NCBI GenBank assembly: GCA_905479105.1
Contig: CAJQLE010000004.1
Span: 186,001-250,000 of the forward strand
Length of the DNA stretch: 64,000 nucleotides
Reading direction: 5' to 3'
From: an uncultured Flavobacteriales bacterium
GTDB taxonomy: Bacteria; Bacteroidota; Bacteroidia; Flavobacteriales_G; Salibacteraceae
The notes under the pieces are model-generated. The model was not told the DNA's origin. It searched no databases and was given only the letters and a program-made list of their open reading frames with translations. Each line of letters starts with the position of its first letter. The first letter of the stretch is position 1. The position numbers and the translations under genes are program-made. This document shows, piece after piece, positions 1 to 64,000 of the stretch.

Positions 1-1919
1 TTCATTAATCCAGCCACTGATCCAGCAATCTTTGTGATAGAGGCCAGGTCATATAGGTCACTTTTTAAAACTGCTTTTTCGGTTGAATAAGTATGATATC
101 CATAAGCTTCATTTTGAACTACAATTCCATCTTTTGCAAACCAAATTTGGCACCCGGGATAAGCCATTTCTGAAATTCCTTTTTTAGCGATAGAATCTAT
201 TTTTTTCAAATCGAATGAGCTTATGCCAACTTCTTCAGGAATGCCATAGGCCAGTCTAATTTTGTTCGTCTGACTTACACCTTCACTCGTGAAAATGTCG
301 TCAATATTCCTATTTAATTCTCCCTTAATTGGCCGGCCGCCAAATAATGCTTGAATGCTCAAGTCATCAGAATAATCATTCGAATTATGACCGATTATTG
401 CTGCGTTTAAGTTAATATCTGTAGATAGAAATCGAAGTGCTTTTGCATTACCATTCCACACCAGCGCTGTGGTTTTCCCAGCAGACACTCTGTCGATTAT
501 TGACTGGCAATGTTCACTCATTTCAAAGCGCTTTCGCTCAATTTTTTCAAGGCTAGGTTCTGCAATGATTAATGCTAAATTGAATTCGTCAGCATGCTCA
601 TTATAGCGCTGAAAGTCTGCCTCAAGATTGGCGTAGGTTAATTGAAAGACCTCAGAAGGAGCATATCTAAGTATAAGAGATTCGAGTTGGTCGTTGTTCT
701 CATTTCCAATTTTAATAAGCGCAATTTTTAATGTATCCAGACCTTCAATTGGAATTAAACCTTTTGAGTTCCTCACCATGACCAAGGCTTCGGAAAACAC
801 TTGACGATATTTTAGCTCCAATGATCTTTGAATTCTCAAGGAGTCCTGAGAACTGCGAATTTTCTTTTTTCTCTTGAGCCATAATTTTGACTGAAGTACT
901 TGCTTGCATCGGGTATCAATATCTTCTTCTGTGATCGCTCCTTGATCGAGCAGAGACTCAATTCGATTTATATTTAAATCTAGATCATTATCTATAATAA
1001 AGAGGTCGTTTCCTGCCAAGAAAGCATCAGTAACTCGGTCTTCAATATTGGTCATTCCTCCACAAGTCAAATCTATCCATAAGAGGCCATTGAATCCCAT
1101 TTGCGACCTAATCATATCAATGATTATGGGAGATGCCGAAGCAATCGTATTGAGTGTGCTATCCAAACCTGGAGCGAAGGAGTTTGAAATCATTATTGAT
1201 TGAACACCGCTATTGATTGCAGATTTGAACGGAATGAGATCTGCATTATTCAATGCTCTTCTTTTGGAGTAAATTATTGGAGGTGAAGATTCATAAGCTC
1301 GATTTGTGCTTCCTAAGCCCGGGAAACTACCAGCAACGGTAAGAATACCCGCCATTTTAAAGCCTTCGATTATTGGTAGCGCATTATCGAATACCGATGC
1401 CGCATTATTACCAAGTGACCAGTTACTGGTGTAAGGAGAATCATCGCTTGATTCTATATCTAGCGCTGGACCAATAACAAAATCAAATCCTTTTGCTTGA
1501 AAGGATTCGCCTAAGGAATAAGCATATTCTTTAACTAACTGCTTGTCTTTTATAGCTGCCAATTGAAAAGGAGAAGCAATACTGTAGGCATCATTTAAAC
1601 CTTTGTTATGAATGAGGTCCAATCCAAAAATCAATGGAATATCTGATTTTACAATCTCCTCATTTGACTGATCTTTCAAATCATTTAAGAGATAACCTGA
1701 TGACTGAATTTTACTGTTCTCTGGACTTTTCTTCAAAATGAAGAATTGACCTATTTTTTCTTTTACTGACATCTTGGATAGAAGACTATCTGCTGCGTCA
1801 AGCGTTATGGGCGAAAAAGGTTCGTCTTTATCTGGAAAGGCAGACTTGTCGTTTCCTGAAAAGAAAAGAAGCGTAACAAGCACACCAAGGATTACTACAA
1901 ACTTTCGCTTAAGGATCAT
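1..1919 (-). CDS. Glycoside hydrolase family 3 N-terminal domain fused to a serine hydrolase (class C beta-lactamase-like); 3' end runs off the window
   Basis: Manual reverse translation gives MILKRKFVVILGVLVTLLLFSGNDK...LDAADSLLSKMSVKEKIGQFFILKK...GFNGLLWIDLTCGG...AFLAGNDLFII...DLASITKIAGSVAGLMN. GH3-like start and fold motifs are followed by an SxxK-type (SITK) beta-lactamase motif. Absent from the ORF track because it is truncated at the window edge. Confidence 0.85.
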   Translation of the reverse strand, partial: MILKRKFVVILGVLVTLLFFSGNDKSAFPDKDEPFSPITLDAADSLLSKMSVKEKIGQFFILKKSPENSKIQSSGYLLNDLKDQSNEEIVKSDIPLIFGLDLIHNKGLNDAYSIASPFQLAAIKDKQLVKEYAYSLGESFQAKGFDFVIGPALDIESSDDSPYTSNWSLGNNAASVFDNALPIIEGFKMAGILTVAGSFPGLGSTNRAYESSPPIIYSKRRALNNADLIPFKSAINSGVQSIMISNSFAPGLDSTLNTIASASPIIIDMIRSQMGFNGLLWIDLTCGGMTNIEDRVTDAFLAGNDLFIIDNDLDLNINRIESLLDQGAITEEDIDTRCKQVLQSKLWLKRKKKIRSSQDSLRIQRSLELKYRQVFSEALVMVRNSKGLIPIEGLDTLKIALIKIGNENNDQLESLILRYAPSEVFQLTYANLEADFQRYNEHADEFNLALIIAEPSLEKIERKRFEMSEHCQSIIDRVSAGKTTALVWNGNAKALRFLSTDINLNAAIIGHNSNDYSDDLSIQALFGGRPIKGELNRNIDDIFTSEGVSQTNKIRLAYGIPEEVGISSFDLKKIDSIAKKGISEMAYPGCQIWFAKDGIVVQNEAYGYHTYSTEKAVLKSDLYDLASITKIAGSVAGLM

Positions 1920-2038
1920 ATACTTATTGTTCAGCGTGAAGGTAAGCGAGACTGTGGGTTTAATATAGAAATGGCAGAAGACTTATCCTCAAGCATGTGT
2001 TACAAAAGAATTACTGATTTTCATCTTACTTTTGAGGT

Positions 2039-2317
2039 ATGATACGTTTCCTATTTAAGCAGAATCAACCACGTAGATTTGATTATAAACCGAGGTTTTA
2101 TAATGAGAGGAAAGAGCAGTTAAACGCTCGAGTTGAGGCGATCAGAAAGGAAGTTGAAGCGGAGTCTGGAGTGAGCAGTGAAGAAGCATTAAGAAGCAGA
2201 ATGGGTCACGCTTGGAAAAGCAGCTCAAGCCGAAAGTCAAGACTGCAATCCAATAAAAAAGTCTTGATCATAGCAGCACTTCTTTCGGTGATTGCATATC
2301 TATTGTTATTCAATTGA
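2039..2317 (+). CDS. Small conserved-type hypothetical protein with C-terminal TM helix
   Basis: 92-aa ORF; basic/charged N-terminal part then KKVLIIAALLSVIAYLLLFN; stop overlaps the start of the next ORF (TTGA). Confidence 0.65.
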   Translation: MIRFLFKQNQPRRFDYKPRFYNERKEQLNARVEAIRKEVEAESGVSSEEALRSRMGHAWKSSSSRKSRLQSNKKVLIIAALLSVIAYLLLFN

Positions 2318-3420
2318 TCGATTCCATATTAACTGTATCGGCCTTTTTATTGCTAATTATCCAGCTTGTTTTCCAGATGGTCATTCGCAAAGGGTTAAAG
2401 AAGCTTCCTATTGATAGAGCAAGGGCGGGTGACAGTTCTATTCCCATCAGTGTTATAATAGCGGCTAAAAATGAAGCGGCTAACCTTCAAAAGAACCTAG
2501 GGTTTATTCAGAATCAGAATTATCAAGATTTTGAAATCGTGCTGGTTAATGATAATTCATCGGATGAAACGCATAGCGTAATGACTGATTTCGCTGCACG
2601 TGATGAACGAATTCGTGTTTTGAGTCTTGATGATTCCTTGAGTGGTAAAAAGGAAGCCTTAAAAGCTGGAATTGATGCAGCGAATTATGAGCGATTGGTT
2701 TTTACAGATGCGGATTGTCAAGTTGAGGCTGAATGGCTCAGTGGGTTTGCCGATGCATTTGATCGTGGAGGTGACTTTGTAATAGGTTATGGCGCATATC
2801 GATTAAACGATTCATGGTTTTCGAGTATGTATTCTTTTGATGCTTTTCGATCCGCAATGCTTTACTTTTCTGCAGCGGCTAATGGTCTTCCTTATATGTG
2901 CGTTGGCAGATCAATGGGCTATACAAGAAGCTTGTTTCAGAATTCTGAAGGATTTGCTTCATACGCCCATATTGAAAGTGGTAGTGATGATCTTTTTCTT
3001 CAATCGGTTAAAGATTCAGCTCACATTGAAATGATCCCAGCGGCAGTAAGTTATTCTGAACCTCCAACCTCATTCGGAAGATGGTTGATTCAACGTAAAA
3101 GACACCTAGGAGCTGGAATACATTATCCGAAATCAGTTCTAGCACTATTAATTATTTATGAAGGTTCCAATATTCTTCTTCCTATCATTTTAGTATTGCT
3201 GTTGATGAGTGAAAATCAGTTTTTATCGCTGTTTTCAATAGCCATTATTCTTCGAGTTACTCTGTTTTACTTAAATACACAGACATTCAGTAGATTGGTT
3301 AAATCAAATGATGATTTATCTCAACTTTGGTGGACTGAATATCCGATGTCTTGGTTGAATGCATTAATTTCGATGAATATCGGATTGAAGAAGAAAGAAG
3401 CATGGACGACAAGACGGTAA
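2314..3420 (+). CDS. Glycosyltransferase family 2, membrane-associated
   Basis: SVIIAAKNEAANLQKNL...VLVNDNSSDET...FTDADCQ GT2 motifs; C-terminal TM segments; TTG start overlapping the upstream stop. Confidence 0.85.
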   Translation: MIDSILTVSAFLLLIIQLVFQMVIRKGLKKLPIDRARAGDSSIPISVIIAAKNEAANLQKNLGFIQNQNYQDFEIVLVNDNSSDETHSVMTDFAARDERIRVLSLDDSLSGKKEALKAGIDAANYERLVFTDADCQVEAEWLSGFADAFDRGGDFVIGYGAYRLNDSWFSSMYSFDAFRSAMLYFSAAANGLPYMCVGRSMGYTRSLFQNSEGFASYAHIESGSDDLFLQSVKDSAHIEMIPAAVSYSEPPTSFGRWLIQRKRHLGAGIHYPKSVLALLIIYEGSNILLPIILVLLLMSENQFLSLFSIAIILRVTLFYLNTQTFSRLVKSNDDLSQLWWTEYPMSWLNALISMNIGLKKKEAWTTRR

Positions 3421-4004
3421 GGACATCAGCGCAGCGAGATTTAGAGCTTGTGAAACAAGCTATGAAAGGAGATCAGCACGCCTATGCTGAGTTGCTTAAG
3501 GCCTACCGCGAGAGTATATATTACATGATGATGAAGATGGTTAGAAACGCAGATGATGCGGATGATTTAACCATTGAAGCCTTTGGTAAAGCATTTAAAC
3601 GTCTTGAGTCTTTTAATTCGGATTATGCTTTCAGTACTTGGTTGTTTCGTATTGCATCCAATAATGCTATTGACTTTATTCGGAAAAAGAAGAAGGCTTC
3701 GATATATTCTATTGATGAGGATTTCAATGATGATGAGTCCAAAGGAGTTTTTGAGGTGAAATCTGGTGACTTAAATCCTGAACAAGAGTTGATGAAAGAT
3801 CAACGCATTAAGGAGATGCACCGAATAATAAACCTACTCAAACCAAAGTACAAACAGCTTATAGAAATGCGATACTTAAAGGAGTTGAGTTATGATGAAA
3901 TCGCCTCAGAAATGGACTTACCAGTTGGAACTGTTAAAGCACAATTGTTCAGGGCTCGAGAATTGATGCACGAAATCATGAAACCTTCAGCCAATAATTT
4001 TTAG
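3402..4004 (+). CDS. RNA polymerase sigma-70 family (ECF-like) factor
   Basis: Region 2 (DDADDLTIEAFGKAFKRLESF...FSTWLFRIASNNAIDFIRKKKK) and region 4 (YKQLIEMRYLKELSYDEIASEMDLPVGTVKAQLFRARELM). ATG at 3402 preferred over the 3351 ORF start. Confidence 0.9.
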   Translation: MDDKTVRTSAQRDLELVKQAMKGDQHAYAELLKAYRESIYYMMMKMVRNADDADDLTIEAFGKAFKRLESFNSDYAFSTWLFRIASNNAIDFIRKKKKASIYSIDEDFNDDESKGVFEVKSGDLNPEQELMKDQRIKEMHRIINLLKPKYKQLIEMRYLKELSYDEIASEMDLPVGTVKAQLFRARELMHEIMKPSANNF

Positions 4005-4008
4005 TCAA

Positions 4009-4641
4009 GTGTCAGAAGGTAAACAGCTAATTGCTAAATATTTCCCGGATTTCACTGAAGCTCAACTTAATCTCTTGGAATCATACGTTAATGCATTACT
4101 AGAAACCAATAAGGTCATTAACCTAATCTCTCGCAAGAATCAAGAGGAGGTTTGGGTAAACCATATTTTGCATTCATTGTCTATAGTCAAGATGGTAAAA
4201 TTTTTACCGAATCAGTACGTGTTAGATTTTGGAACTGGTGGCGGATTACCGGGAATTCCTCTTGCAATTGCATTTCCTGAAACAAACTTTTTATTGGTGG
4301 ACTCAATAGGTAAAAAAGTAAATGCAGTTGAGGGTATCATTCAAAGAATAGGTCTCAAGAACGTGAAAACAAAGCACACTAGAGTAGAGGATTTGTCAAT
4401 GAAGTTTGATTACGCGGTGAGTCGAGCAGTTACTTCTTTATCAACGATGAATGATTGGGTTAAAGGAAAGCTGAAAAAAGGAATTGGGGGTGATGTTCCT
4501 AATGGATTGATTTATATCAAAGGAGGAGATTTTGACCAAGAACTTCAAGACTTGAAACGTCCGTATCGCATTTGGGAAATGTCAGAGTGGTTTGAACCGG
4601 AGTTTTTTGAGACCAAGAAAGTAGTCTGGATTGACCTTTAG
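4009..4641 (+). CDS. rsmG: 16S rRNA (guanine(527)-N(7))-methyltransferase RsmG
   Basis: VLDFGTGGGLPGIPLAIAFPETNFLLVDSIGKKVNAVEGI and NVKTKHTRVEDL...FDYAVSRAV are characteristic of RsmG/GidB. Confidence 0.93.
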   Translation: MSEGKQLIAKYFPDFTEAQLNLLESYVNALLETNKVINLISRKNQEEVWVNHILHSLSIVKMVKFLPNQYVLDFGTGGGLPGIPLAIAFPETNFLLVDSIGKKVNAVEGIIQRIGLKNVKTKHTRVEDLSMKFDYAVSRAVTSLSTMNDWVKGKLKKGIGGDVPNGLIYIKGGDFDQELQDLKRPYRIWEMSEWFEPEFFETKKVVWIDL

Positions 4642-5657
4642 TTTAAAATGAAAAAAGTGAGTTCTTTTAGCAGTTCAATGGAGCTCACAGAATTTGAATT
4701 GACGCCTTTAGCTCGAGCATCCGTTTCTCTCAGTTTTTCTATTATTAAAGCGGTTTTTCGTTGATTAAACTGAGTGGCCGCTTCTGCCACTTTTTTCAAT
4801 TGAAATGGAGAGCCTAATGATGCAAGTTGGTTTTTTGTTTCTGCACTTCCCTGTGACTTAATATGATGAAAGATCATCAGCTTGCTAAAGTGGCTGAACA
4901 TGTTGGATAAAACCAACACTAAAGGAGTGTTGCCATCATTCCTCCCTATGTGATAGGCTATTGTATAGCTACGCTCAACATCTCTAGTCGAAAGTGCGTT
5001 GATATAGTCGAAAGCACTGAACTCTTTGCTTATTCCAATGTGTTTTTTTACTTCATTCTCACCAATCTCTTGGGATAAAGGAATACTAATCGTCAACTTT
5101 CTTAGTTCACCCTCAATCTTTTCAAGGTCATTTCCTAGATACTCAGCCATTAAAAAAGAAGCGTGAGGCGTAATGCGATACTTTAATTCTTTGGCGAAGC
5201 TTTCTATGACATTTGGTAGTTCATTCTCCCAGTGCTTACTTGAATTGAATACGACACCATTCTTCTTAGCGGCTTTTACCCACTTTAAGCGCTCGTCTAC
5301 TTTTTTGTACTTAAAGTCAATGACAAGCACGGTACTCGAGACAGGATCTTCAAAGTAACTTTCTAAATCCGTCCATTTTCCTTTGAAATCTTGAGCCTCC
5401 CTAATAATTACTACTTGACGTTCGGCCATCATAGGAAATCGCTTCAAGGTTTCCAATAGCTCACTTTGGTTTAAATCTCGACCATAGAATATATTGAGAT
5501 TGAAATCTCGTTCGTGTTCTTCTATGGCATTGCTTTCGATAAACTTACTTATGCGGTCAATGTAAAACGGTTCTTCACCATGGAGCAGGTAAACAGGCGA
5601 AAACTCCCTCTTTCGAAGTTTTGATAATATATCATTATACTCTCTTACATTCGCCAT
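4638..5657 (-). CDS. holA: DNA polymerase III subunit delta
   Basis: MANVREYNDILSKLRKREFSPVYLLHGEEPFYIDRI...LETLKRFPMMAERQVVIIREAQ; HolA pattern. Start placed at 5657 rather than 5741. Confidence 0.9.
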   Translation of the reverse strand: MANVREYNDILSKLRKREFSPVYLLHGEEPFYIDRISKFIESNAIEEHERDFNLNIFYGRDLNQSELLETLKRFPMMAERQVVIIREAQDFKGKWTDLESYFEDPVSSTVLVIDFKYKKVDERLKWVKAAKKNGVVFNSSKHWENELPNVIESFAKELKYRITPHASFLMAEYLGNDLEKIEGELRKLTISIPLSQEIGENEVKKHIGISKEFSAFDYINALSTRDVERSYTIAYHIGRNDGNTPLVLVLSNMFSHFSKLMIFHHIKSQGSAETKNQLASLGSPFQLKKVAEAATQFNQRKTALIIEKLRETDARAKGVNSNSVSSIELLKELTFFILN

Positions 5658-5676
5658 TGACTCTAAGAATCTGCTT

Positions 5677-6138
5677 TTGATTGATCCGAAAAAATATCCT
5701 CCATTAAACCTTCCAATGTTCGATGCCAAAGTTAGAAGCATTGATGATCAGATTCAAATCTTTGATGTCTTTCGTGAAAAATACGTTTCGTTGACTCCTG
5801 AAGAATGGGTTCGTCAACATTTTTCGCATTATTTAGTTGAACACTTAGGTCATCCTAAAACGCATATCCAGTTGGAGTATCAACTTAAATACGCTCGTGT
5901 GAAAAAGAGGCCAGATATTGGAGTAATAAATAATGATTCCCAATTAGAGATATTGATTGAGTGTAAAGCACCATCAATTGCACTCAATGAAGACGTATTT
6001 TTACAGTTGACGAGTTATTTTTCAGTTGATTCATCGAAATACATCGTTCTCACGAATGGTTTGCAGCATATTTTCGCTGCATTCGAACCTTCGACTGGGA
6101 AATTCGTCTACTTACAGGAATTACCTGCTTATAAATGA
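5677..6138 (+). CDS. Stand-alone type I restriction enzyme R protein N-terminal (HSDR_N-like) domain protein
   Basis: FDVFREKYVSLTPEEWVRQHFSHYLVEHLGHPKTHIQLEYQLKYARVKKRPDIGVINNDSQLEILIECKAPSIAL, matching the Bacteroidota HsdR_N_2-type family. Confidence 0.85.
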   Translation: MIDPKKYPPLNLPMFDAKVRSIDDQIQIFDVFREKYVSLTPEEWVRQHFSHYLVEHLGHPKTHIQLEYQLKYARVKKRPDIGVINNDSQLEILIECKAPSIALNEDVFLQLTSYFSVDSSKYIVLTNGLQHIFAAFEPSTGKFVYLQELPAYK

Positions 6139-6461
6139 ATTGGAGAATAATCATATTGCTTTTGGCTTTTAGCAGTTCTGCTTTAGCCCAAAGAATTACT
6201 CCGGCTAAAGTTCCATTAAGTTATGCTTGGGCTTTAGAGGTAAATCCTGCCGCAGATTTGGCACACGTCTTTGTAAATCTGGCGATTGATAGAGAGGTAT
6301 ACAATGGATGGGAAATCATTGACGCGCGAGGTCGCACTGTTTCGCAAGGAGTAATAGTTGAACCTAACTTTCGCATTCCAACCTCGTCTTTATCTAAAGG
6401 ATCTTACTTTTTAAAGTTGTCTGGATATGATTCTGATAACCTTATTCCTGTGATTAAATGA
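6135..6461 (+). CDS. Signal peptide plus solo T9SS type A-like C-terminal sorting domain protein
   Basis: MNWRIIILLLAFSSSALAQ signal peptide; remainder NPAADLAHVFVNLAIDREVYNGWEIIDARGRTVSQGVIVEPNFRIPTSSLSKGSYFLKLSGYDSDNLIPVIK resembles a T9SS CTD with no cargo domain. ATGA overlaps on both sides. Confidence 0.7.
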   Translation: MNWRIIILLLAFSSSALAQRITPAKVPLSYAWALEVNPAADLAHVFVNLAIDREVYNGWEIIDARGRTVSQGVIVEPNFRIPTSSLSKGSYFLKLSGYDSDNLIPVIK

Positions 6462-9280
6462 GGCTAAAGTCTTCTGTTTTTTACATTCTATTTATTCTAG
6501 CATCGACTGCGTTCACTCAGTCTGTGAATGCTGATTATTTAGATGGTTGGGTTAATATTAAGATCAATCAAGAGCTACGCTCAGCCTGTTTTAATGATAG
6601 AATCGAGAACCAAGAATTGAATCGACTTTTTGAACGATTTGAAGTTGATTTGATCGCAAAGAAATTCCCACACACAGAGCCTTTCATTAAGTCAAGAGCG
6701 GCTATTACGGATAAACAAGATAAAAGAGTCGATTTAAGCTTGATTTATAAAGTACATTTTAAGGCTGGTGTTGATCCCAAAAAGGTGTCAAGTATTTTGA
6801 ATCATTCGGGTTTAGTAGTTTATGCTGAACCATGGTATATTGATAAACCAATAGAGATTCCAAATGACGCACTTATAGGCGATATGTGGCATTTGCCTGT
6901 GATCAATGCATTTGATGCTTGGGATATTGAGACAGGTTCATCAGACGTCACCATAGCAATTGTAGATTCAGGGGTTGATTGGGATCACCCTGACCTTGTT
7001 GATGCCATCAAAATCAATCAGGCCGAGCTAAATGGTATTGCAGGGGTTGACGATGATAACAATGGTTATGTTGACGACATCAGAGGCTGGAATTTTTATA
7101 ATGATAATAATGATCCGGATGAATTAGGGTTTTCTCACGGAACGCATGTGGCTGGTTTGGCTGGAGCAACAGCAAATAATAATTATGGTGTTGCCGGAAC
7201 TGGCCGCGGATGTAAAATTTTGGCGGTTAAAACGGGTGATAAACTTCAAATCCCTTTTGGTTATGAAGGCGTTGTTTACGCTGCTGACAATGGAGCAGAT
7301 GTGATAAATTGCTCTTGGGGAGGTTTTGGTCGCTCAGAGACAGCTCATGACGTAATGAAGTATGCAACCTACAATAAGGATGCGGTAGTATTTGGAGGAG
7401 CGGGCAACGATAATCGTCAGAATCGGTTTTATCCAGCATCATATCCAGAGGTTATGAGCGTAAGCGCTTCAGACTCTACAAATCAAAAAGCAGATTTTTC
7501 GAATTTTAACTATGACATTGACATGATTGCTCCAGGGGTAGTCATCTTCAGTTTGAAAAATGGAGAGTTTGGTTATGATAGTGGTACGAGCATGTCTGCT
7601 CCCATAATTGCTGGTGCAGCTGGCCTTATACGAAGTAAATTCCCAACGCTTTCTGCGCTGCAAGTGATGGAACAGTTGCGCGTTAGTGCAGATCCAACGA
7701 TTTATGAGATTGAATTTAATAAGGCATTCGAGGGAAAGCTTGGAACTGGATTACTCGATATGAAAAAGGCTCTAGAAGGCATTAATTCTCCAGCCTTGAG
7801 GGTCACAGATCATGTGTTAACAGATAACGATGATGACATTTTTTCTATAGGCGAAGAGTTCACCCTTGGAGTTGAACTCTTTAACTATCTCAATTCAATC
7901 TCTGATTTGCAAGTTGAAATCACGTCACTATCAGAAAATGTTCAAATAGTAGACGGAACATGGAATGTTGCATCTATTCCTACGAGTAGTCAAACGGAAA
8001 ATTTTAATACACCATTTAAATTGATGGTCACATCTGCAGAAGAATTTGATCAGGAAGTAATCGTTAAGCTCATAGCTTCTAGTCTTCCAAATAATTATGT
8101 TTTCGAACACTTCTTTAGCATTAATGTCAATCCTTCATACGTCAATGTTAGAGTAAACAATGTGAAAACAACGGTCAGTAAGAACGGACTATTTGGATAC
8201 ACGGATTACTTTCAGACGAATGGACTTGGATTTCGATTAGATACTTTAGGAAGTTTACTTTATGAAGGTGGGTTGCTCATTGGTCATAATTCTGACAGCA
8301 AGATTCAGGTTGCAGACCGAGTGAGAAATGGAGAGCTCTTTGATCGAGATTTTTGGGAAAAGGATGTGATAAGTAGACAAGACATCATAGGAGATGAGGC
8401 TTTTTATGCATTTGGTTCGTTCACGGATACTTCTGCTAATCAAGATGAAATTGGTTTAGTTGTTGAGCAGAGAGTTCTAGCCTACAACAAAACAGGTCAT
8501 GAGAATTATGTGATTTTGGAGTACGAAGTAGAGAATATTTCAGACCAGGATTTAACAGGAGTAGCCATTGGGTTGTTTGCGGATTGGGATGTCACCGATC
8601 CGTCATTGAATAAAGGAGCAACTGCATATGGTAAAAGGCTTGGCTATGTTTATTCTCTTGGAGAAGACGGAGTTGCTGCTGGTATTCAAGCTTTAAGTGC
8701 AAATGTTTTTAATACTTACATGATTGATAATGTAGGTGGAGGATATGGAGGCGTTGATATTTTCGATGAAGAAGGTTTTACTTCTCAAGATAAATACACA
8801 GCAATGACAGAGGAAAGGCTTGAAGCTGGAGATGGTGATCTTGGAAACGATGTTATTCAAGTTACTTCGGTGAAAGGGATAACAATACCTAAAAACACAG
8901 TAATTAAAGTTGCTTTTGCACTTCACGCAGCTCGATCAATTGATGAACTGTTAATTAGTGCGGATTCCGCGTATAGCAACTTTAATGGATATCTACCAGG
9001 CGAAAACCTCATAACTCCGTTTAAACTCATCAGTATATTTCCGAACCCTGCTGCTGAGCAAGCGACAATTTCGATCGATTTGAAAAATGAAGTAGTCTTG
9101 AATATAGACCTTCTTGATGCAATGGGTGGGTTCGTGAAGACCATTGAGACTGAAACTGCATACCCAGGGTATAATGAATTCTCGCTTGGTCTGTCAAATT
9201 TGGAGACTGGAGTGTACTTTATTCGCTTAATCGCAGGTGATTTCTTACAAATATTTCCCATTGTAGTTCAAGAACAGTAA
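6458..9280 (+). CDS. S8 subtilisin-like serine peptidase with T9SS type A sorting domain
   Basis: Catalytic triad motifs AIVDSGVDWDHPDL (Asp), HGTHVAGLAG (His), GTSMSAPIIAGAAGL (Ser); C-terminal ISIFPNPAAEQATISIDL...NLETGVYFIRLIAGDFLQIFPIVVQ CTD. Confidence 0.93.
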   Translation: MRLKSSVFYILFILASTAFTQSVNADYLDGWVNIKINQELRSACFNDRIENQELNRLFERFEVDLIAKKFPHTEPFIKSRAAITDKQDKRVDLSLIYKVHFKAGVDPKKVSSILNHSGLVVYAEPWYIDKPIEIPNDALIGDMWHLPVINAFDAWDIETGSSDVTIAIVDSGVDWDHPDLVDAIKINQAELNGIAGVDDDNNGYVDDIRGWNFYNDNNDPDELGFSHGTHVAGLAGATANNNYGVAGTGRGCKILAVKTGDKLQIPFGYEGVVYAADNGADVINCSWGGFGRSETAHDVMKYATYNKDAVVFGGAGNDNRQNRFYPASYPEVMSVSASDSTNQKADFSNFNYDIDMIAPGVVIFSLKNGEFGYDSGTSMSAPIIAGAAGLIRSKFPTLSALQVMEQLRVSADPTIYEIEFNKAFEGKLGTGLLDMKKALEGINSPALRVTDHVLTDNDDDIFSIGEEFTLGVELFNYLNSISDLQVEITSLSENVQIVDGTWNVASIPTSSQTENFNTPFKLMVTSAEEFDQEVIVKLIASSLPNNYVFEHFFSINVNPSYVNVRVNNVKTTVSKNGLFGYTDYFQTNGLGFRLDTLGSLLYEGGLLIGHNSDSKIQVADRVRNGELFDRDFWEKDVISRQDIIGDEAFYAFGSFTDTSANQDEIGLVVEQRVLAYNKTGHENYVILEYEVENISDQDLTGVAIGLFADWDVTDPSLNKGATAYGKRLGYVYSLGEDGVAAGIQALSANVFNTYMIDNVGGGYGGVDIFDEEGFTSQDKYTAMTEERLEAGDGDLGNDVIQVTSVKGITIPKNTVIKVAFALHAARSIDELLISADSAYSNFNGYLPGENLITPFKLISIFPNPAAEQATISIDLKNEVVLNIDLLDAMGGFVKTIETETAYPGYNEFSLGLSNLETGVYFIRLIAGDFLQIFPIVVQEQ

Positions 9281-9297
9281 ACAATATAGAATTGCGT

Positions 9298-9305
9298 TAC
9301 ATTTG
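9298..9305 (+). promoter_or_regulatory. Putative Bacteroidota -7 promoter element (TACATTTG)
   Basis: Matches TANNTTTG, 23 nt upstream of the ATG at 9329; no clear -33 TTG found. Confidence 0.35.
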
Positions 9306-9328
9306 ACGTACTATTTTTAACCAGATCT

Positions 9329-9913
9329 ATGGCATTAGAACAAATTTTATCGGTATCAGGAAAGTCAGGCCTTTACAAGTTAGTAGGGCAAATGAAGAAT
9401 GGAATTATTGTTGAATCAATTGGAGATGGGAAACGTTTCCCAGTTCATGGATCGGCAAAAGTGAGTGCTTTAGAAGAGATAAGTATATATACAGAGACTG
9501 AAGAAGTTCCTCTGAAAGATATATTTAAGAAAGTCTACGAAAAGGAAAAAGGCAAGCAGGCTATTAGTCACAAAGAGGATTCTAAGAAAGTAAAAGCTTA
9601 TTTTGAATCGATTCTTCCTGACTATGATAAAGATCGAGTTTACGAAAGTGATATGGCTAAAGCCATTCGCTGGTATAACCTTCTGATTGAGTTTGATGCT
9701 TATGACCCAAATGAAGTGGAAGAATCTGAAGATGTTGAAGAAGTGAAAACTGAAGATGCTGACTCAAAAAGTGATGGTGCGAAAGCAAAGCCAAAAAAGG
9801 CTCCGTCAAAAAAGAAGTCTGATACTCCTAAGGCGAAAGCAGCTCCTAAGAGATCTGCTAGCACTAAGGTTTCAACCCCAAGAAAGTCTGGAGGAACGCA
9901 ACGAGGAAGCTAA
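9329..9913 (+). CDS. DUF5606 family protein with Lys/Ala/Ser/Pro-rich C-terminal tail
   Basis: MALEQILSVSGKSGLYKLVGQMKNGIIVESIGDGKRFPVHGSAKVSALEEISIYTETEEVPL matches the Bacteroidota DUF5606 pattern; tail KAKPKKAPSKKKSDTPKAKAAPKRSASTKVSTPRKSGG. Confidence 0.88.
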   Translation: MALEQILSVSGKSGLYKLVGQMKNGIIVESIGDGKRFPVHGSAKVSALEEISIYTETEEVPLKDIFKKVYEKEKGKQAISHKEDSKKVKAYFESILPDYDKDRVYESDMAKAIRWYNLLIEFDAYDPNEVEESEDVEEVKTEDADSKSDGAKAKPKKAPSKKKSDTPKAKAAPKRSASTKVSTPRKSGGTQRGS

Positions 9914-9934
9914 TAGCTGTGCTATAGAGATTAC

Positions 9935-9962
9935 AAAAAGCGCATTTTTAATGCGCTTTTTT
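9935..9962. terminator. Bidirectional intrinsic terminator
   Basis: AAAAAGCGCAT-TTTTA-ATGCGCTTTTTTT inverted repeat between convergent genes. Confidence 0.85.
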
Positions 9963-10462
9963 TACGGCCGAGAAAACCGAACTTCTTCGTGATGCCTCGT
10001 TGCTAGCTGGGTTTCTATTTCACCATCTGATTTGAAATGGACAATATTTTGCTGGTTATCATAAACCTCCGTAAGAATCGCATTTCGAATAAATAGAATA
10101 CGCTGTTCAGATGAAACCTTTACCTGTCCATATATCCAACAAACATCATCTTCGAATTCGTGGCCGATCCAATCAATCTTGAATTCCTTAGCACCATTGC
10201 CGAATGTGAAGGTTTTGAATAAGTAATCTTTAATCAATACAGAGTGTCTTCTCGGAGCAGAAGGATCGTTAAGGAGAACTTTTTCGTTTGACATTTCTTG
10301 TAAAGCAGTTTCTAGGTCATCAGTAAAAATGCGCAAGGCTATCTGCAAGGTGTCTTGTTTTATTTCAAGCTCAGAAATTGAGACGTGAAAAGGATGAGGA
10401 GCTCTCTCTGAGTTTATTCCTGAACATAAGATTGTGATAAATGAAATGAGTATCAGTTTCAT
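9962..10462 (-). CDS. DUF6702-like secreted protein
   Basis: MKLILISFITILCSGINSERAPHPFHVSISELEIKQDTLQIALRIFTDDLETALQE; start at 10462 gives a signal peptide. Confidence 0.72.
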   Translation of the reverse strand: MKLILISFITILCSGINSERAPHPFHVSISELEIKQDTLQIALRIFTDDLETALQEMSNEKVLLNDPSAPRRHSVLIKDYLFKTFTFGNGAKEFKIDWIGHEFEDDVCWIYGQVKVSSEQRILFIRNAILTEVYDNQQNIVHFKSDGEIETQLATRHHEEVRFSRP

Positions 10463-11562
10463 AGGTTTAGATAGATTTCCAGAAGCTTTTGAGATTCTAT
10501 TTGCCAATTGTTTTCGCGTGCTGCTAATGAGCAGTTATTCTTTAATTGAGATGCCAATTCTGGGTTTGATTGCAATTCGGATATTCCTTTTGCCAATTCA
10601 TCTTCTGATAATTCATCGATCAGTAATGCAATAGAATACTTTTCATTGAAGGCCTTGTATTCGGAGTAGTTCATCGCTATTTGAGGAATTCCTGCATGCA
10701 GATAATCGAAAAACCTATTGGCTAATGAGTATTGGTGGTGTAATCCAGTTTCAGAGAATAACGTTAGCCCAGCAAAGGCTTGAGTTGTAATTGCTCTTAA
10801 TTCAGTTGGCAGTAAGGATCCCATCAAGGATACTTTTTCATCGAGTTTTTCATTTTGAATTAGCTTTTCTAATTTTCCTGAAATAGGACCTTCCCCATAA
10901 ATTCTCAGTTGAAGTCCGCTGATGTGATGCATAGCCAATACTGATTCCTCCAGTCCACGCCCAACATTTAAGGCACCTTGATAGATGATAAAGGGTGTTT
11001 CTGAGGTTTGGACTATTTGTTCGACTGAGAGCCGAGGAACGTTCCTAACGACCTTAAAGATTTGATTGTAACGCGAATGGAAGAGTTTTGCATAACCTTC
11101 GCTAATGGTGTAATATGCATCGGCTGTTCTCATCGCTAAAGCTTCAACCTTTTGCCAAATAAAATGAACAAGAGGGCGATTCACTACTTCTTCCAATTCG
11201 CTGAAGTATTCGTGCGCATCATAGGTCAACGTCTTCCCACGCAACTTTGCTGCTAAAAAGAAAGGAATGCAGGTGTCCAGGTCAATAGCACAATACACAT
11301 CGCAACGAGAGAAAAGTGCTATCCAAAATAGTTTGAAGTTATACTCTAGGTAGAACAATTTTCCTTTTTGAAACCTCAGATTTATCCGTCTTGTTTTGTA
11401 GCTTTTAACTGAAAGGTCTTTAGAGTTGGATTTCTTTCTTCCAATTATAGTGCAGTCAAATTCATTTTCTGAAAGTGCTGAACATATTCTGTCCATGCGC
11501 TGATCATAAGATAAGTCATTGGTGACTGCAAAAAGAAGCTTGGGCTTTGAGCTTTGTGACAC
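10459..11562 (-). CDS. Glycosyltransferase family 4-like protein
   Basis: KLLFAVTNDLSYDQRMDRICSAL...YDAHEYFSELEEVV...IIYQGALNVGRGLEESVLAM...LRIYGEGPISGKLEKLI; GT-B fold pattern. Confidence 0.87.
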   Translation of the reverse strand: MSQSSKPKLLFAVTNDLSYDQRMDRICSALSENEFDCTIIGRKKSNSKDLSVKSYKTRRINLRFQKGKLFYLEYNFKLFWIALFSRCDVYCAIDLDTCIPFFLAAKLRGKTLTYDAHEYFSELEEVVNRPLVHFIWQKVEALAMRTADAYYTISEGYAKLFHSRYNQIFKVVRNVPRLSVEQIVQTSETPFIIYQGALNVGRGLEESVLAMHHISGLQLRIYGEGPISGKLEKLIQNEKLDEKVSLMGSLLPTELRAITTQAFAGLTLFSETGLHHQYSLANRFFDYLHAGIPQIAMNYSEYKAFNEKYSIALLIDELSEDELAKGISELQSNPELASQLKNNCSLAARENNWQIESQKLLEIYLNL

Positions 11563-11576
11563 TGCGCGAAAGTAAA

Positions 11577-11945
11577 TTATAGGTCTTTGAACTTGTCTAA
11601 GTTTCTTCGATGACGTTTTGTGGGTCGTCCAACTATTCCTATCGTTCGATTTTCCGAATTGAGCAGACGAATCATTTCAATTTCTTTCAATGACTCTTCA
11701 TCGGTTGTTTCAATCATATAATCAGGAACAAGTTTTGCTCCAACTCTGCTTTTAGGTGTAGCAAGAATTTCAAAGGTTCTCCAGACGGGAGGCGCTTTTA
11801 AGGCAATAACATCACCTGCGTGTATTTCTTTACTTGCCTTTGTAAATCCCTCATTCAATTTCACTTTTTCTTCATTGCACGAGAATGTGGCAAGAGATCT
11901 TGTTTTGAAAAGTCTTATGCTCCAGAGATATTTATCGATTCGCAT
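11577..11945 (-). CDS. RNA-binding S4 domain protein (Hsp15-like)
   Basis: MRIDKYLWSIRLFKTRSLATFSCNEEKVKLN...VGRPTKRHRRNLDKF. Confidence 0.88.
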   Translation of the reverse strand: MRIDKYLWSIRLFKTRSLATFSCNEEKVKLNEGFTKASKEIHAGDVIALKAPPVWRTFEILATPKSRVGAKLVPDYMIETTDEESLKEIEMIRLLNSENRTIGIVGRPTKRHRRNLDKFKDL

Positions 11946-12030
11946 TCAGCAAAACTAGCGAGATGTCCGCAACTAAATATGATTTTTACGACTTATAGTA
12001 GTAAATACAAATGTATTTTCGCCTCAACCT

Positions 12031-15009
12031 ATGTCGATAGCAACCCTGAAAACACTGAAGATTAGAGCAAAAGTCTATTTAACGACTTTGGTGATTTTAC
12101 TGTGTGGTTATTCAGTCTTTTCTCAATTCACTATCGGTGGAAATGCTATTAGTACAGGCAGCGATTGTTATCAATTAACCGCTGCATTGAATAGTCAGGG
12201 AGGTTACGTTTATCAAAATGCAGCATTAAACTTAAATGAGGCTTTCAACTATAAGTTTCAAGTAAACCTGGGTACTAATAATGCCGGTGCAGATGGAATA
12301 ATGTTCGTTTTACGCGGAACATTGGCTGCACCTTATATTGGAGTCAATGGAGGTGCAATTGGTTATGCTGGTCCGGGGTTTTCTTCGAACTCTATTGGGA
12401 TTGAGGTTGATACATGGAATAATGGTGCTGGTAATGGAGATTTGGTTGCAGATCACATTGGCATATTTAAGAATGGAACAAACAACCATAATTCGCTAAA
12501 CTCTTTGGCTGGTCCTATTCAAGCTTCTGCTACCAATGCAAATGTTGAGGATGGCAATGATCACACCTTGAATGTTAGGTGGGATCCTGTTGCTCAGGAA
12601 TTGGAGGTGTATCTGGACTGTGATTTCCGACTTCAATATCAGGGAGATATTATAAATACGGTTTTTAATGGAGACACATTGGTCCATTGGGGGTTTTTAG
12701 GAACTACTGGAGGCGCAAGTAATGTTCAGAGTTTCTGTTTCACAGAAGTAATTGACAGTTTGGTGAATGATATGCAAGACGAAACCATTTGTTTAGGTGG
12801 TTCTGTTCAGCTAGATGCTGGAACTATTGCCTTAGATTATACGTGGACTCCTTCAATTGGTCTCAGTTCTACTGTAGTGCATAATCCAATTGCGTCACCT
12901 TCTATCACCACTCAATACATAGTCGAAGAATCATACCAATGTGATACTATACATGATACAGTGAATGTGACGGTTATTCAAGCGAACTTCACGACAACGG
13001 GAACATTAATCGAACCACTCTGCAATGGTGACTGCGATGGATCAATTGATTTATCAGTGTCTAATGTTAATGGTGTTTATGATTATTCTTGGAGTAATGG
13101 AGATACTACCCAAGATATTTCATCCTTGTGCCAAGGAACTTATATCGTTACTGTACAAGATTTGGATACGTTGAGCACAGCGTATTTGTGCACATTATCT
13201 GATACGTTTACGATAGGTGAGCCACCCGTTTTAATCGCTGATATTATCAATGCCACTAAAACTTCTTGTCCTTATAGTACAAGCTGCGATGCTTCCGCAG
13301 ATGGCCAAGCAACAGGAGGTGTGTCTCCTTACACCTATACCTGGTCAAATGGTGAATTTGGTATTTCTGCATTTCAACTGTGTCCTGATACGAATTGGAT
13401 TACAATTACTGATGCTAATGGCTGTGAGGAGGTTGCATTTAAGCTGATTGAAATTCCAGATACTATTAAAACAGATGCTTTTTCTGATACCCTCGTTTGT
13501 GTTTCAAGAAATGCAGCTCTTATTGCGTCCAGTGTGGGCGGGACATCGCCATTCTCATATGTTTGGACAGAAGGCAGTTTGTTAGGTCCTGTTGTTTCTT
13601 CTAATCAAGGTTTAACTGTTTCTCCTGCTGCTACAACACAATACTTTGTCGCTTCAACTGACTCTAAAGGATGTGTTGGGGATACGGCTGAAGTCACAGT
13701 GAAGGTTAGGTATAATCTTGGAATCGAAGTACCTCAAGTTGATACTATTTGTCCTTATGATACGATCGATATTGAAGTTTTAGGATTAGGAGGAGACTCT
13801 ATTTATACATACAGCTGGAGCAATGGCGCCTTTGGTTCCTCAATATCTGTGAGTCCTGATGAGCCTATATGGTATACGGTTACGGTTAGTGATTTTTGTG
13901 GCTCACCACCTTATGTTGATAGTGTGTACGTTCAAGTTGGAGGATATTCGCCAATATTAGCCAAGATCAAGCTTGATGATGATTCACTATGTGTGGGAGA
14001 TCAAACGTTTATGATTGCTAATGGCCGAGGAGGGTTTGGAGGACTAGCAGAGTATCAATATCAATGGTCAGGCAATGATGAGACTTCAAATATTTTATTC
14101 AATAGGCCTCAACAAACGAAAACGTTTACCGTAACAATTTCGGATTTATGTCTTTCAAGCCCCGGAATTGCTTCAACAACAATACATGTTGGAAAGCCAG
14201 TGAGTCCGATTTTTGAAGCTTATCCAAATGAAGTGTGCATTCAAACGGACGTTTTGGTTAAACTGACAAATTTCAATGAAGTGTATTCTTACAGATGGTC
14301 TTTTGGTGATGGCGATACATTATATGATTACGCGTTAGATTCAATTTACTATACCTTCTACAAGCCTGAATGTTATGATGTCAATATTGCCGCAGTGACC
14401 GACTTTGGGTGCTTCTCGCAGCGCACAGAGAGTTGCGCAGTCAAAGTTTTGAATCAACCTAAAGCAAATTTTGTCAATTACCCTTCCGAACCTAGTAACC
14501 TTTCACCGATAGTTGATTTTATTGATATTTCTGAAGGAGCTGTGAAGAGAACATGGTATGTGGAAAATGACACGTTGCCAGAAATAAGCCGTTTTGATAG
14601 GGAGTTTTTAGAATATGACCAGCCTTTTGACGTCTTGCTTGTGGTGACCTCAGCTGATGGTTGTGTGGATAGCATTCGTAAGTCACTTAATTTCGCTTAT
14701 GAGACGGTCTTGTATTATCCATCAGCTTTTACTCCTAATCAAGATGGGGTTAATGATATATTCCTTATTGTTGGTGAGGCCATTGAATCTGAGGGTTTTG
14801 AATTGATCATTTTTGACCGATGGGGTCACGAAGTATTTACTTCTCGAGATTTTGCCACTGGATGGAATGGCTTTTTAAGAGATGGCAGCAGAGCGCCTCA
14901 AGGAGCTTATCCTTTTGTATTGAGCTATTATTTGTCTGATGGTACTTTAAAGAGAGTGAGAGACCAGGTTCTCATTAGCTCTGGAGGAAATAAAAGACCA
15001 TTAAGGTAA
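12031..15009 (+). CDS. Secreted L-type lectin/SprB-like/PKD repeat protein with gliding-motility-associated (T9SS type B) C-terminal domain
   Basis: GGYVYQNAALNLNEAFNYKFQVNLGTNNAGADGIMFVLRG (L-type lectin-like), SprB-like repeats (CNGDCDGSIDLSVSNVNGVYDYSWSNGDTTQDISSLCQGTYIVTVQD), PKD-like FGDGD, C-terminal YYPSAFTPNQDGVNDIFLIVG...FDRWGHEVFTSRDFATGWNG. Confidence 0.9.
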   Translation: MSIATLKTLKIRAKVYLTTLVILLCGYSVFSQFTIGGNAISTGSDCYQLTAALNSQGGYVYQNAALNLNEAFNYKFQVNLGTNNAGADGIMFVLRGTLAAPYIGVNGGAIGYAGPGFSSNSIGIEVDTWNNGAGNGDLVADHIGIFKNGTNNHNSLNSLAGPIQASATNANVEDGNDHTLNVRWDPVAQELEVYLDCDFRLQYQGDIINTVFNGDTLVHWGFLGTTGGASNVQSFCFTEVIDSLVNDMQDETICLGGSVQLDAGTIALDYTWTPSIGLSSTVVHNPIASPSITTQYIVEESYQCDTIHDTVNVTVIQANFTTTGTLIEPLCNGDCDGSIDLSVSNVNGVYDYSWSNGDTTQDISSLCQGTYIVTVQDLDTLSTAYLCTLSDTFTIGEPPVLIADIINATKTSCPYSTSCDASADGQATGGVSPYTYTWSNGEFGISAFQLCPDTNWITITDANGCEEVAFKLIEIPDTIKTDAFSDTLVCVSRNAALIASSVGGTSPFSYVWTEGSLLGPVVSSNQGLTVSPAATTQYFVASTDSKGCVGDTAEVTVKVRYNLGIEVPQVDTICPYDTIDIEVLGLGGDSIYTYSWSNGAFGSSISVSPDEPIWYTVTVSDFCGSPPYVDSVYVQVGGYSPILAKIKLDDDSLCVGDQTFMIANGRGGFGGLAEYQYQWSGNDETSNILFNRPQQTKTFTVTISDLCLSSPGIASTTIHVGKPVSPIFEAYPNEVCIQTDVLVKLTNFNEVYSYRWSFGDGDTLYDYALDSIYYTFYKPECYDVNIAAVTDFGCFSQRTESCAVKVLNQPKANFVNYPSEPSNLSPIVDFIDISEGAVKRTWYVENDTLPEISRFDREFLEYDQPFDVLLVVTSADGCVDSIRKSLNFAYETVLYYPSAFTPNQDGVNDIFLIVGEAIESEGFELIIFDRWGHEVFTSRDFATGWNGFLRDGSRAPQGAYPFVLSYYLSDGTLKRVRDQVLISSGGNKRPLR

Positions 15010-15010
15010 T

Positions 15011-15880
15011 TCAAACAACACCTTGAGTAGGAGGTAGCTTTTGATTAAGATTTTTAACAAAAGCATTAAAAATAACCCCGCTTATTACTAATCCAATTCC
15101 TGCTATACTAAGCCAGGGAAGTGTTTCTCCAAAGAAAATCAATCCTATTCCCATTGCATAGATAACACCGAAATACTTGAAAGGCATAATCCTACTGCTA
15201 TGATCCGCGTGAAGTGCTTTGGTCATATATACCTGAGCAATTTGGGTGAATACACCCATCACAAGTAAAAAGAGCCATTCCATTCCAACAGGTGTTTTCC
15301 ATCCTGCAGTGAGACATGCTATACCCATTATTGGAGTAGCAATTAATGGAAAGTATAAGACGACCGTAAGAGGGTGATCAGTTTGCCGACACTTCATTAT
15401 TGCATTATAAGCAATACCAGAAATAAAAGCTGAAACTACACCTATCGATAAGTATAAAAATGAAATACGTTCATCGAATCCTTTGATCATGAATATTCCA
15501 ACAAACGAAACGCCAAAAAGAATCCACTGAAGTCGCTTAACTCGTTCACCTTGAAGCTGTGTTGCAAGGAGCACAGTGAAAATAGGGGAGATGTATTGAA
15601 TCGTTGTGGCACTTGCCAAAGGCATGTGTTTTACAGTAATAAAGAATAAGAATAGAGCAGTCATTCCAGCAAAACCTCTTATAATGAGCCACTTTTTATT
15701 GTTTCCAAAGAATGGAATGTTAAGGTTTTTGATCCAAATCACGCAAATAGTCAATGAAATTATTGATCTAAAAAATACGATTTCATGCGTGGGAATATCC
15801 TCTAAGTACTTAACGCAAAAATTAACTACCGCGTAGGCTAGGGAAGAAAGTAGGATGTATGCTATACCTTTAAATTGCAA
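15011..15880 (-). CDS. EamA/DMT-family transporter
   Basis: About 10 TM helices; AYAVVNFCVKYLEDIPTHEIVFFRSIISL...LASATTIQYISPIFTVLLA. Confidence 0.9.
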   Translation of the reverse strand: MQFKGIAYILLSSLAYAVVNFCVKYLEDIPTHEIVFFRSIISLTICVIWIKNLNIPFFGNNKKWLIIRGFAGMTALFLFFITVKHMPLASATTIQYISPIFTVLLATQLQGERVKRLQWILFGVSFVGIFMIKGFDERISFLYLSIGVVSAFISGIAYNAIMKCRQTDHPLTVVLYFPLIATPIMGIACLTAGWKTPVGMEWLFLLVMGVFTQIAQVYMTKALHADHSSRIMPFKYFGVIYAMGIGLIFFGETLPWLSIAGIGLVISGVIFNAFVKNLNQKLPPTQGVV

Positions 15881-15994
15881 GATTGCGAATCTACCCCATT
15901 CTAACTTATCTTAAGTTTCATAGTCAAGTAAAAAACTGAATGAAATTATAAACTGTCATTTGGTTTTGCATGAAGGCCTTAACCTTGCATTTAT

Positions 15995-16846
15995 ATGGCA
16001 CAAACGAAGATTGCGTATCCTTTTTTTATTAAAGTAATCAGATTTCTTTTTCCAATTTTGGAAAGTATAGCACCTTCTGTTGCTGTTAAGTGGGCGGTGA
16101 AACTCTTTTTAACTCCTTTTCAGTTTGGATTTACACCAACTGAGAAACAGCATCTTGATAAATTCAAAATGCACGATGTCATTATCAGCAGGTTCAAAAT
16201 TAGAACCTATGAAATTGGTGAAGGACCGCTGATAATATGTGTTCATGGATGGGCAGGACGAGGAATGCAATTTTATAAAATGGCCATAGACCTTGCGGAT
16301 GCTGGCTATAAATTGTTGCTAATTGATGCACCTGCTCATGGAATGAGTGAAGGGAAAATGAGCAACTTGTTTGAATTTATTGAAGTCTTTAATGGCCTGA
16401 AAGAAAAACAAGATAATTTGGTGGCTGTAATTGGTCATTCTCTTGGTGCGGTATCTATTTCACTCGCGATTTCTGAGGGAAGCAAAGTGCCAGCGTTTAT
16501 AAGTCTAGGTGCACCTGTAGTTGCACAAGATATATTGGATGAATTTGCTAATAAGTTGAATTTGAACAAGACTACTATTCACGGAATGAGAGAAAAAGCA
16601 GTAACAACTTTTTCACGAACATTCGACAGTGTTGCCATGGAAACAACTTTTAAAGAGGTTGATTGCCCTGTTTTGGCTTTTCATGGTTCAAATGATTTCG
16701 ATGTGCCGGTATATCACTTGGATGTGTTAAAGAAAATAAAACCTAAAACTGAAATTCGCAGGATTGAAGGAATAGGTCACAGAAGAATACTTAAAGATGA
16801 AAGGGTCATCAAAGAAATCAAAAACTGGTTATTGACCTTAAAATAG
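15995..16846 (+). CDS. Alpha/beta hydrolase
   Basis: IICVHGWAGRGMQFYKMA...LIDAPAHGMSEG...VIGHSLGAVSISLA...GIGHRRILKDERVI. Confidence 0.9.
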   Translation: MAQTKIAYPFFIKVIRFLFPILESIAPSVAVKWAVKLFLTPFQFGFTPTEKQHLDKFKMHDVIISRFKIRTYEIGEGPLIICVHGWAGRGMQFYKMAIDLADAGYKLLLIDAPAHGMSEGKMSNLFEFIEVFNGLKEKQDNLVAVIGHSLGAVSISLAISEGSKVPAFISLGAPVVAQDILDEFANKLNLNKTTIHGMREKAVTTFSRTFDSVAMETTFKEVDCPVLAFHGSNDFDVPVYHLDVLKKIKPKTEIRRIEGIGHRRILKDERVIKEIKNWLLTLK

Positions 16847-17182
16847 CAGTTTGACATTTTCTGATGGACGGCCAATTATCGCTCTATTTCCTTTCAATAT
16901 GATAGGACGCTCTATAAGTTTAGGATATTTCACCATTGCTTTTATCCATTCACCTTCTGGTAAGTCTTGACCTTTAAAGTTGATTTTAAAGTCATCTTCT
17001 CCTTTACGAACAAGCTCAATTGCATCTATACCAAGCAGCCCTATGATTCTCTTTAATTCAACTTCTGAAGGAGGTTCTTTGAGATATTCTACAATTTCTA
17101 TATCATCCGTGTGCTCTTCAAGGATTGAAAGAGCTTCTCTGCTTTTTCTGCAGCGTGGATTATGATAAAAAGTGAAGCTCAT
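16838..17182 (-). CDS. ArsC/Spx-family arsenate reductase-like protein
   Basis: MSFTFYHNPRCRKSREALSILEEH...IVEYLKEPPSEVELKRIIGLLG...LIERPIILKGNRAIIGRPSENV. Confidence 0.88.
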   Translation of the reverse strand: MSFTFYHNPRCRKSREALSILEEHTDDIEIVEYLKEPPSEVELKRIIGLLGIDAIELVRKGEDDFKINFKGQDLPEGEWIKAMVKYPKLIERPIILKGNRAIIGRPSENVKLLF

Positions 17183-17183
17183 C

Positions 17184-18665
17184 TTATTGAATCAAAGTGA
17201 CGAAGCCACTTTTTTCGATGGTTATGTTTTTTCCGTTTTCAATAGCGTTGTATTCGCACGTCCAGGTATAAGTGCCAGATGGAGATGGTACGCCCCTATA
17301 ATTTCCATCCCAAAATTCCGTAGCATCCAGTGTTTCAAAAACTAAAGCTCCGCTTCTGTTGTAGATCGAAAGATTGTACTTAGAAATTTCACAGTCGCTT
17401 ACGGGGCCGAAAGTCTGATTTTTGGCTGAAGGCATGGGCCTGAATGCTGTTGGAAATCTTACAAAACACTCGCAATTTTCTACAATGACCGTATCCATCA
17501 GAACTCCACATTCGTAGTAAACTTGGACAATGTATTCGCCCGCTATCTGAATTTGTTTTAATGGATCAGAAGTTCCATCAGACCACTGGTAATATTTAGC
17601 GCCAGCAACCGTGGCGTTAAGGAAATCATCTTCACCTGCGCAAATCTCGAAGGGCGCTAAAATATTCAGTTCTGGTTTTTGAATCTCTTTAATTTTAATC
17701 TTTTGCTCTCCAGTACAATATTCATCAGTCACCGAAAGGGTGTAGACATCAGCTACCATCGTTGTTAAAATATTCGTTGAATCACCATTAGACCATTCAT
17801 AACTCCAACTTTCGTCACCAAAAGCTTCAACAGAAATTTTATCTCCTAGGCATAGAATGGTGTCTCTGATCAGTGAGGCTCTAGGTGCTTCCACCAAGTT
17901 AATTCTCAGTGAATCTACCACTGAGCACACTGAAATAGATGCCTTTACGTAGATCGTTTTACTTTGGTCAGCATACATAATGTGCACTGGGCTCGAAGAA
18001 CCATTGTACCATTTATACTGAGCAGCAGAGGATTGATGAGAAAGATCAAAAGTTAATTGGGTTGGCTCACAAATGAACGTGTCAGGTCCTAGGTTGAGTG
18101 AAGGGTAATCGTAAAATGTTACTCTTAGCTGATCAACATCTTCACAAACACCGTTTGATGCAGTAACAGCGTAAATACCAGATTGAGTTACATTAATGCT
18201 TTGAGAATTAGCACCATTGCTCCACGAATAAGAGAGAGATGATGATGTATTTGGTGATATGGTTATCGATTCGCCTTTACATGCCGAAATATCATTACCA
18301 AGTTCAAGGCCAACACTAGGGTAAACACCAACAAGTACGGTATCTCCTTCGCTGCAACTCCCATCCGAAACTTGTACCCAAAACATTCCAGCACTTCCTC
18401 CTGATAGAGAGATAGTGGGTGAGGTAGCTCCAGTATTCCATGCAAATGTTAAACCTGCTGGGTTAAGTCCTGTACTCAAAACTAAAGTATCACCAAGACA
18501 GTAGTTCAAAGAATTTGGAAGGTCGTATCCTGGAAAAGAACAATTCTGACCAAGGGACATAAATGATGACCCAAGGATAAGACTTAGGCTAAGTAAGAGA
18601 TTTTTCAACACGTAGTTCAATTCTTGAAATGATGAAACGAAAATACACCCATTAGACGTGGCCAT
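17184..18665 (-). CDS. Secreted cell-surface protein with gliding-motility-associated (T9SS type B-like) C-terminal domain
   Basis: Repeats ending in YxWSNG...; C-terminal RFPTAFRPMPSAKNQTFGPVSDCEISKYNLSIYNRSGALVFETLDATEFWDGNYRG. Signal peptide VLKNLLLSLSLILGSSFMSLGQ suggests a GTG start near 18611. Confidence 0.82.
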   Translation of the reverse strand: MATSNGCIFVSSFQELNYVLKNLLLSLSLILGSSFMSLGQNCSFPGYDLPNSLNYCLGDTLVLSTGLNPAGLTFAWNTGATSPTISLSGGSAGMFWVQVSDGSCSEGDTVLVGVYPSVGLELGNDISACKGESITISPNTSSSLSYSWSNGANSQSINVTQSGIYAVTASNGVCEDVDQLRVTFYDYPSLNLGPDTFICEPTQLTFDLSHQSSAAQYKWYNGSSSPVHIMYADQSKTIYVKASISVCSVVDSLRINLVEAPRASLIRDTILCLGDKISVEAFGDESWSYEWSNGDSTNILTTMVADVYTLSVTDEYCTGEQKIKIKEIQKPELNILAPFEICAGEDDFLNATVAGAKYYQWSDGTSDPLKQIQIAGEYIVQVYYECGVLMDTVIVENCECFVRFPTAFRPMPSAKNQTFGPVSDCEISKYNLSIYNRSGALVFETLDATEFWDGNYRGVPSPSGTYTWTCEYNAIENGKNITIEKSGFVTLIQ

Positions 18666-18760
18666 ATATGGTGGTTGTCTATTCTAATCCACAATTATTT
18701 TAACAGTTAATTTGAGTCGTTCAACACGTCAATCAAAGCGATTAATGCGTTCTTTGAGCC

Positions 18761-20539
18761 GTGGAACAATCAGAATTTTATAATGCAAAGCTGAAATCGG
18801 AAAAGTCGATTCATGATGGATTGAAGAAAAGTGATCGTATTTTCTCAATGATTAGACTTCTGGTAGGTGCGTCTATGCTGATCAGTTTATATTTTTCATT
18901 GCTTCAACGAAGTGTCGTTTTTGGGATGATAGTTCTGATTGTAACCGTTGGATTTATTGCTGCAGTTGTGCTTCATAATCGCTTACGGAAAAAGCTTTTG
19001 CATCAATCTCGAATGTTGGATGTTATCAATGAAGAACTGCTTTATCTAAATGGTGATCTAAGTGGATTTGAAGATGGCGGAAACTTTAAAGACCCAGAAC
19101 ATCTTTATACTGAAGACTTAGATGTGTTTGGGAAAGGGTCTTTGTACCAGCGGATAGCAAGGGTTTTTTCTGCCAAAGCGAAGAAAAGGCTAGCCAATAG
19201 ATTAAAAGATAATGGAGCTCAAATTGACCTTGATCACCAAGCTACCGTCAAAGAATTAAGTGCTATGGCTGAATGGAGAATTCAGTATAGGGCGCTTGCG
19301 CATGGATTGGTTACCGATGATTTGTATAGCAGAATAAGGAATTGGATAGATTTTAAGTCTTCCAAAAGTTTGATTCTCAATCCAATCATTTCATGGGGTT
19401 TGAGCACATTATTCCCGATTGCAGTTGGGTTTATTTTAATCACAGGTAGATTCGATATGATTGACTGGTTATTGATTCCTTTTGGCCTGAATTTGTATTT
19501 GTTTTCAAGGCAGTTGAAGTCTTTGAGAAAGGATCAGGGTTTCATCGATAAAATTTCTGGTGATTTAGATTCTCATAAAGAATTATTGGAATTGATTCTG
19601 GCTCAAAAATGGTCTTCGAAAACCCTCAATGAGCTTCAGTTTGGATTGAAGCAAAATGGACAAGATGCTACTGAAATTCTTCGGAAACTCTCCAAAATTG
19701 CAAGTCGTCTTGATTCTTTGAATAATATGTTCGGAGCTTCTGTCTTCAATGGAATGTTTCTTTATCATTTACATGTCTACAGGTCGCTTCTTGATTGGAA
19801 AAAAGAACACGGAATTGCTTTGTTAGCATGGTTAGATGTTCAGGCCGAGATGGAGGTTTGGGTAGGTTTGGCATCTTTCGCCTTTAATAATCCTGACTTT
19901 GTTTATCCAGAGCCGTCTGATACTCCAGAATTGTCTGCAAAGCAGATCGGTCATCCATTTATAAATAAGAACAATCGAATTACCAATGACCTGACATTTG
20001 ATGGATTTAAATTGGTAATCTTGACAGGGTCAAATATGGCTGGGAAAAGCACTTTTCTGAGATCCTTGGGCATTAATATTATCCTGTCTAAACTTGGTCT
20101 CCCAGTTTGTGCGAAGGCAATGAGGCTCCCTCAAATGAAGCTTATGACCAGCATGAAGCCTCAGGATTCACTGAATGATAATCAGTCTTATTTTCAGGCT
20201 GAAATAGAACGGTTAAAAGTCTTAGTTGATGACTTAGATAAAGGGATGCTTTCCTTTATTTTATTGGATGAAATCCTCCGAGGAACCAATTCTGAAGATA
20301 AGCGAAATGGAACGATTGGATTTTTAGAAAAGATTAATCCGAAGCATTTGATGGGGCTTATCGCAACGCACGATATTGAAATCGCTGAGTTAACGTCTAA
20401 AAGTCCAACGATATACTCCAATAAGTATTTTGAATCGTATCAAAAGGATGGAGATCTTGTCTTTGACTATATTTTAAGGGATGGAGTTTGCCATACACCA
20501 AACGCCACCCAGCTGATGAAGATGAAGGGGATTATCTAG
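18761..20539 (+). CDS. MutS-family ATPase domain protein with predicted transmembrane helices
   Basis: Walker A VILTGSNMAGKSTFLRSLGINIILSKLGLPVCA, Walker B FILLDEILRGTNSEDK, LIATHDIEIAEL; hydrophobic segments MIRLLVGASMLISLYFSLL / VVFGMIVLIVTVGFIAAVVL / LSTLFPIAVGFILITG in the N-terminal half. Confidence 0.9.
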   Translation: MEQSEFYNAKLKSEKSIHDGLKKSDRIFSMIRLLVGASMLISLYFSLLQRSVVFGMIVLIVTVGFIAAVVLHNRLRKKLLHQSRMLDVINEELLYLNGDLSGFEDGGNFKDPEHLYTEDLDVFGKGSLYQRIARVFSAKAKKRLANRLKDNGAQIDLDHQATVKELSAMAEWRIQYRALAHGLVTDDLYSRIRNWIDFKSSKSLILNPIISWGLSTLFPIAVGFILITGRFDMIDWLLIPFGLNLYLFSRQLKSLRKDQGFIDKISGDLDSHKELLELILAQKWSSKTLNELQFGLKQNGQDATEILRKLSKIASRLDSLNNMFGASVFNGMFLYHLHVYRSLLDWKKEHGIALLAWLDVQAEMEVWVGLASFAFNNPDFVYPEPSDTPELSAKQIGHPFINKNNRITNDLTFDGFKLVILTGSNMAGKSTFLRSLGINIILSKLGLPVCAKAMRLPQMKLMTSMKPQDSLNDNQSYFQAEIERLKVLVDDLDKGMLSFILLDEILRGTNSEDKRNGTIGFLEKINPKHLMGLIATHDIEIAELTSKSPTIYSNKYFESYQKDGDLVFDYILRDGVCHTPNATQLMKMKGII

Positions 20540-20590
20540 TAATTAGATTCATGTCCTTGGATAGATTATATTTGATTTCTGACTAACCTT

Positions 20591-21370
20591 GTGTGCATGA
20601 ACTTATTAATTAGAAAGCTTTTAGTTCTCCTACTTGCAGTATGTGCAATCGCTTCGTGCAAACACGATCCATATGAGGCTAAACAGATTCCTTTGGCAAT
20701 GCCTTTGAATGATTGTGACCCGGATTCTATCTATTTTCAAAAAGATGTTTTGCCAATAATCATGGCAAATTGTGTCTCTGGTTGTCATGATGAAGTAAAT
20801 GCGAGTGATGGAGTAGTTTTAACATCCTACAATAGAATTATAAGCACGGCAGACGTTAAGTCAGGTAATGCATCGAATAGTAAATTATATGAAGTTTTGA
20901 TTGAGTCAGATGCAGATGACAGAATGCCTCCGTCACCGAATGCTGCATTGAGTGCTGAGAATATTGAGATCATCAGAAAATGGATAGAGCAAGGTGCACT
21001 CAACAATGCCTGCAAGGTTGAGACTATTCCTATTGATACACTGCCGACAGATACGATCCCAACAGACACAACCACCAATGATACAACCACTGCTGGTTGC
21101 AATCCAATTAATGTTTCCTTTGCGAATGATGTCACTCCTATTTTCAGCTCTTATGGTTGCGCAGGTTGTCATTCTATTGCTAGCAGCGGAGGTGGAGTAA
21201 CTTTAGAAACTTATACCGGTACTAAGATTGTTGCTGATAATGGAAGGCTGATGGGGGCGATTAATCATGCTACTGGTTTTTCTGCTATGCCTCAAGGTGC
21301 AGCGAAAATGGATTCTTGTGATATTGCAACCATTCAAATTTGGATTAACGAAGGAACTTTAGATAATTAA
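20591..21370 (+). CDS. Cytochrome c-like lipoprotein with two heme-binding motifs (CVSGCH, CAGCH)
   Basis: Lipobox-like AVCAIASCKH; CVSGCHDE (CX3CH) and CAGCHSI (CX2CH); Thr/Asp/Pro linker PIDTLPTDTIPTDTTTNDTTT. Better start may be the ATG at 20597. Confidence 0.8.
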   Translation: MCMNLLIRKLLVLLLAVCAIASCKHDPYEAKQIPLAMPLNDCDPDSIYFQKDVLPIIMANCVSGCHDEVNASDGVVLTSYNRIISTADVKSGNASNSKLYEVLIESDADDRMPPSPNAALSAENIEIIRKWIEQGALNNACKVETIPIDTLPTDTIPTDTTTNDTTTAGCNPINVSFANDVTPIFSSYGCAGCHSIASSGGGVTLETYTGTKIVADNGRLMGAINHATGFSAMPQGAAKMDSCDIATIQIWINEGTLDN

Positions 21371-21762
21371 TGAAAAGAATTACATCTGCAACCGTACTGT
21401 TTGTCTCACTTATAGCTGTTACACTTTTTTCCGAAGGTTGTTACTATGATAACGCCAAAGATTTGTATCCAATGGATACCATTTATGTGAATGACTCACT
21501 CATAGATTCAACCACCACATATGTTTACGCGGATATTGAATCAATCATTTCATCTAATTGTGCCACTTCAGGATGCCATGCTGCTGGAAATGGCGCTGGA
21601 AGACAGCCGCTGTCTACATATAATGAAGTAAAATCAGCTATTGAGAGCTTTACACTTAAAAATAGAGTTGAAAGCGGAACAATGCCCAAAGGTTTTAGTC
21701 TGTCCAATACCGATAAGACAGCCTTAATTAATTGGATTAATCAGGGCTATCCAGAAAATTAA
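21370..21762 (+). CDS. Cytochrome c-like lipoprotein with CX4CH motif
   Basis: MKRITSATVLFVSLIAVTLFSEGCYYD; CATSGCHAAGNGAG; TMPKG...INWINQGYPEN resembles the second half of the upstream protein. Confidence 0.78.
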   Translation: MKRITSATVLFVSLIAVTLFSEGCYYDNAKDLYPMDTIYVNDSLIDSTTTYVYADIESIISSNCATSGCHAAGNGAGRQPLSTYNEVKSAIESFTLKNRVESGTMPKGFSLSNTDKTALINWINQGYPEN

Positions 21763-21772
21763 TACAATCAAA

Positions 21773-22186
21773 ATGAAAGGATTTTTAAAAACACTAATTA
21801 TTGCCCTTCCTCTGGCATTGTTGTCATGCGGGCATGCTGAAACAGCTGATGAAGAGGCTGCTTTTGTAGTTTCAGGAGATGAAATTGTACAGTCCTTTCT
21901 AGACAACGAGCAAGAATCAGGTGCGAAGTATATCGATCAAATTATACAAGTTACAGGTCCAATTATGGAATTGTCTAAGGAGAATGGTCAAGTCACCTCG
22001 GTTATGATATCATCAGATGAATACAATATTGTCAGCTGCACATTTCAAAACCCAGTGGATTTAGATGAAATTTCTGGAGATCAGATCACCGTTAAAGGTG
22101 TTTGTTCTGGTTTTTTAGGGGATGCTTCATCCATGATTCCAGGCGGAACTGTAGAGCTTAAAAGATCTTCATTAGTCATTCAATAA
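21773..22186 (+). CDS. OB-fold (tRNA_anti-like) putative lipoprotein
   Basis: MKGFLKTLIIALPLALLSCGHAE lipobox; YIDQIIQVTGPIMELSKENGQVTSVMIS...ISGDQITVKGVCSGFLGD. Confidence 0.7.
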   Translation: MKGFLKTLIIALPLALLSCGHAETADEEAAFVVSGDEIVQSFLDNEQESGAKYIDQIIQVTGPIMELSKENGQVTSVMISSDEYNIVSCTFQNPVDLDEISGDQITVKGVCSGFLGDASSMIPGGTVELKRSSLVIQ

Positions 22187-22194
22187 ATTCAACC

Positions 22195-22752
22195 ATGAAA
22201 AAAATAATTTTAACTCTTGTCCTTATTCAGACTCTAGGACAGGTTTCATTTGCTCAAGATCGATATTTCACAAGAGAAGGAAGTGTTAGCTTCTTTTCAG
22301 CTACTCCAATTGAGAATATTGAGGCTAATAATGAAAAGCTTCAAAGTGTCGTTGATGTCTCCACCGGTGCATTTGAGTTTGCAGCTTTGATTAAGTCGTT
22401 TGAGTTTGATAAGGCTTTGATGGAAGAGCATTTCAATGAAAATTATATGGAGTCGAATACTCATCCAAAAGCCAATTTTCGCGGAAATATTGAGAATATA
22501 GCTGATTTAAAGGCAAAAAATTATCCAGCCGATGCAACAGCAGTTGCGAAGGGAAAGATGACCATTCATGGTGTTGAGAAGGATGTTGAAATCCCAGCAC
22601 AATTGCTAAAAGATGCAGATGGCATCAAGGTCGTTTGTAAGTTCAATGTGAACCCAGAAGATTATAAAATCGCTATTCCTAATGCGGTTAGAGATAAAAT
22701 TGCCAAGGATATTGAAGTGAACGTAGAAGCACTTCTTAAATCTATGAAATAA
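22195..22752 (+). CDS. YceI family protein
   Basis: SFFSATPIENIEANNEKLQSVVDVSTGAFEFAALIKSFEFDKALMEEHFNENYMESNTHPKANFRG...GKMTIHGVEKDVEIPA. Confidence 0.9.
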   Translation: MKKIILTLVLIQTLGQVSFAQDRYFTREGSVSFFSATPIENIEANNEKLQSVVDVSTGAFEFAALIKSFEFDKALMEEHFNENYMESNTHPKANFRGNIENIADLKAKNYPADATAVAKGKMTIHGVEKDVEIPAQLLKDADGIKVVCKFNVNPEDYKIAIPNAVRDKIAKDIEVNVEALLKSMK

Positions 22753-22758
22753 CAACCT

Positions 22759-23649
22759 ATGACATTTCATAACCTACTATTTTCCTGTGTTTTGATGGCA
22801 AGTTCATTGGTTTTAAATGCTCAAGAAAGTATGCTGGATTTGCTTTCGGATGATGAGCCCACAGTGGATTATGCTACTGCTGGTTTTAAGACCACTAGAA
22901 TTATTAATGGACATTCCTTTGAAATGAATTCGGAGGGTGTACTTGATTTTAAAATCTCTCACCGTTTTGGCCGCTTGAATGGTGGAGCTTATGAGCTTTT
23001 TGGTTTGGATGCTGCTTCCATTAGAATTGGCTTGGATTATGGCGTAACTCCTTGGTTAAATGTTGGAGTAGGCAGAAGCAGTGTAGGTAAAGTGTATGAT
23101 GGTTTTGTTAAGATGAAATTCTTGCGTCAGCAAACTGGAAAGAGAAACATCCCAATATCAATGCTTTGGGTTTCTGATATGGCCGTGAGTTCTCTCAAAA
23201 ATACTAACTCAGAAATAGAGCCTTACCTCAATTCTCATAGACTGTTTTACACGCATCAATTGATTGTTGGTCGTAAGTTCACTGATGGAATATCCGTTCA
23301 GTTTATGCCTTCGATAGTGCATAGAAATTTCGTTATGACCAGAGCAGAGTCTAACGATGTTCTTGTTCTTGGAGTAGGAGGTCGCATGAAGCTTTCTAAG
23401 CGCCTTGCGCTAAATGTGGAATACTATTACACTTTGCCAAATCAGCTTGATCCAAGGTATACCAATTCATTGTCAATAGGTTTTGATATTGAAACTGGAG
23501 GACACGTTTTTCAATTGCATTTTACGAATTCAACTGGAATGGTTGAAAATGCATTTATGACGGAAACAACGGGCGATTGGCTCAAAGGTGATATTCACTT
23601 TGGCTTTAATGTCAGCCGAGTATTCACACTTTATCGTCCCAAAGGTTAA
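22759..23649 (+). CDS. DUF5777-like outer-membrane beta-barrel protein
   Basis: Signal peptide; FKTTRIINGHSFEMNSEGVLDFKISHRFGRLNGGAYELFGLDAASIRIGLDYGVTPWLNVGVGRSS; alternating amphipathic strands. Confidence 0.8.
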   Translation: MTFHNLLFSCVLMASSLVLNAQESMLDLLSDDEPTVDYATAGFKTTRIINGHSFEMNSEGVLDFKISHRFGRLNGGAYELFGLDAASIRIGLDYGVTPWLNVGVGRSSVGKVYDGFVKMKFLRQQTGKRNIPISMLWVSDMAVSSLKNTNSEIEPYLNSHRLFYTHQLIVGRKFTDGISVQFMPSIVHRNFVMTRAESNDVLVLGVGGRMKLSKRLALNVEYYYTLPNQLDPRYTNSLSIGFDIETGGHVFQLHFTNSTGMVENAFMTETTGDWLKGDIHFGFNVSRVFTLYRPKG

Positions 23650-23658
23650 TTGCAATTA

Positions 23659-26600
23659 TCAATGCTTGAAATAAGGTGCCTTTGCATCTTCTAATTTCTG
23701 CGTGATTGCATTGATCTCAGTTTTTACTTTTTCGTAATTCGTGCGCAAAGAACCGTGCTCTTCCATTGCTATTTCAAAGCTTCGTTGTTCGCTTTGCGTT
23801 GGAGCTTCTGTGTGCTCGAAGATGTTACCGGCTGCTACTTCTATCCTGAAGATTATACCAGGGTAAGATTCTGATTCTCTCTTTGATTTGGTTCTATCTC
23901 CATATAGACCAATATTCAGCTGATCCAAATCTTTGCTGATTTTGTTGATCTCATCCAGGATGTTAAGATCGGCATTTGGTGCTTTTAAAACGGTGTTTTC
24001 AATAAATGAGAATGTGGTATTCAGCTCCTTCAGTTCTTCCATTGTAATTCTTACTTGCCTCCTTCCTTCATTCACTTTGTTAATGAAATTAGTGAGTTGA
24101 ACCAGGTCTGGTTTTGATATTTGGCTTTGATGAAGCATCTTAATCGTGAAACTTTCGGGACCAGCGAGAGCAGTTAATTTACCATTTAAGAATTGATGTA
24201 TTGTGACGCTATACTCGCCTGGCATAGCCAATGCTCCCCAATCAGGTGAAGAGTATCTACCGACTTCTTCTTCCTTAAGTTGCACAGGTGTGGTGCTCTC
24301 CAATCTAAAATCCCAAATGCTTTGATTGATGCCTTTGCTGACTTTCTCCTCCTTATATCTACTGATCACATGGCCATCCTTGTCCTTAATTTCGAAGACT
24401 AAGTATGGTTTGAGTTCAAGGTCTTCTTTTTTTAAATCCTCATAATCAGGATAATCAACATCACCCTTGTCTTTTCTGATTTTCTTTTCAGCCTTTCTTC
24501 TTTGATCTTCTAAAGTTTGAGGTTTTTCGTTTAAAAAGTACCTGAAAGTCGCTCCGATTGGGGGGTTAGGAGTCGTGAAAAATGACTCCCCTTGTGATGA
24601 TTTTCCGCTTGTCCCAAGTGGATTGGTCACATTGAAGACTAAAGCGTCTTTAATAGGAAAGATATGCGCTGAAGTGTTTGCTGTATCAGCAATCGTTCGC
24701 AAAGGAGAATAATCATCCAACACATAAAAGCCACGTCCAAAAGAGGCTAGAACAAGATCGTTCTCGCGTTTTTGTATTTCTATATCTCGAATGGCAATAG
24801 TCGGCAAGCCACCGCCTATTTTGGTCCATTTTTCGCCTCCATCAGTCGTAAAGAATACTCCGAATTCAGTTCCCGCGAAAAGCAAATCTTTGTTTTCATG
24901 GTCTTGAGCTAAGCAATAAACAGATCCTCTTTCTGGCAGATCTCCCGAAATGGATTCCCAAGAGCTTCCTTGGTCCTTGCTTTTCAATATGTAGGGTTTA
25001 AAATCGCCATTCTTATGGTTATTGAAAACGGCATAAACGGTGCTCTCATCAAAGCCATCGCAGAGAATGTCGTTCACGTAAGTTCCAACAGGAACACCAG
25101 TAAAAGATGAAAATTTTGACCAAGATTTCAGGTCAGTAGTGCGATGAATGAGGCCGTCATCTGTTCCTGCATAAAGCAATTCTGCTTTGATTGGGGATTC
25201 TTCCAATGCAACCAAGTTTCCAAAAATGGAAGTGCTTTTGTGTAAAGCAACTGCATCAGCCCCCCATGTGGTTCCCATAACCTTTAGCTTATTGCGGTCA
25301 ATTTTTTGAGATAGATCTTCAGAGACTACGGTCCACGAATCACCTCTGTTATCACTCATAAACACTTTGTTGGCTGCGAAATAGAGGCGCTTGCTGTCAT
25401 GAGGACTAATTAGTAACGGTGCGTCCCAGTTCCAGCGATATGCATCTTCACCTTTTCTTTCGACAGGCTTAATATTTACTTTCTCTCCTGTTTTTCTGTT
25501 GTAGCGAACTAACCAGCCATATTGAGATTGACTGTAGACGATATCTGCATTTGTTGGATCAACAGCAGGTTCAAAACCATCTCCACCTCGAGTAATATAC
25601 CAGTCGAAATTGCTTATTCCGTGAGCATTGGTTGTTCTTGAAGGGCCACCAATGGTATTGTTATCTTGTGTTCCACCGTAAACATTGTAGAATGGCTCAT
25701 CATAATCAACCGCTACGCGGTAAAATTGAGTGAGATTTAAGTTCTGATAGAATTGCCAATTGCTGGCCGCATCCCAAGTTTCGTAAAGGCCACCATCGCA
25801 TCCTACTAGCCAATGGTTGGTATTATCTGGATTAATCCACATCGCATGATTGTCTACGTGCTTGCTTTTTTCTCCAGACTTTTTAAAAGTCTTTCCACCA
25901 TCTTCAGTGTGATGAAGCCAAGTATCCATTGAGAACACCTTATTTTCATCCAATGGGTCTGGAATAAGTTCTACATAATAATTACCACTCGTGAAATAGT
26001 CACTTTGTCTGTTCCAACTTTCGCCCATATTGTCTGACCTGTAAAAACCACCATGCTCGTTGTCAAATCCTTCTACCATGGCATAAATTACATCCGGATT
26101 TGCAGGAGAAACTGCTAGCGCAATTCTTCCAAGATCGCTTTTGGGGAAACCACTCATGATTTTCCTCCAATTTTTCCCGCCATCTGTTGTTTTATACACA
26201 GCTGATTCAGGTCCTCCGCTTAGATAGGTCCAAACATGTCTTCTACGCTGGTGCGCTGAAGCATACATCACATCAGTATTTTTAGGATCCATCCATAAAT
26301 CAGAAAATCCTGTATTCTCGCTCACATGTAATATTCGATCCCATGTTTCTCCTCCATCATTTGATTGGTAGATTCCACGTTCACCACCTTCGCTCCAAAG
26401 GGGACCATAGGCTGCGACATATATGGTATTTGAATTTCCTGGCTTTACAATAACCTTGGCAATGTGTTCAGAGGTTTTAAGCCCCATGTTCTTCCAGGTT
26501 TTGCCATCGTCTAATGACTTGTATACACCGTCTCCGTATGCAACACTTCGTTGGTTGTTGTTTTCGCCAGTGCCGACCCAAATTGTGTGTTCATTATTAG

Positions 26601-26901
26601 GGTCGTAAGAAACGCATCCAATAGAGTATGAGCCTTGACCGTCAAATACTGGGGTGAATGTGTTTCCGTGGTTTTCTGTTTTCCAAACACCCCCTGAAGC
26701 TGCTGCAACGAAGAACTCATCATGATTATTAGAGTTTACAGCTAGGTCAATTACTCTTCCTGAAACCAAAGCTGGACCAATGCTTCTGAAGGACATTCCA
26801 CTTAAGCTTGATTGTTTCGGAGCGTCTTTTTCACCTTTTTTCTGTGCTATCCCTGAAAAGGTTGAAAGAAGAATGGAAAGGCAAACAATAGTATACTTCA
26901 T
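23659..26901 (-). CDS. VPS10/sortilin-like BNR-repeat (beta-propeller) secreted protein
   Basis: MKYTIVCLSILLSTFSGIAQ signal peptide at 26901; repeated S-x-D-x-G-x-x-W motifs (KSLDDGKTWKNMG, QSNDGGETWDRIL, KTTDGGKNWRKI, FTTDGGEKWTKIG). Confidence 0.88.
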   Translation of the reverse strand: MKYTIVCLSILLSTFSGIAQKKGEKDAPKQSSLSGMSFRSIGPALVSGRVIDLAVNSNNHDEFFVAAASGGVWKTENHGNTFTPVFDGQGSYSIGCVSYDPNNEHTIWVGTGENNNQRSVAYGDGVYKSLDDGKTWKNMGLKTSEHIAKVIVKPGNSNTIYVAAYGPLWSEGGERGIYQSNDGGETWDRILHVSENTGFSDLWMDPKNTDVMYASAHQRRRHVWTYLSGGPESAVYKTTDGGKNWRKIMSGFPKSDLGRIALAVSPANPDVIYAMVEGFDNEHGGFYRSDNMGESWNRQSDYFTSGNYYVELIPDPLDENKVFSMDTWLHHTEDGGKTFKKSGEKSKHVDNHAMWINPDNTNHWLVGCDGGLYETWDAASNWQFYQNLNLTQFYRVAVDYDEPFYNVYGGTQDNNTIGGPSRTTNAHGISNFDWYITRGGDGFEPAVDPTNADIVYSQSQYGWLVRYNRKTGEKVNIKPVERKGEDAYRWNWDAPLLISPHDSKRLYFAANKVFMSDNRGDSWTVVSEDLSQKIDRNKLKVMGTTWGADAVALHKSTSIFGNLVALEESPIKAELLYAGTDDGLIHRTTDLKSWSKFSSFTGVPVGTYVNDILCDGFDESTVYAVFNNHKNGDFKPYILKSKDQGSSWESISGDLPERGSVYCLAQDHENKDLLFAGTEFGVFFTTDGGEKWTKIGGGLPTIAIRDIEIQKRENDLVLASFGRGFYVLDDYSPLRTIADTANTSAHIFPIKDALVFNVTNPLGTSGKSSQGESFFTTPNPPIGATFRYFLNEKPQTLEDQRRKAEKKIRKDKGDVDYPDYEDLKKEDLELKPYLVFEIKDKDGHVISRYKEEKVSKGINQSIWDFRLESTTPVQLKEEEVGRYSSPDWGALAMPGEYSVTIHQFLNGKLTALAGPESFTIKMLHQSQISKPDLVQLTNFINKVNEGRRQVRITMEELKELNTTFSFIENTVLKAPNADLNILDEINKISKDLDQLNIGLYGDRTKSKRESESYPGIIFRIEVAAGNIFEHTEAPTQSEQRSFEIAMEEHGSLRTNYEKVKTEINAITQKLEDAKAPYFKH

Positions 26902-26925
26902 GTTGAACTGGTTTAGTAAATGAGG

Positions 26926-26933
26926 CAAATATA
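26926..26933 (-). promoter_or_regulatory. Putative Bacteroidota -7 promoter element (TATATTTG on minus strand)
   Basis: CAAATATA on plus = TATATTTG on minus, 25 nt upstream of the ATG at 26901; supports that start over the ORF-track start 26928. Confidence 0.35.
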
Positions 26934-27127
26934 AAATTAGGTATGAGGTACGAAAACCAAATAGTGAGCAATGTAGTTTTTGGTGATAAATTTGGCCTAA
27001 ATTAATTTCTAATCTTTCTCCTCCTAATGAGGAGATTAATTTGATTTTTGAAGGAAATCTACAGCTTGAACAAGATGATTGTTTCCTTGTTTCAATTTCA
27101 TATCATAAACCATAATTAAATCTAAAC

Positions 27128-27628
27128 ATGGCTTCAATTACATTTAAAGGATCTACAATAAAAACTGTTGGTGAATTGCCTAAAGTAGGGGAGCAAGCAC
27201 CAGACTTCTCTTTGACAAACGACAGCTTGCAGGATGTTTCATTGAAAGACTTCGCAGGAAAGAAATTAGTACTGAATATTTTCCCAAGTATTGATACCGG
27301 AATTTGTGCTATGAGTGCAAGACAGTTCAATAGTGAAGCTTCAAATTTGGAAAATACTGTTGTAATGAACGTTTCAAAAGATCTTCCTTTCGCTCAAAAG
27401 AGATTTTGCGGAGCAGAGGGTTTGTAGAACGTGAAGAATGCTTCAGAATTCAAAAACCTCGGGTTCTCTTCTAACTACAACGTTATAATGGAGGGAGGAC
27501 CTTTTGTAGGATTGTTCAGTCGCGCAGTAGTGGTAATTGATGAAAATGGCAAAGTGATCTACACAGAACAAGTTCCGGAGATAGTTCAAGAACCAGACTA
27601 CAAAAATGCTCTTGCTTCCTTGAAATAA
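27128..27628 (+). pseudogene. tpx: Thiol peroxidase (Tpx) interrupted by an in-frame TAG at 27425-27427
   Basis: [51 protein letters not shown]...[84 protein letters not shown]; both halves share one frame and together cover a full-length Tpx. Confidence 0.85.
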
Positions 27629-27646
27629 GATTCAGTTATAAAGTAT

Positions 27647-27687
27647 AATGACCGATTGTCACCTTATGTGATAATCGGTCATTTTTA
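27647..27687 (+). terminator. Intrinsic terminator downstream of tpx
   Basis: AATGACCGATTgTCAC...GTGAtAATCGGTCATTTTTATTT long inverted repeat with T-rich tail. Confidence 0.85.
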
Positions 27688-27739
27688 TTTCAATTCGTTG
27701 AGAGTTGTGTGCCAAATTTGTGGGATAAAATTATAAGCC

Positions 27740-28537
27740 ATGAATACGCATCAAATAGACTACCGCATCATCGGAGAAGAGATGCAATGTGTGGAGATTG
27801 AATTAGATCCTTTAGAAACGGTTATTGCAGAAGCAGGAAGTTTGATGATGATGGATGGAAGCATTCAAATGCAAACTGTGTTTGGCGATGGCTCTAAAGG
27901 TGATCAGAGTTTCATGGGGAAGATGTTTTCAGCGGGCAAGCGAGTTTTAACGGGTGAAAGTCTTTTCATGACTGCATATACCAATAATGGAACCTCGAAA
28001 GATCACGTGACATTTGCAGCACCTTATCCAGGAAAAGTGATTGCTCTTGACATTGCTGAATTAGGTGGTAAGGTGATTTGTCAGAAGGATGCTTTTTTAT
28101 GTGCTGCTCAAGGCACATCCATTGGAATAGAATTTCAAAAAAGAATTGGTGTTGGATTGTTTGGTGGAGAAGGGTTTATCATGCAAAAGATCGAAGGTGA
28201 TGGGATGGCGTTTGTTCACGCAGGAGGCACAATCATTGAGAGAGAATTACAATCTGGTGAGCTTCTTAAAGTTGATACGGGATGCATTGTGGCCTTTACA
28301 AAAGACATTCAATACGATATCGAATTTGTAGGTGGTATTAAGAATACACTTTTTGGGGGTGAAGGAATGTTTTTTGGAGCCTTAAGAGGTCCAGGTAAGG
28401 TTTGGATTCAATCTTTACCTTTTTCTAGATTAGCAGACAGAATAATAAGTTCAGCACCTAAGATGGGTGGTAAAAGAAAGGGTGAAGGAAGTATCTTAGG
28501 AGGTCTTGGTGGACTCTTGGATGGAGATAACCATTAA
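27740..28537 (+). CDS. AIM24/TIGR00266 family protein
   Basis: [36 protein letters not shown]...[15 protein letters not shown]...[45 protein letters not shown]. Confidence 0.92.
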
Positions 28538-28989
28538 TTCAATCGCTCGCCAGAAGCAATTAAGTTTCCATCAGGTCCATATTGCTTGAATGATGCAGGA
28601 AGACCATTGTTGTAATAGACTTTGTATGTGTTTTGACTCCATTGGTCATAATGGTTCCAAGAGCCAATTTTTACATCATTATGATAGAAGGCTGTAGCGA
28701 TTTCAATGCCATTTTCATTGTATCGAATCCACTTGCCTTGGAACATGCCGTTTTTAGAGTAGCCTTTCTCTTTTAGTTGACCAGTGTTGTAATATGCATT
28801 CACCTGAACTATACCTTTTTTCAATTTGATTAACTCAATCTTTTTTTCACCGTTAGGATAATACTCTATATGTATGACCTTTGCAGATAAACTAAAACTT
28901 ATCGCTACTAAAATTATGAATGTTATGATATGCTTTTCCCGAAACATAGAGCTAATGTAGGTAATTTTAAAGATACATTTAATTAACAT
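28534..28989 (-). CDS. MORN-variant (YwqK-like) repeat protein
   Basis: [78 protein letters not shown] repeats; start probably at an internal ATG giving a signal peptide. Confidence 0.75.
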
Positions 28990-29009
28990 TAAGTTAATAT
29001 TGAAAATTT

Positions 29010-29885
29010 ATGAGAAGTCTAACGTTGTTTTTGATTGCTTTTTCTTCTGTAATCCCCTCTTTTCATGGATTAGCGCAGGAAAAGCTGGAAGCTTATAGAA
29101 TATATTCCTCTAATGGTAAAGTGGTTTCATTTGAAGAAATGACTCGAGTTTTGGCTAAAAATGATGTGGTATTGTTTGGAGAAATGCACAACAATCCAAT
29201 AGATCATTGGCTTCAAATTGAACTGGTCAAAGCACTTGATGAGGCTCACAATTTAGTCCTCGGAGCCGAAATGTTTGAAAGGGATGATCAGTTGGTTTTG
29301 TTCGAGTATTTGTCTGGCACTATAAGGTTAGAGCACTTTAAAAAAGAGGCGAAACTTTGGCCTAATTATGATACTGATTATGCTCCCTTGGTTGAGTTTG
29401 CTAAAGAGAATGACCTTCAATTTATCGCCACCAACGTACCGCGCAGATATGCTTCATTGGTTGCGAGTAAAGGTCCTTTGGCTCTTGATTCATTGGATGA
29501 AGAAGCTAAACGTTTTCTTCCTCAACTTTCTCTTGTTGTTGACACCGCGGATGTAGGATATAATGATATGCGCGAGATGATGGGCGGGCATGGACATGGA
29601 ATGAATATCGAAAACTTGATAGCTGCTCAAGCTCTTAAGGATTATACAATGGCGATTAATATCATTCGTTTTAGAAGTGAAAAAGATTTATTTGTTCATT
29701 TTAATGGCTCTTTTCATTCTCAGAAGTTTTCTGGAATCAATACCTATTTGAAAAAACTGGATCCGTTATTGAAAGTTGGAGTAATCGCTTCTACCGAAAG
29801 TGAAACATTGGCTTTTCAAGATGATTGGAAAGAACTGGGAGACTTTATAATTGTTACGCACACATCAATGACCAAAACACATTAA
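29010..29885 (+). CDS. ChaN family (haem-binding uptake/Tiki-like) lipoprotein-type protein
   Basis: DVVLFGEMHNNPIDHWLQIELVKAL...LGAEMFERDDQLVLFEYLSG...NDLQFIATNVPRRYASLVASKG...AQALKDYTMAINI. Confidence 0.87.
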   Translation: MRSLTLFLIAFSSVIPSFHGLAQEKLEAYRIYSSNGKVVSFEEMTRVLAKNDVVLFGEMHNNPIDHWLQIELVKALDEAHNLVLGAEMFERDDQLVLFEYLSGTIRLEHFKKEAKLWPNYDTDYAPLVEFAKENDLQFIATNVPRRYASLVASKGPLALDSLDEEAKRFLPQLSLVVDTADVGYNDMREMMGGHGHGMNIENLIAAQALKDYTMAINIIRFRSEKDLFVHFNGSFHSQKFSGINTYLKKLDPLLKVGVIASTESETLAFQDDWKELGDFIIVTHTSMTKTH

Positions 29886-29886
29886 T

Positions 29887-30291
29887 ATGCAACTGATTTC
29901 ACAACGTTTGTGCATGGAAAAAGACCTTGGGATCCATGGCAATCTTTTTGGAGGAATTATGATCTCATGGCTTGATGAATCAGCGGCAATAATGGCCTAT
30001 GAAATTTGTCATTCGCCTAATATGGTTACCCTTAAAATTGATGAAGTCATTTTCACTAAGCCGGTCAAAATGGGCTTTCATTTAAAGATCTATGGTAAGG
30101 TGCTTCGCTTAGGAAGGTCATCGATTACCTTGCTGGTTGAAGCGAGAAAGCATAATGTTTACAGTGGCGAAGAAACGTTGGTGTGTAGCACGAATTTCAC
30201 CTTTGTAAGGATAGACGATCATGGTGACGCTATTCCCATTTCAGAAAGAGTTCGCGAGAAATACAATGATTTAGATACCTCAGAATCATAA
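29887..30291 (+). CDS. Acyl-CoA thioesterase (hotdog fold)
   Basis: GIHGNLFGGIMISWLDESAAIMAYEIC...VTLKIDEVIFTKPVKMGFHLKIYGKVLRLGRSSITLLVEA. Confidence 0.87.
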   Translation: MQLISQRLCMEKDLGIHGNLFGGIMISWLDESAAIMAYEICHSPNMVTLKIDEVIFTKPVKMGFHLKIYGKVLRLGRSSITLLVEARKHNVYSGEETLVCSTNFTFVRIDDHGDAIPISERVREKYNDLDTSES

Positions 30292-30297
30292 AGATCA

Positions 30298-30933
30298 ATG
30301 GCAGAAGAATTTCATATTGAAGTTTCTAAAACCGCAAGGTATTATACCTTAAAACCGAAGCTTGAGTTTAATAGCGTTTTGTTTGTAATTCATGGTTACA
30401 GACAACTTGCAAAACACTTCATTAAACGCTTTGAACCTTTAACTGAATTGGGGATAATGGTCGTTGCTCCCGAAGGATTGAACCGATTCTATGTTGAGGG
30501 TTATGATGGTCGAGTAGGGGCTTCATGGATGACAAAAGAAGATCGAGAGACGGATATTAAGGACTACTTAGGCTATTTAAATAAACTGCACTCCTCGTTG
30601 GATATACCTAACCATCTTCCCATTGATATTTTAGGATTTAGTCAGGGAGGACCAACCGCGTGCAGGTGGCTAGCAGAATCAAAGATGAATGTGCGAAAAT
30701 TGATTTTGCATTCTACCGTCTTTCCGAATGATTTTGACTTCAAAGAAAACGTGAAAAAGCTAGCATCCATTGATGTTTACACAATTTTTGGTGATAATGA
30801 TCAATTTGCGAATGAGAGTGTAATTGCTCAAAAATTAACCTGGATGAAGGGTTGTGGAATTGATTCAGATTTACTGAGATTTAAAGGGGGGCATGACATT
30901 GATATTCAATCGCTTAAAATTGTTTACGCATAG
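30298..30933 (+). CDS. Alpha/beta hydrolase (phospholipase/carboxylesterase-like)
   Basis: VLFVIHGYRQLAKHFIKRF...VVAPEGLNRFYVEG...IDILGFSQGGPTACRWLAES...FKGGHDID. Confidence 0.82.
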   Translation: MAEEFHIEVSKTARYYTLKPKLEFNSVLFVIHGYRQLAKHFIKRFEPLTELGIMVVAPEGLNRFYVEGYDGRVGASWMTKEDRETDIKDYLGYLNKLHSSLDIPNHLPIDILGFSQGGPTACRWLAESKMNVRKLILHSTVFPNDFDFKENVKKLASIDVYTIFGDNDQFANESVIAQKLTWMKGCGIDSDLLRFKGGHDIDIQSLKIVYA

Positions 30934-31141
30934 CTGGATGACTTTAATGTCTATCGTAAATTGAACCCCCTATGTTCATAGAATTATCTTGAAGAATATT
31001 GCTTTGGGCTAGATCGTTTAATAAGGTAATTCGACTTGATTAAACGCAGTAAATCACTCTGTAACCATTGCCCCTAGAGGATTTACTTGTTTGTGAAGTA
31101 TGGATTGTTAATTACATCCTCTTAGAGATAATAGTGCAGCA

Positions 31142-31906
31142 ATGATATCCATGAGCGAGATCAAAATGCAAAGTGAGTCGGTTCAAGAAAAGGTGACAAA
31201 CGTGTCTGCCGAACTTGCACTGGCGCAGGAAGAGTCTATTGCCAATCAAGGAGAGAACGACCAATTTGAGATTATTGCAGCTGCACAAGAGCAAGCAAAG
31301 AAACAAGCCATTGTTCAAGAGAATAGAAAGAAAGAAGAGGCAAGAATTGCCCAGGTTAAAACGCAGGAAGATGCAAGACGTTTAGCCGAGGTAAAGGCGA
31401 AAGAACTCGCACGTGATGAAAGAGCTAAACTAGAGGCTCAATTGGCGGCCAAAGAAGAGGTAGCCGAGGCTGAGAAAGTGACAAGTGCTGCTGCTGATGA
31501 TGATTCTCTTGATGAAAAGGAGAACTTAGTTTTCAGAAATATAATCTTCGATTTTGATAAAAGTGACCTCCGTTTATTAAGCCAAAAGGAATTGGATAAG
31601 ATTTACGCTTACTTAGATAAAAATCCAAAATATGTTTTGCAGTTAGATGGTCATGCAGATTGGATTGGCACAGTGGAGTATAATTTATCTCTATCAGAAC
31701 GCAGAGCTAAACAGGCCTATAAATACCTTAGAGTTAAAGGAATAAGTGACGAACGCATTGTTTACCAGTTCTATGGAGAAGCGCTTCCGGTAGCACCGAA
31801 TGCTAATGCGGATGGTACTGACAATCCGGAAGGTCGTCAGTTAAACAGGCGCTGTGAATTTGATCTTAAGGAGGAAGGAACTGCGGATATTATATTGAAG
31901 TTCTAA
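31142..31906 (+). CDS. OmpA-C domain protein with coiled-coil N-terminus and no signal peptide
   Basis: VFRNIIFDFDKSDLRLLSQKELDKI...LDGHADWIGTVEYNLSLSERRAKQAYKYLRVKGISDERIVYQFYGEALPVAPNANADGTDNPEGRQLNRRCEFDL; Ala/Glu/Lys-rich N-terminus, no hydrophobic leader. Confidence 0.8.
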   Translation: MISMSEIKMQSESVQEKVTNVSAELALAQEESIANQGENDQFEIIAAAQEQAKKQAIVQENRKKEEARIAQVKTQEDARRLAEVKAKELARDERAKLEAQLAAKEEVAEAEKVTSAAADDDSLDEKENLVFRNIIFDFDKSDLRLLSQKELDKIYAYLDKNPKYVLQLDGHADWIGTVEYNLSLSERRAKQAYKYLRVKGISDERIVYQFYGEALPVAPNANADGTDNPEGRQLNRRCEFDLKEEGTADIILKF

Positions 31907-31911
31907 ACGGT

Positions 31912-32523
31912 TTATTTCACATTCAATTTTAAAAGGCTTTCCTCTCCGATAAAGCCTTCCAATTTATCGTTGATCTTCACTGGTCCAACTCCGGCTGGCG
32001 TTCCCGTGAAAATAAGATCTCCTATTTTAAGAGTAATAAACTGTGAAACGTAGCTAATGATCTGGGTTACACTAAAAATCATTTTAGAAGTATTGACTTC
32101 CTGAACGATTTGATCATTGATTTTTAATGTTATATCAAGATCTTGAATGTTTTGATCATCCTTAAGTATCACAAATTTCCCGACAGGAGCACTCCCATCA
32201 AATGCCTTTGCCTTTTCCCAAGGAAGTCCTTTGCTTTTGCATAGAGCTTGAATATCACGGGCAGTAAAATCTATACCAACACTGACTTCATTGTAATATC
32301 GATGAGCGAAGCGCTCTTCAATACTCTTCCCAACACGACTTATTCTAACCACAAGTTCAAGCTCATGATGCACATCATTTGAGAATGATGGAATGAAAAA
32401 AGGGTTACGCTTTGGCAGAAGCGCGGTGTCAGGTTTTAGAAAAAAAACAGGTTCCGTAGGAACCTCGCTTTTCATTTCCTTGGCATGATCTGCATAGTTT
32501 CTTCCGATGCAAATTATTTTCAT
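31912..32523 (-). CDS. Fumarylacetoacetate hydrolase family protein
   Basis: MKIICIGRNYADHAKEMKSEVPTEPVFFLKPDTAL...VHHELELVVRI...VGIDFTARDIQ...GDLIFTGTPAGVGPV. Confidence 0.93.
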   Translation of the reverse strand: MKIICIGRNYADHAKEMKSEVPTEPVFFLKPDTALLPKRNPFFIPSFSNDVHHELELVVRISRVGKSIEERFAHRYYNEVSVGIDFTARDIQALCKSKGLPWEKAKAFDGSAPVGKFVILKDDQNIQDLDITLKINDQIVQEVNTSKMIFSVTQIISYVSQFITLKIGDLIFTGTPAGVGPVKINDKLEGFIGEESLLKLNVK

Positions 32524-33311
32524 GATCGAGCTGCTTGGTTCTTGGCTTTTAATTTATCCATAATGTCCTTGAAGACTTTCTTAGTGGATAGAGGGAAGTC
32601 ACCGTTCATAAGCCAGCCATAATATCCAGGTTCTTTCCTAAATACATCTTCAACGGGAGTTCCTTTGAACTTTCCAAAGTTGATGCATTCTCTATTTTGG
32701 TCATCAAACACAATACGGCCCATTATATCAGCTGTTTTATTGTATTGAGAGAATTCCTCCAAGAAATCAATATCAGCCTTTAAAGTGTCACTATAGCGCT
32801 CTAATTGAGCCTCTAGTATTTCATGTGTCGCTTCAATGTCAGCTAAGGCACTATGCGCATTGGTGAGATCTTTATTCAAATAAAATTTATATGCAGCAAC
32901 CAGAGTGCGTTGTTCCATCTTGTGAAAGATGTTCTGCACATCAACTAATTTTCTATCCTGAAAATCAAATTCTATACCCGCGCGATAAAACTCCTCCACA
33001 AGCATTGGGATATCAAATTTGTTGCTATTGTATCCTGATAAATCGCAATTAAAGAGAAATTTAAATAGGGCAGGAGCAAGATCTGTGAAAGTTGGTTCTT
33101 CGGCAACGTCAGCATTGCTGATCCCATGAATACTAATAGATTCAGCACTGATTTCCATTTCTGGATTTACTCTGTGCGTTCTATTGGTCTTGCTGCCATC
33201 TGGATTAAGTTTTATAATGGCAATTTCTACAATCCTATCTGAGCCTACGGAAACACCTGTTGTTTCGAGGTCGATGAAAGCTAATGGTCTGTTAAGTTTT
33301 AACCGCGTCAT
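32520..33311 (-). CDS. 3'-5' exonuclease (DnaQ/DEDD-like)
   Basis: LAFIDLETTGVSVGSDRIVEIAIIKL...GYNSNKFDIPMLVEEF...AHSALADIEATHEIL exonuclease motifs. Confidence 0.92.
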   Translation of the reverse strand: MTRLKLNRPLAFIDLETTGVSVGSDRIVEIAIIKLNPDGSKTNRTHRVNPEMEISAESISIHGISNADVAEEPTFTDLAPALFKFLFNCDLSGYNSNKFDIPMLVEEFYRAGIEFDFQDRKLVDVQNIFHKMEQRTLVAAYKFYLNKDLTNAHSALADIEATHEILEAQLERYSDTLKADIDFLEEFSQYNKTADIMGRIVFDDQNRECINFGKFKGTPVEDVFRKEPGYYGWLMNGDFPLSTKKVFKDIMDKLKAKNQAARS

Positions 33312-33341
33312 GCGGCCAAAGGTAAGCGTGAGAACTTACAT

Positions 33342-36140
33342 TTAGAATTTCAATACCACATTCTCTGCGGTACCCGCTTTATCAATTTTGAATTCGCATC
33401 TTCTATTCATCTGTCTGCCATCTGGATTGTCACTTCCATCTTCATTTTGGTTTGGTGCAATAGGAATTGCCTCACCAAAGAATTGATAAGAAAGTCTACT
33501 ATTTGATATCCCTTTATCAATAAGGAAACTATAGGCAGTTTTAGCTCTTTTTTCAGAGAGTGCGAGGTTGTATTCTGTGGTGCCGATCCAGTCAGCATGA
33601 CCATCAATTGTGAGACCTGTACCATTCCTATTGGACATGTACTTATTGATCTTTTTCAATTCTTCAATACTTGCTTCACGTAAAAAGGATTTGTCGAAAT
33701 CAAAGAGTATGTTTCTAAATACAATTGTTTCTTCTTCAGCCTTGGTTTCAATAGGAGCTATTCTTTCTTCTGCAATCTCTGGCTGAATTACTTCTTTGAC
33801 TATCTCTGGTTGGGTTTCAATTACGACATCTGGGATAGTGGGTTCTGGTATGTTAACTGGCACGGATTCTTCTTCAACGATGTCAGCTAAAAGAGCAGGC
33901 TCTTCTTTGATTTTTTCTTCGATAACTTCTTCTACAGCAGGTTTCGCTTGAGGAATGATTGGCCCACCAGGAATAATCATGGAGCTATTATCTATCATAG
34001 AAGGATCTTCCAGAACCACCATTTCTGACGCATCCACCTCTGGCAATGTTGCTAGAAGTGCATCCAGTGGTGCGTCTTTTAAACGGTCCTCTATTACTCT
34101 CATTTGCTGCTTTGGATAGGCTTGTTCTTCATCTATAACGTTAGCAACGATATATCCAGCGCGGGCTTCGGGAAGTAAATCGCTATAGTAATATTGATCG
34201 GCTGAGACTACATTCTTGTTGTACTTTGCTTTAACCTCGTCTCTAGCCTGTACGATGGCAACATCTTTCTCGCCAATAACTTCGCTACTCAACCTTATCC
34301 CATTAGGATCCAAGATGTCGATCATTTTTACATAGTTGGTAAGCTCAATAGGATTGTAGTTTTCTGCAATTAATGACCTAAGAGAGTCTTTTTGACGATC
34401 GCTTATTTTAGTCATATCTTGTTCTGCGAAGTCTTCATTTATCTTTTGGTCGATATTAAAAAATGCATTGTTGATGAATGCTTTTTGAGCGTAAACACGT
34501 CCAGAGCTATCCGTCATATTTTCAATTTTTATTTCTTGAAAAAGGGAATAATAATCGCACTGTTGAGGAACCTTGAAATCTCCTGAATGCGCCATGTATC
34601 CATCAGCCTCTATTTTGAATTTGTAGCTGGTTTCAGTTTTTAGGCGCATTTCATAGGTCCCGTCAGTAGAATCTGCTGCATAATTATTAATTAACCGCCC
34701 TGTTTTACCATCAAATACTGTGATGGTAGCCCCTACGGCTTTTTTAAGGTCTTCACTAAACACAACACCTCTAATTATCGTTGCTGAAACTGCTTTACAA
34801 TCAAGTATGATTCTATAAATGTCGGTCTCGCCATATCCACCATCCCTATCTGAAGCATAATAGCCAACAGCACCTGCATCAGTAGTAACAAAATACCTGT
34901 CGTGGCCTGGAGTATTTATTGGTGGACCCAAGTTTTCTGGTTGAGACCAATTTCCGTTTTCGTCCAACACTGATTTGAATATATCATAGTCACCCATTGA
35001 ATTGTGGCCATTCGAAGCGAAATACAACGTATTTCCATCTGGGGTAAGAAAAGGAGCATCCTCATCAAATCGACTATTGATTACATTTCCTAGGGTCTTT
35101 AATGGTTGCCATGTCCCATCAGCTCCTTTAAAAGTTCTATAAATATCACGTCCACCATATCCACTGCCTAGTTCACTTACAACAAACATTTGCTTTTGGT
35201 CTTCAGTAATGAAAACTGAAGGCTCATAACCTTTAGCCGTATTAATCCTTCCTTGATCTCTAATAGGAAGTGACCAAAGACCCTCTTCCAGGGTACTTAC
35301 CCAAACGTCTTCCTCTCGATAGATGTATAGCTGGGTCTGATCTGCAGCGTAAGTAATGGCAGCATCGTGATCGTTTGTGTTAATTTCAGCATTCATGAAT
35401 CTACTCGTAGAATCAAAGTTGGATGCCTTTGTCCAAGTGCCATCAATATTCAATGAGTAATAAATATCTTCAAAGTATTTGTCGTCAGAGTCTATATCTT
35501 CTCCGGTAGTACCTTTTCTTCTCGAAGTAAAGAGAATCATATTCTCATCTTTCGAGACAACAGGGGAGTAGTCTGCAAATTCACTATTTATGAATTTACC
35601 TAGATTTTCTATCCTAACGTGTTCTTTGTTGTTTTCGAATTGAACCTTACCATTCTGGCACATTTCAATGTATCTGGGCACATCTTCTTCTAGTAATTCA
35701 GGAGAAAGGTCTTCAAGCTTTCGCATAAGGCCCATATAAGTTTTGAAGTGATCTATAGCGATATCAAAGTCACCGGCATATTGAGAAGCCTTTCCTGCAA
35801 ATAGAAACATGTCCGCTAATGTGTCGGCCTTGGTAGAGAGAAGTGCCTTTTCAAAATAAGGAGCTGCCTTTCCTCGATGTATACCCTGCTCATAAATGGC
35901 AATACCCATTTCATAGTTATAGTCAGGATTTTCTGGTGCAAGTTGAAGCAAGTCATGGTACAGATACTCGGCATCAGCTAGTTTCCCCGTATTCAGTGCT
36001 TTGATAGCTCTGATATGCAATTTTCTTTCCTCACGAGATTGTCCGAAGGCTGTTATGGCCATGAGCAAGGAGAAGAAAACAAGCAGAAAGAATACCTTCC
36101 CAGGAGCTGTAGAATGAGTGATTCTTTCTGAATACCGCAT
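33342..36140 (-). CDS. TPR/PD40 propeller/carboxypeptidase-regulatory-like/OmpA-C protein (PorE-like architecture)
   Basis: TPR (AIKALNTGKLADAEYLYHDLLQLAPENPDYNYEMGIAIYEQ), PD40 blades (LTPDGNTLYFASNGHNSMGDYDIFKS), CRD-like VSATIIRGVVFSEDLKKAVGATITVFD, C-terminal OmpA domain (FDFDKSFLRE...GHADWIGTTEYNLALSEKRA...NRRCEFKI). Confidence 0.9.
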   Translation of the reverse strand: MRYSERITHSTAPGKVFFLLVFFSLLMAITAFGQSREERKLHIRAIKALNTGKLADAEYLYHDLLQLAPENPDYNYEMGIAIYEQGIHRGKAAPYFEKALLSTKADTLADMFLFAGKASQYAGDFDIAIDHFKTYMGLMRKLEDLSPELLEEDVPRYIEMCQNGKVQFENNKEHVRIENLGKFINSEFADYSPVVSKDENMILFTSRRKGTTGEDIDSDDKYFEDIYYSLNIDGTWTKASNFDSTSRFMNAEINTNDHDAAITYAADQTQLYIYREEDVWVSTLEEGLWSLPIRDQGRINTAKGYEPSVFITEDQKQMFVVSELGSGYGGRDIYRTFKGADGTWQPLKTLGNVINSRFDEDAPFLTPDGNTLYFASNGHNSMGDYDIFKSVLDENGNWSQPENLGPPINTPGHDRYFVTTDAGAVGYYASDRDGGYGETDIYRIILDCKAVSATIIRGVVFSEDLKKAVGATITVFDGKTGRLINNYAADSTDGTYEMRLKTETSYKFKIEADGYMAHSGDFKVPQQCDYYSLFQEIKIENMTDSSGRVYAQKAFINNAFFNIDQKINEDFAEQDMTKISDRQKDSLRSLIAENYNPIELTNYVKMIDILDPNGIRLSSEVIGEKDVAIVQARDEVKAKYNKNVVSADQYYYSDLLPEARAGYIVANVIDEEQAYPKQQMRVIEDRLKDAPLDALLATLPEVDASEMVVLEDPSMIDNSSMIIPGGPIIPQAKPAVEEVIEEKIKEEPALLADIVEEESVPVNIPEPTIPDVVIETQPEIVKEVIQPEIAEERIAPIETKAEEETIVFRNILFDFDKSFLREASIEELKKINKYMSNRNGTGLTIDGHADWIGTTEYNLALSEKRAKTAYSFLIDKGISNSRLSYQFFGEAIPIAPNQNEDGSDNPDGRQMNRRCEFKIDKAGTAENVVLKF

Positions 36141-36167
36141 AGAATAAGGATTAGGATGACCTTTTCA

Positions 36168-36175
36168 CAAATCTA
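36168..36175 (-). promoter_or_regulatory. Putative Bacteroidota -7 promoter element (TAGATTTG on minus strand)
   Basis: CAAATCTA on plus = TAGATTTG on minus, 28 nt upstream of the 36140 start; a TTG lies about 16 nt further upstream. Confidence 0.35.
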
Positions 36176-36447
36176 CCCCCTTTCAATGCGGACAATTTTC
36201 GATGATGTGGTTCTTATAAACAGAAAATTGTTAATTCAAATTCAATTTAAATACCTTTAAGTCAATGATTTAGATAATTTGACTTTAAGTTGTTTGAGAT
36301 TTTAAATGTGAATTACTTCTTCTTCTTACTACGATTGTTAAAATCTTGTTAGTATTTAAAAGCGATTTATAAAGAACTGTCAATCAGAGCTTTTTGACAC
36401 AAGTGGCATAATCGCCTTCCAACTTCTGATGCTCAACGTTTCAAGAA

Positions 36448-37782
36448 TTAGATTTCTCTATTTACATCCCAATTTTCAAGATAATCGGCAACTCTTCTCA
36501 CAAACATTCCTCCTAATGCACCATCTACTACCCGGTGGTCATAGGAATGGGATAGATACATGAAATGACGTATGCCAAGTGTATCACCTGCTTCAGTTTC
36601 AATTACAGCTGGCTTTTTCTTTATAGCACCTACTGCCATTATTGCAACTTGGGGTTGGTTGATGATAGGCGTTCCAAATACATTTCCAAATGTCCCAACG
36701 TTAGAAACAGTGTAGGTTCCACCTTGAATCTCATCCGGAAGAAGTTTGTTTTCACGCGCTCTTTTGGCTAAGTCATTTACGGCTTTTGTAATCCCTAAAA
36801 GATTTAGACGATCAGCGTTCATAATAACCGGAACAATTAAATTTCCGCTTGGAAGTGCAGCTGCCATTCCAATGTTTATATTCTTCTTTTTAATGATTTT
36901 ATCTCCTTCTACCGAGATATTAATCATTGGGAAATCTTTGATAGCTTTTACGATGGCTTCAATGAAAATAGGAGTAAAGGTTAATTTCTCTCCTTCCACC
37001 TGCTCGAAGTGCTTCTTCATTTTGTTTCGCCAATTCACGATGTTGGTAACATCAGCTTCAACGAAGCTCGTAACGTGCGCAGCAGTTTGCTTTGATTTGA
37101 CCATATGGTCGGCAATCAACTTGCGCATTCTGTCCATTTGAATTATTTCAACATCTCCTGATAAAGATGAAACAGGAGTTGATTGAACCGTAGCAGCAGC
37201 CTTGGTAGTTGGGGTGGCAGATGGAGCTGACACCTGAGCTGGTGAGGTACTGGAGCCATTTTGGCGGCCACTAACAAATGCAAGAATATCTTTTTTCGTT
37301 ACTCTACCTTCATTTCCTGAACCTGAAATTTGCTCTAGTTCGACCGCACTTATGCCTTCTTCCTTCGCTATACTCTTTACGAGTGGGCTGTAGAAGCGAT
37401 CGCTTCCTGAAAAGTCAATCTTTGCGCTTGGCGCTGTGGCTTGAGTTGCTTGTTGAATGTTCTCTTCAATAGCTGCAGCTTCCGCTGGAGCTACATCAGC
37501 AGGAGCGCTTGAAGAAGAAGATGGTGCGCTCGCAACGTCTCCTTCAGCTCCAATGATGGCAATAACCTGTCCTACTTTGGCAACTTCTCCTTCTTGAACT
37601 AAAATTTTAAGGATTTTACCCTCTGCCGGAGAAGGTACTTCACTGTCTACTTTGTCGGTGGCAATTTCAACGATCGCCTCTTCCGCTTCTACGGTGTCAC
37701 CTTCACTTTTCAACCATGTTGTTATTGTTGCCTCGGCAACGCTTTCTCCCATTTTGGGGAGAATAACTTCAATCTGCGCCAT
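36448..37782 (-). CDS. 2-oxo acid dehydrogenase dihydrolipoamide acyltransferase (E2)
   Basis: MAQIEVILPKMGESVAEATITTWLKSEGDTVEAEEAIVEIATDKVDSEVPSPAEGKI lipoyl domain; peripheral-subunit binding domain (FYSPLVKSIAKEEGIS...GSGNEGRVTKKDIL); catalytic HSYDHRVVDGALGG. Confidence 0.94.
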   Translation of the reverse strand: MAQIEVILPKMGESVAEATITTWLKSEGDTVEAEEAIVEIATDKVDSEVPSPAEGKILKILVQEGEVAKVGQVIAIIGAEGDVASAPSSSSSAPADVAPAEAAAIEENIQQATQATAPSAKIDFSGSDRFYSPLVKSIAKEEGISAVELEQISGSGNEGRVTKKDILAFVSGRQNGSSTSPAQVSAPSATPTTKAAATVQSTPVSSLSGDVEIIQMDRMRKLIADHMVKSKQTAAHVTSFVEADVTNIVNWRNKMKKHFEQVEGEKLTFTPIFIEAIVKAIKDFPMINISVEGDKIIKKKNINIGMAAALPSGNLIVPVIMNADRLNLLGITKAVNDLAKRARENKLLPDEIQGGTYTVSNVGTFGNVFGTPIINQPQVAIMAVGAIKKKPAVIETEAGDTLGIRHFMYLSHSYDHRVVDGALGGMFVRRVADYLENWDVNREI

Positions 37783-37888
37783 GCGAAATTCGTTTTGTTT
37801 TAAGGGGTGCAAAGTTACGCTAAACTCAGTAAGACAAAAAATGCATTTCTCTAAACAATCGTTGCATGATTGTGTTGATATTCGTCAT

Positions 37889-40300
37889 ATGAAGAACATC
37901 ACCACCACTTTTGCTTTTTTAGTATTAATCATGTCTTCTATTGTAGCTCAAAACGCTGTGATTAAAGGAAAGGTTTATAATCCTATAAATAATGATCCAG
38001 TTCCATTCGCGAATGTTGTGATTCAAGGAACGACTACTGGAACAAGTAGCGATCTTGATGGTAATTTTGAAATCTCTGGTTTAGAACCTAAGTTATATAA
38101 TTTGGAGGCTACATCACTTGGCTTCAGGAAAGCAGTAGTATACGAAATCCAGGCTTTTAATAACCGTCCAGTAAACATCAATATTCAAATGACGGAAGAT
38201 GCTCAGCTTCTTGAAGCAGTTGAAGTAAGAGCGTCTCCGTTTAGTAAAAAAGAAGAGGCACCTGTTTCAATGAGGACAATAGGTGTTTCTGAAATCGAGA
38301 GGAATCCGGGTGGTAATCGCGATATAAGTAGAGTGATTCAGTCCTTGCCGGGTGTTGCCTCTTCACCTTCTTTCAGAAATGATATTATCATCAGAGGAGG
38401 TGGTCCGAACGAGAATCGATTTTACCTAGACGGAATAGAAGTTCCAAATATTAATCATTTTGCCACGCAAGGTGCGTCTGGTGGTCCAGTAGGTTTGATT
38501 AATGTCAATTTCATTCAGGAGGTTGATTTCTATTCAGCGGCATTCCCGAGTAATCGTGGTAACGCTTTAAGCTCCGTGTTTAATTTCACTCAAAAGGATG
38601 GAAATCCGGATGGGTTAAAGGCAAATGTTACTGTTGGAAGCAGCGATTATGGATTAACCTTAGATGGTCCTTTAGGCAAGAATACCAGTTATATATTCTC
38701 AGTGAGAAGGTCTTATTTGCAATTTTTATTTTCAGCCCTAAAGCTGCCATTTTTACCAATTTACAATGACTCTCAATTCAAGGTGAAAACTAAGTTGAAT
38801 GAAAAGAATGAAATATCGTTCATTGGCCTCGGTGCAATTGATCAGTTTGAATTGAATGAAGGCGCAAACGATGGTGTTACGGATGAAGAGACATTAGAGA
38901 GGAATCGATATATTCTGGGAAATATTCCATCAAATGACCAATGGAATTATACGGTCGGGGCTAACTACAAGCACTTTGCTGATAAGAGCTTCCAGCAAGT
39001 TGTAGTGAGCAGAAATCACTTAAACAATAAAGCCGTAAAGTATCAAGACAATGATGACAGCAACGAAGCGAATAAAATTTTAGATTATACCAGCCAGGAA
39101 ATTGAGAATAAACTTCGTCTTGAGCATACTTGGAGAGAAAATGGATGGAAGTGGAATGCGGGAGTTGGATATGAGAATGCCCTTTACACCAACAGTACTT
39201 TCAATCGCATTGTTACGAATTCGGGACAAGAGTTAACTATTGATTTCAACTCAGAGTTATTTCTGAACAAATACTCAATGTTCTCTCAATTATCAAAATC
39301 TTTTGTGAAAGATCGTTTAAGCCTTTCGGCAGGCATACGAACAGACTTCAGTGATTATAACCCGGAGATGTCCAATCCTTTGGATCAGCTTTCGCCACGT
39401 TTTGCAGCTTCCTTCGTTTTTGCCCCAAAATGGAGTATTAATGCGAGCGTTGGCAGATTTTATCAACTTCCTCCTTACACTGTGATGGGTTATCGTGATG
39501 CTAACAATGATTTGATCAACAAACAAAATGGAGTGTCTTATATAAGCGCTGATCACGCTGTTTTGGGACTTGAATTCTTACCTGCCACCAACACGAAGAT
39601 TACGGTTGAAGGGTTTTATAAAAGATATCTTAATTATCCATTTCTTTTACGTGACGGTATAACTCTAGCCAATCTTGGAAGTGATTTTGGTGTTATAGGC
39701 AATGAGCCAGTTGAGTCATCTTCTGAGGGACGCTCTTATGGTTTAGAGTTTCTGGCTCAACAAAAGCTATTCAAAGGGTTCTATGGGATAATTGCATATA
39801 CACTAGTGATTAGCGAATTTCAAGATAAGAATGGTGATTTTTTACCTTCAGCGTGGGATAATGGGAATATTATCACAATAACGGGAGGAAAGAAATTTAA
39901 AGGAAACTGGGAGCTGGGTGTTCGATTCAGATACTTAGGAGGAGCTCCATATACCCCTTTCAATGAAAGTTTGTCTTCTGTCAAAAGCAATTGGGATTTG
40001 AGGGGAGTAGGGATCTTAGATTACAATCAACTGAATGCTCAGAGAAATGGTGCTGTAAATCAGTTAGATGTGAGACTTGATAAAAGATTCTTCTTTAATA
40101 AATGGTCTTTGAACGTATACTTAGATATTCAAAACGTTTATAACTACCAAGCTCCATTGGCTCCTTTTATTACGGTTGAAAGGGATGAAAATGGCCTTCC
40201 TGTTGAAGACCCAACAGATCCAAGTAAATACTCGACAAGGATAGTAGAGAACTTCTCAGGTAATCTGCTTCCTTCGATAGGTTTGATTATAGAGATATAA
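37889..40300 (+). CDS. TonB-dependent receptor with N-terminal carboxypeptidase-like regulatory domain
   Basis: MKNITTTFAFLVLIMSSIVAQNAVIKGKVYNPINNDPVPFANVVIQGTTTGTSSDLDGNFEI; plug DISRVIQSLPGVASSPSFRNDIIIRGGGPNENRFYLDGIEVPNINHF. Start at 37889, not 37652. Confidence 0.93.
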   Translation: MKNITTTFAFLVLIMSSIVAQNAVIKGKVYNPINNDPVPFANVVIQGTTTGTSSDLDGNFEISGLEPKLYNLEATSLGFRKAVVYEIQAFNNRPVNINIQMTEDAQLLEAVEVRASPFSKKEEAPVSMRTIGVSEIERNPGGNRDISRVIQSLPGVASSPSFRNDIIIRGGGPNENRFYLDGIEVPNINHFATQGASGGPVGLINVNFIQEVDFYSAAFPSNRGNALSSVFNFTQKDGNPDGLKANVTVGSSDYGLTLDGPLGKNTSYIFSVRRSYLQFLFSALKLPFLPIYNDSQFKVKTKLNEKNEISFIGLGAIDQFELNEGANDGVTDEETLERNRYILGNIPSNDQWNYTVGANYKHFADKSFQQVVVSRNHLNNKAVKYQDNDDSNEANKILDYTSQEIENKLRLEHTWRENGWKWNAGVGYENALYTNSTFNRIVTNSGQELTIDFNSELFLNKYSMFSQLSKSFVKDRLSLSAGIRTDFSDYNPEMSNPLDQLSPRFAASFVFAPKWSINASVGRFYQLPPYTVMGYRDANNDLINKQNGVSYISADHAVLGLEFLPATNTKITVEGFYKRYLNYPFLLRDGITLANLGSDFGVIGNEPVESSSEGRSYGLEFLAQQKLFKGFYGIIAYTLVISEFQDKNGDFLPSAWDNGNIITITGGKKFKGNWELGVRFRYLGGAPYTPFNESLSSVKSNWDLRGVGILDYNQLNAQRNGAVNQLDVRLDKRFFFNKWSLNVYLDIQNVYNYQAPLAPFITVERDENGLPVEDPTDPSKYSTRIVENFSGNLLPSIGLIIEI

Positions 40301-40572
40301 TTATTCTGGTCAGAAAACACCTTTCGAAACGTAGAAAAAACTTGACGTGAAGGGTTTTCTAGCTGAACCCTCTATTCGTTTTTGGCTTAGAGCATTTGAA
40401 TATGCTTAACTTAACGAAGCTCATAATGCCATGATTGTGAATGTGGTAAGGGCTGATCTATCAATTCCTCAGCACTAGTTAATCGAAAAGCAATGGTTTG
40501 ACTTCTTGTACGGAAGTGCACCGGAACAGCCTTGTCTCTTGGAGATAATGGAAGTTTTGAAAGGGTGGCTAT

Positions 40573-42366
40573 TTAGAAGCGAATGCCTACTATTAATATA
40601 TCGTCAATTTGTTCCTCTTCATCACCCATCCATTCTTCGATGGTTGTGTTCAGGATATCCTTTTGTTTCTTCATAGTCTCAGGCTGAAGATCTACGAGTA
40701 ATTTTTTGAATTGACTGTATTTGAACTTCTTGCCCGCTGGTCCACCAAATTGATCTGCATATCCATCAGAGAAAATATAAACCGAATCACCTTTTTCTAC
40801 CTCAATTTCGTGGTTAGTATATGGTGTATCTAAGTTGTCACCATAGATTCCAACTGGTTGACGATCTGCTCTTGTTTCGAGTATTTCGCCATCACGAATC
40901 ATCCAAAATGGATTGTTTGCTCCAGCATATTCAATTACCTTACCTTTTTTAGGGATGGTGCAAATAGCGATATCCATACCGTCTTTCGTTTGGTCAGAAG
41001 ATGGATGCTTATTCAATGCTTTTATGACCCCCTGCTTCAAAGCGAGCAGGATTTCACTTGGCTTCGTTATTCCTTTTTCATTGACAATTTCATTGAGTAA
41101 TGATGAGCCAATCATAGACATCAATGCTCCAGGAACTCCATGCCCGGTGCAATCGGCAGCTGCAATGATAGCCTTGTCATTCTTTTCTGAAAACCAATAG
41201 AAGTCACCACTCACAATATCCTTTGGTCTAAACAGCACCATGCTATTCTTTAACGACTGATCAATTTCTTCTTTAGACGGAAGAATTGCTTCTTGGATTC
41301 GTTTTGCATAGAGAATACTATCCTTTACTTGCTCATAAAGTTCAGCTATCTGCTCACTTTGTTTCTCAATCTCTTCTTTTTGGCGAACGACTTCAGCAGT
41401 GCGCTCACGAACTTTTTCCTCCATGTCCTCGCTATACTCTTTTAAGTTTTTACGCATGACAAGTAAAGATTGACCTAATTCATCCTGATCACTCAATGGA
41501 GTGTATTCAGTATTGTAACCTCCCGAACCAACTGCAATAGCAAAGTCCTTGGTGCTTCTAAGTCCTGCTACTACTGTTTCAAGTGCGTTGGCCATTTCAC
41601 CAATTTCATCACCTCTAGAGTTAATCCAACTCTTAGGGAAAATACCTTTCGATAGATCAAGTAGTATGAGACGAAGTTTTCTTACTGGAGAAACAATGGT
41701 TCTTGTAGTTAAGAAGGCGATTATAATACCTGCAATGGTTAAAGCAATTCCTAGGTTCTTGATCAGTAATCGAACCTTTTGAAACGATTCAATCATGGTA
41801 GCAGTAATGACCTTTGTTACCTCTTTCTTATTATCAATAAGAACCTGCAACATGTCTAGCGTTTGATCTGTGTAGTTATCAATATCACCGCCTTCTTCTA
41901 CCATTGAATTGGCCATGAATAGGTTCATGGGTTCATTGTAGTTATCTAAACTGTTAAGAGCTTGTTTCACAAACTCATGATTAGACCAAAGCATTTCAAT
42001 ATTGTCAAATAACGGATCTAATGTAGCCCGTGTACTATCATCCCAGCGTTGGGAGAGTTCTTCTAATTCTAGTTTTAAATTCGGGTAATCAGAAACTGTT
42101 AAACGGTTTAGAAGAACCTTGTCTTCATTTTCTGAAGGACTTGGAAGATAGACCCAGTTGCTGATGAGCATTTTAGATCTTACAATCATCAATTTAAGCT
42201 CCTCTAACTTGGCGATAGAAGGTGTGTGATTGTTAGTAATCTCCTCGTTTATCTCCTGACTTTCAACGAAAGTTGTGTTGGTAATATAGAACGCAACAAT
42301 AGTTGATAAGATAACTATAGCGAATCCTAAACTGATTTTTCTACCTATACTGAAATGTGAAAACAT
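40573..42366 (-). CDS. Membrane-anchored HAMP-SpoIIE (PP2C-type) phosphatase with extracytoplasmic helical sensor
   Basis: TM1 ISLGFAIVILSTIVAFYI, helical sensor, TM2 LGIALTIAGIIIAFLTTRTIVSPVRKLR (HAMP), coiled coil, SpoIIE GDFYWFSEKNDKAIIAAADCTGHGVPGALMSMIGSSLLNEI...KGDSVYIFSDGYADQFGG...IDDILIVGIRF. Confidence 0.93.
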   Translation of the reverse strand: MFSHFSIGRKISLGFAIVILSTIVAFYITNTTFVESQEINEEITNNHTPSIAKLEELKLMIVRSKMLISNWVYLPSPSENEDKVLLNRLTVSDYPNLKLELEELSQRWDDSTRATLDPLFDNIEMLWSNHEFVKQALNSLDNYNEPMNLFMANSMVEEGGDIDNYTDQTLDMLQVLIDNKKEVTKVITATMIESFQKVRLLIKNLGIALTIAGIIIAFLTTRTIVSPVRKLRLILLDLSKGIFPKSWINSRGDEIGEMANALETVVAGLRSTKDFAIAVGSGGYNTEYTPLSDQDELGQSLLVMRKNLKEYSEDMEEKVRERTAEVVRQKEEIEKQSEQIAELYEQVKDSILYAKRIQEAILPSKEEIDQSLKNSMVLFRPKDIVSGDFYWFSEKNDKAIIAAADCTGHGVPGALMSMIGSSLLNEIVNEKGITKPSEILLALKQGVIKALNKHPSSDQTKDGMDIAICTIPKKGKVIEYAGANNPFWMIRDGEILETRADRQPVGIYGDNLDTPYTNHEIEVEKGDSVYIFSDGYADQFGGPAGKKFKYSQFKKLLVDLQPETMKKQKDILNTTIEEWMGDEEEQIDDILIVGIRF

Positions 42367-42381
42367 ATTGTATTGGATCGC

Positions 42382-43275
42382 TTATTCTTGGTTCTCTAAT
42401 TTCTTCAGTTCGGCTTGGTATTTTTCAGACTCTTCGATATTATTCAATCCGAAGTAAATTCCTGAAAGACCAACTAGTGTCTCTTTTCTCAACGGATTGA
42501 GTTTGTAAGCTTTTAACATGTAAGGTAATGCCGCTCCAAAAAGATCCATTACCTGAGCTTGAATCTCGAAGAGAGTTTCGAAATCTTGCTCATAATCCAT
42601 GTTTTCAATGATGTTAACACCTTGATTGTAGTAGTGTATTGCTAGGTTGTAGTTAGCGCTGATGTTTTCAGGATCAAGCACAAGAACACCTTCATAAAGT
42701 TTAACGACCTTATTACCAATATCTTCTGTATTGTCTTCTGGTCGTGGATTATCAAATAAGTAGGAGTATTTCGAGGCTTTATAAAGTTTAAATTCAATCG
42801 TGCGCTGATTCAAATCCATTGTTGGATTTATCATCATTATCACTTCACTGTAATTGTCGAATAATGACTGCGCAGTTTCAAAGTTGTTTGAATCTAGGGC
42901 GAATGCAGCGTCATTGTAAAGAGTAGATGATAGGTATTTTAATATATTAAGACAATCTTCAACTAGCTCACCTTGGGGCTCAAGTTCGATGGTTTTGCTA
43001 TAAGACTCGATAGCAGTTGAACGAAGTTCAAACTCCTCTCCAGATCCTTTAGCTTCCTTGTAAAGATCTTTATAGATGTATCCTCGGAAATACCAAGTTT
43101 TAGTAATTCCATTAAAATTGTCATCGCCTACGGCAATTTCAATGAGCTCCTTGGCTTTGGGTAGATCCTTGTTCTGATAAGCACGAAGTGCTAGCGACAC
43201 CGGATCGAGCTGAGCCATAAGCCCAATCGGTATCATCGTGAACAAGACCATCGCTATGATTACGAGTCTTTTCAT
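42382..43275 (-). CDS. TPR repeat periplasmic/secreted protein
   Basis: MKRLVIIAMVLFTMIPIGLMAQLDPVSLALRAYQNKDLPKAKELIEIAV...YNLAIHYYNQGVNI; signal peptide. Confidence 0.82.
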   Translation of the reverse strand: MKRLVIIAMVLFTMIPIGLMAQLDPVSLALRAYQNKDLPKAKELIEIAVGDDNFNGITKTWYFRGYIYKDLYKEAKGSGEEFELRSTAIESYSKTIELEPQGELVEDCLNILKYLSSTLYNDAAFALDSNNFETAQSLFDNYSEVIMMINPTMDLNQRTIEFKLYKASKYSYLFDNPRPEDNTEDIGNKVVKLYEGVLVLDPENISANYNLAIHYYNQGVNIIENMDYEQDFETLFEIQAQVMDLFGAALPYMLKAYKLNPLRKETLVGLSGIYFGLNNIEESEKYQAELKKLENQE

Positions 43276-43279
43276 TTTA

Positions 43280-43813
43280 TTAATTAATCACTTTAGTAGC
43301 TAAATTTTCTAATGTGCTGCTTACAATCAAATCCTGTTGTTTAAATAGAGATTTATTCATTTCGTATTTCATGGCTGCACCAACAACAATGAAGTTTATT
43401 GCAGAGGTCCTATCTATAAGACCTCTGCCTTCAGTTACTGTTAGACAGTTATATTCTTTTGCTTTCTTTATGTAAGGGTCAACTTCGCTGACCGATTTGC
43501 CTGAAACATAAATCAGATGACATTTGGTAACTTCATCAGGTGACTTGAAGCGCTTCACAATCATAGCTTGACTGTTTATCTTCTTAGTTTTTGCTGCAGT
43601 TTCTAGGTTGAGAGCTAGATCATTATCTCCTACTACTCCGATTATAAAATCACCTTGTTTATATGCAGCTGGCCATTCTGTGTATTTCGCGAAATTGACG
43701 ATGTAAGTCGCTTTGAACTTGGCACGCGTGTTCATTGTGTTCATAGACGTTTGCCCGACAGAGCTGAACGCTAATCCCAATATTAATGATATGACTAAGA
43801 GAAAGTACTTCAC
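43280..43813 (-). CDS. YfiR/DUF4154 family periplasmic protein
   Basis: Signal peptide MKYFLLVISLILGLAFSSVGQ from a GTG at 43813; KATYIVNFAKYTEWPAAYKQGDFIIGVVGDNDLALNLE...KINSQAMIVKRFKSPDEVTKCHLIYVSGKS...CLTVTEGRGLIDRTSAINFIVVGAAMKYEMNKSLFKQQDLIVSSTLENLA. Confidence 0.87.
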   Translation of the reverse strand: MKYFLLVISLILGLAFSSVGQTSMNTMNTRAKFKATYIVNFAKYTEWPAAYKQGDFIIGVVGDNDLALNLETAAKTKKINSQAMIVKRFKSPDEVTKCHLIYVSGKSVSEVDPYIKKAKEYNCLTVTEGRGLIDRTSAINFIVVGAAMKYEMNKSLFKQQDLIVSSTLENLATKVIN

Positions 43814-43825
43814 TGCAATTCCGTA

Positions 43826-43833
43826 CAAATGTA
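43826..43833 (-). promoter_or_regulatory. Putative -7 promoter element (TACATTTG on minus strand) for the yfiR-like operon
   Basis: CAAATGTA on plus; 13 nt upstream of the GTG at 43813; overlaps the ORF-track start 43828, favouring the internal GTG. No clear -33 element. Confidence 0.3.
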
Positions 43834-43927
43834 GCCTATACTTTAATAAAGTCTACCATCTGAAAGGGAGCCAATTTATGAATATTTTAAAAGGCATCTG
43901 AAATTTTTGTTTCGAGGAAAACAATTA

Positions 43928-44370
43928 TTAAATTCTGACCTCTGCCCGTCTGTTCTGCTTTCTATAGTCAATCGGTTATGGATAGTACAATATGCAATCA
44001 CCAGTGGGTTTAATTTCACCGTGATAATTGATCTGAATTTTATCTTTCGATACTCCTTTGAGGACCAGAAGATTTTTAATATTAATTACTCTAAGTTCAG
44101 AAACCCGTGTATTATTCTCAAATGAACCCCACGTATCTGTGTAACCATCTATCTGAATCATCGACTCAGGTGTGTTTCTTGCCTCTTTAATTAATTGATA
44201 AGCTATCTTTTCTGATTCATCGTTTAGCTTCCATTCATTGAATCTATAATTGAAGACATAGCTTGGAATAGAAGGAGCGGCTGATTCATCTAAGAGCGAA
44301 ATATTGGATACTCTATTTTTAGCTTTTTCTTCTTCTGAACAATCTCTTGTTTCGCAATCTACTATTGGCC
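43928..44370 (-). pseudogene. Decayed OmpA-C (Pal/YfiB-like) domain gene: 5'-truncated with an in-frame TAA
   Basis: Manual minus-strand translation: ...SIPSYVFNYRFNEWKLNDESEKIAYQLIKEARNTPESMIQIDGYTDTWGSFENNTRVSELRVINIKNLLVLKGVSKDKIQINYHGEIKPTGDCILYYP-TAA-PIDYRKQNRRAEVRI-TAA. The NRRAEVRI terminus is in the same frame after the internal stop. Confidence 0.75.
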
Positions 44371-44439
44371 TGAATTATCCCCAAGGCTGAACAGCCGTTC
44401 ATTAATTTAAGCTATTGAAGGAGGAGGTAAATGAGCATA

Positions 44440-44471
44440 AAAAAAGCGAGGATAAAATCCTCGCTTTTTTT
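44440..44471. terminator. Intrinsic terminator downstream of the DUF2723 gene
   Basis: AAAAAAGCGAGGAT-AAA-ATCCTCGCTTTTTT inverted repeat. Confidence 0.88.
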
Positions 44472-44487
44472 ATTGTTTCGATCTTAT

Positions 44488-47400
44488 TTAATTCTGCAAC
44501 TGCGCTCCACCAACCAAATTTTGGTAGTAGGTTTCAGCCTCTTGCAACACTGGGTCAATGTACTCGGCCATTTCATCAACATTGGATTTTCTGCCAATGT
44601 TTTTTAATTGCTGGATCACTGCATACGACTGGTTGATATCTCGGTTTACTGATGAGCTATACTTGCGATCTATGGAGTTATAATAACGCAAAAACTCAAG
44701 GTAATTATCGCCTAGTAATCGAGACATTTCCATACCGCGATCAAAACGATTTATTTCAAAGTATGACTCAGTAATTTGAATGAGCGTTACATCATTCGGT
44801 GTATTGCTGTTCACTGTCATTTCAACACACTTTTCAAGTACAGCCTCAGCTCTTTCGGTTTCACCTTTCTTGATCAATGCATCTGCAAGTCTTGAGAAGT
44901 TTAATCGAAGATTCGTGACAAACCGCAGGTTGTTTTCATCCATGAATAAACTTGGGTCTTGCATGTTACCGAATGAAAACTCTTCCATCATGTTGGTATA
45001 CATAACGTCAGTTTGAACTTCACCGAAGTAACCAAATTGATTTCTATCAGAAATCACTTTATAAGGAACCAATCGGTACGTGAAGCCTTCATGTTGCATA
45101 TAGTTTTCTAAACCGAAATAACTGTCTCTTGGCATTGTGTTGGCAAAGTAAAGAGGACGTTCCCAGTTATTATTCGCTAAAATGTCTAGAATGACCAATT
45201 CACTTTTCAAAATGTATTGACCTGTTACCGTCCATTCGATAGCATCTACAATTCTGTCTTCATATCCAGGAGAGATGGTGCCGTTTGAAACCACAGTTGC
45301 AGAGTCCACAGGCACTCTAAAATTGCGAGTTGGGAAGTAGTTCATTCGTTGACCTTGGCCAAACATCTCTTGCTTGCTTTCGTCTAAAACGAAATTGACA
45401 AGTTCACCAACATTTATGTAAGCGTCAGATTTTTTACGTTCAACAATAGGTAGATAATCTCTTGTACCTTGACGATAATCATCTTTCTCCATACTGAGTT
45501 TTATCGGCTTACCGTCATAGGCCTGACGTTTTACCATATCAATGAACCAATCAGTGCTGGCTAATGTGAGGTTAACAATACGAACGTCTGTCCTGTATCC
45601 TTCAACTTCTTGAAGGTACCAAAGCGGGAAGGTGTCATTATCTCCATTTGTAAATAAAATAGCATCCTCTTCGCATGAATCAAGATAATTTTTCGCAATA
45701 TCTCTCGCTGTAAATCTTCCTGATCTATCATGGTCGTCCCAGCCATCTTTGGCCATTAGTATAGGAGCAATTAAACATAATGCAGTGGCCAGGCCAGCTT
45801 GAAGCTTTTGATCTTTCACGACTTGACCGATGCCATACATTAAGGCAAGCAATGCAGCAGAAACTACAGCGATATAAACCATAAGCATTGCGAAGGATTC
45901 ATTACCTCCAAACATAGAGCCAACAAGAGTTAAAGCTAAAGCGCCTCCAACGGTCATTCCTATAGTTTGTCCTAAATCTTTGATAGTGAGGTTGCGCGCA
46001 GCATCATAAAGTGCTAAAACTCCAAAGCCTATCCAAATAGCAAAAGCATAGAAGGACCCCGCATAGGCGTAGTCTCGCTCCCGAGGTTGATAGGGGTATT
46101 GATTGAGGTATACCACAATTGCCAATCCAGTAAATAAGAAAAGGAGTAGAACAACCCAGGCATTTCTCTTATCAGCTTTGAAGTGGAATAACATTCCTAA
46201 CAGACCTAGAATCAATGGAAGAACGAAAAAGAAATTTCTCGCTTTTTGATTTTCTAGATATGATGGCAGTTCATCTTGATTTCCCACATGCGCTTCATCT
46301 ATGAAGGGCACTCCAGTCATCCAGTTTCCATCTTGAAAATTACCATGGCCTTGAGTGTCATTCTGCCTTCCAGAGAAGTTCCACATAAAGTATCTGAAAT
46401 ACATCCATCCAATTTGATACTTAAAGAAGAAGCTGATGTTCTCACTAAATTTTGGTTTTCGAATAGTGCTCATTTGACCTCTACTGTCTCTATACTTGAC
46501 AGGTTTTCCTTCAAAACCACTCCATTGTTTATATGCTTTTACATGGTTCTTCTTTGGACTCCACATACGAGGAAAGAAGGACTTGAACTCATCTTCATAG
46601 TTAGGTTTTGAGTTTTTGCGGTCATCCGCTAGTTCATACTTACCCGTACGAACATCTGGATAATAGACGGGGTCGCCATCTAGATAAGGAGTCTCTTTGT
46701 CTAAGGGTGAGTTGAAGTATTGTCCATATAATAATGGAAAATCTCCATACTGCTCACGATTGAGATAGGAGAGAAGGTTCACAAGGTTTTCAGGGTTGTT
46801 TTCATCAATGGGTGTATTCGCATTTGAACGAATCATAATGAGCACGAATGATGAATAACCGATGATAAGCACAAGAAATGAAAGCAATGCTGTATGCCAA
46901 ATTGGTTTGTTCTTTTTCATGGTGTATTGAATTCCGAACACTACGGCTCCGAGCATCAATACAATGAATATTACCGACCCCATGTGGAATGGTAATCCAA
47001 AAGAGTTAACCATAACAAACTCAAAGCTGGCTGCCCAGCTGACCACTTTCGGGATAATGAAACTCTGAATGCCGCCAAGGGTAATTACACCAGCAACGCC
47101 AGCAATGATCAAACCTTTAATATTTGGCTTGAATTTTTTGAAATAGATTACATAAGCTACCGCAGGAATAGCAAGAAGATTCAATAAGTGAATACCAATG
47201 GAGAGGCCAACCAAATAGGCAATTAATATAATCCAACGATCTGCTTTGGGTTCATGAGCAATGGATTCCCATTTGAGAATCGCCCAAAATGTGATCGCAG
47301 TAATCATGGACGATAGTGCATATACTTCGCCTTCTGTAGCGGAGAACCAAAAAGTATCCGACCAAGTGTAGGCCAATGAACCAATGATGGCACTTCCAAA

Positions 47401-47760
47401 AACTGCGATTGTATCACCTTGAGTCAGTTCTTCAGAAGATCCTTTCGCACTGAACAGTTTTCTACCTAAAGCTGTAATGGTCCAGAATAAGAATAAAATA
47501 GTGAAAGCACTTGATAGTGCAGAAATTAAGTTTACACTGTATGCTACATTTTCAGGAGAAGCAAACATTGAAAAGAGTCTTCCTACAAGGAGAAAGGTAG
47601 GCGCACCTGGTGGGTGACCAACTTCTAATCTATACGAGGTTGCAATGTATTCACCGCAATCCCAGAAACTAGCTGTAGGTTCAACTGTGCTTACGAATGT
47701 ATAGGCTGCAATTGCAAATACTAGCCATCCAAGTATATTGTTCCACTTTTGGTAATTCAT
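44488..47760 (-). CDS. DUF2723 family membrane protein (glycosyltransferase/protein O-mannosyltransferase-like)
   Basis: TASFWDCGEYIATSYRLEVGHPPGAPTFLLVGRLFSMFA; multiple TM helices; NYLDSCEEDAILFTNGDNDTFPLWYLQEVEGYRTDVRIVNLTLASTDWFIDMVKRQAYDG. Confidence 0.92.
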   Translation of the reverse strand: MNYQKWNNILGWLVFAIAAYTFVSTVEPTASFWDCGEYIATSYRLEVGHPPGAPTFLLVGRLFSMFASPENVAYSVNLISALSSAFTILFLFWTITALGRKLFSAKGSSEELTQGDTIAVFGSAIIGSLAYTWSDTFWFSATEGEVYALSSMITAITFWAILKWESIAHEPKADRWIILIAYLVGLSIGIHLLNLLAIPAVAYVIYFKKFKPNIKGLIIAGVAGVITLGGIQSFIIPKVVSWAASFEFVMVNSFGLPFHMGSVIFIVLMLGAVVFGIQYTMKKNKPIWHTALLSFLVLIIGYSSFVLIMIRSNANTPIDENNPENLVNLLSYLNREQYGDFPLLYGQYFNSPLDKETPYLDGDPVYYPDVRTGKYELADDRKNSKPNYEDEFKSFFPRMWSPKKNHVKAYKQWSGFEGKPVKYRDSRGQMSTIRKPKFSENISFFFKYQIGWMYFRYFMWNFSGRQNDTQGHGNFQDGNWMTGVPFIDEAHVGNQDELPSYLENQKARNFFFVLPLILGLLGMLFHFKADKRNAWVVLLLFLFTGLAIVVYLNQYPYQPRERDYAYAGSFYAFAIWIGFGVLALYDAARNLTIKDLGQTIGMTVGGALALTLVGSMFGGNESFAMLMVYIAVVSAALLALMYGIGQVVKDQKLQAGLATALCLIAPILMAKDGWDDHDRSGRFTARDIAKNYLDSCEEDAILFTNGDNDTFPLWYLQEVEGYRTDVRIVNLTLASTDWFIDMVKRQAYDGKPIKLSMEKDDYRQGTRDYLPIVERKKSDAYINVGELVNFVLDESKQEMFGQGQRMNYFPTRNFRVPVDSATVVSNGTISPGYEDRIVDAIEWTVTGQYILKSELVILDILANNNWERPLYFANTMPRDSYFGLENYMQHEGFTYRLVPYKVISDRNQFGYFGEVQTDVMYTNMMEEFSFGNMQDPSLFMDENNLRFVTNLRLNFSRLADALIKKGETERAEAVLEKCVEMTVNSNTPNDVTLIQITESYFEINRFDRGMEMSRLLGDNYLEFLRYYNSIDRKYSSSVNRDINQSYAVIQQLKNIGRKSNVDEMAEYIDPVLQEAETYYQNLVGGAQLQN

Positions 47761-47891
47761 AATACGAACGTTCTCATTTGTTTCGGTTGGAAAGGCGCGA
47801 ATTTAGAACTCTGACCAATAGGGATTAGTGAAGAATGGTTACGAATTGCTATTATTTATTAAAATCAAGCAGAATTATTGAATAAAGTCAC

Positions 47892-47919
47892 TTGTCCGAG
47901 TGCAGAAAAAATACTTTTG
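47892..47919 (+). promoter_or_regulatory. Putative Bacteroidota promoter (TTG-N17-TACTTTTG)
   Basis: TTG at 47892-47894 and TACTTTTG (TANNTTTG) at 47912-47919, 43 nt upstream of the ATG at 47963. Confidence 0.5.
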
Positions 47920-47962
47920 GCATAGCTCTTGCAAAGCACAATAAAAATTAAAACAGAAAGCA

Positions 47963-48559
47963 ATGATTACTTCAATCAACACTAAATTATTAGCCATCGG
48001 ATTGGTTTCAATATTGGCTGTAGGATGTCAAAACAGAAAAGTTCAGCGAGTAGATCCCAACGAAACAATTGACCTTAGTGGTCGATGGAATGATACGGAT
48101 TCAAAAATGACTGCTAATGCTATGATCGAGCAAATCCTTACCGGCCCTTGGTTGGCAAACCATCTTCAAGCAAATTCGAATGATAAGCCTGTCGTGGTTG
48201 TTGGTATGGTGAGAAATAAATCTTCAGAACATATTACTACTGAGACTTTTTCCAAAGACCTTGAAAGATCTTTTATTACTTCTCAAAAGGTTAGATTGGT
48301 GCAAGGAGGTGAGATGCGTGATGAAATAAGAACTGAACGCGCAGATCAGCAAGAGTTTAGTAGCACAAGTACCATGAAGAAATGGGGACTCGAAGTGGGA
48401 GCGGACTATATGCTCCAAGGCGTTCTTAATTCCACCGTTGACCAATACGGAAAAGAGAAGGTTGTTGAATATCAAATCGACCTTCAGTTGACAAATATGG
48501 AAACCAACGAAGTGGTTTGGATTGGTGATAAGAAAATCAAGAAATATATTAAGGGATAG
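47963..48559 (+). CDS. Penicillin-binding protein activator LpoB-like lipoprotein
   Basis: LAVGCQNRKVQRVDPNETIDLSGRWNDTDSKMTANAMIEQILTGPWL...KPVVVVGMVRNKSSEHITTETFSKDLERSFI...WGLEVGADYMLQGVLNS. Confidence 0.88.
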   Translation: MITSINTKLLAIGLVSILAVGCQNRKVQRVDPNETIDLSGRWNDTDSKMTANAMIEQILTGPWLANHLQANSNDKPVVVVGMVRNKSSEHITTETFSKDLERSFITSQKVRLVQGGEMRDEIRTERADQQEFSSTSTMKKWGLEVGADYMLQGVLNSTVDQYGKEKVVEYQIDLQLTNMETNEVVWIGDKKIKKYIKG

Positions 48560-48573
48560 ATATTAGCGAATAT

Positions 48574-48608
48574 AATAGCCGCGTTGTTCCCCTTGCAACG
48601 CGGCTATT
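48574..48608 (+). terminator. Strong hairpin between the lpoB-like gene and the COG3014-like gene (terminator/attenuator candidate)
   Basis: Perfect 13-bp stem AATAGCCGCGTTG-ttcccctt(g)-CAACGCGGCTATT, ending 6 nt before the next ATG at 48615; little T-tract. Confidence 0.7.
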
Positions 48609-48614
48609 TATTAC

Positions 48615-50045
48615 ATGAATAAATTATTCATCATATCATCTTTAGCGTTATTGCTTTCTGGTTGCGCCAGTTATTATCAGCGAAACATTGAGTTTCAAAC
48701 CGAATTCGCAAATGGCGAAATGGATAAGGCTGAGAAAACATTGGAAGGCAATAAGAAAATGAAAAAAGACAGAAATCGCTTTTTGTATCTAACAAATATG
48801 GGCGTTGTCAAGCATTTGCAGCAAGATTTTGAATCGAGTAATCAGTTTTTCAATGAAGCTGATTTATTGTTTGAGGATTATAGAAAGAATTATGCAAGCG
48901 AGGCGTTAGCACTCATTTCAAATCCAGAAGTAAAGCCCTATAAGCCTGAAGATTTTGAGCCTGTGATGGTTCATTATTATAAAGCACTGAATTACCTAAA
49001 CCTTTATAAGTACGATGAGGCGATAGTAGAGGCAAAGCGGATGAATTTAATGCTGAATCAACTAAATGATAAGTACAAAGACAATAAAAACCGCTATCAG
49101 GCAGATGCCTTTGCGCATATTATTATTGGTCTTGCTTATGAGGCTTCGGGAGAATTAAATGATGCATTTATTGCTTATCGAAATGCTTATGAAGTTTACA
49201 CTGGAGAGCATGGATACTTCGACATTGAAGTTCCGGTTCAGTTAAAGGAAGACTTACTTCGAACATCTTATGTGCTTGGTTTCCGGAGTGAGTTTGAATG
49301 GTATCAAAGAGCTTTTGGTGTTGATGACTACTCTTATGAGCCGCTTGAATTTGGTGAGGCAATCATTTTTTGGCAGAATGGACTCTGTCCGATTAAAGAT
49401 GAATGGAGTATCAATTTCATTGCCGTGCCAGGTCAAGGTGGAGTTGTGAATTTTACGAATGAAGAATTGGGAATGACGTTTCCATTTTATATCGGAGACG
49501 ATAAACAAAAGAAAAACGATTTACTTGCTTTGAAAGTTGTTCGCGTAGCTTTTCCTAAATATTTAGAGCGACCAACTCTATATAAAAATGGCTGGATTGA
49601 ACTGAGTGGGAAGAAATTTGAATTGGACAAAGTAGAAGACGTAAATGCCATCGCTTTCAAAACGCTTCAAGATCGTTTTGTGAGGGAAATGGGAAGTGCT
49701 TTATTGCGCTTGGCATTGAAGAAAATTTCTGAAATTCAGCTTCAGCAACAAAATGAAGCTCTTGGGGCTTTAGCAACAATAACCAATGCGGTAACTGAAA
49801 AGGCTGATACTCGAAATTGGCAAACCTTGCCTCATACTATTTACTACGCGAGAGTTCCTTTAAACGAGGGGGGAAATGAAGTCTTGCTCAAGATGAAGAC
49901 AAAAGATAATCAAGTACATCGTACTAGTTTTAATTTTCAGGGAAAGAAAGGCTCAATGTATTTTATGCCTTATCAGAGTTTAGAGAGCGGTCCAGCAGCA
50001 ACATGGGATAATGCTGGAAATACAAAACCAGTAATGAAAGACTAG
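48615..50045 (+). CDS. COG3014-like TPR lipoprotein
   Basis: MNKLFIISSLALLLSGCASYYQ lipobox; VMVHYYKALNYLNLYKYDEAIVEAKRMNLMLNQLNDKYKDNKNRYQADAFAHIIIGLAYEASGELNDAFIAYRNAYEVY. Confidence 0.78.
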   Translation: MNKLFIISSLALLLSGCASYYQRNIEFQTEFANGEMDKAEKTLEGNKKMKKDRNRFLYLTNMGVVKHLQQDFESSNQFFNEADLLFEDYRKNYASEALALISNPEVKPYKPEDFEPVMVHYYKALNYLNLYKYDEAIVEAKRMNLMLNQLNDKYKDNKNRYQADAFAHIIIGLAYEASGELNDAFIAYRNAYEVYTGEHGYFDIEVPVQLKEDLLRTSYVLGFRSEFEWYQRAFGVDDYSYEPLEFGEAIIFWQNGLCPIKDEWSINFIAVPGQGGVVNFTNEELGMTFPFYIGDDKQKKNDLLALKVVRVAFPKYLERPTLYKNGWIELSGKKFELDKVEDVNAIAFKTLQDRFVREMGSALLRLALKKISEIQLQQQNEALGALATITNAVTEKADTRNWQTLPHTIYYARVPLNEGGNEVLLKMKTKDNQVHRTSFNFQGKKGSMYFMPYQSLESGPAATWDNAGNTKPVMKD

Positions 50046-50048
50046 AGT

Positions 50049-51209
50049 TTAGTTTGCTCTGAAAAAGTCTATAACCGAAAGGTTTACTAAGTGCACATTT
50101 TTATAGTAGTAGTGCAAAATATCGGCATAGCTTTCCCCTTGCTTTGCCATATTCATGGCTCCTTCCTGACAAAGCCCAACCCCATGCCCGTAGCCATGGC
50201 CTTCTAAAATGATGGAGTCTTGAACATGGTCAATAGTGAAATAAGCTGACAACAAACCGAGGTCGTATCTGATTTGTTTGAACGGCACTCTAGCACCGTT
50301 TTCGTTTAAAAAATGATCGCGTTCATCGGGGCAATATTGTAATGCTTCTTGCGCGGCTTCCTCCTCATAAACAGGATATCCGTGCTTGACGCTCAAGTAG
50401 TCAAACCATTTACTTTTCGTAGTGGCATAGCGCCAATAGGAATGGTTTTCTTCCAAGCAGTTTTCATCAACACGAGCCCTAAGGTATTCTAGCTTTCCAC
50501 TCCAAACATCTTCGCTATTGCATGTGTACCCGCCACAATTGCTGTGAAATGCTGCGTTCACCAAATCTATATCGCTATCCACGATAACAATACCAATAGT
50601 CTCTTGGGTTCCTTTTACAATATCAGGATTGGATAAACTTCTTCTGTGGTAAACTTGACAATGCACTTTATCACATAGCTGAAAACCTTCTGCTTCATGA
50701 CGCCTACGATTATTAAGTGCATAAGTCCTGCAGATCACTGATTGCACCTTATAATACTCTTTAGGTTCTCTGCTACCTGCTTCCGATTCCACCACACCAG
50801 CCACGTAATGCTCAATATAAACTTCATTGATGATGCGCAACTTGCCTCTATATGGCTTTATACTAAAGTTGTCATGGAATTCGTGCGTTGATTTATGACC
50901 AGTTCGCTGTATTTTGAGACTGCTTCCCCAAACATTTCGGTTTATTTCTAAACTATAGTAGGTGCCAAGATCTTCTGACAAGGTCCGGATATGCAAAAGG
51001 CCGTTGACATTATTTACACGAAGAATGGTTCCACCTTTCAGTTGGATAAGTTCTTTCCCATTGCCTAAAACGCTGTAGCTTCCTTCTCCAGTTTGCACGG
51101 TTATTTCAGAGGGCTCTTCTCCCCAAAATAAGCCGATCTCAAGGACTTTATTGGATGCGCCAACCCGAAGGAATATACTTACGAGAATTAAAGTTAAGGT
51201 TAACCGCAT
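50049..51209 (-). CDS. SpoIID/LytB domain protein
   Basis: YIEHYVAGVVESEAGSREPKEYYKVQSVICRTYALNNRRRHEAEGFQLCDKVHCQVYHRR...AAFHSNCGGYTCNSEDVWSGKLEYLR...GHGYGHGVGLCQEGAMNMAKQG. Confidence 0.92.
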   Translation of the reverse strand: MRLTLTLILVSIFLRVGASNKVLEIGLFWGEEPSEITVQTGEGSYSVLGNGKELIQLKGGTILRVNNVNGLLHIRTLSEDLGTYYSLEINRNVWGSSLKIQRTGHKSTHEFHDNFSIKPYRGKLRIINEVYIEHYVAGVVESEAGSREPKEYYKVQSVICRTYALNNRRRHEAEGFQLCDKVHCQVYHRRSLSNPDIVKGTQETIGIVIVDSDIDLVNAAFHSNCGGYTCNSEDVWSGKLEYLRARVDENCLEENHSYWRYATTKSKWFDYLSVKHGYPVYEEEAAQEALQYCPDERDHFLNENGARVPFKQIRYDLGLLSAYFTIDHVQDSIILEGHGYGHGVGLCQEGAMNMAKQGESYADILHYYYKNVHLVNLSVIDFFRAN

Positions 51210-51247
51210 AGACTACAAAAGTATCTTCAGCTAAAACGATGAAGATT

Positions 51248-52363
51248 CTAATGACGAATGATTTTCAACAATCGACTTGCAACAAACTTTGAAGCCCCTT
51301 TGGATCCAAGATTTTGGATAAGCTCAGCGTACTTTTCAAGAATATAGGACCGCCTTTCTCCGCCTTCAATTATTGAACTCAATTCAGACCTCAAGTTTTT
51401 GGCATTAACATCGGCTTGGATTAATTCAGTAACTACTTCTTCATCCAGTATAAGGTTGACGAGACTGATGAACTTGATTTTTATGAGATATCTTGCTATC
51501 GCCACACTCAATGCATTTGCTTTGTAAACAACAACTTGCGGAGTTCCGATTAAGGCTGTTTCTAATGTGGCTGTTCCAGAAGTGACGATCGCAGCTTCTG
51601 CGGATTTTAGCAATTCATAAGTTCTACCTTCTAAAAGACAAACTGAATCTGGCAAAGACTCATAAAGATGTTTTGGCTGCCAAGCCACCTTTGAAGCAAC
51701 AAATTGGTAATCGGGAAAGTCCTTCACAATTCTTGAAATAGGCTCTAGTAGAAGTTTTATTTCTTGTGTCCTGCTTCCGGGCAGCAAAGCAATGATTGGT
51801 TTTGAGTTTTGCACCCCTATTTCATCTCTGAATTTCTGCTCGTCAAGATGGATATGTTTGATTTCATCCAATAGAGGATGGCCAACATATTCAGCTTCAA
51901 CCCCATGTTTACCGTAGAAATCTTTTTCAAAAGGTAGAATCACAAAGACATGATCTACGTAACGTTTGATTTTTTCAACACGCGATTCTTTCCAAGCCCA
52001 AATCTGCGGTGAAATGTAGTAGGCTACTGGAATTCCTAAAGCCTTGATGTGCTTTGCCATTCGCAAGTTAAAACCAGGATAATCAATAAGTACAGCCAAG
52101 TCTGGTTTGAAGGCCTCTATTTGTTTCCGACAGAGTTTGAAATTTTTAAGGATGGTATTTAAGTTGGCAATTACTTCAACAAAACCCATAAAAGCAAGGT
52201 CGTCCACGTGCTTCATCACTTTAGCACCTGCATCGTGCATTTTATCTCCTCCCCAGCATTGAATTTCTAGGGAACCTTCTTCTCTCATTAGAGCCTTTAC
52301 CAAATTAGCTCCATGCAGATCACCGCTTGGTTCTCCAGTTATGATAAAAATCTTATGCGACAT
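51248..52363 (-). CDS. lpxB: Lipid-A-disaccharide synthase
   Basis: KIFIITGEPSGDLHGANLVKAL...CWGGDKMHDAGAKVMKHVDDLAFMGFVEV...YYISPQIWAWKESRVEKIKRYVDHVFVILPFEKDFY...LLPGSRTQEIK...SGTATLETAL. Confidence 0.95.
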   Translation of the reverse strand: MSHKIFIITGEPSGDLHGANLVKALMREEGSLEIQCWGGDKMHDAGAKVMKHVDDLAFMGFVEVIANLNTILKNFKLCRKQIEAFKPDLAVLIDYPGFNLRMAKHIKALGIPVAYYISPQIWAWKESRVEKIKRYVDHVFVILPFEKDFYGKHGVEAEYVGHPLLDEIKHIHLDEQKFRDEIGVQNSKPIIALLPGSRTQEIKLLLEPISRIVKDFPDYQFVASKVAWQPKHLYESLPDSVCLLEGRTYELLKSAEAAIVTSGTATLETALIGTPQVVVYKANALSVAIARYLIKIKFISLVNLILDEEVVTELIQADVNAKNLRSELSSIIEGGERRSYILEKYAELIQNLGSKGASKFVASRLLKIIRH

Positions 52364-52667
52364 ATTTGAAATAGACTACAAAAGGAGCGTATAAAAACGT
52401 AGCCATTATGACACCTTGAGCAGATTTGTAGAAGTCTTTTCTAAGCGCGATGTAAAAAAATACAAGATTGAAAATCAGGCAAATTGAAATTATACCACTG
52501 TGAGTAGATGAGTTATTGATGATCATCTTCACAAACCCAGTAAAAGATCTGTCTGATGCGGCAATTAAATAGAAAACAATGAATCCGAATACAGGACCAG
52601 TGATGCCGGCAATTAGACCTATCCAAAGCTTGTTGAATTTGTTGAATTTAGCGTTTATGTTGTCCAT
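52353..52667 (-). CDS. Small 3-TM membrane protein between surE and lpxB
   Basis: 104 aa, three hydrophobic segments; overlaps both neighbours. Confidence 0.75.
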   Translation of the reverse strand: MDNINAKFNKFNKLWIGLIAGITGPVFGFIVFYLIAASDRSFTGFVKMIINNSSTHSGIISICLIFNLVFFYIALRKDFYKSAQGVIMATFLYAPFVVYFKYVA

Positions 52668-53422
52668 TCTTTAATTGCTTCTAAAGTACTGTAATTGGTG
52701 AAGTCAAAAGAAATAGGAACTATACTGACATATCCATTTTGCAGAGCGTACAAATCTGTGTCTTCTTTGTGATCCTCAAAAGGAACAAAATGCCCTGTTA
52801 ACCAGTAGTAATCATTGCCCATTGGGTCCTTTCTTTTATCAAACTCTTCTTGCCATTTGGCATGGGCTTGGCGGCAGAATTTTATTCCTTGAATCATTTC
52901 CAAGGGGAGCTTAGGAATGTTGACGTTGAGGCAGAAGTTCATTTTAGGCTGCGCTAATACCATGCTAATTACTTTTCTGACGAAATGCTTAGCGGGCTCG
53001 AAATCAGCGTCAACGCTGTGGTCGAGTAATGAAAATCCAATAGAAGGCACGCCTTCAATATATCCTTCAAGAGCGGCACTCATCGTGCCTGAATAAATAA
53101 CGTTGATACTTGCATTGGAACCATGATTTATTCCTGAAATCACCAAGTCGGGTGTTTCATCCAAAAGTACGTCTAACGCCATTTTCACGCAGTCCACTGG
53201 TGTACCTGAACATTCATAGCCCTGGTAATCTCCTTCTGTTGGCATTTTATCAATGCGCAAGGTTGAGTTGATCGTAATGGCGTGTCCCATGCCACTTTGT
53301 GGTTTGTTTGGGGCGATTTTCAGAACTCGACCAAATTCTTGCGCTACTTCAGTAAGTGCTCGAATTCCTGGAGCATGGTATCCATCATCGTTTGTAACTA
53401 AAATCAAAGGTTTTTTCGCCAT
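52655..53422 (-). CDS. surE: 5'/3'-nucleotidase SurE
   Basis: PLILVTNDDGYHAPGIRALTEVA...APNKPQSGMGHAITINSTLRI...YECSGTPVDCVKMALDVLLDETPDLVISGINHGSNASINVIYSGTMSAALEG. Confidence 0.96.
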   Translation of the reverse strand: MAKKPLILVTNDDGYHAPGIRALTEVAQEFGRVLKIAPNKPQSGMGHAITINSTLRIDKMPTEGDYQGYECSGTPVDCVKMALDVLLDETPDLVISGINHGSNASINVIYSGTMSAALEGYIEGVPSIGFSLLDHSVDADFEPAKHFVRKVISMVLAQPKMNFCLNVNIPKLPLEMIQGIKFCRQAHAKWQEEFDKRKDPMGNDYYWLTGHFVPFEDHKEDTDLYALQNGYVSIVPISFDFTNYSTLEAIKEWTT

Positions 53423-53744
53423 GAATGCTTTTTAAAGTGATTGCGCGAAACTAGAAAATGAGGATAGATTGATTGCCTTTGAATAAGATTTAATATGAAC
53501 TTTCTGAAGGAATAGGAAGCTTAACTTGATTGGTCCAAATCGAAAAATATCAGACAAAGTTACCGCGTGATATATGCTCGTACACAGCGAAGAATGGTGA
53601 ATTCTAAATTTTAATATTGGGTCGCATGAGATGCTTTCTAATTTAAAGTGAGGGTTTAATTTCTGATTATGAATAAATTAAAGCCATAAGTTGTAATAGC
53701 AATGAAATCTTTTTCTATTATTGGTATATGTTAAATAACATTAT

Positions 53745-54833
53745 ATGAAAACAATATTTACTCTTTTATTTTCTCTCGTTTTCGCGTCTGGAGTCTTCTC
53801 CCAAACAGAGTGGGAAGTACCTCAAGAGAACACAGGACTTATAACAAAAATCACTGCTACTTGGTGCGGACCATGCGGTGGATGGGGCTGGGAAGCGATG
53901 GAAGGCTTAATGGCTTCTCATGGCGACAATAACATTGTCACATCACTTTATGCTCCTTCTTCCAGTGAGCTTTACAATACAGGAGCCGAAGAATTGGCTG
54001 CGGAAATTGGTTTTGGTGGAACACCGAATTTTTCAGGAAACGGACTTGATCAAGGTACCGCTGCTGCCTCAGTTACTACTATTGTAGACACATTTAAAAC
54101 TGAAGCTCCGGTTATCGCTAACGCGGCATTTGAGATTCAGAACGTTGATAATGACACATTAATTATCAGCATTAAGACTAAGTTTTTTGAGAATGTGAAT
54201 GGTACATTTATCTTGAAGCCATTCTTAGTTGAAAATCATGTGGAGGAAGAGCAAAATGGCCAAACAGGAGATGTTCCTCACCATAATGTGCATAGAGGCG
54301 CTTTTACTCCTTTGACTGATTCTACGAATATTATTTTATCGGGATCTGCGTCTCAAGGAGACATCATTACAAAACGTTATATGATGGTTTATGATCCTTC
54401 ATGGGAGTTAAGTGAGATGTTTATTGCAACCACACTTTGGATGGAGAATCCATTAGATCCTGCAGATCTTCTTTACGTTAATGGTTCAAAAGAGCCTCAA
54501 GCTGGAGAGTTGGCTTTTAGCATGGGAACACTTGATGGAGATCTTCCTGTAGTGATTGATCCAGGACTATGGCCAGTAGGAGTTGAGGAAATTGCTGAAT
54601 TGAATTTTTCTGTTTTTCCAAATCCTGTTAGTGAAATGTTGAACGTGAAATTAACCTTGGACGCAGACTTCACAGTTACTTTAACAGATATTTTGGGTAA
54701 GCAAATTTTTACTGAGTCCTATTCTTCAACTTCTTCAACAACAATAAATGTTGCTGATTTTCCTGAAGGAATATACATGCTTCAACTGAATGCTGGTAAT
54801 GAAGTGTTCTACGATAGAGTAATTGTAAAGTAA
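53745..54833 (+). CDS. Secreted thioredoxin-like (Omp28-related-like) protein with T9SS type A sorting domain
   Basis: LITKITATWCGPCGGWGWEAMEGL CXXC redox motif; C-terminal LNFSVFPNPVSEMLNVKLTL...DFPEGIYMLQLNAGNEVFYDRVIVK. Confidence 0.85.
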   Translation: MKTIFTLLFSLVFASGVFSQTEWEVPQENTGLITKITATWCGPCGGWGWEAMEGLMASHGDNNIVTSLYAPSSSELYNTGAEELAAEIGFGGTPNFSGNGLDQGTAAASVTTIVDTFKTEAPVIANAAFEIQNVDNDTLIISIKTKFFENVNGTFILKPFLVENHVEEEQNGQTGDVPHHNVHRGAFTPLTDSTNIILSGSASQGDIITKRYMMVYDPSWELSEMFIATTLWMENPLDPADLLYVNGSKEPQAGELAFSMGTLDGDLPVVIDPGLWPVGVEEIAELNFSVFPNPVSEMLNVKLTLDADFTVTLTDILGKQIFTESYSSTSSTTINVADFPEGIYMLQLNAGNEVFYDRVIVK

Positions 54834-54858
54834 TACTCTAAGATAATGACGATATATC

Positions 54859-54886
54859 AGGCCTCTGCTTATGTAGGGGCCTTTTT
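54859..54886 (+). terminator. Intrinsic terminator
   Basis: AGGCCTCTGC-TTAT-GTAGGGGCCTTTTT stem-loop with T-tract. Confidence 0.8.
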
Positions 54887-54952
54887 AATGCCGTAATTTC
54901 AGGTCTGTTAGTTTCGGCATATACATTGATATACAATTTGAAAATTTAAAAC

Positions 54953-55636
54953 ATGTATTGGATAATATTGATTGGTTTTGGTTTGTTGAGCTGGTGGGTT
55001 AGCCGCACACTGAAAAAAAGATTTAGAGAGTATGCTGAAATTCCAACTTCAAGCGGATTGTCAGGTGCCGAAGTGGCAGAAAGAATGCTGAGAGATAATA
55101 ACGTTCATGATGTGAAAGTTATAAGTGTTGATGGTGAGTTAACTGATCACTACAACCCTAAGAACAAGACGATTAATTTAAGTAAAGCTGTTTATCATGG
55201 ACGTAATGTTTCTGCAGCGGCAGTCGCAGCTCATGAAACGGGACATGCCGTGCAGCATGCTACTGCTTATGCAATGCTTAGTTTAAGATCGGCTATGGTT
55301 CCCATGGTTAACTTAAGTTCTAAAATGATGAATGTTATTTTCATCATGGCAATACTTGGAGGAGCTGTATTTGGATTAATGCCTCAGATGTTTTTACTAG
55401 TAATTGTTGCTCAGGCAATTATTACTGCCTTCAGTTTAATAACCTTGCCTGTTGAGTTTGATGCTTCTGCAAGAGCTTTGCAATGGCTTAATATGAGTAA
55501 GATAACGGTAGGTGAGGAACATGAGAAAGCTAAAAATGCCTTGCAATGGGCGGCTAGCACATATGTAGTAGCTACTTTGGCTGCCATTGCTCAATTACTC
55601 TATTTTATTATGGCTTTTGGCGGAAGCAGAGATTAA
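54953..55636 (+). CDS. YugP-type zinc metallopeptidase
   Basis: AAVAAHETGHAVQHATAYAMLSLRSAMVP (HExxH = HETGH); TM helices; LPVEFDASARALQWL. Confidence 0.9.
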   Translation: MYWIILIGFGLLSWWVSRTLKKRFREYAEIPTSSGLSGAEVAERMLRDNNVHDVKVISVDGELTDHYNPKNKTINLSKAVYHGRNVSAAAVAAHETGHAVQHATAYAMLSLRSAMVPMVNLSSKMMNVIFIMAILGGAVFGLMPQMFLLVIVAQAIITAFSLITLPVEFDASARALQWLNMSKITVGEEHEKAKNALQWAASTYVVATLAAIAQLLYFIMAFGGSRD

Positions 55637-55646
55637 AATCAAACCA

Positions 55647-57248
55647 ATGAGAGTACTTCTTTTTCTTATCGCTTTTGTTTCATCTTCAATTATAACTGCC
55701 CAAAGTGCGGTTGAAGTTAGTTCGATAATCAGATCGGCAACGGTTTATGCGAGAGGCGCGCAGCTAGAACATAGTGCGTCAAAATTTTTAACGTCTGGCA
55801 GACAAGTAGTCACCTTTACGGGTTTGTCTTCAGAACTTGATCCATCGAGCGTTAGCGTTTCTTCTTCTGGTGATGTAAGAGTGCTGAGTGTTTCATCTCA
55901 AGTGAATCATTTGAAAGAAAGTGCAAAGCCAAAGCGTGTCGTGATGCTTGAAGATAGTATCGAGACATTTGAATTTGATTTGAAGTTCAATCAAAACATG
56001 CTGGTAGTTTATGGTGAGGAGCGAAAGATGATTATTGCCAATCAGAAAGTTGGTTGGGAGAAATCAGTCTTCGCAATAGAAGATCTTGAAGACTTATCTG
56101 ATTTCTATAGAGATCGTTTGGCAGATATCATGCTTAAGGAAATGGAGTTGCAAAGCAAGGAGCAAAAGTTGCAGACTGGTCTTGCTAAGTTGAGGGCTCA
56201 ATTGTCAGAGCAGAATTCAAAGCTCAGCAGGTCAACGGGAGAGATATTGGTTGAAGTGCAAGTTCCGTCAAATGGAAACACGGAGTTTTCTTTTAAGTAC
56301 ATGGTGCGCAATGCTGGTTGGATGCCTTCTTACAATGTAAATGTTGCCGAAGTTGATCAACCCTTGCAAGTGAGTTATAATGCCAAGGTGTTTCAGAATA
56401 CAGGTTTGGATTGGGACGGAGTGCAGCTCACGCTAACGAATGCCAATCCTAATTTAAACGGAACTAAACCGACCATTCATCCTTGGAAGCTTTATTTTAT
56501 TGAACAAGCGGAGCTGTATCGCGGAGGAAGAGCTTCATATAGCAATAAGATGCTTGAAATGGCAGCACCGCAAAGTGCTATGGCTATGGATGCTGAAGAA
56601 TCTGATGATATGATGGGGATGGAAGTAGAGTATCCGGCCAACGAAGCGGTGACTCAGTTTAGGATAAAAACAAAGCACAATATCCCTTCAAATGGTAAAG
56701 CCCAGGCCATCAATATTGATGTATTTACAGTTCCTGCGAAGTATCAATATTATACGGCACCAAAGTTTGATCCTACAGCATTTCTTATCGCGAAAGTTAC
56801 AGGCTTTGAGGCCTATGACCTTTTGCCAGGCGAGGCTAATTTATTCTTAGCGAATACCTATGTTGGGCAAACATTCATCAATCCAAAAATCACTTCTGAT
56901 ACCTTGGAACTGTCTTTGGGTCGTGATCAGAGCATCGTAGTGAAAAGAGAAAAAATAAAGGACTTTTCATCTACCAAGAAGATTGGTAACTCAACAAAAG
57001 AATCTTTGGGTATTGAGTTGAGTATTAGAAACACCAAGGGAACGAAGATTCAATTGATTATTGAAGATCAAATCCCAGTTTCATCCGATAAGGATATTGA
57101 GGTTAGTTTGCAAAATGGAGGAGGTGCCAAAGTGGATCAAAACACGGGTAAATTGAGTTGGACAAAAGTTATTTTGGGTAACTCAACGGAGAGTGTAACA
57201 TTCAAGTATGACGTGAAATATCCTTCTGATCGAAAAATTAATTTATAA
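55647..57248 (+). CDS. DUF4139 domain protein
   Basis: MRVLLFLIAFVSSSIITAQSAVEVSSIIRSATVYARGAQLEHSASKFLTSGRQVVTFTGLSSELDPSSVSVSSSGDVRVLSV; YMVRNAGWMPSYNVNV; start at 55647 gives a signal peptide. Confidence 0.87.
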   Translation: MRVLLFLIAFVSSSIITAQSAVEVSSIIRSATVYARGAQLEHSASKFLTSGRQVVTFTGLSSELDPSSVSVSSSGDVRVLSVSSQVNHLKESAKPKRVVMLEDSIETFEFDLKFNQNMLVVYGEERKMIIANQKVGWEKSVFAIEDLEDLSDFYRDRLADIMLKEMELQSKEQKLQTGLAKLRAQLSEQNSKLSRSTGEILVEVQVPSNGNTEFSFKYMVRNAGWMPSYNVNVAEVDQPLQVSYNAKVFQNTGLDWDGVQLTLTNANPNLNGTKPTIHPWKLYFIEQAELYRGGRASYSNKMLEMAAPQSAMAMDAEESDDMMGMEVEYPANEAVTQFRIKTKHNIPSNGKAQAINIDVFTVPAKYQYYTAPKFDPTAFLIAKVTGFEAYDLLPGEANLFLANTYVGQTFINPKITSDTLELSLGRDQSIVVKREKIKDFSSTKKIGNSTKESLGIELSIRNTKGTKIQLIIEDQIPVSSDKDIEVSLQNGGGAKVDQNTGKLSWTKVILGNSTESVTFKYDVKYPSDRKINL

Positions 57249-57381
57249 TTTATTTAGTTAAAATTCAGGTTGTTAGGGGTTGGAATCTCTTAGTGCTGAA
57301 TTTTTTTTGAAACCTTTTAATGCAGGCATAAGTATAATGCGCTGTTAGTGGTTCAAACTATTCGAAAGAAAGTTTAAGGGG

Positions 57382-57405
57382 AAAAAGCGGCTTAGGCCGC
57401 TTTTT
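57382..57405 (+). terminator. Intrinsic terminator
   Basis: AAAAAGCGGC-TTAG-GCCGCTTTTT. Confidence 0.85.
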
Positions 57406-57436
57406 ATTTTTCCATCTTCGCTAAAAGAACAAAACC

Positions 57437-57958
57437 ATGCACCCGGATTTAAATACTCTGATTAGAGCTCCTTACTTTGACACGTATTTAAAAACACTTG
57501 ATTCAGCAAATACGCTTGAATGTCTTCGGTATTCTAAACAGAAATTCATTGATGTAATATCAAATCTTTCTAATGATCAATTGGATTACAGCTATCAATC
57601 ACATAAGTGGTCGATTAAGGAATTGATAGTCCATTTGATTGATACCGAAATAATTTTCAATTACCGCGCCTTGAGAATCGGTAGAGAATCAGTGGCTCAG
57701 AAATTGGAAGGCTTTGATGAGAATGCTTATGCATCTCAAGCTAATCTTGACAACTTAAATAAGGCTGATTTAATTGCATTCTTTTCCTCTGTTCGCGACA
57801 GCTCCATGCTTTTGTATAAAACATTTACGAGTGAGCAATTGAATCGAATAGGTGAAGCTAGCAATCATAATGTTCAAGCGAAAGCTTTGTTCCTGATAAA
57901 CGCGGGACATACTTTGCATCATCTCAATATCATTAATGAGCGATATTTGACCCGATGA
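57437..57958 (+). CDS. DinB family protein
   Basis: LSNDQLDYSYQSHKWSIKELIVHLIDTEIIFNYRALRIGRE...NAGHTLHHLNIINERY. Confidence 0.87.
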   Translation: MHPDLNTLIRAPYFDTYLKTLDSANTLECLRYSKQKFIDVISNLSNDQLDYSYQSHKWSIKELIVHLIDTEIIFNYRALRIGRESVAQKLEGFDENAYASQANLDNLNKADLIAFFSSVRDSSMLLYKTFTSEQLNRIGEASNHNVQAKALFLINAGHTLHHLNIINERYLTR

Positions 57959-59325
57959 ATCGCATTCAGACTGCATTTTTAAAAGCATTTTATTTCATCA
58001 TCACTTCGTTGGTGATTGTTGCACCTGCTTTATACAATCGATATCCTCTGATGTATTTTGATAGTGGAGCATATATGGAAATGGCAGCCAATTTCGAACC
58101 AAGCTTTCACAGGGCATTGGGTTACCCGCTGCTAATAAGATTGACAGGATTGTTAGTGAGTAACTGGCCCTTGATTATTATTCAAGGCCTTGTTCTTTCA
58201 ATTTTAATCTATAAGATTTTACAGCCTTTTACAGAGAAGTCTAAGTTGTATTGGATACATTTTGCTTCGGTTGTTGTATTGAGCTTTTCATCAGCAATGT
58301 CATGGTATGCAGCCCAGTTGATGCCTGATATTTGGACATTGATTCTAGTGCTATCAATGGCTGGTTTAATTGTGAATCAAGGGCTTAATGTTAGGTGGCT
58401 GGTATTTTATGGAGCCCTTCTTTTCTTTGGGTTATTGACTCATTTGAGTCATATACCTCTCATGTTTCTGATGCTAATAAGCATCGGTGCAATTTGGTTT
58501 ATTTCTGGGAAACAACTTTTCAAGTTGTCTAAGAAATATTGGTTAGTTCTCATAATTCCTTTTCTAATGGCCTTAATTACGGTTCCATCGTTCAATGCGA
58601 AATTTGGCTATGGTTTTCGCTTCAGTCTAGCTTCAAATGCTTTCATAACGGCTAATTTGGGAGAGATGGGGATTTTAAAGATGTATCTCGATGAAAATTG
58701 TGATCAGCTTAATTCTGGATTGTGTTTGATCAAAGATGATTTGCCACTTGAAACATCAGGTTACCTCTGGGATCCGAATGGCCCTGTTCCTGCTCACCCT
58801 GAAGGTTGGGCTGGAGCGAATGAAGAATATGCAGTAATTGTCAAAGATTTTATGACAAAACCGCGTTATATGAAATGGTTTGCTCTTTCAGCAGTGAAAG
58901 CCACGTTCAAACAAATGTTTCAGATTGAAATTGGCAGTGGCCTGCAATATGCATATGGCGAAGGATCATCTCCTTATTGGCCAATGAAATCTCATTTTAA
59001 ACAAGAATTGAATGAATATTTAGTGAGTGTTCAAAACAAGGGAGATAAGCTTCCTCTTGAGTTCTTCAGAATGGTCAACTATCTCAGTCTTTTCTTTTCG
59101 ATATTAATCATTGGTTGGGCTGTGCTGCAGCGTAAACTCAGTAATGAGCTAGCGGCCTTATTTATACTTTTCATATTGGCTTATATTTTCAATGCCGCGA
59201 TTACGGGAGTTTTAGCAAACGTATACGAACGTCTTCAGGTGAGACTCTTGCCTTTGATTCAGTTTTTCGCTATTTTGGTCTTTATCAAATTGATAGGGCC
59301 CTCAATTAATGCTTCGGAAAGCTAA
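57955..59325 (+). CDS. Polytopic membrane protein (glycosyltransferase-like, GT-C topology)
   Basis: Many TM helices; early extracytoplasmic DSGAYMEMAANFEPSFHRALGYPLLIRL; ATGA overlap with the DinB gene. Confidence 0.65.
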   Translation: MNRIQTAFLKAFYFIITSLVIVAPALYNRYPLMYFDSGAYMEMAANFEPSFHRALGYPLLIRLTGLLVSNWPLIIIQGLVLSILIYKILQPFTEKSKLYWIHFASVVVLSFSSAMSWYAAQLMPDIWTLILVLSMAGLIVNQGLNVRWLVFYGALLFFGLLTHLSHIPLMFLMLISIGAIWFISGKQLFKLSKKYWLVLIIPFLMALITVPSFNAKFGYGFRFSLASNAFITANLGEMGILKMYLDENCDQLNSGLCLIKDDLPLETSGYLWDPNGPVPAHPEGWAGANEEYAVIVKDFMTKPRYMKWFALSAVKATFKQMFQIEIGSGLQYAYGEGSSPYWPMKSHFKQELNEYLVSVQNKGDKLPLEFFRMVNYLSLFFSILIIGWAVLQRKLSNELAALFILFILAYIFNAAITGVLANVYERLQVRLLPLIQFFAILVFIKLIGPSINASES

Positions 59326-61375
59326 ATATATTTGGAATCAGGCACCTCTTTTTAGACTGATTTGGCCATTTGTTGGGGGTATTATTATTGCCGTTTTTCT
59401 TCCCGTTATAGAGTGGTCACTCATTGGGTTAAGTCTTGTGGTCTTTACTTGCGTTATCTTGGCTTTTGCGAGTTTGTCTTACAGGGCAGTTCCGTCTTTT
59501 CTAATGATCCTCTTATTTATTATTGGGTATGTCCATACCTCTTTATTGACAGAGCGTTTATCAGACAATCACTATTCAAACATTGATTTATTAGCCACTA
59601 AAAAGTTATTCCTTGGCGAGGTTGTCTCAAATCCAATCGAGCGAACCAAGAGTGTTAAGGTAGAATTGTTGCTTAGTGGTATTGCTGACAGTGGTGCTAT
59701 AGAGCATGTGGATGGTAGGATACTTGTTTATCTGCAATATGATTCGCTTGCCAAAGATTTGAGGTTCGGTGATGTGATCATGTTTAACTCAAGGCTCAAT
59801 GCTATTTCCTCACCGCTGAATCCTTCTGAGTTCAATTACAAGCGCTACATGCACTTTCATCAAATTAGTCACCAAGCTTATATCAAGTCAGGTGAATGGA
59901 GACTGATGAAAAATGGTGGCGGAATAATTAGATTGGCGCATCAAGCGCAGCAAAATGTTATTGATGTTTTACAGTATTATGGAGTGACTGACCGAGAGCT
60001 TGCCATTGTTGCAGCTTTATTGGTAGGTTACAAACACCACCTTACCTCAGATCAAGTCACAGCATTTGCGAGTGCTGGTGCCATGCATGTGTTGGCTGTA
60101 AGCGGATTGCATGTTGGAATAATCTTCATGATATTGAACTTGCTTTTCAAACCTCTTCTCAAAGTGAGGTATGGTAAATATCTGAAGGCGTTTCTTTTGC
60201 TTATTTCATTATGGGGTTATGCAGCAGTCACTGGTCTTTCGCCATCGGTGACAAGGGCTTGCACAATGTTCAGCTTTGTCATAGTTGGTCAGATGATTAA
60301 TCGTCACACCAATATTTTTAACACGATCGCCACCAGTGCTGTTTTTCTACTCATCCTTAATCCATTCTATATAGTAGAAGTTGGTTTTCAGCTGTCTTAC
60401 TTAGCAGTTCTTGGAATAGTATTACTTCAGCCACGTATCTATGAGTTGTGGAAACCAAAATATTGGCTAGTAGAAAAAATTTGGGCGATTACAGCCGTTT
60501 CAATGGCTGCTCAATTGGCTACATTTCCTTTGGGATTGCTCTATTTTCATCAATTTCCAAACTATTTCCTGCTGAGTAACCTGGTTGTTATTCCTGCTGC
60601 TACCGTGATTTTATGTGTGGGAATAGCACTTGTTACAATTCAATGGATACCGCTTCTTTCCTCTTGGTTAGGCTATTTACTTTATTTATTGGTGCACGGA
60701 TTGGACCGCTTCATTTCATGGGTAGAAGGTTTGCCAATGGCTTTGATACAAGGTATAGATATTGGAATCTGGGAGACTTACTTGATTTACCTTCTTCTTA
60801 TTTCGTTATCACTATTTATCATTACTAAACGCTTCAAATGGCTGCCTGCTACGCTCGTTTTATTGTGTGTGATTCAGCTCAATAACATCTTTGAGATGAT
60901 GGGTCAACGAACTCAAAGTAAAATGATCATCTACAGTGTTCGAGGAGACGAAGCGATTGATTTCATTGTCGGAAATGATCACGTATTTCTGGCAGATAGT
61001 TCACTCAGGAATGATTTTGAAAAAATGAGGTTTCATATACATCACAATTGGTGGCAGCATGACTTGAATGAGCCAATTGCATCTTTACCTGAACTCATCC
61101 AAACAAATGATTTAATGGAGTTCAGAGATCAGCGACTTCTTATTTTAAACGACTCTAATAGAGTATTAAACTCAATTGAAGTAGATCACCTTTTTGTTCA
61201 AGCTAGAACCTTACAGCATCCAAAAGAGGTTTTAGACAAGGTAGAAGCAAGCGTTGTACTGCTCTCGCAAAATTTAGATTGGAAAACAAGAAGTTATTGG
61301 GAAACCTTGCTCGAAGAAAAAGGAATAGACTATTGGAATATGAGAGAAGATGGGGCGTATGTTGTTGAATATTGA
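59309..61375 (+). CDS. comEC: ComEC/Rec2 family protein
   Basis: DRELAIVAALLVGYKHHLTSDQVTAFASAGAMHVLAVSGLHVGIIFMILNLLF...GLSPSVTRACTMFSFVIVGQMINR...LNPFYIVEVGFQLSYLAVLGIVLLQPRI. Confidence 0.9.
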   Translation: MLRKAKYIWNQAPLFRLIWPFVGGIIIAVFLPVIEWSLIGLSLVVFTCVILAFASLSYRAVPSFLMILLFIIGYVHTSLLTERLSDNHYSNIDLLATKKLFLGEVVSNPIERTKSVKVELLLSGIADSGAIEHVDGRILVYLQYDSLAKDLRFGDVIMFNSRLNAISSPLNPSEFNYKRYMHFHQISHQAYIKSGEWRLMKNGGGIIRLAHQAQQNVIDVLQYYGVTDRELAIVAALLVGYKHHLTSDQVTAFASAGAMHVLAVSGLHVGIIFMILNLLFKPLLKVRYGKYLKAFLLLISLWGYAAVTGLSPSVTRACTMFSFVIVGQMINRHTNIFNTIATSAVFLLILNPFYIVEVGFQLSYLAVLGIVLLQPRIYELWKPKYWLVEKIWAITAVSMAAQLATFPLGLLYFHQFPNYFLLSNLVVIPAATVILCVGIALVTIQWIPLLSSWLGYLLYLLVHGLDRFISWVEGLPMALIQGIDIGIWETYLIYLLLISLSLFIITKRFKWLPATLVLLCVIQLNNIFEMMGQRTQSKMIIYSVRGDEAIDFIVGNDHVFLADSSLRNDFEKMRFHIHHNWWQHDLNEPIASLPELIQTNDLMEFRDQRLLILNDSNRVLNSIEVDHLFVQARTLQHPKEVLDKVEASVVLLSQNLDWKTRSYWETLLEEKGIDYWNMREDGAYVVEY

Positions 61376-61416
61376 TTTTAGGAATGATGACTAATTTGGC
61401 TAGCGGATAAATAGAA

Positions 61417-62424
61417 TTAAAGAAAAAACCAAAAATGCTTTCCCTCAATAAAATGTAAATCGGTCAATTGCTTCTTTATTTCGGATCGTTCAGACGGATT
61501 ACTCACAACAACTAAGATCTGAGGGTTTTCGATATCCAGCGCTGAATTCTCACTTTCTAGCTTGATGCCATATATGTCTTTGCCGATTTTCTTTTCATTG
61601 TTGCAGACCCAACGTGGCGATGATTCCTGTTTATGTATCAATTTTATTAAGTCTTTCCCATTGCGTCCAGCGCCCCATACAACAAGAGGTCTTTCAAGAT
61701 CACGGTCAATTTTAAAGAAGTATTTCAGCTTCAGTTCAAAATATCTGTTGTCTTTGTATTCTTCCCATGTTCGTGATATTCGGTCAGTTCGATCACGCCA
61801 ATAGTGCAGTACTTTATCTAAAGGCACGATTTTAAATTGGGCCTGATAAAATTTAAAGCACAAGTCATAGTCTTCTGGATATATGTCTTCAAATCCCCCG
61901 ACATTAAAAAAGTCATCTTTGTGTATCAGCCAGCAATGTGAAGGGATAACGCACTCTCGATAGATTTCTCGGTAGTGACTTCCTTTTCGAGCAACTTCGT
62001 TTAGCCAGGCGTCATATCGTAAAAATCCTTCGCCTACTTCTCCTGTTTCTACAAAGTGTTTTGTTCCACCTGCTACGACATGGCCTTTGCCTTTCTTTTC
62101 CCATGCTTCAAGAAGGACGGCTAGTTTGTAGCTCGGCATTATATCATCAGCATCCATTCGGTTTAACAACTCACCTTTGATGTGCTTTTGAGCAGTGATT
62201 AATGCGGGATTTAGTTTTTTACCTTCGCTGAGGAAATAGTGAATTCGAGTGTCTTTAGCTTGATACTCTTTTATTATCTCAGCGGTTCTATCATTACTAT
62301 GATCATCAACAGCGATGAGTTCCCAATTGTCAAATGATTGCTCAATAATACTGTCTAGGCATTCCTTTATATATGGTTCAACATTTTTAGCTGCCATTAC
62401 AATGGATATCCTAGGGTTGCTCAT
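61417..62424 (-). CDS. Glycosyltransferase family 2
   Basis: RISIVMAAKNVEPYIKECLDSIIEQSFDNWELIAVDDHSNDRTAEIIKEY...NRMDADDIM; C-terminal Rossmann-like LVVWGAGRNGKDLIKLI. Confidence 0.9.
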   Translation of the reverse strand: MSNPRISIVMAAKNVEPYIKECLDSIIEQSFDNWELIAVDDHSNDRTAEIIKEYQAKDTRIHYFLSEGKKLNPALITAQKHIKGELLNRMDADDIMPSYKLAVLLEAWEKKGKGHVVAGGTKHFVETGEVGEGFLRYDAWLNEVARKGSHYREIYRECVIPSHCWLIHKDDFFNVGGFEDIYPEDYDLCFKFYQAQFKIVPLDKVLHYWRDRTDRISRTWEEYKDNRYFELKLKYFFKIDRDLERPLVVWGAGRNGKDLIKLIHKQESSPRWVCNNEKKIGKDIYGIKLESENSALDIENPQILVVVSNPSERSEIKKQLTDLHFIEGKHFWFFL

Positions 62425-62581
62425 AGCACGAATATCTAATTTTGAACGAGTGTCTAGAATTAAAGATTGAAACTCTGGTGTTTATCTCAAGAAACGTTAA
62501 GTACTTAACGAGAATAGATGTTGCTTATTTGTCAGAATATTGATTTTGTCTAGGCTCGTTAGAGTTAGATGAAGCATATTT

Positions 62582-62872
62582 GTGACTTCAAAAACCTACA
62601 GAATGAACAAGGCTCTATTTTTCGCATCAGTTTTCGCTATAGCAACATCTATAACAATGACTTCTTGTAATAAAGATTACGATTGTAATTGTGCAGTCGA
62701 TCTTCCAGAACCAGTGGGAGTTTCATTAGATTTTGACACAACATTCACCTTTGAAAAGACAACAGAGGAATTGGCAACTACACAATGCAACGCATACGAA
62801 AGTGCTAGTTCAGTGTTGATTCCAAGTGGTGTTAGCTCTTCGGATGCTGATATTGTTTGTGAGCTAAAGTAA
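62582..62872 (+). CDS. Small secreted/lipoprotein-like hypothetical protein
   Basis: MNKALFFASVFAIATSITMTSCNKDYDCNCAVD lipobox (TSC). Confidence 0.65.
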   Translation: MTSKTYRMNKALFFASVFAIATSITMTSCNKDYDCNCAVDLPEPVGVSLDFDTTFTFEKTTEELATTQCNAYESASSVLIPSGVSSSDADIVCELK

Positions 62873-62876
62873 GTGG

Positions 62877-63728
62877 TTAGATTTCAGACAGGGAAAACGT
62901 TTCACCTAGTCGAACGCCTTTTTCTGTGTGAATGACATTGCAGCATTCATTAACTGAGTCGTGCTCTAAAAATAGCACGTAGTTATTGTCGGCAGCTTCG
63001 TTTAAAAAACTTTCTTTTTCGGTCAATGTCAACAATGGCCTGGTGTCATAACCCATTACATATGGTAATGGAATATGACCTGTGCTTGGTAAAAGGTCTG
63101 CCATAAACACGACCTTTTTTCCTTTGTAATTGATGATTGGAATCATCTGCTTATCGGTGTGGCCATCAGCAAAAAAGACATCAATATCCTGAAAAGCGTT
63201 CTTGGTTCTGTTTCCATTTACATCAATCCACTTCAACTGACCGCTTTCTTGGATCGGTAAAATGTTTTCCTTCAAAAAGGAAGCTTTCTCTCTTGGATTA
63301 GGCTGAGTGGCCCATTTCCAATGGTTTTCATTGCTCCAAAATGTAGCCTTCTTGAATGCAGGGCGAAATGCATTTTTGGACGAATCAAATTCAATGGCAC
63401 CGCCACAATGATCAAAATGTAAATGGGTTAGAAATACATCCGTAATGTCATCTCTGTGGTAGCCTAGCTTTTTCAAATTACCGTCTAAACTGTCATCACC
63501 ATGCAGGTAGTAATGGCTAAAAAACTTCTCCGTCTGTTTGTTCCCAATGCCAGTATCAACGAGTATCAATCGATCTCCATCTTCAATGAGTAATGATCTC
63601 ATCGCCCATGTGCACAGATTGTTGTCGTCAGGTTGATTAGTTCTTGACCATAAGCTCTTGGGGACAACACCAAACATGGCTCCTCCATCTAACTTAAAGT
63701 ATCCAGTATTGAGTGAGTGAAGTTTCAT
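62877..63728 (-). CDS. MBL-fold metallo-hydrolase
   Basis: LILVDTGIGNKQTEKF...DVFLTHLHFDHCGGAIEFD...VFFADGHTDKQMIPIINYKGKKVVFMADLLPS. Confidence 0.92.
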   Translation of the reverse strand: MKLHSLNTGYFKLDGGAMFGVVPKSLWSRTNQPDDNNLCTWAMRSLLIEDGDRLILVDTGIGNKQTEKFFSHYYLHGDDSLDGNLKKLGYHRDDITDVFLTHLHFDHCGGAIEFDSSKNAFRPAFKKATFWSNENHWKWATQPNPREKASFLKENILPIQESGQLKWIDVNGNRTKNAFQDIDVFFADGHTDKQMIPIINYKGKKVVFMADLLPSTGHIPLPYVMGYDTRPLLTLTEKESFLNEAADNNYVLFLEHDSVNECCNVIHTEKGVRLGETFSLSEI

Positions 63729-63742
63729 AATTCAAATAGGGG

Positions 63743-64000
63743 TTACAATTGCCAAACTTTGTTGGCATCGACACAATTCAAGTCATCGCAAGCACTCAAA
63801 AGTCTTTTTACTGTAGCTTTTTCACCTTCTCGAAGCCATTTTCTAGGGTCGTAAAACTTCTTGTTTGGCTTTTCTTCTCCTTCAGGATTTCCAAGTTGGC
63901 CTTGCAAATAATCGTGGTTTTTAGCTACAAATGCTCGTACTCCATCCCAAAATGCCCATTGTGTATCGGTGTCAATGTTAATTTTGATTACACCATAACC
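63743..64000 (-). CDS. Class II fructose-bisphosphate aldolase, C-terminal part (5' end outside the window)
   Basis: Manual reverse translation GYGVIKINIDTDTQWAFWDGVRAFVAKNHDYLQGQLGNPEGEEKPNKKFYDPRKWLREGEKATVKRLLSACDDLNCVDANKVWQL*. Confidence 0.9.
   Translation of the reverse strand, partial: GYGVIKINIDTDTQWAFWDGVRAFVAKNHDYLQGQLGNPEGEEKPNKKFYDPRKWLREGEKATVKRLLSACDDLNCVDANKVWQL

Follow-up and report, generated by a model that had tools for sequence, protein, structure and literature searches.

A DUF5777 Outer-Membrane Barrel Encoded with Small Cytochromes and YceI: A Possible Redox Relay in Bacteroidota

Results

The window that we analyzed is a stretch of 64,000 nucleotides from an uncultured Flavobacteriales bacterium, and the closest named relatives of its genome are Salibacteraceae/Flavobacteriales MAGs. 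An ORF check of this window identified five co-directional frames at ~20,597–23,649 with gaps of −1, 10, 8, and 6 bp. The preliminary description of this DNA had announced five tightly packed genes on one strand, coding for two c-type cytochrome-like lipoproteins, an OB-fold lipoprotein, a YceI-family protein, and a DUF5777-like barrel, and all five frames were indeed recovered there with spacings between −1 and 10 bp. It had also let the cluster begin at 20591. For the first gene, ATG 20597 is a more probable start than GTG 20591 and yields a protein with a clean signal peptide and a lipobox (Cys21).

This first gene (20597..21370, + strand) encodes CytA, a predicted diheme c-type cytochrome lipoprotein of 257 residues with a Pfam match to PSCyt1 (PF07635, 4.7e-9, above cutoff). 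CytA contains the heme motifs CVSGCH at position 59 and CAGCH at position 188, followed downstream by Met110-Pro and Met231-Pro, respectively. The second gene (21370..21762, +) codes for CytB, a predicted monoheme lipoprotein of 130 residues (lipobox Cys24) with the CX4CH motif CATSGCH at position 64 and Met105-Pro downstream. The only Pfam match of CytB is PF13442 at 0.0049, which is below cutoff; a search of the PDB with the CytB profile (A2) returned cytochrome c6 and hydrazine synthase alpha. By their motifs, the two proteins together would bind three hemes, and the Met-Pro pair that follows each motif can supply a distal ligand, so that both sequences carry the C-Xn-CH plus distal Met of class I-like c-type cytochromes. 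An AlphaFold2 model of CytA gave no convincing structural match, and the sequence profile was more informative about these cytochromes than this model.

The remaining three genes are assigned by Pfam. The OB-fold lipoprotein (21773..22186, +) matches PF12869 (tRNA_anti-like, 6e-13). The next product (22195..22752, +) is a member of the YceI family (PF04264, 1.5e-14, 55 bits with a cutoff of 23.7) and has a signal peptide and no lipobox. The last gene (22759..23649, +) encodes a DUF5777 outer-membrane β-barrel of 296 residues that matches PF19089 over its full length (2.8e-93, 312 bits over model positions 1–247 of 247). The genome contains one DUF5777 gene and four YceI genes, and its single NrfD gene resides in an ordinary ACIII-like cluster away from the operon. 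A promoter scan of the locus gave a signal no better than chance.

A MutS domain V ATPase is encoded 51 bp upstream of the cluster (18761..20539, +). Homologues occupy this place in only seven of the surveyed loci, and the protein is probably not part of the module. Elsewhere in the window, a thiol-peroxidase-like gene (27128–27627) contains one in-frame TAG (27425–27427) with homologous-looking sequence beyond it; this frame may represent a pseudogene, a sequencing error, or a case of readthrough.

Of 41 close relatives, 39 encode DUF5777, as do 116 of 297 genomes from a phylum-wide sample. We scored neighborhoods of ~15 kb around these genes using profiles grown from the window proteins. In the dereplicated set of 126 loci, 99 contain both a cytochrome and YceI, and in only two are a cytochrome, YceI, and other heme proteins all missing within 2.5 kb. 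Therefore, the objection that these genes do not co-occur in relatives fails, and the conservation of DUF5777, YceI, and small cytochromes across the phylum argues that the arrangement in the window is not due to chance. The same loci show cytochromes at 0.152 per kb near DUF5777 versus 0.0025 per kb far from it (~60-fold), and YceI at 0.121 versus 0.0017 per kb (~70-fold). YceI and DUF5777 share a strand in 123 of 129 cases with a median gap of 6 bp. The OB-fold lipoprotein is present in 41 of the 126 loci and is an accessory component. Automatic scoring placed a redox protein within 3.5 kb of DUF5777 in 149 of 165 loci; the 16 exceptions include three in which another scoring detected a cytochrome and four that are located at contig ends. 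Phylum-wide counts of PF01578 (cytochrome c assembly, 295/297 genomes) and PF00115 (COX1, 284/297) were set aside since these families are too widespread to discriminate. A 487-residue "YceI" frame in locus L212 was excluded as apparently spurious.

The C-Xn-CH motif with n = 2–6 is kept in all 173 cytochrome-family neighbors of DUF5777. The spacing of the heme loop varies among these relatives, with n = 2 at 98 sites, n = 3 at 6, n = 4 at 96, n = 5 at 4, and n = 6 at 2. Three CytB orthologues have an unusual CX5CH motif (L186:6517-6909, L187:6538-6900, L189:6505-6873), while their close relatives have CX4CH.

Many loci with no apparent cytochrome encode a different small redox lipoprotein in this position; in 11 loci, the cytochrome beside DUF5777 and YceI is replaced by a Rieske or plastocyanin-type lipoprotein. 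Pfam assigns Rieske domains (PF00355) in L132, L134, L151, L153, L170, and L175, and a plastocyanin/azurin-type cupredoxin lipoprotein (PF00127) occupies the same slot in L131. A profile search found Rieske proteins in 11 YceI loci, 10 of which contain no cytochrome. On a tree of 164 DUF5777 sequences, built by a quick method that leaves 51 of 161 inner branches open, the occupant of the slot changed at least eight times, and the Rieske label alone accounts for five changes. These folds are unrelated and have only one-electron chemistry in common, and their exchange is the strongest argument for an electron-transfer function of the slot. In addition, seven genomes (G070 and six more) encode a cytochrome fused to the N-terminus of DUF5777. 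Six of the seven fusion proteins are 52–57% identical to the fusion in L148, and the N-terminal heme domain carries a CX4CH motif. Because of this N-terminal position, the fused cytochrome domain is probably periplasmic.

A described export signal of surface-exposed lipoproteins consists of a polar or positive residue followed by acidic residues directly after the lipidated Cys (PMC5080379). Two or more acidic residues follow this Cys in 62% of the monoheme lipoproteins and in 30% of the other lipoproteins in the loci. The family trend of the monoheme proteins (CYYDNEEELYP) resembles the published signal and suggests surface exposure for many of these cytochromes. The pattern is weak in CytA and CytB of the window and absent from the Rieske partners. 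The fused cytochromes look periplasmic, whereas many others carry the surface-export pattern.

The DUF5777 family has diverged to a median pairwise identity of 0.31. His68 and His249, each part of an HxF motif, are nevertheless conserved in 163 of 164 proteins. An AlphaFold2 model of the window barrel, computed from 14 aligned sequences, predicts ~12 strands; its confidence is moderate (pLDDT 67, pTM 0.64). Foldseek matched this model to generic porins only, with NanC giving the best TM-score (0.61 by target length), and a sequence search of the PDB with DUF5777 gave no match. Hydropathy and the predicted topology position the two histidines on lipid-facing hydrophobic stripes near opposite edges of the membrane. 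For this reason, a bis-His heme inside the barrel is not favored, and this placement suggests that the residues contact lipid, quinone, or another subunit. In our reading, the invariant Gly282 and Phe283 fit the C-terminal β-signal of outer-membrane proteins. In one genome (G010:C14; L068/L189), the DUF5777 gene is split into two frames by a frameshift or an assembly error.

Several DUF5777 paralogues occur in other contexts. The arrangement [cytochrome]-[DUF5777]-[4Fe-4S]-[NrfD] was found in eight loci, and none of these contains YceI. One of this type, L076, encodes an NrfD closest to DsrP/QrcD and a hexaheme lipoprotein that matches the MtrC/MtrF domain PF22113. In genome G037, contig C45, an operon with an ArrA-like catalytic subunit (876 bits, under the equivalog cutoff of 1600) lies directly upstream of a cytochrome and DUF5777 (L204:15176-18010, L162:1120-2214). 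This operon also includes a 4Fe-4S subunit and a nitrate-reductase-delta/TorD-like chaperone and adjoins genes that read as arsenic-resistance genes. The Fe-S subunit has a C-terminal T9SS sorting domain, which suggests that this ArrA-like arsenate reductase is a cell-surface enzyme. DUF5777 adjoins a nitric oxide reductase in L098, and L218 encodes an ethylbenzene-dehydrogenase-type (EB_dh) lipoprotein. The genes directly upstream of a fused cytochrome–DUF5777 gene in L209 (6203-9120) encode MbnP, an MbnH/MauG-type diheme protein, and a sulfite-oxidase-type molybdoprotein, and the gene sizes are the same in L210. T9SS-tailed plastocyanins are encoded in L108, L161, and L176. Near another DUF5777 gene, a heme-motif protein with a Reeler/choice-of-anchor domain and a T9SS tail (L086:5504-6289), which has relatives in six more loci, is possibly an extracellular cytochrome.

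Discussion

The preliminary description had proposed that this cluster forms an outer-membrane redox conduit in the manner of porin–cytochrome systems. What stands from this proposal is a redox module at the envelope, which is strongly supported by the conserved neighborhood, the exchange of the cytochrome for Rieske and cupredoxin proteins, the cytochrome–barrel fusions, and the respiratory operon contexts. We are confident that the module has some redox activity at the envelope. The likeness to porin–cytochrome systems, on the other hand, is unproven, given a barrel with ~12 predicted strands and single-heme partners in place of a large barrel around a multiheme wire.

One specific arrangement, to which we give about even chances, is that the DUF5777 system acts as a modular outer-membrane redox relay. 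The small DUF5777 barrel in the outer membrane would provide a dock for one-electron carriers. Most genomes would use a c-type cytochrome lipoprotein for this purpose, and others a Rieske or cupredoxin lipoprotein or a fused cytochrome. In the YceI type represented by the window, YceI would act as a periplasmic carrier of a hydrophobic, quinone-like kind and link the pool of the inner membrane with the carrier on the barrel. Other types may employ an NrfD/4Fe-4S quinol dehydrogenase together with a periplasmic cytochrome in place of YceI. Electrons would then be delivered to, or taken from, partners on the outer membrane or outside it, with the cytochromes presumably at the surface. Counting against such a relay are the barrel of ~12 predicted strands with its monoheme partners, which form no evident heme chain across the membrane, the moderate confidence of the barrel model, and, as regards heme in the lumen, the lipid-facing stripes on which the invariant histidines lie. 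The mixed signs of cytochrome topology also count against it, with fused domains that look periplasmic, many others with the surface-export pattern, Rieske partners that do not have this pattern, and only a weak form of it in CytA and CytB.

A broader proposal is that DUF5777 represents a novel type of hub for electron transfer at the outer membrane, widespread in Bacteroidota. Such a hub would combine a slot shared by c-heme, Rieske, and cupredoxin carriers, electron sources in the form of YceI-borne quinone or NrfD, and extracellular redox partners exported by the T9SS. We advance this combination only tentatively and with less conviction than the relay. DUF5777 is common in the phylum, yet it is named in no paper of the literature that we searched. 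If the relay is correct, electrons can take a simple single-heme, Rieske, or copper path at the outer membrane of many Bacteroidota, and culturable species would allow tests of how surface and T9SS-exported redox proteins obtain their electrons.

The main rival to the relay is an outer-membrane antioxidant system. YceI would bind oxidized isoprenoids, oxidized quinones, or lipid peroxyl species, which the redox lipoproteins would reduce, and the barrel would handle outer-membrane lipid or quinone, similar to the function of BcnA-LcoA. Other members among the YceI lipocalins are known to bind isoprenoids and ubiquinone-8, and BcnA together with LcoA reduces lipid peroxidation in Burkholderia (PMC9113575). 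YceI is also the most frequent partner of DUF5777, and the lipid-facing His68 and His249 could meet the head group of a lipid or quinone. However, DUF5777 copies without YceI occur in respiratory or metal contexts with NrfD, ArrA-like, NOR, and MbnPH genes, and the window operon contains no cytochrome b561. We judge this antioxidant role, including the part assigned to the barrel, to be rather unlikely. A Riemerella YceI gene that is induced by iron limitation (PMC5429918) was set aside for want of an established link to the DUF5777 module.

Assimilatory metal handling, with the barrel as an iron or copper channel and surface redox proteins that reduce or oxidize the metal for uptake, appears considerably less probable still. 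This explanation could account for the fused copy of L209, whose operon also encodes MbnP and an MbnH/MauG-type diheme protein (L210 has the same gene sizes), and for the cupredoxins among the neighbors, but metal genes occur in only a small minority of loci and no conserved family of metal transporters or regulators stands out among the neighbors. A stricter version of the relay would let electrons cross the barrel lumen from one cytochrome to another on the opposite side, which is the mechanism proposed for Cyc2. Natural fusion proteins, in which a cytochrome precedes the barrel, and the different domain counts of the two cytochrome genes in the window are consistent with this idea. In contrast, the barrel has no lumenal cofactor motif, its invariant histidines are predicted on the outer face, its ~12 predicted strands are fewer than the 16 of Cyc2, and no cofactor identified in the system bridges the trans-membrane distance. 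Lumenal transfer thus seems doubtful, about as improbable as the antioxidant role. The modular relay, in which the slot beside the barrel hosts interchangeable one-electron carriers, is the reading that we prefer and compare with known systems below.

Cyc2 of iron oxidizers is a fused cytochrome–porin with 16 strands (PMC8406198). Like Cyc2, the DUF5777 system combines a single c-type heme domain with an outer-membrane barrel, and the seven Bacteroidota fusions have the same order with the cytochrome at the N-terminus. Unlike Cyc2, the window encodes cytochromes and barrel as separate genes, fusion being confined to other genomes, and the barrel has ~12 predicted strands in a model of moderate confidence. 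YceI and OB-fold partners, a larger heme domain, and CXnCH motifs with n = 2–6 set the DUF5777 system further apart. The Cyc2 motif P-x-FAR-[QK]-[TY] before the heme site was found in none of 180 proteins, including the fused ones. Since this signature is absent and the strand count appears lower, the cytochrome–DUF5777 fusions may work like Cyc2 without being members of that family.

MtrCAB/PCC systems also comprise an outer-membrane barrel encoded with c-type cytochromes, and the hexaheme lipoprotein in L076 has an MtrC/MtrF domain. However, MtrAB-type systems are characterized by a large MtrB barrel and a multiheme periplasmic cytochrome, whereas the window contains a small barrel of 296 residues and proteins with one or two heme motifs; a multiheme MtrA-like wire is absent here and in most loci. 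BcnA-LcoA pairs a YceI lipocalin with cytochrome b561 (PMC9113575) and resembles the cluster in that YceI is encoded with a cytochrome and serves an envelope redox function. The window differs by c-type lipoprotein cytochromes instead of b561, a domain that Pfam detected in none of the operon genes, and by the additional outer-membrane barrel. Finally, the window operon contains no NrfD or 4Fe-4S subunits as found in the Alternative complex III/Qrc/Dsr-type quinol oxidoreductases, but related NrfD and 4Fe-4S proteins are encoded with DUF5777 in the eight loci described above.
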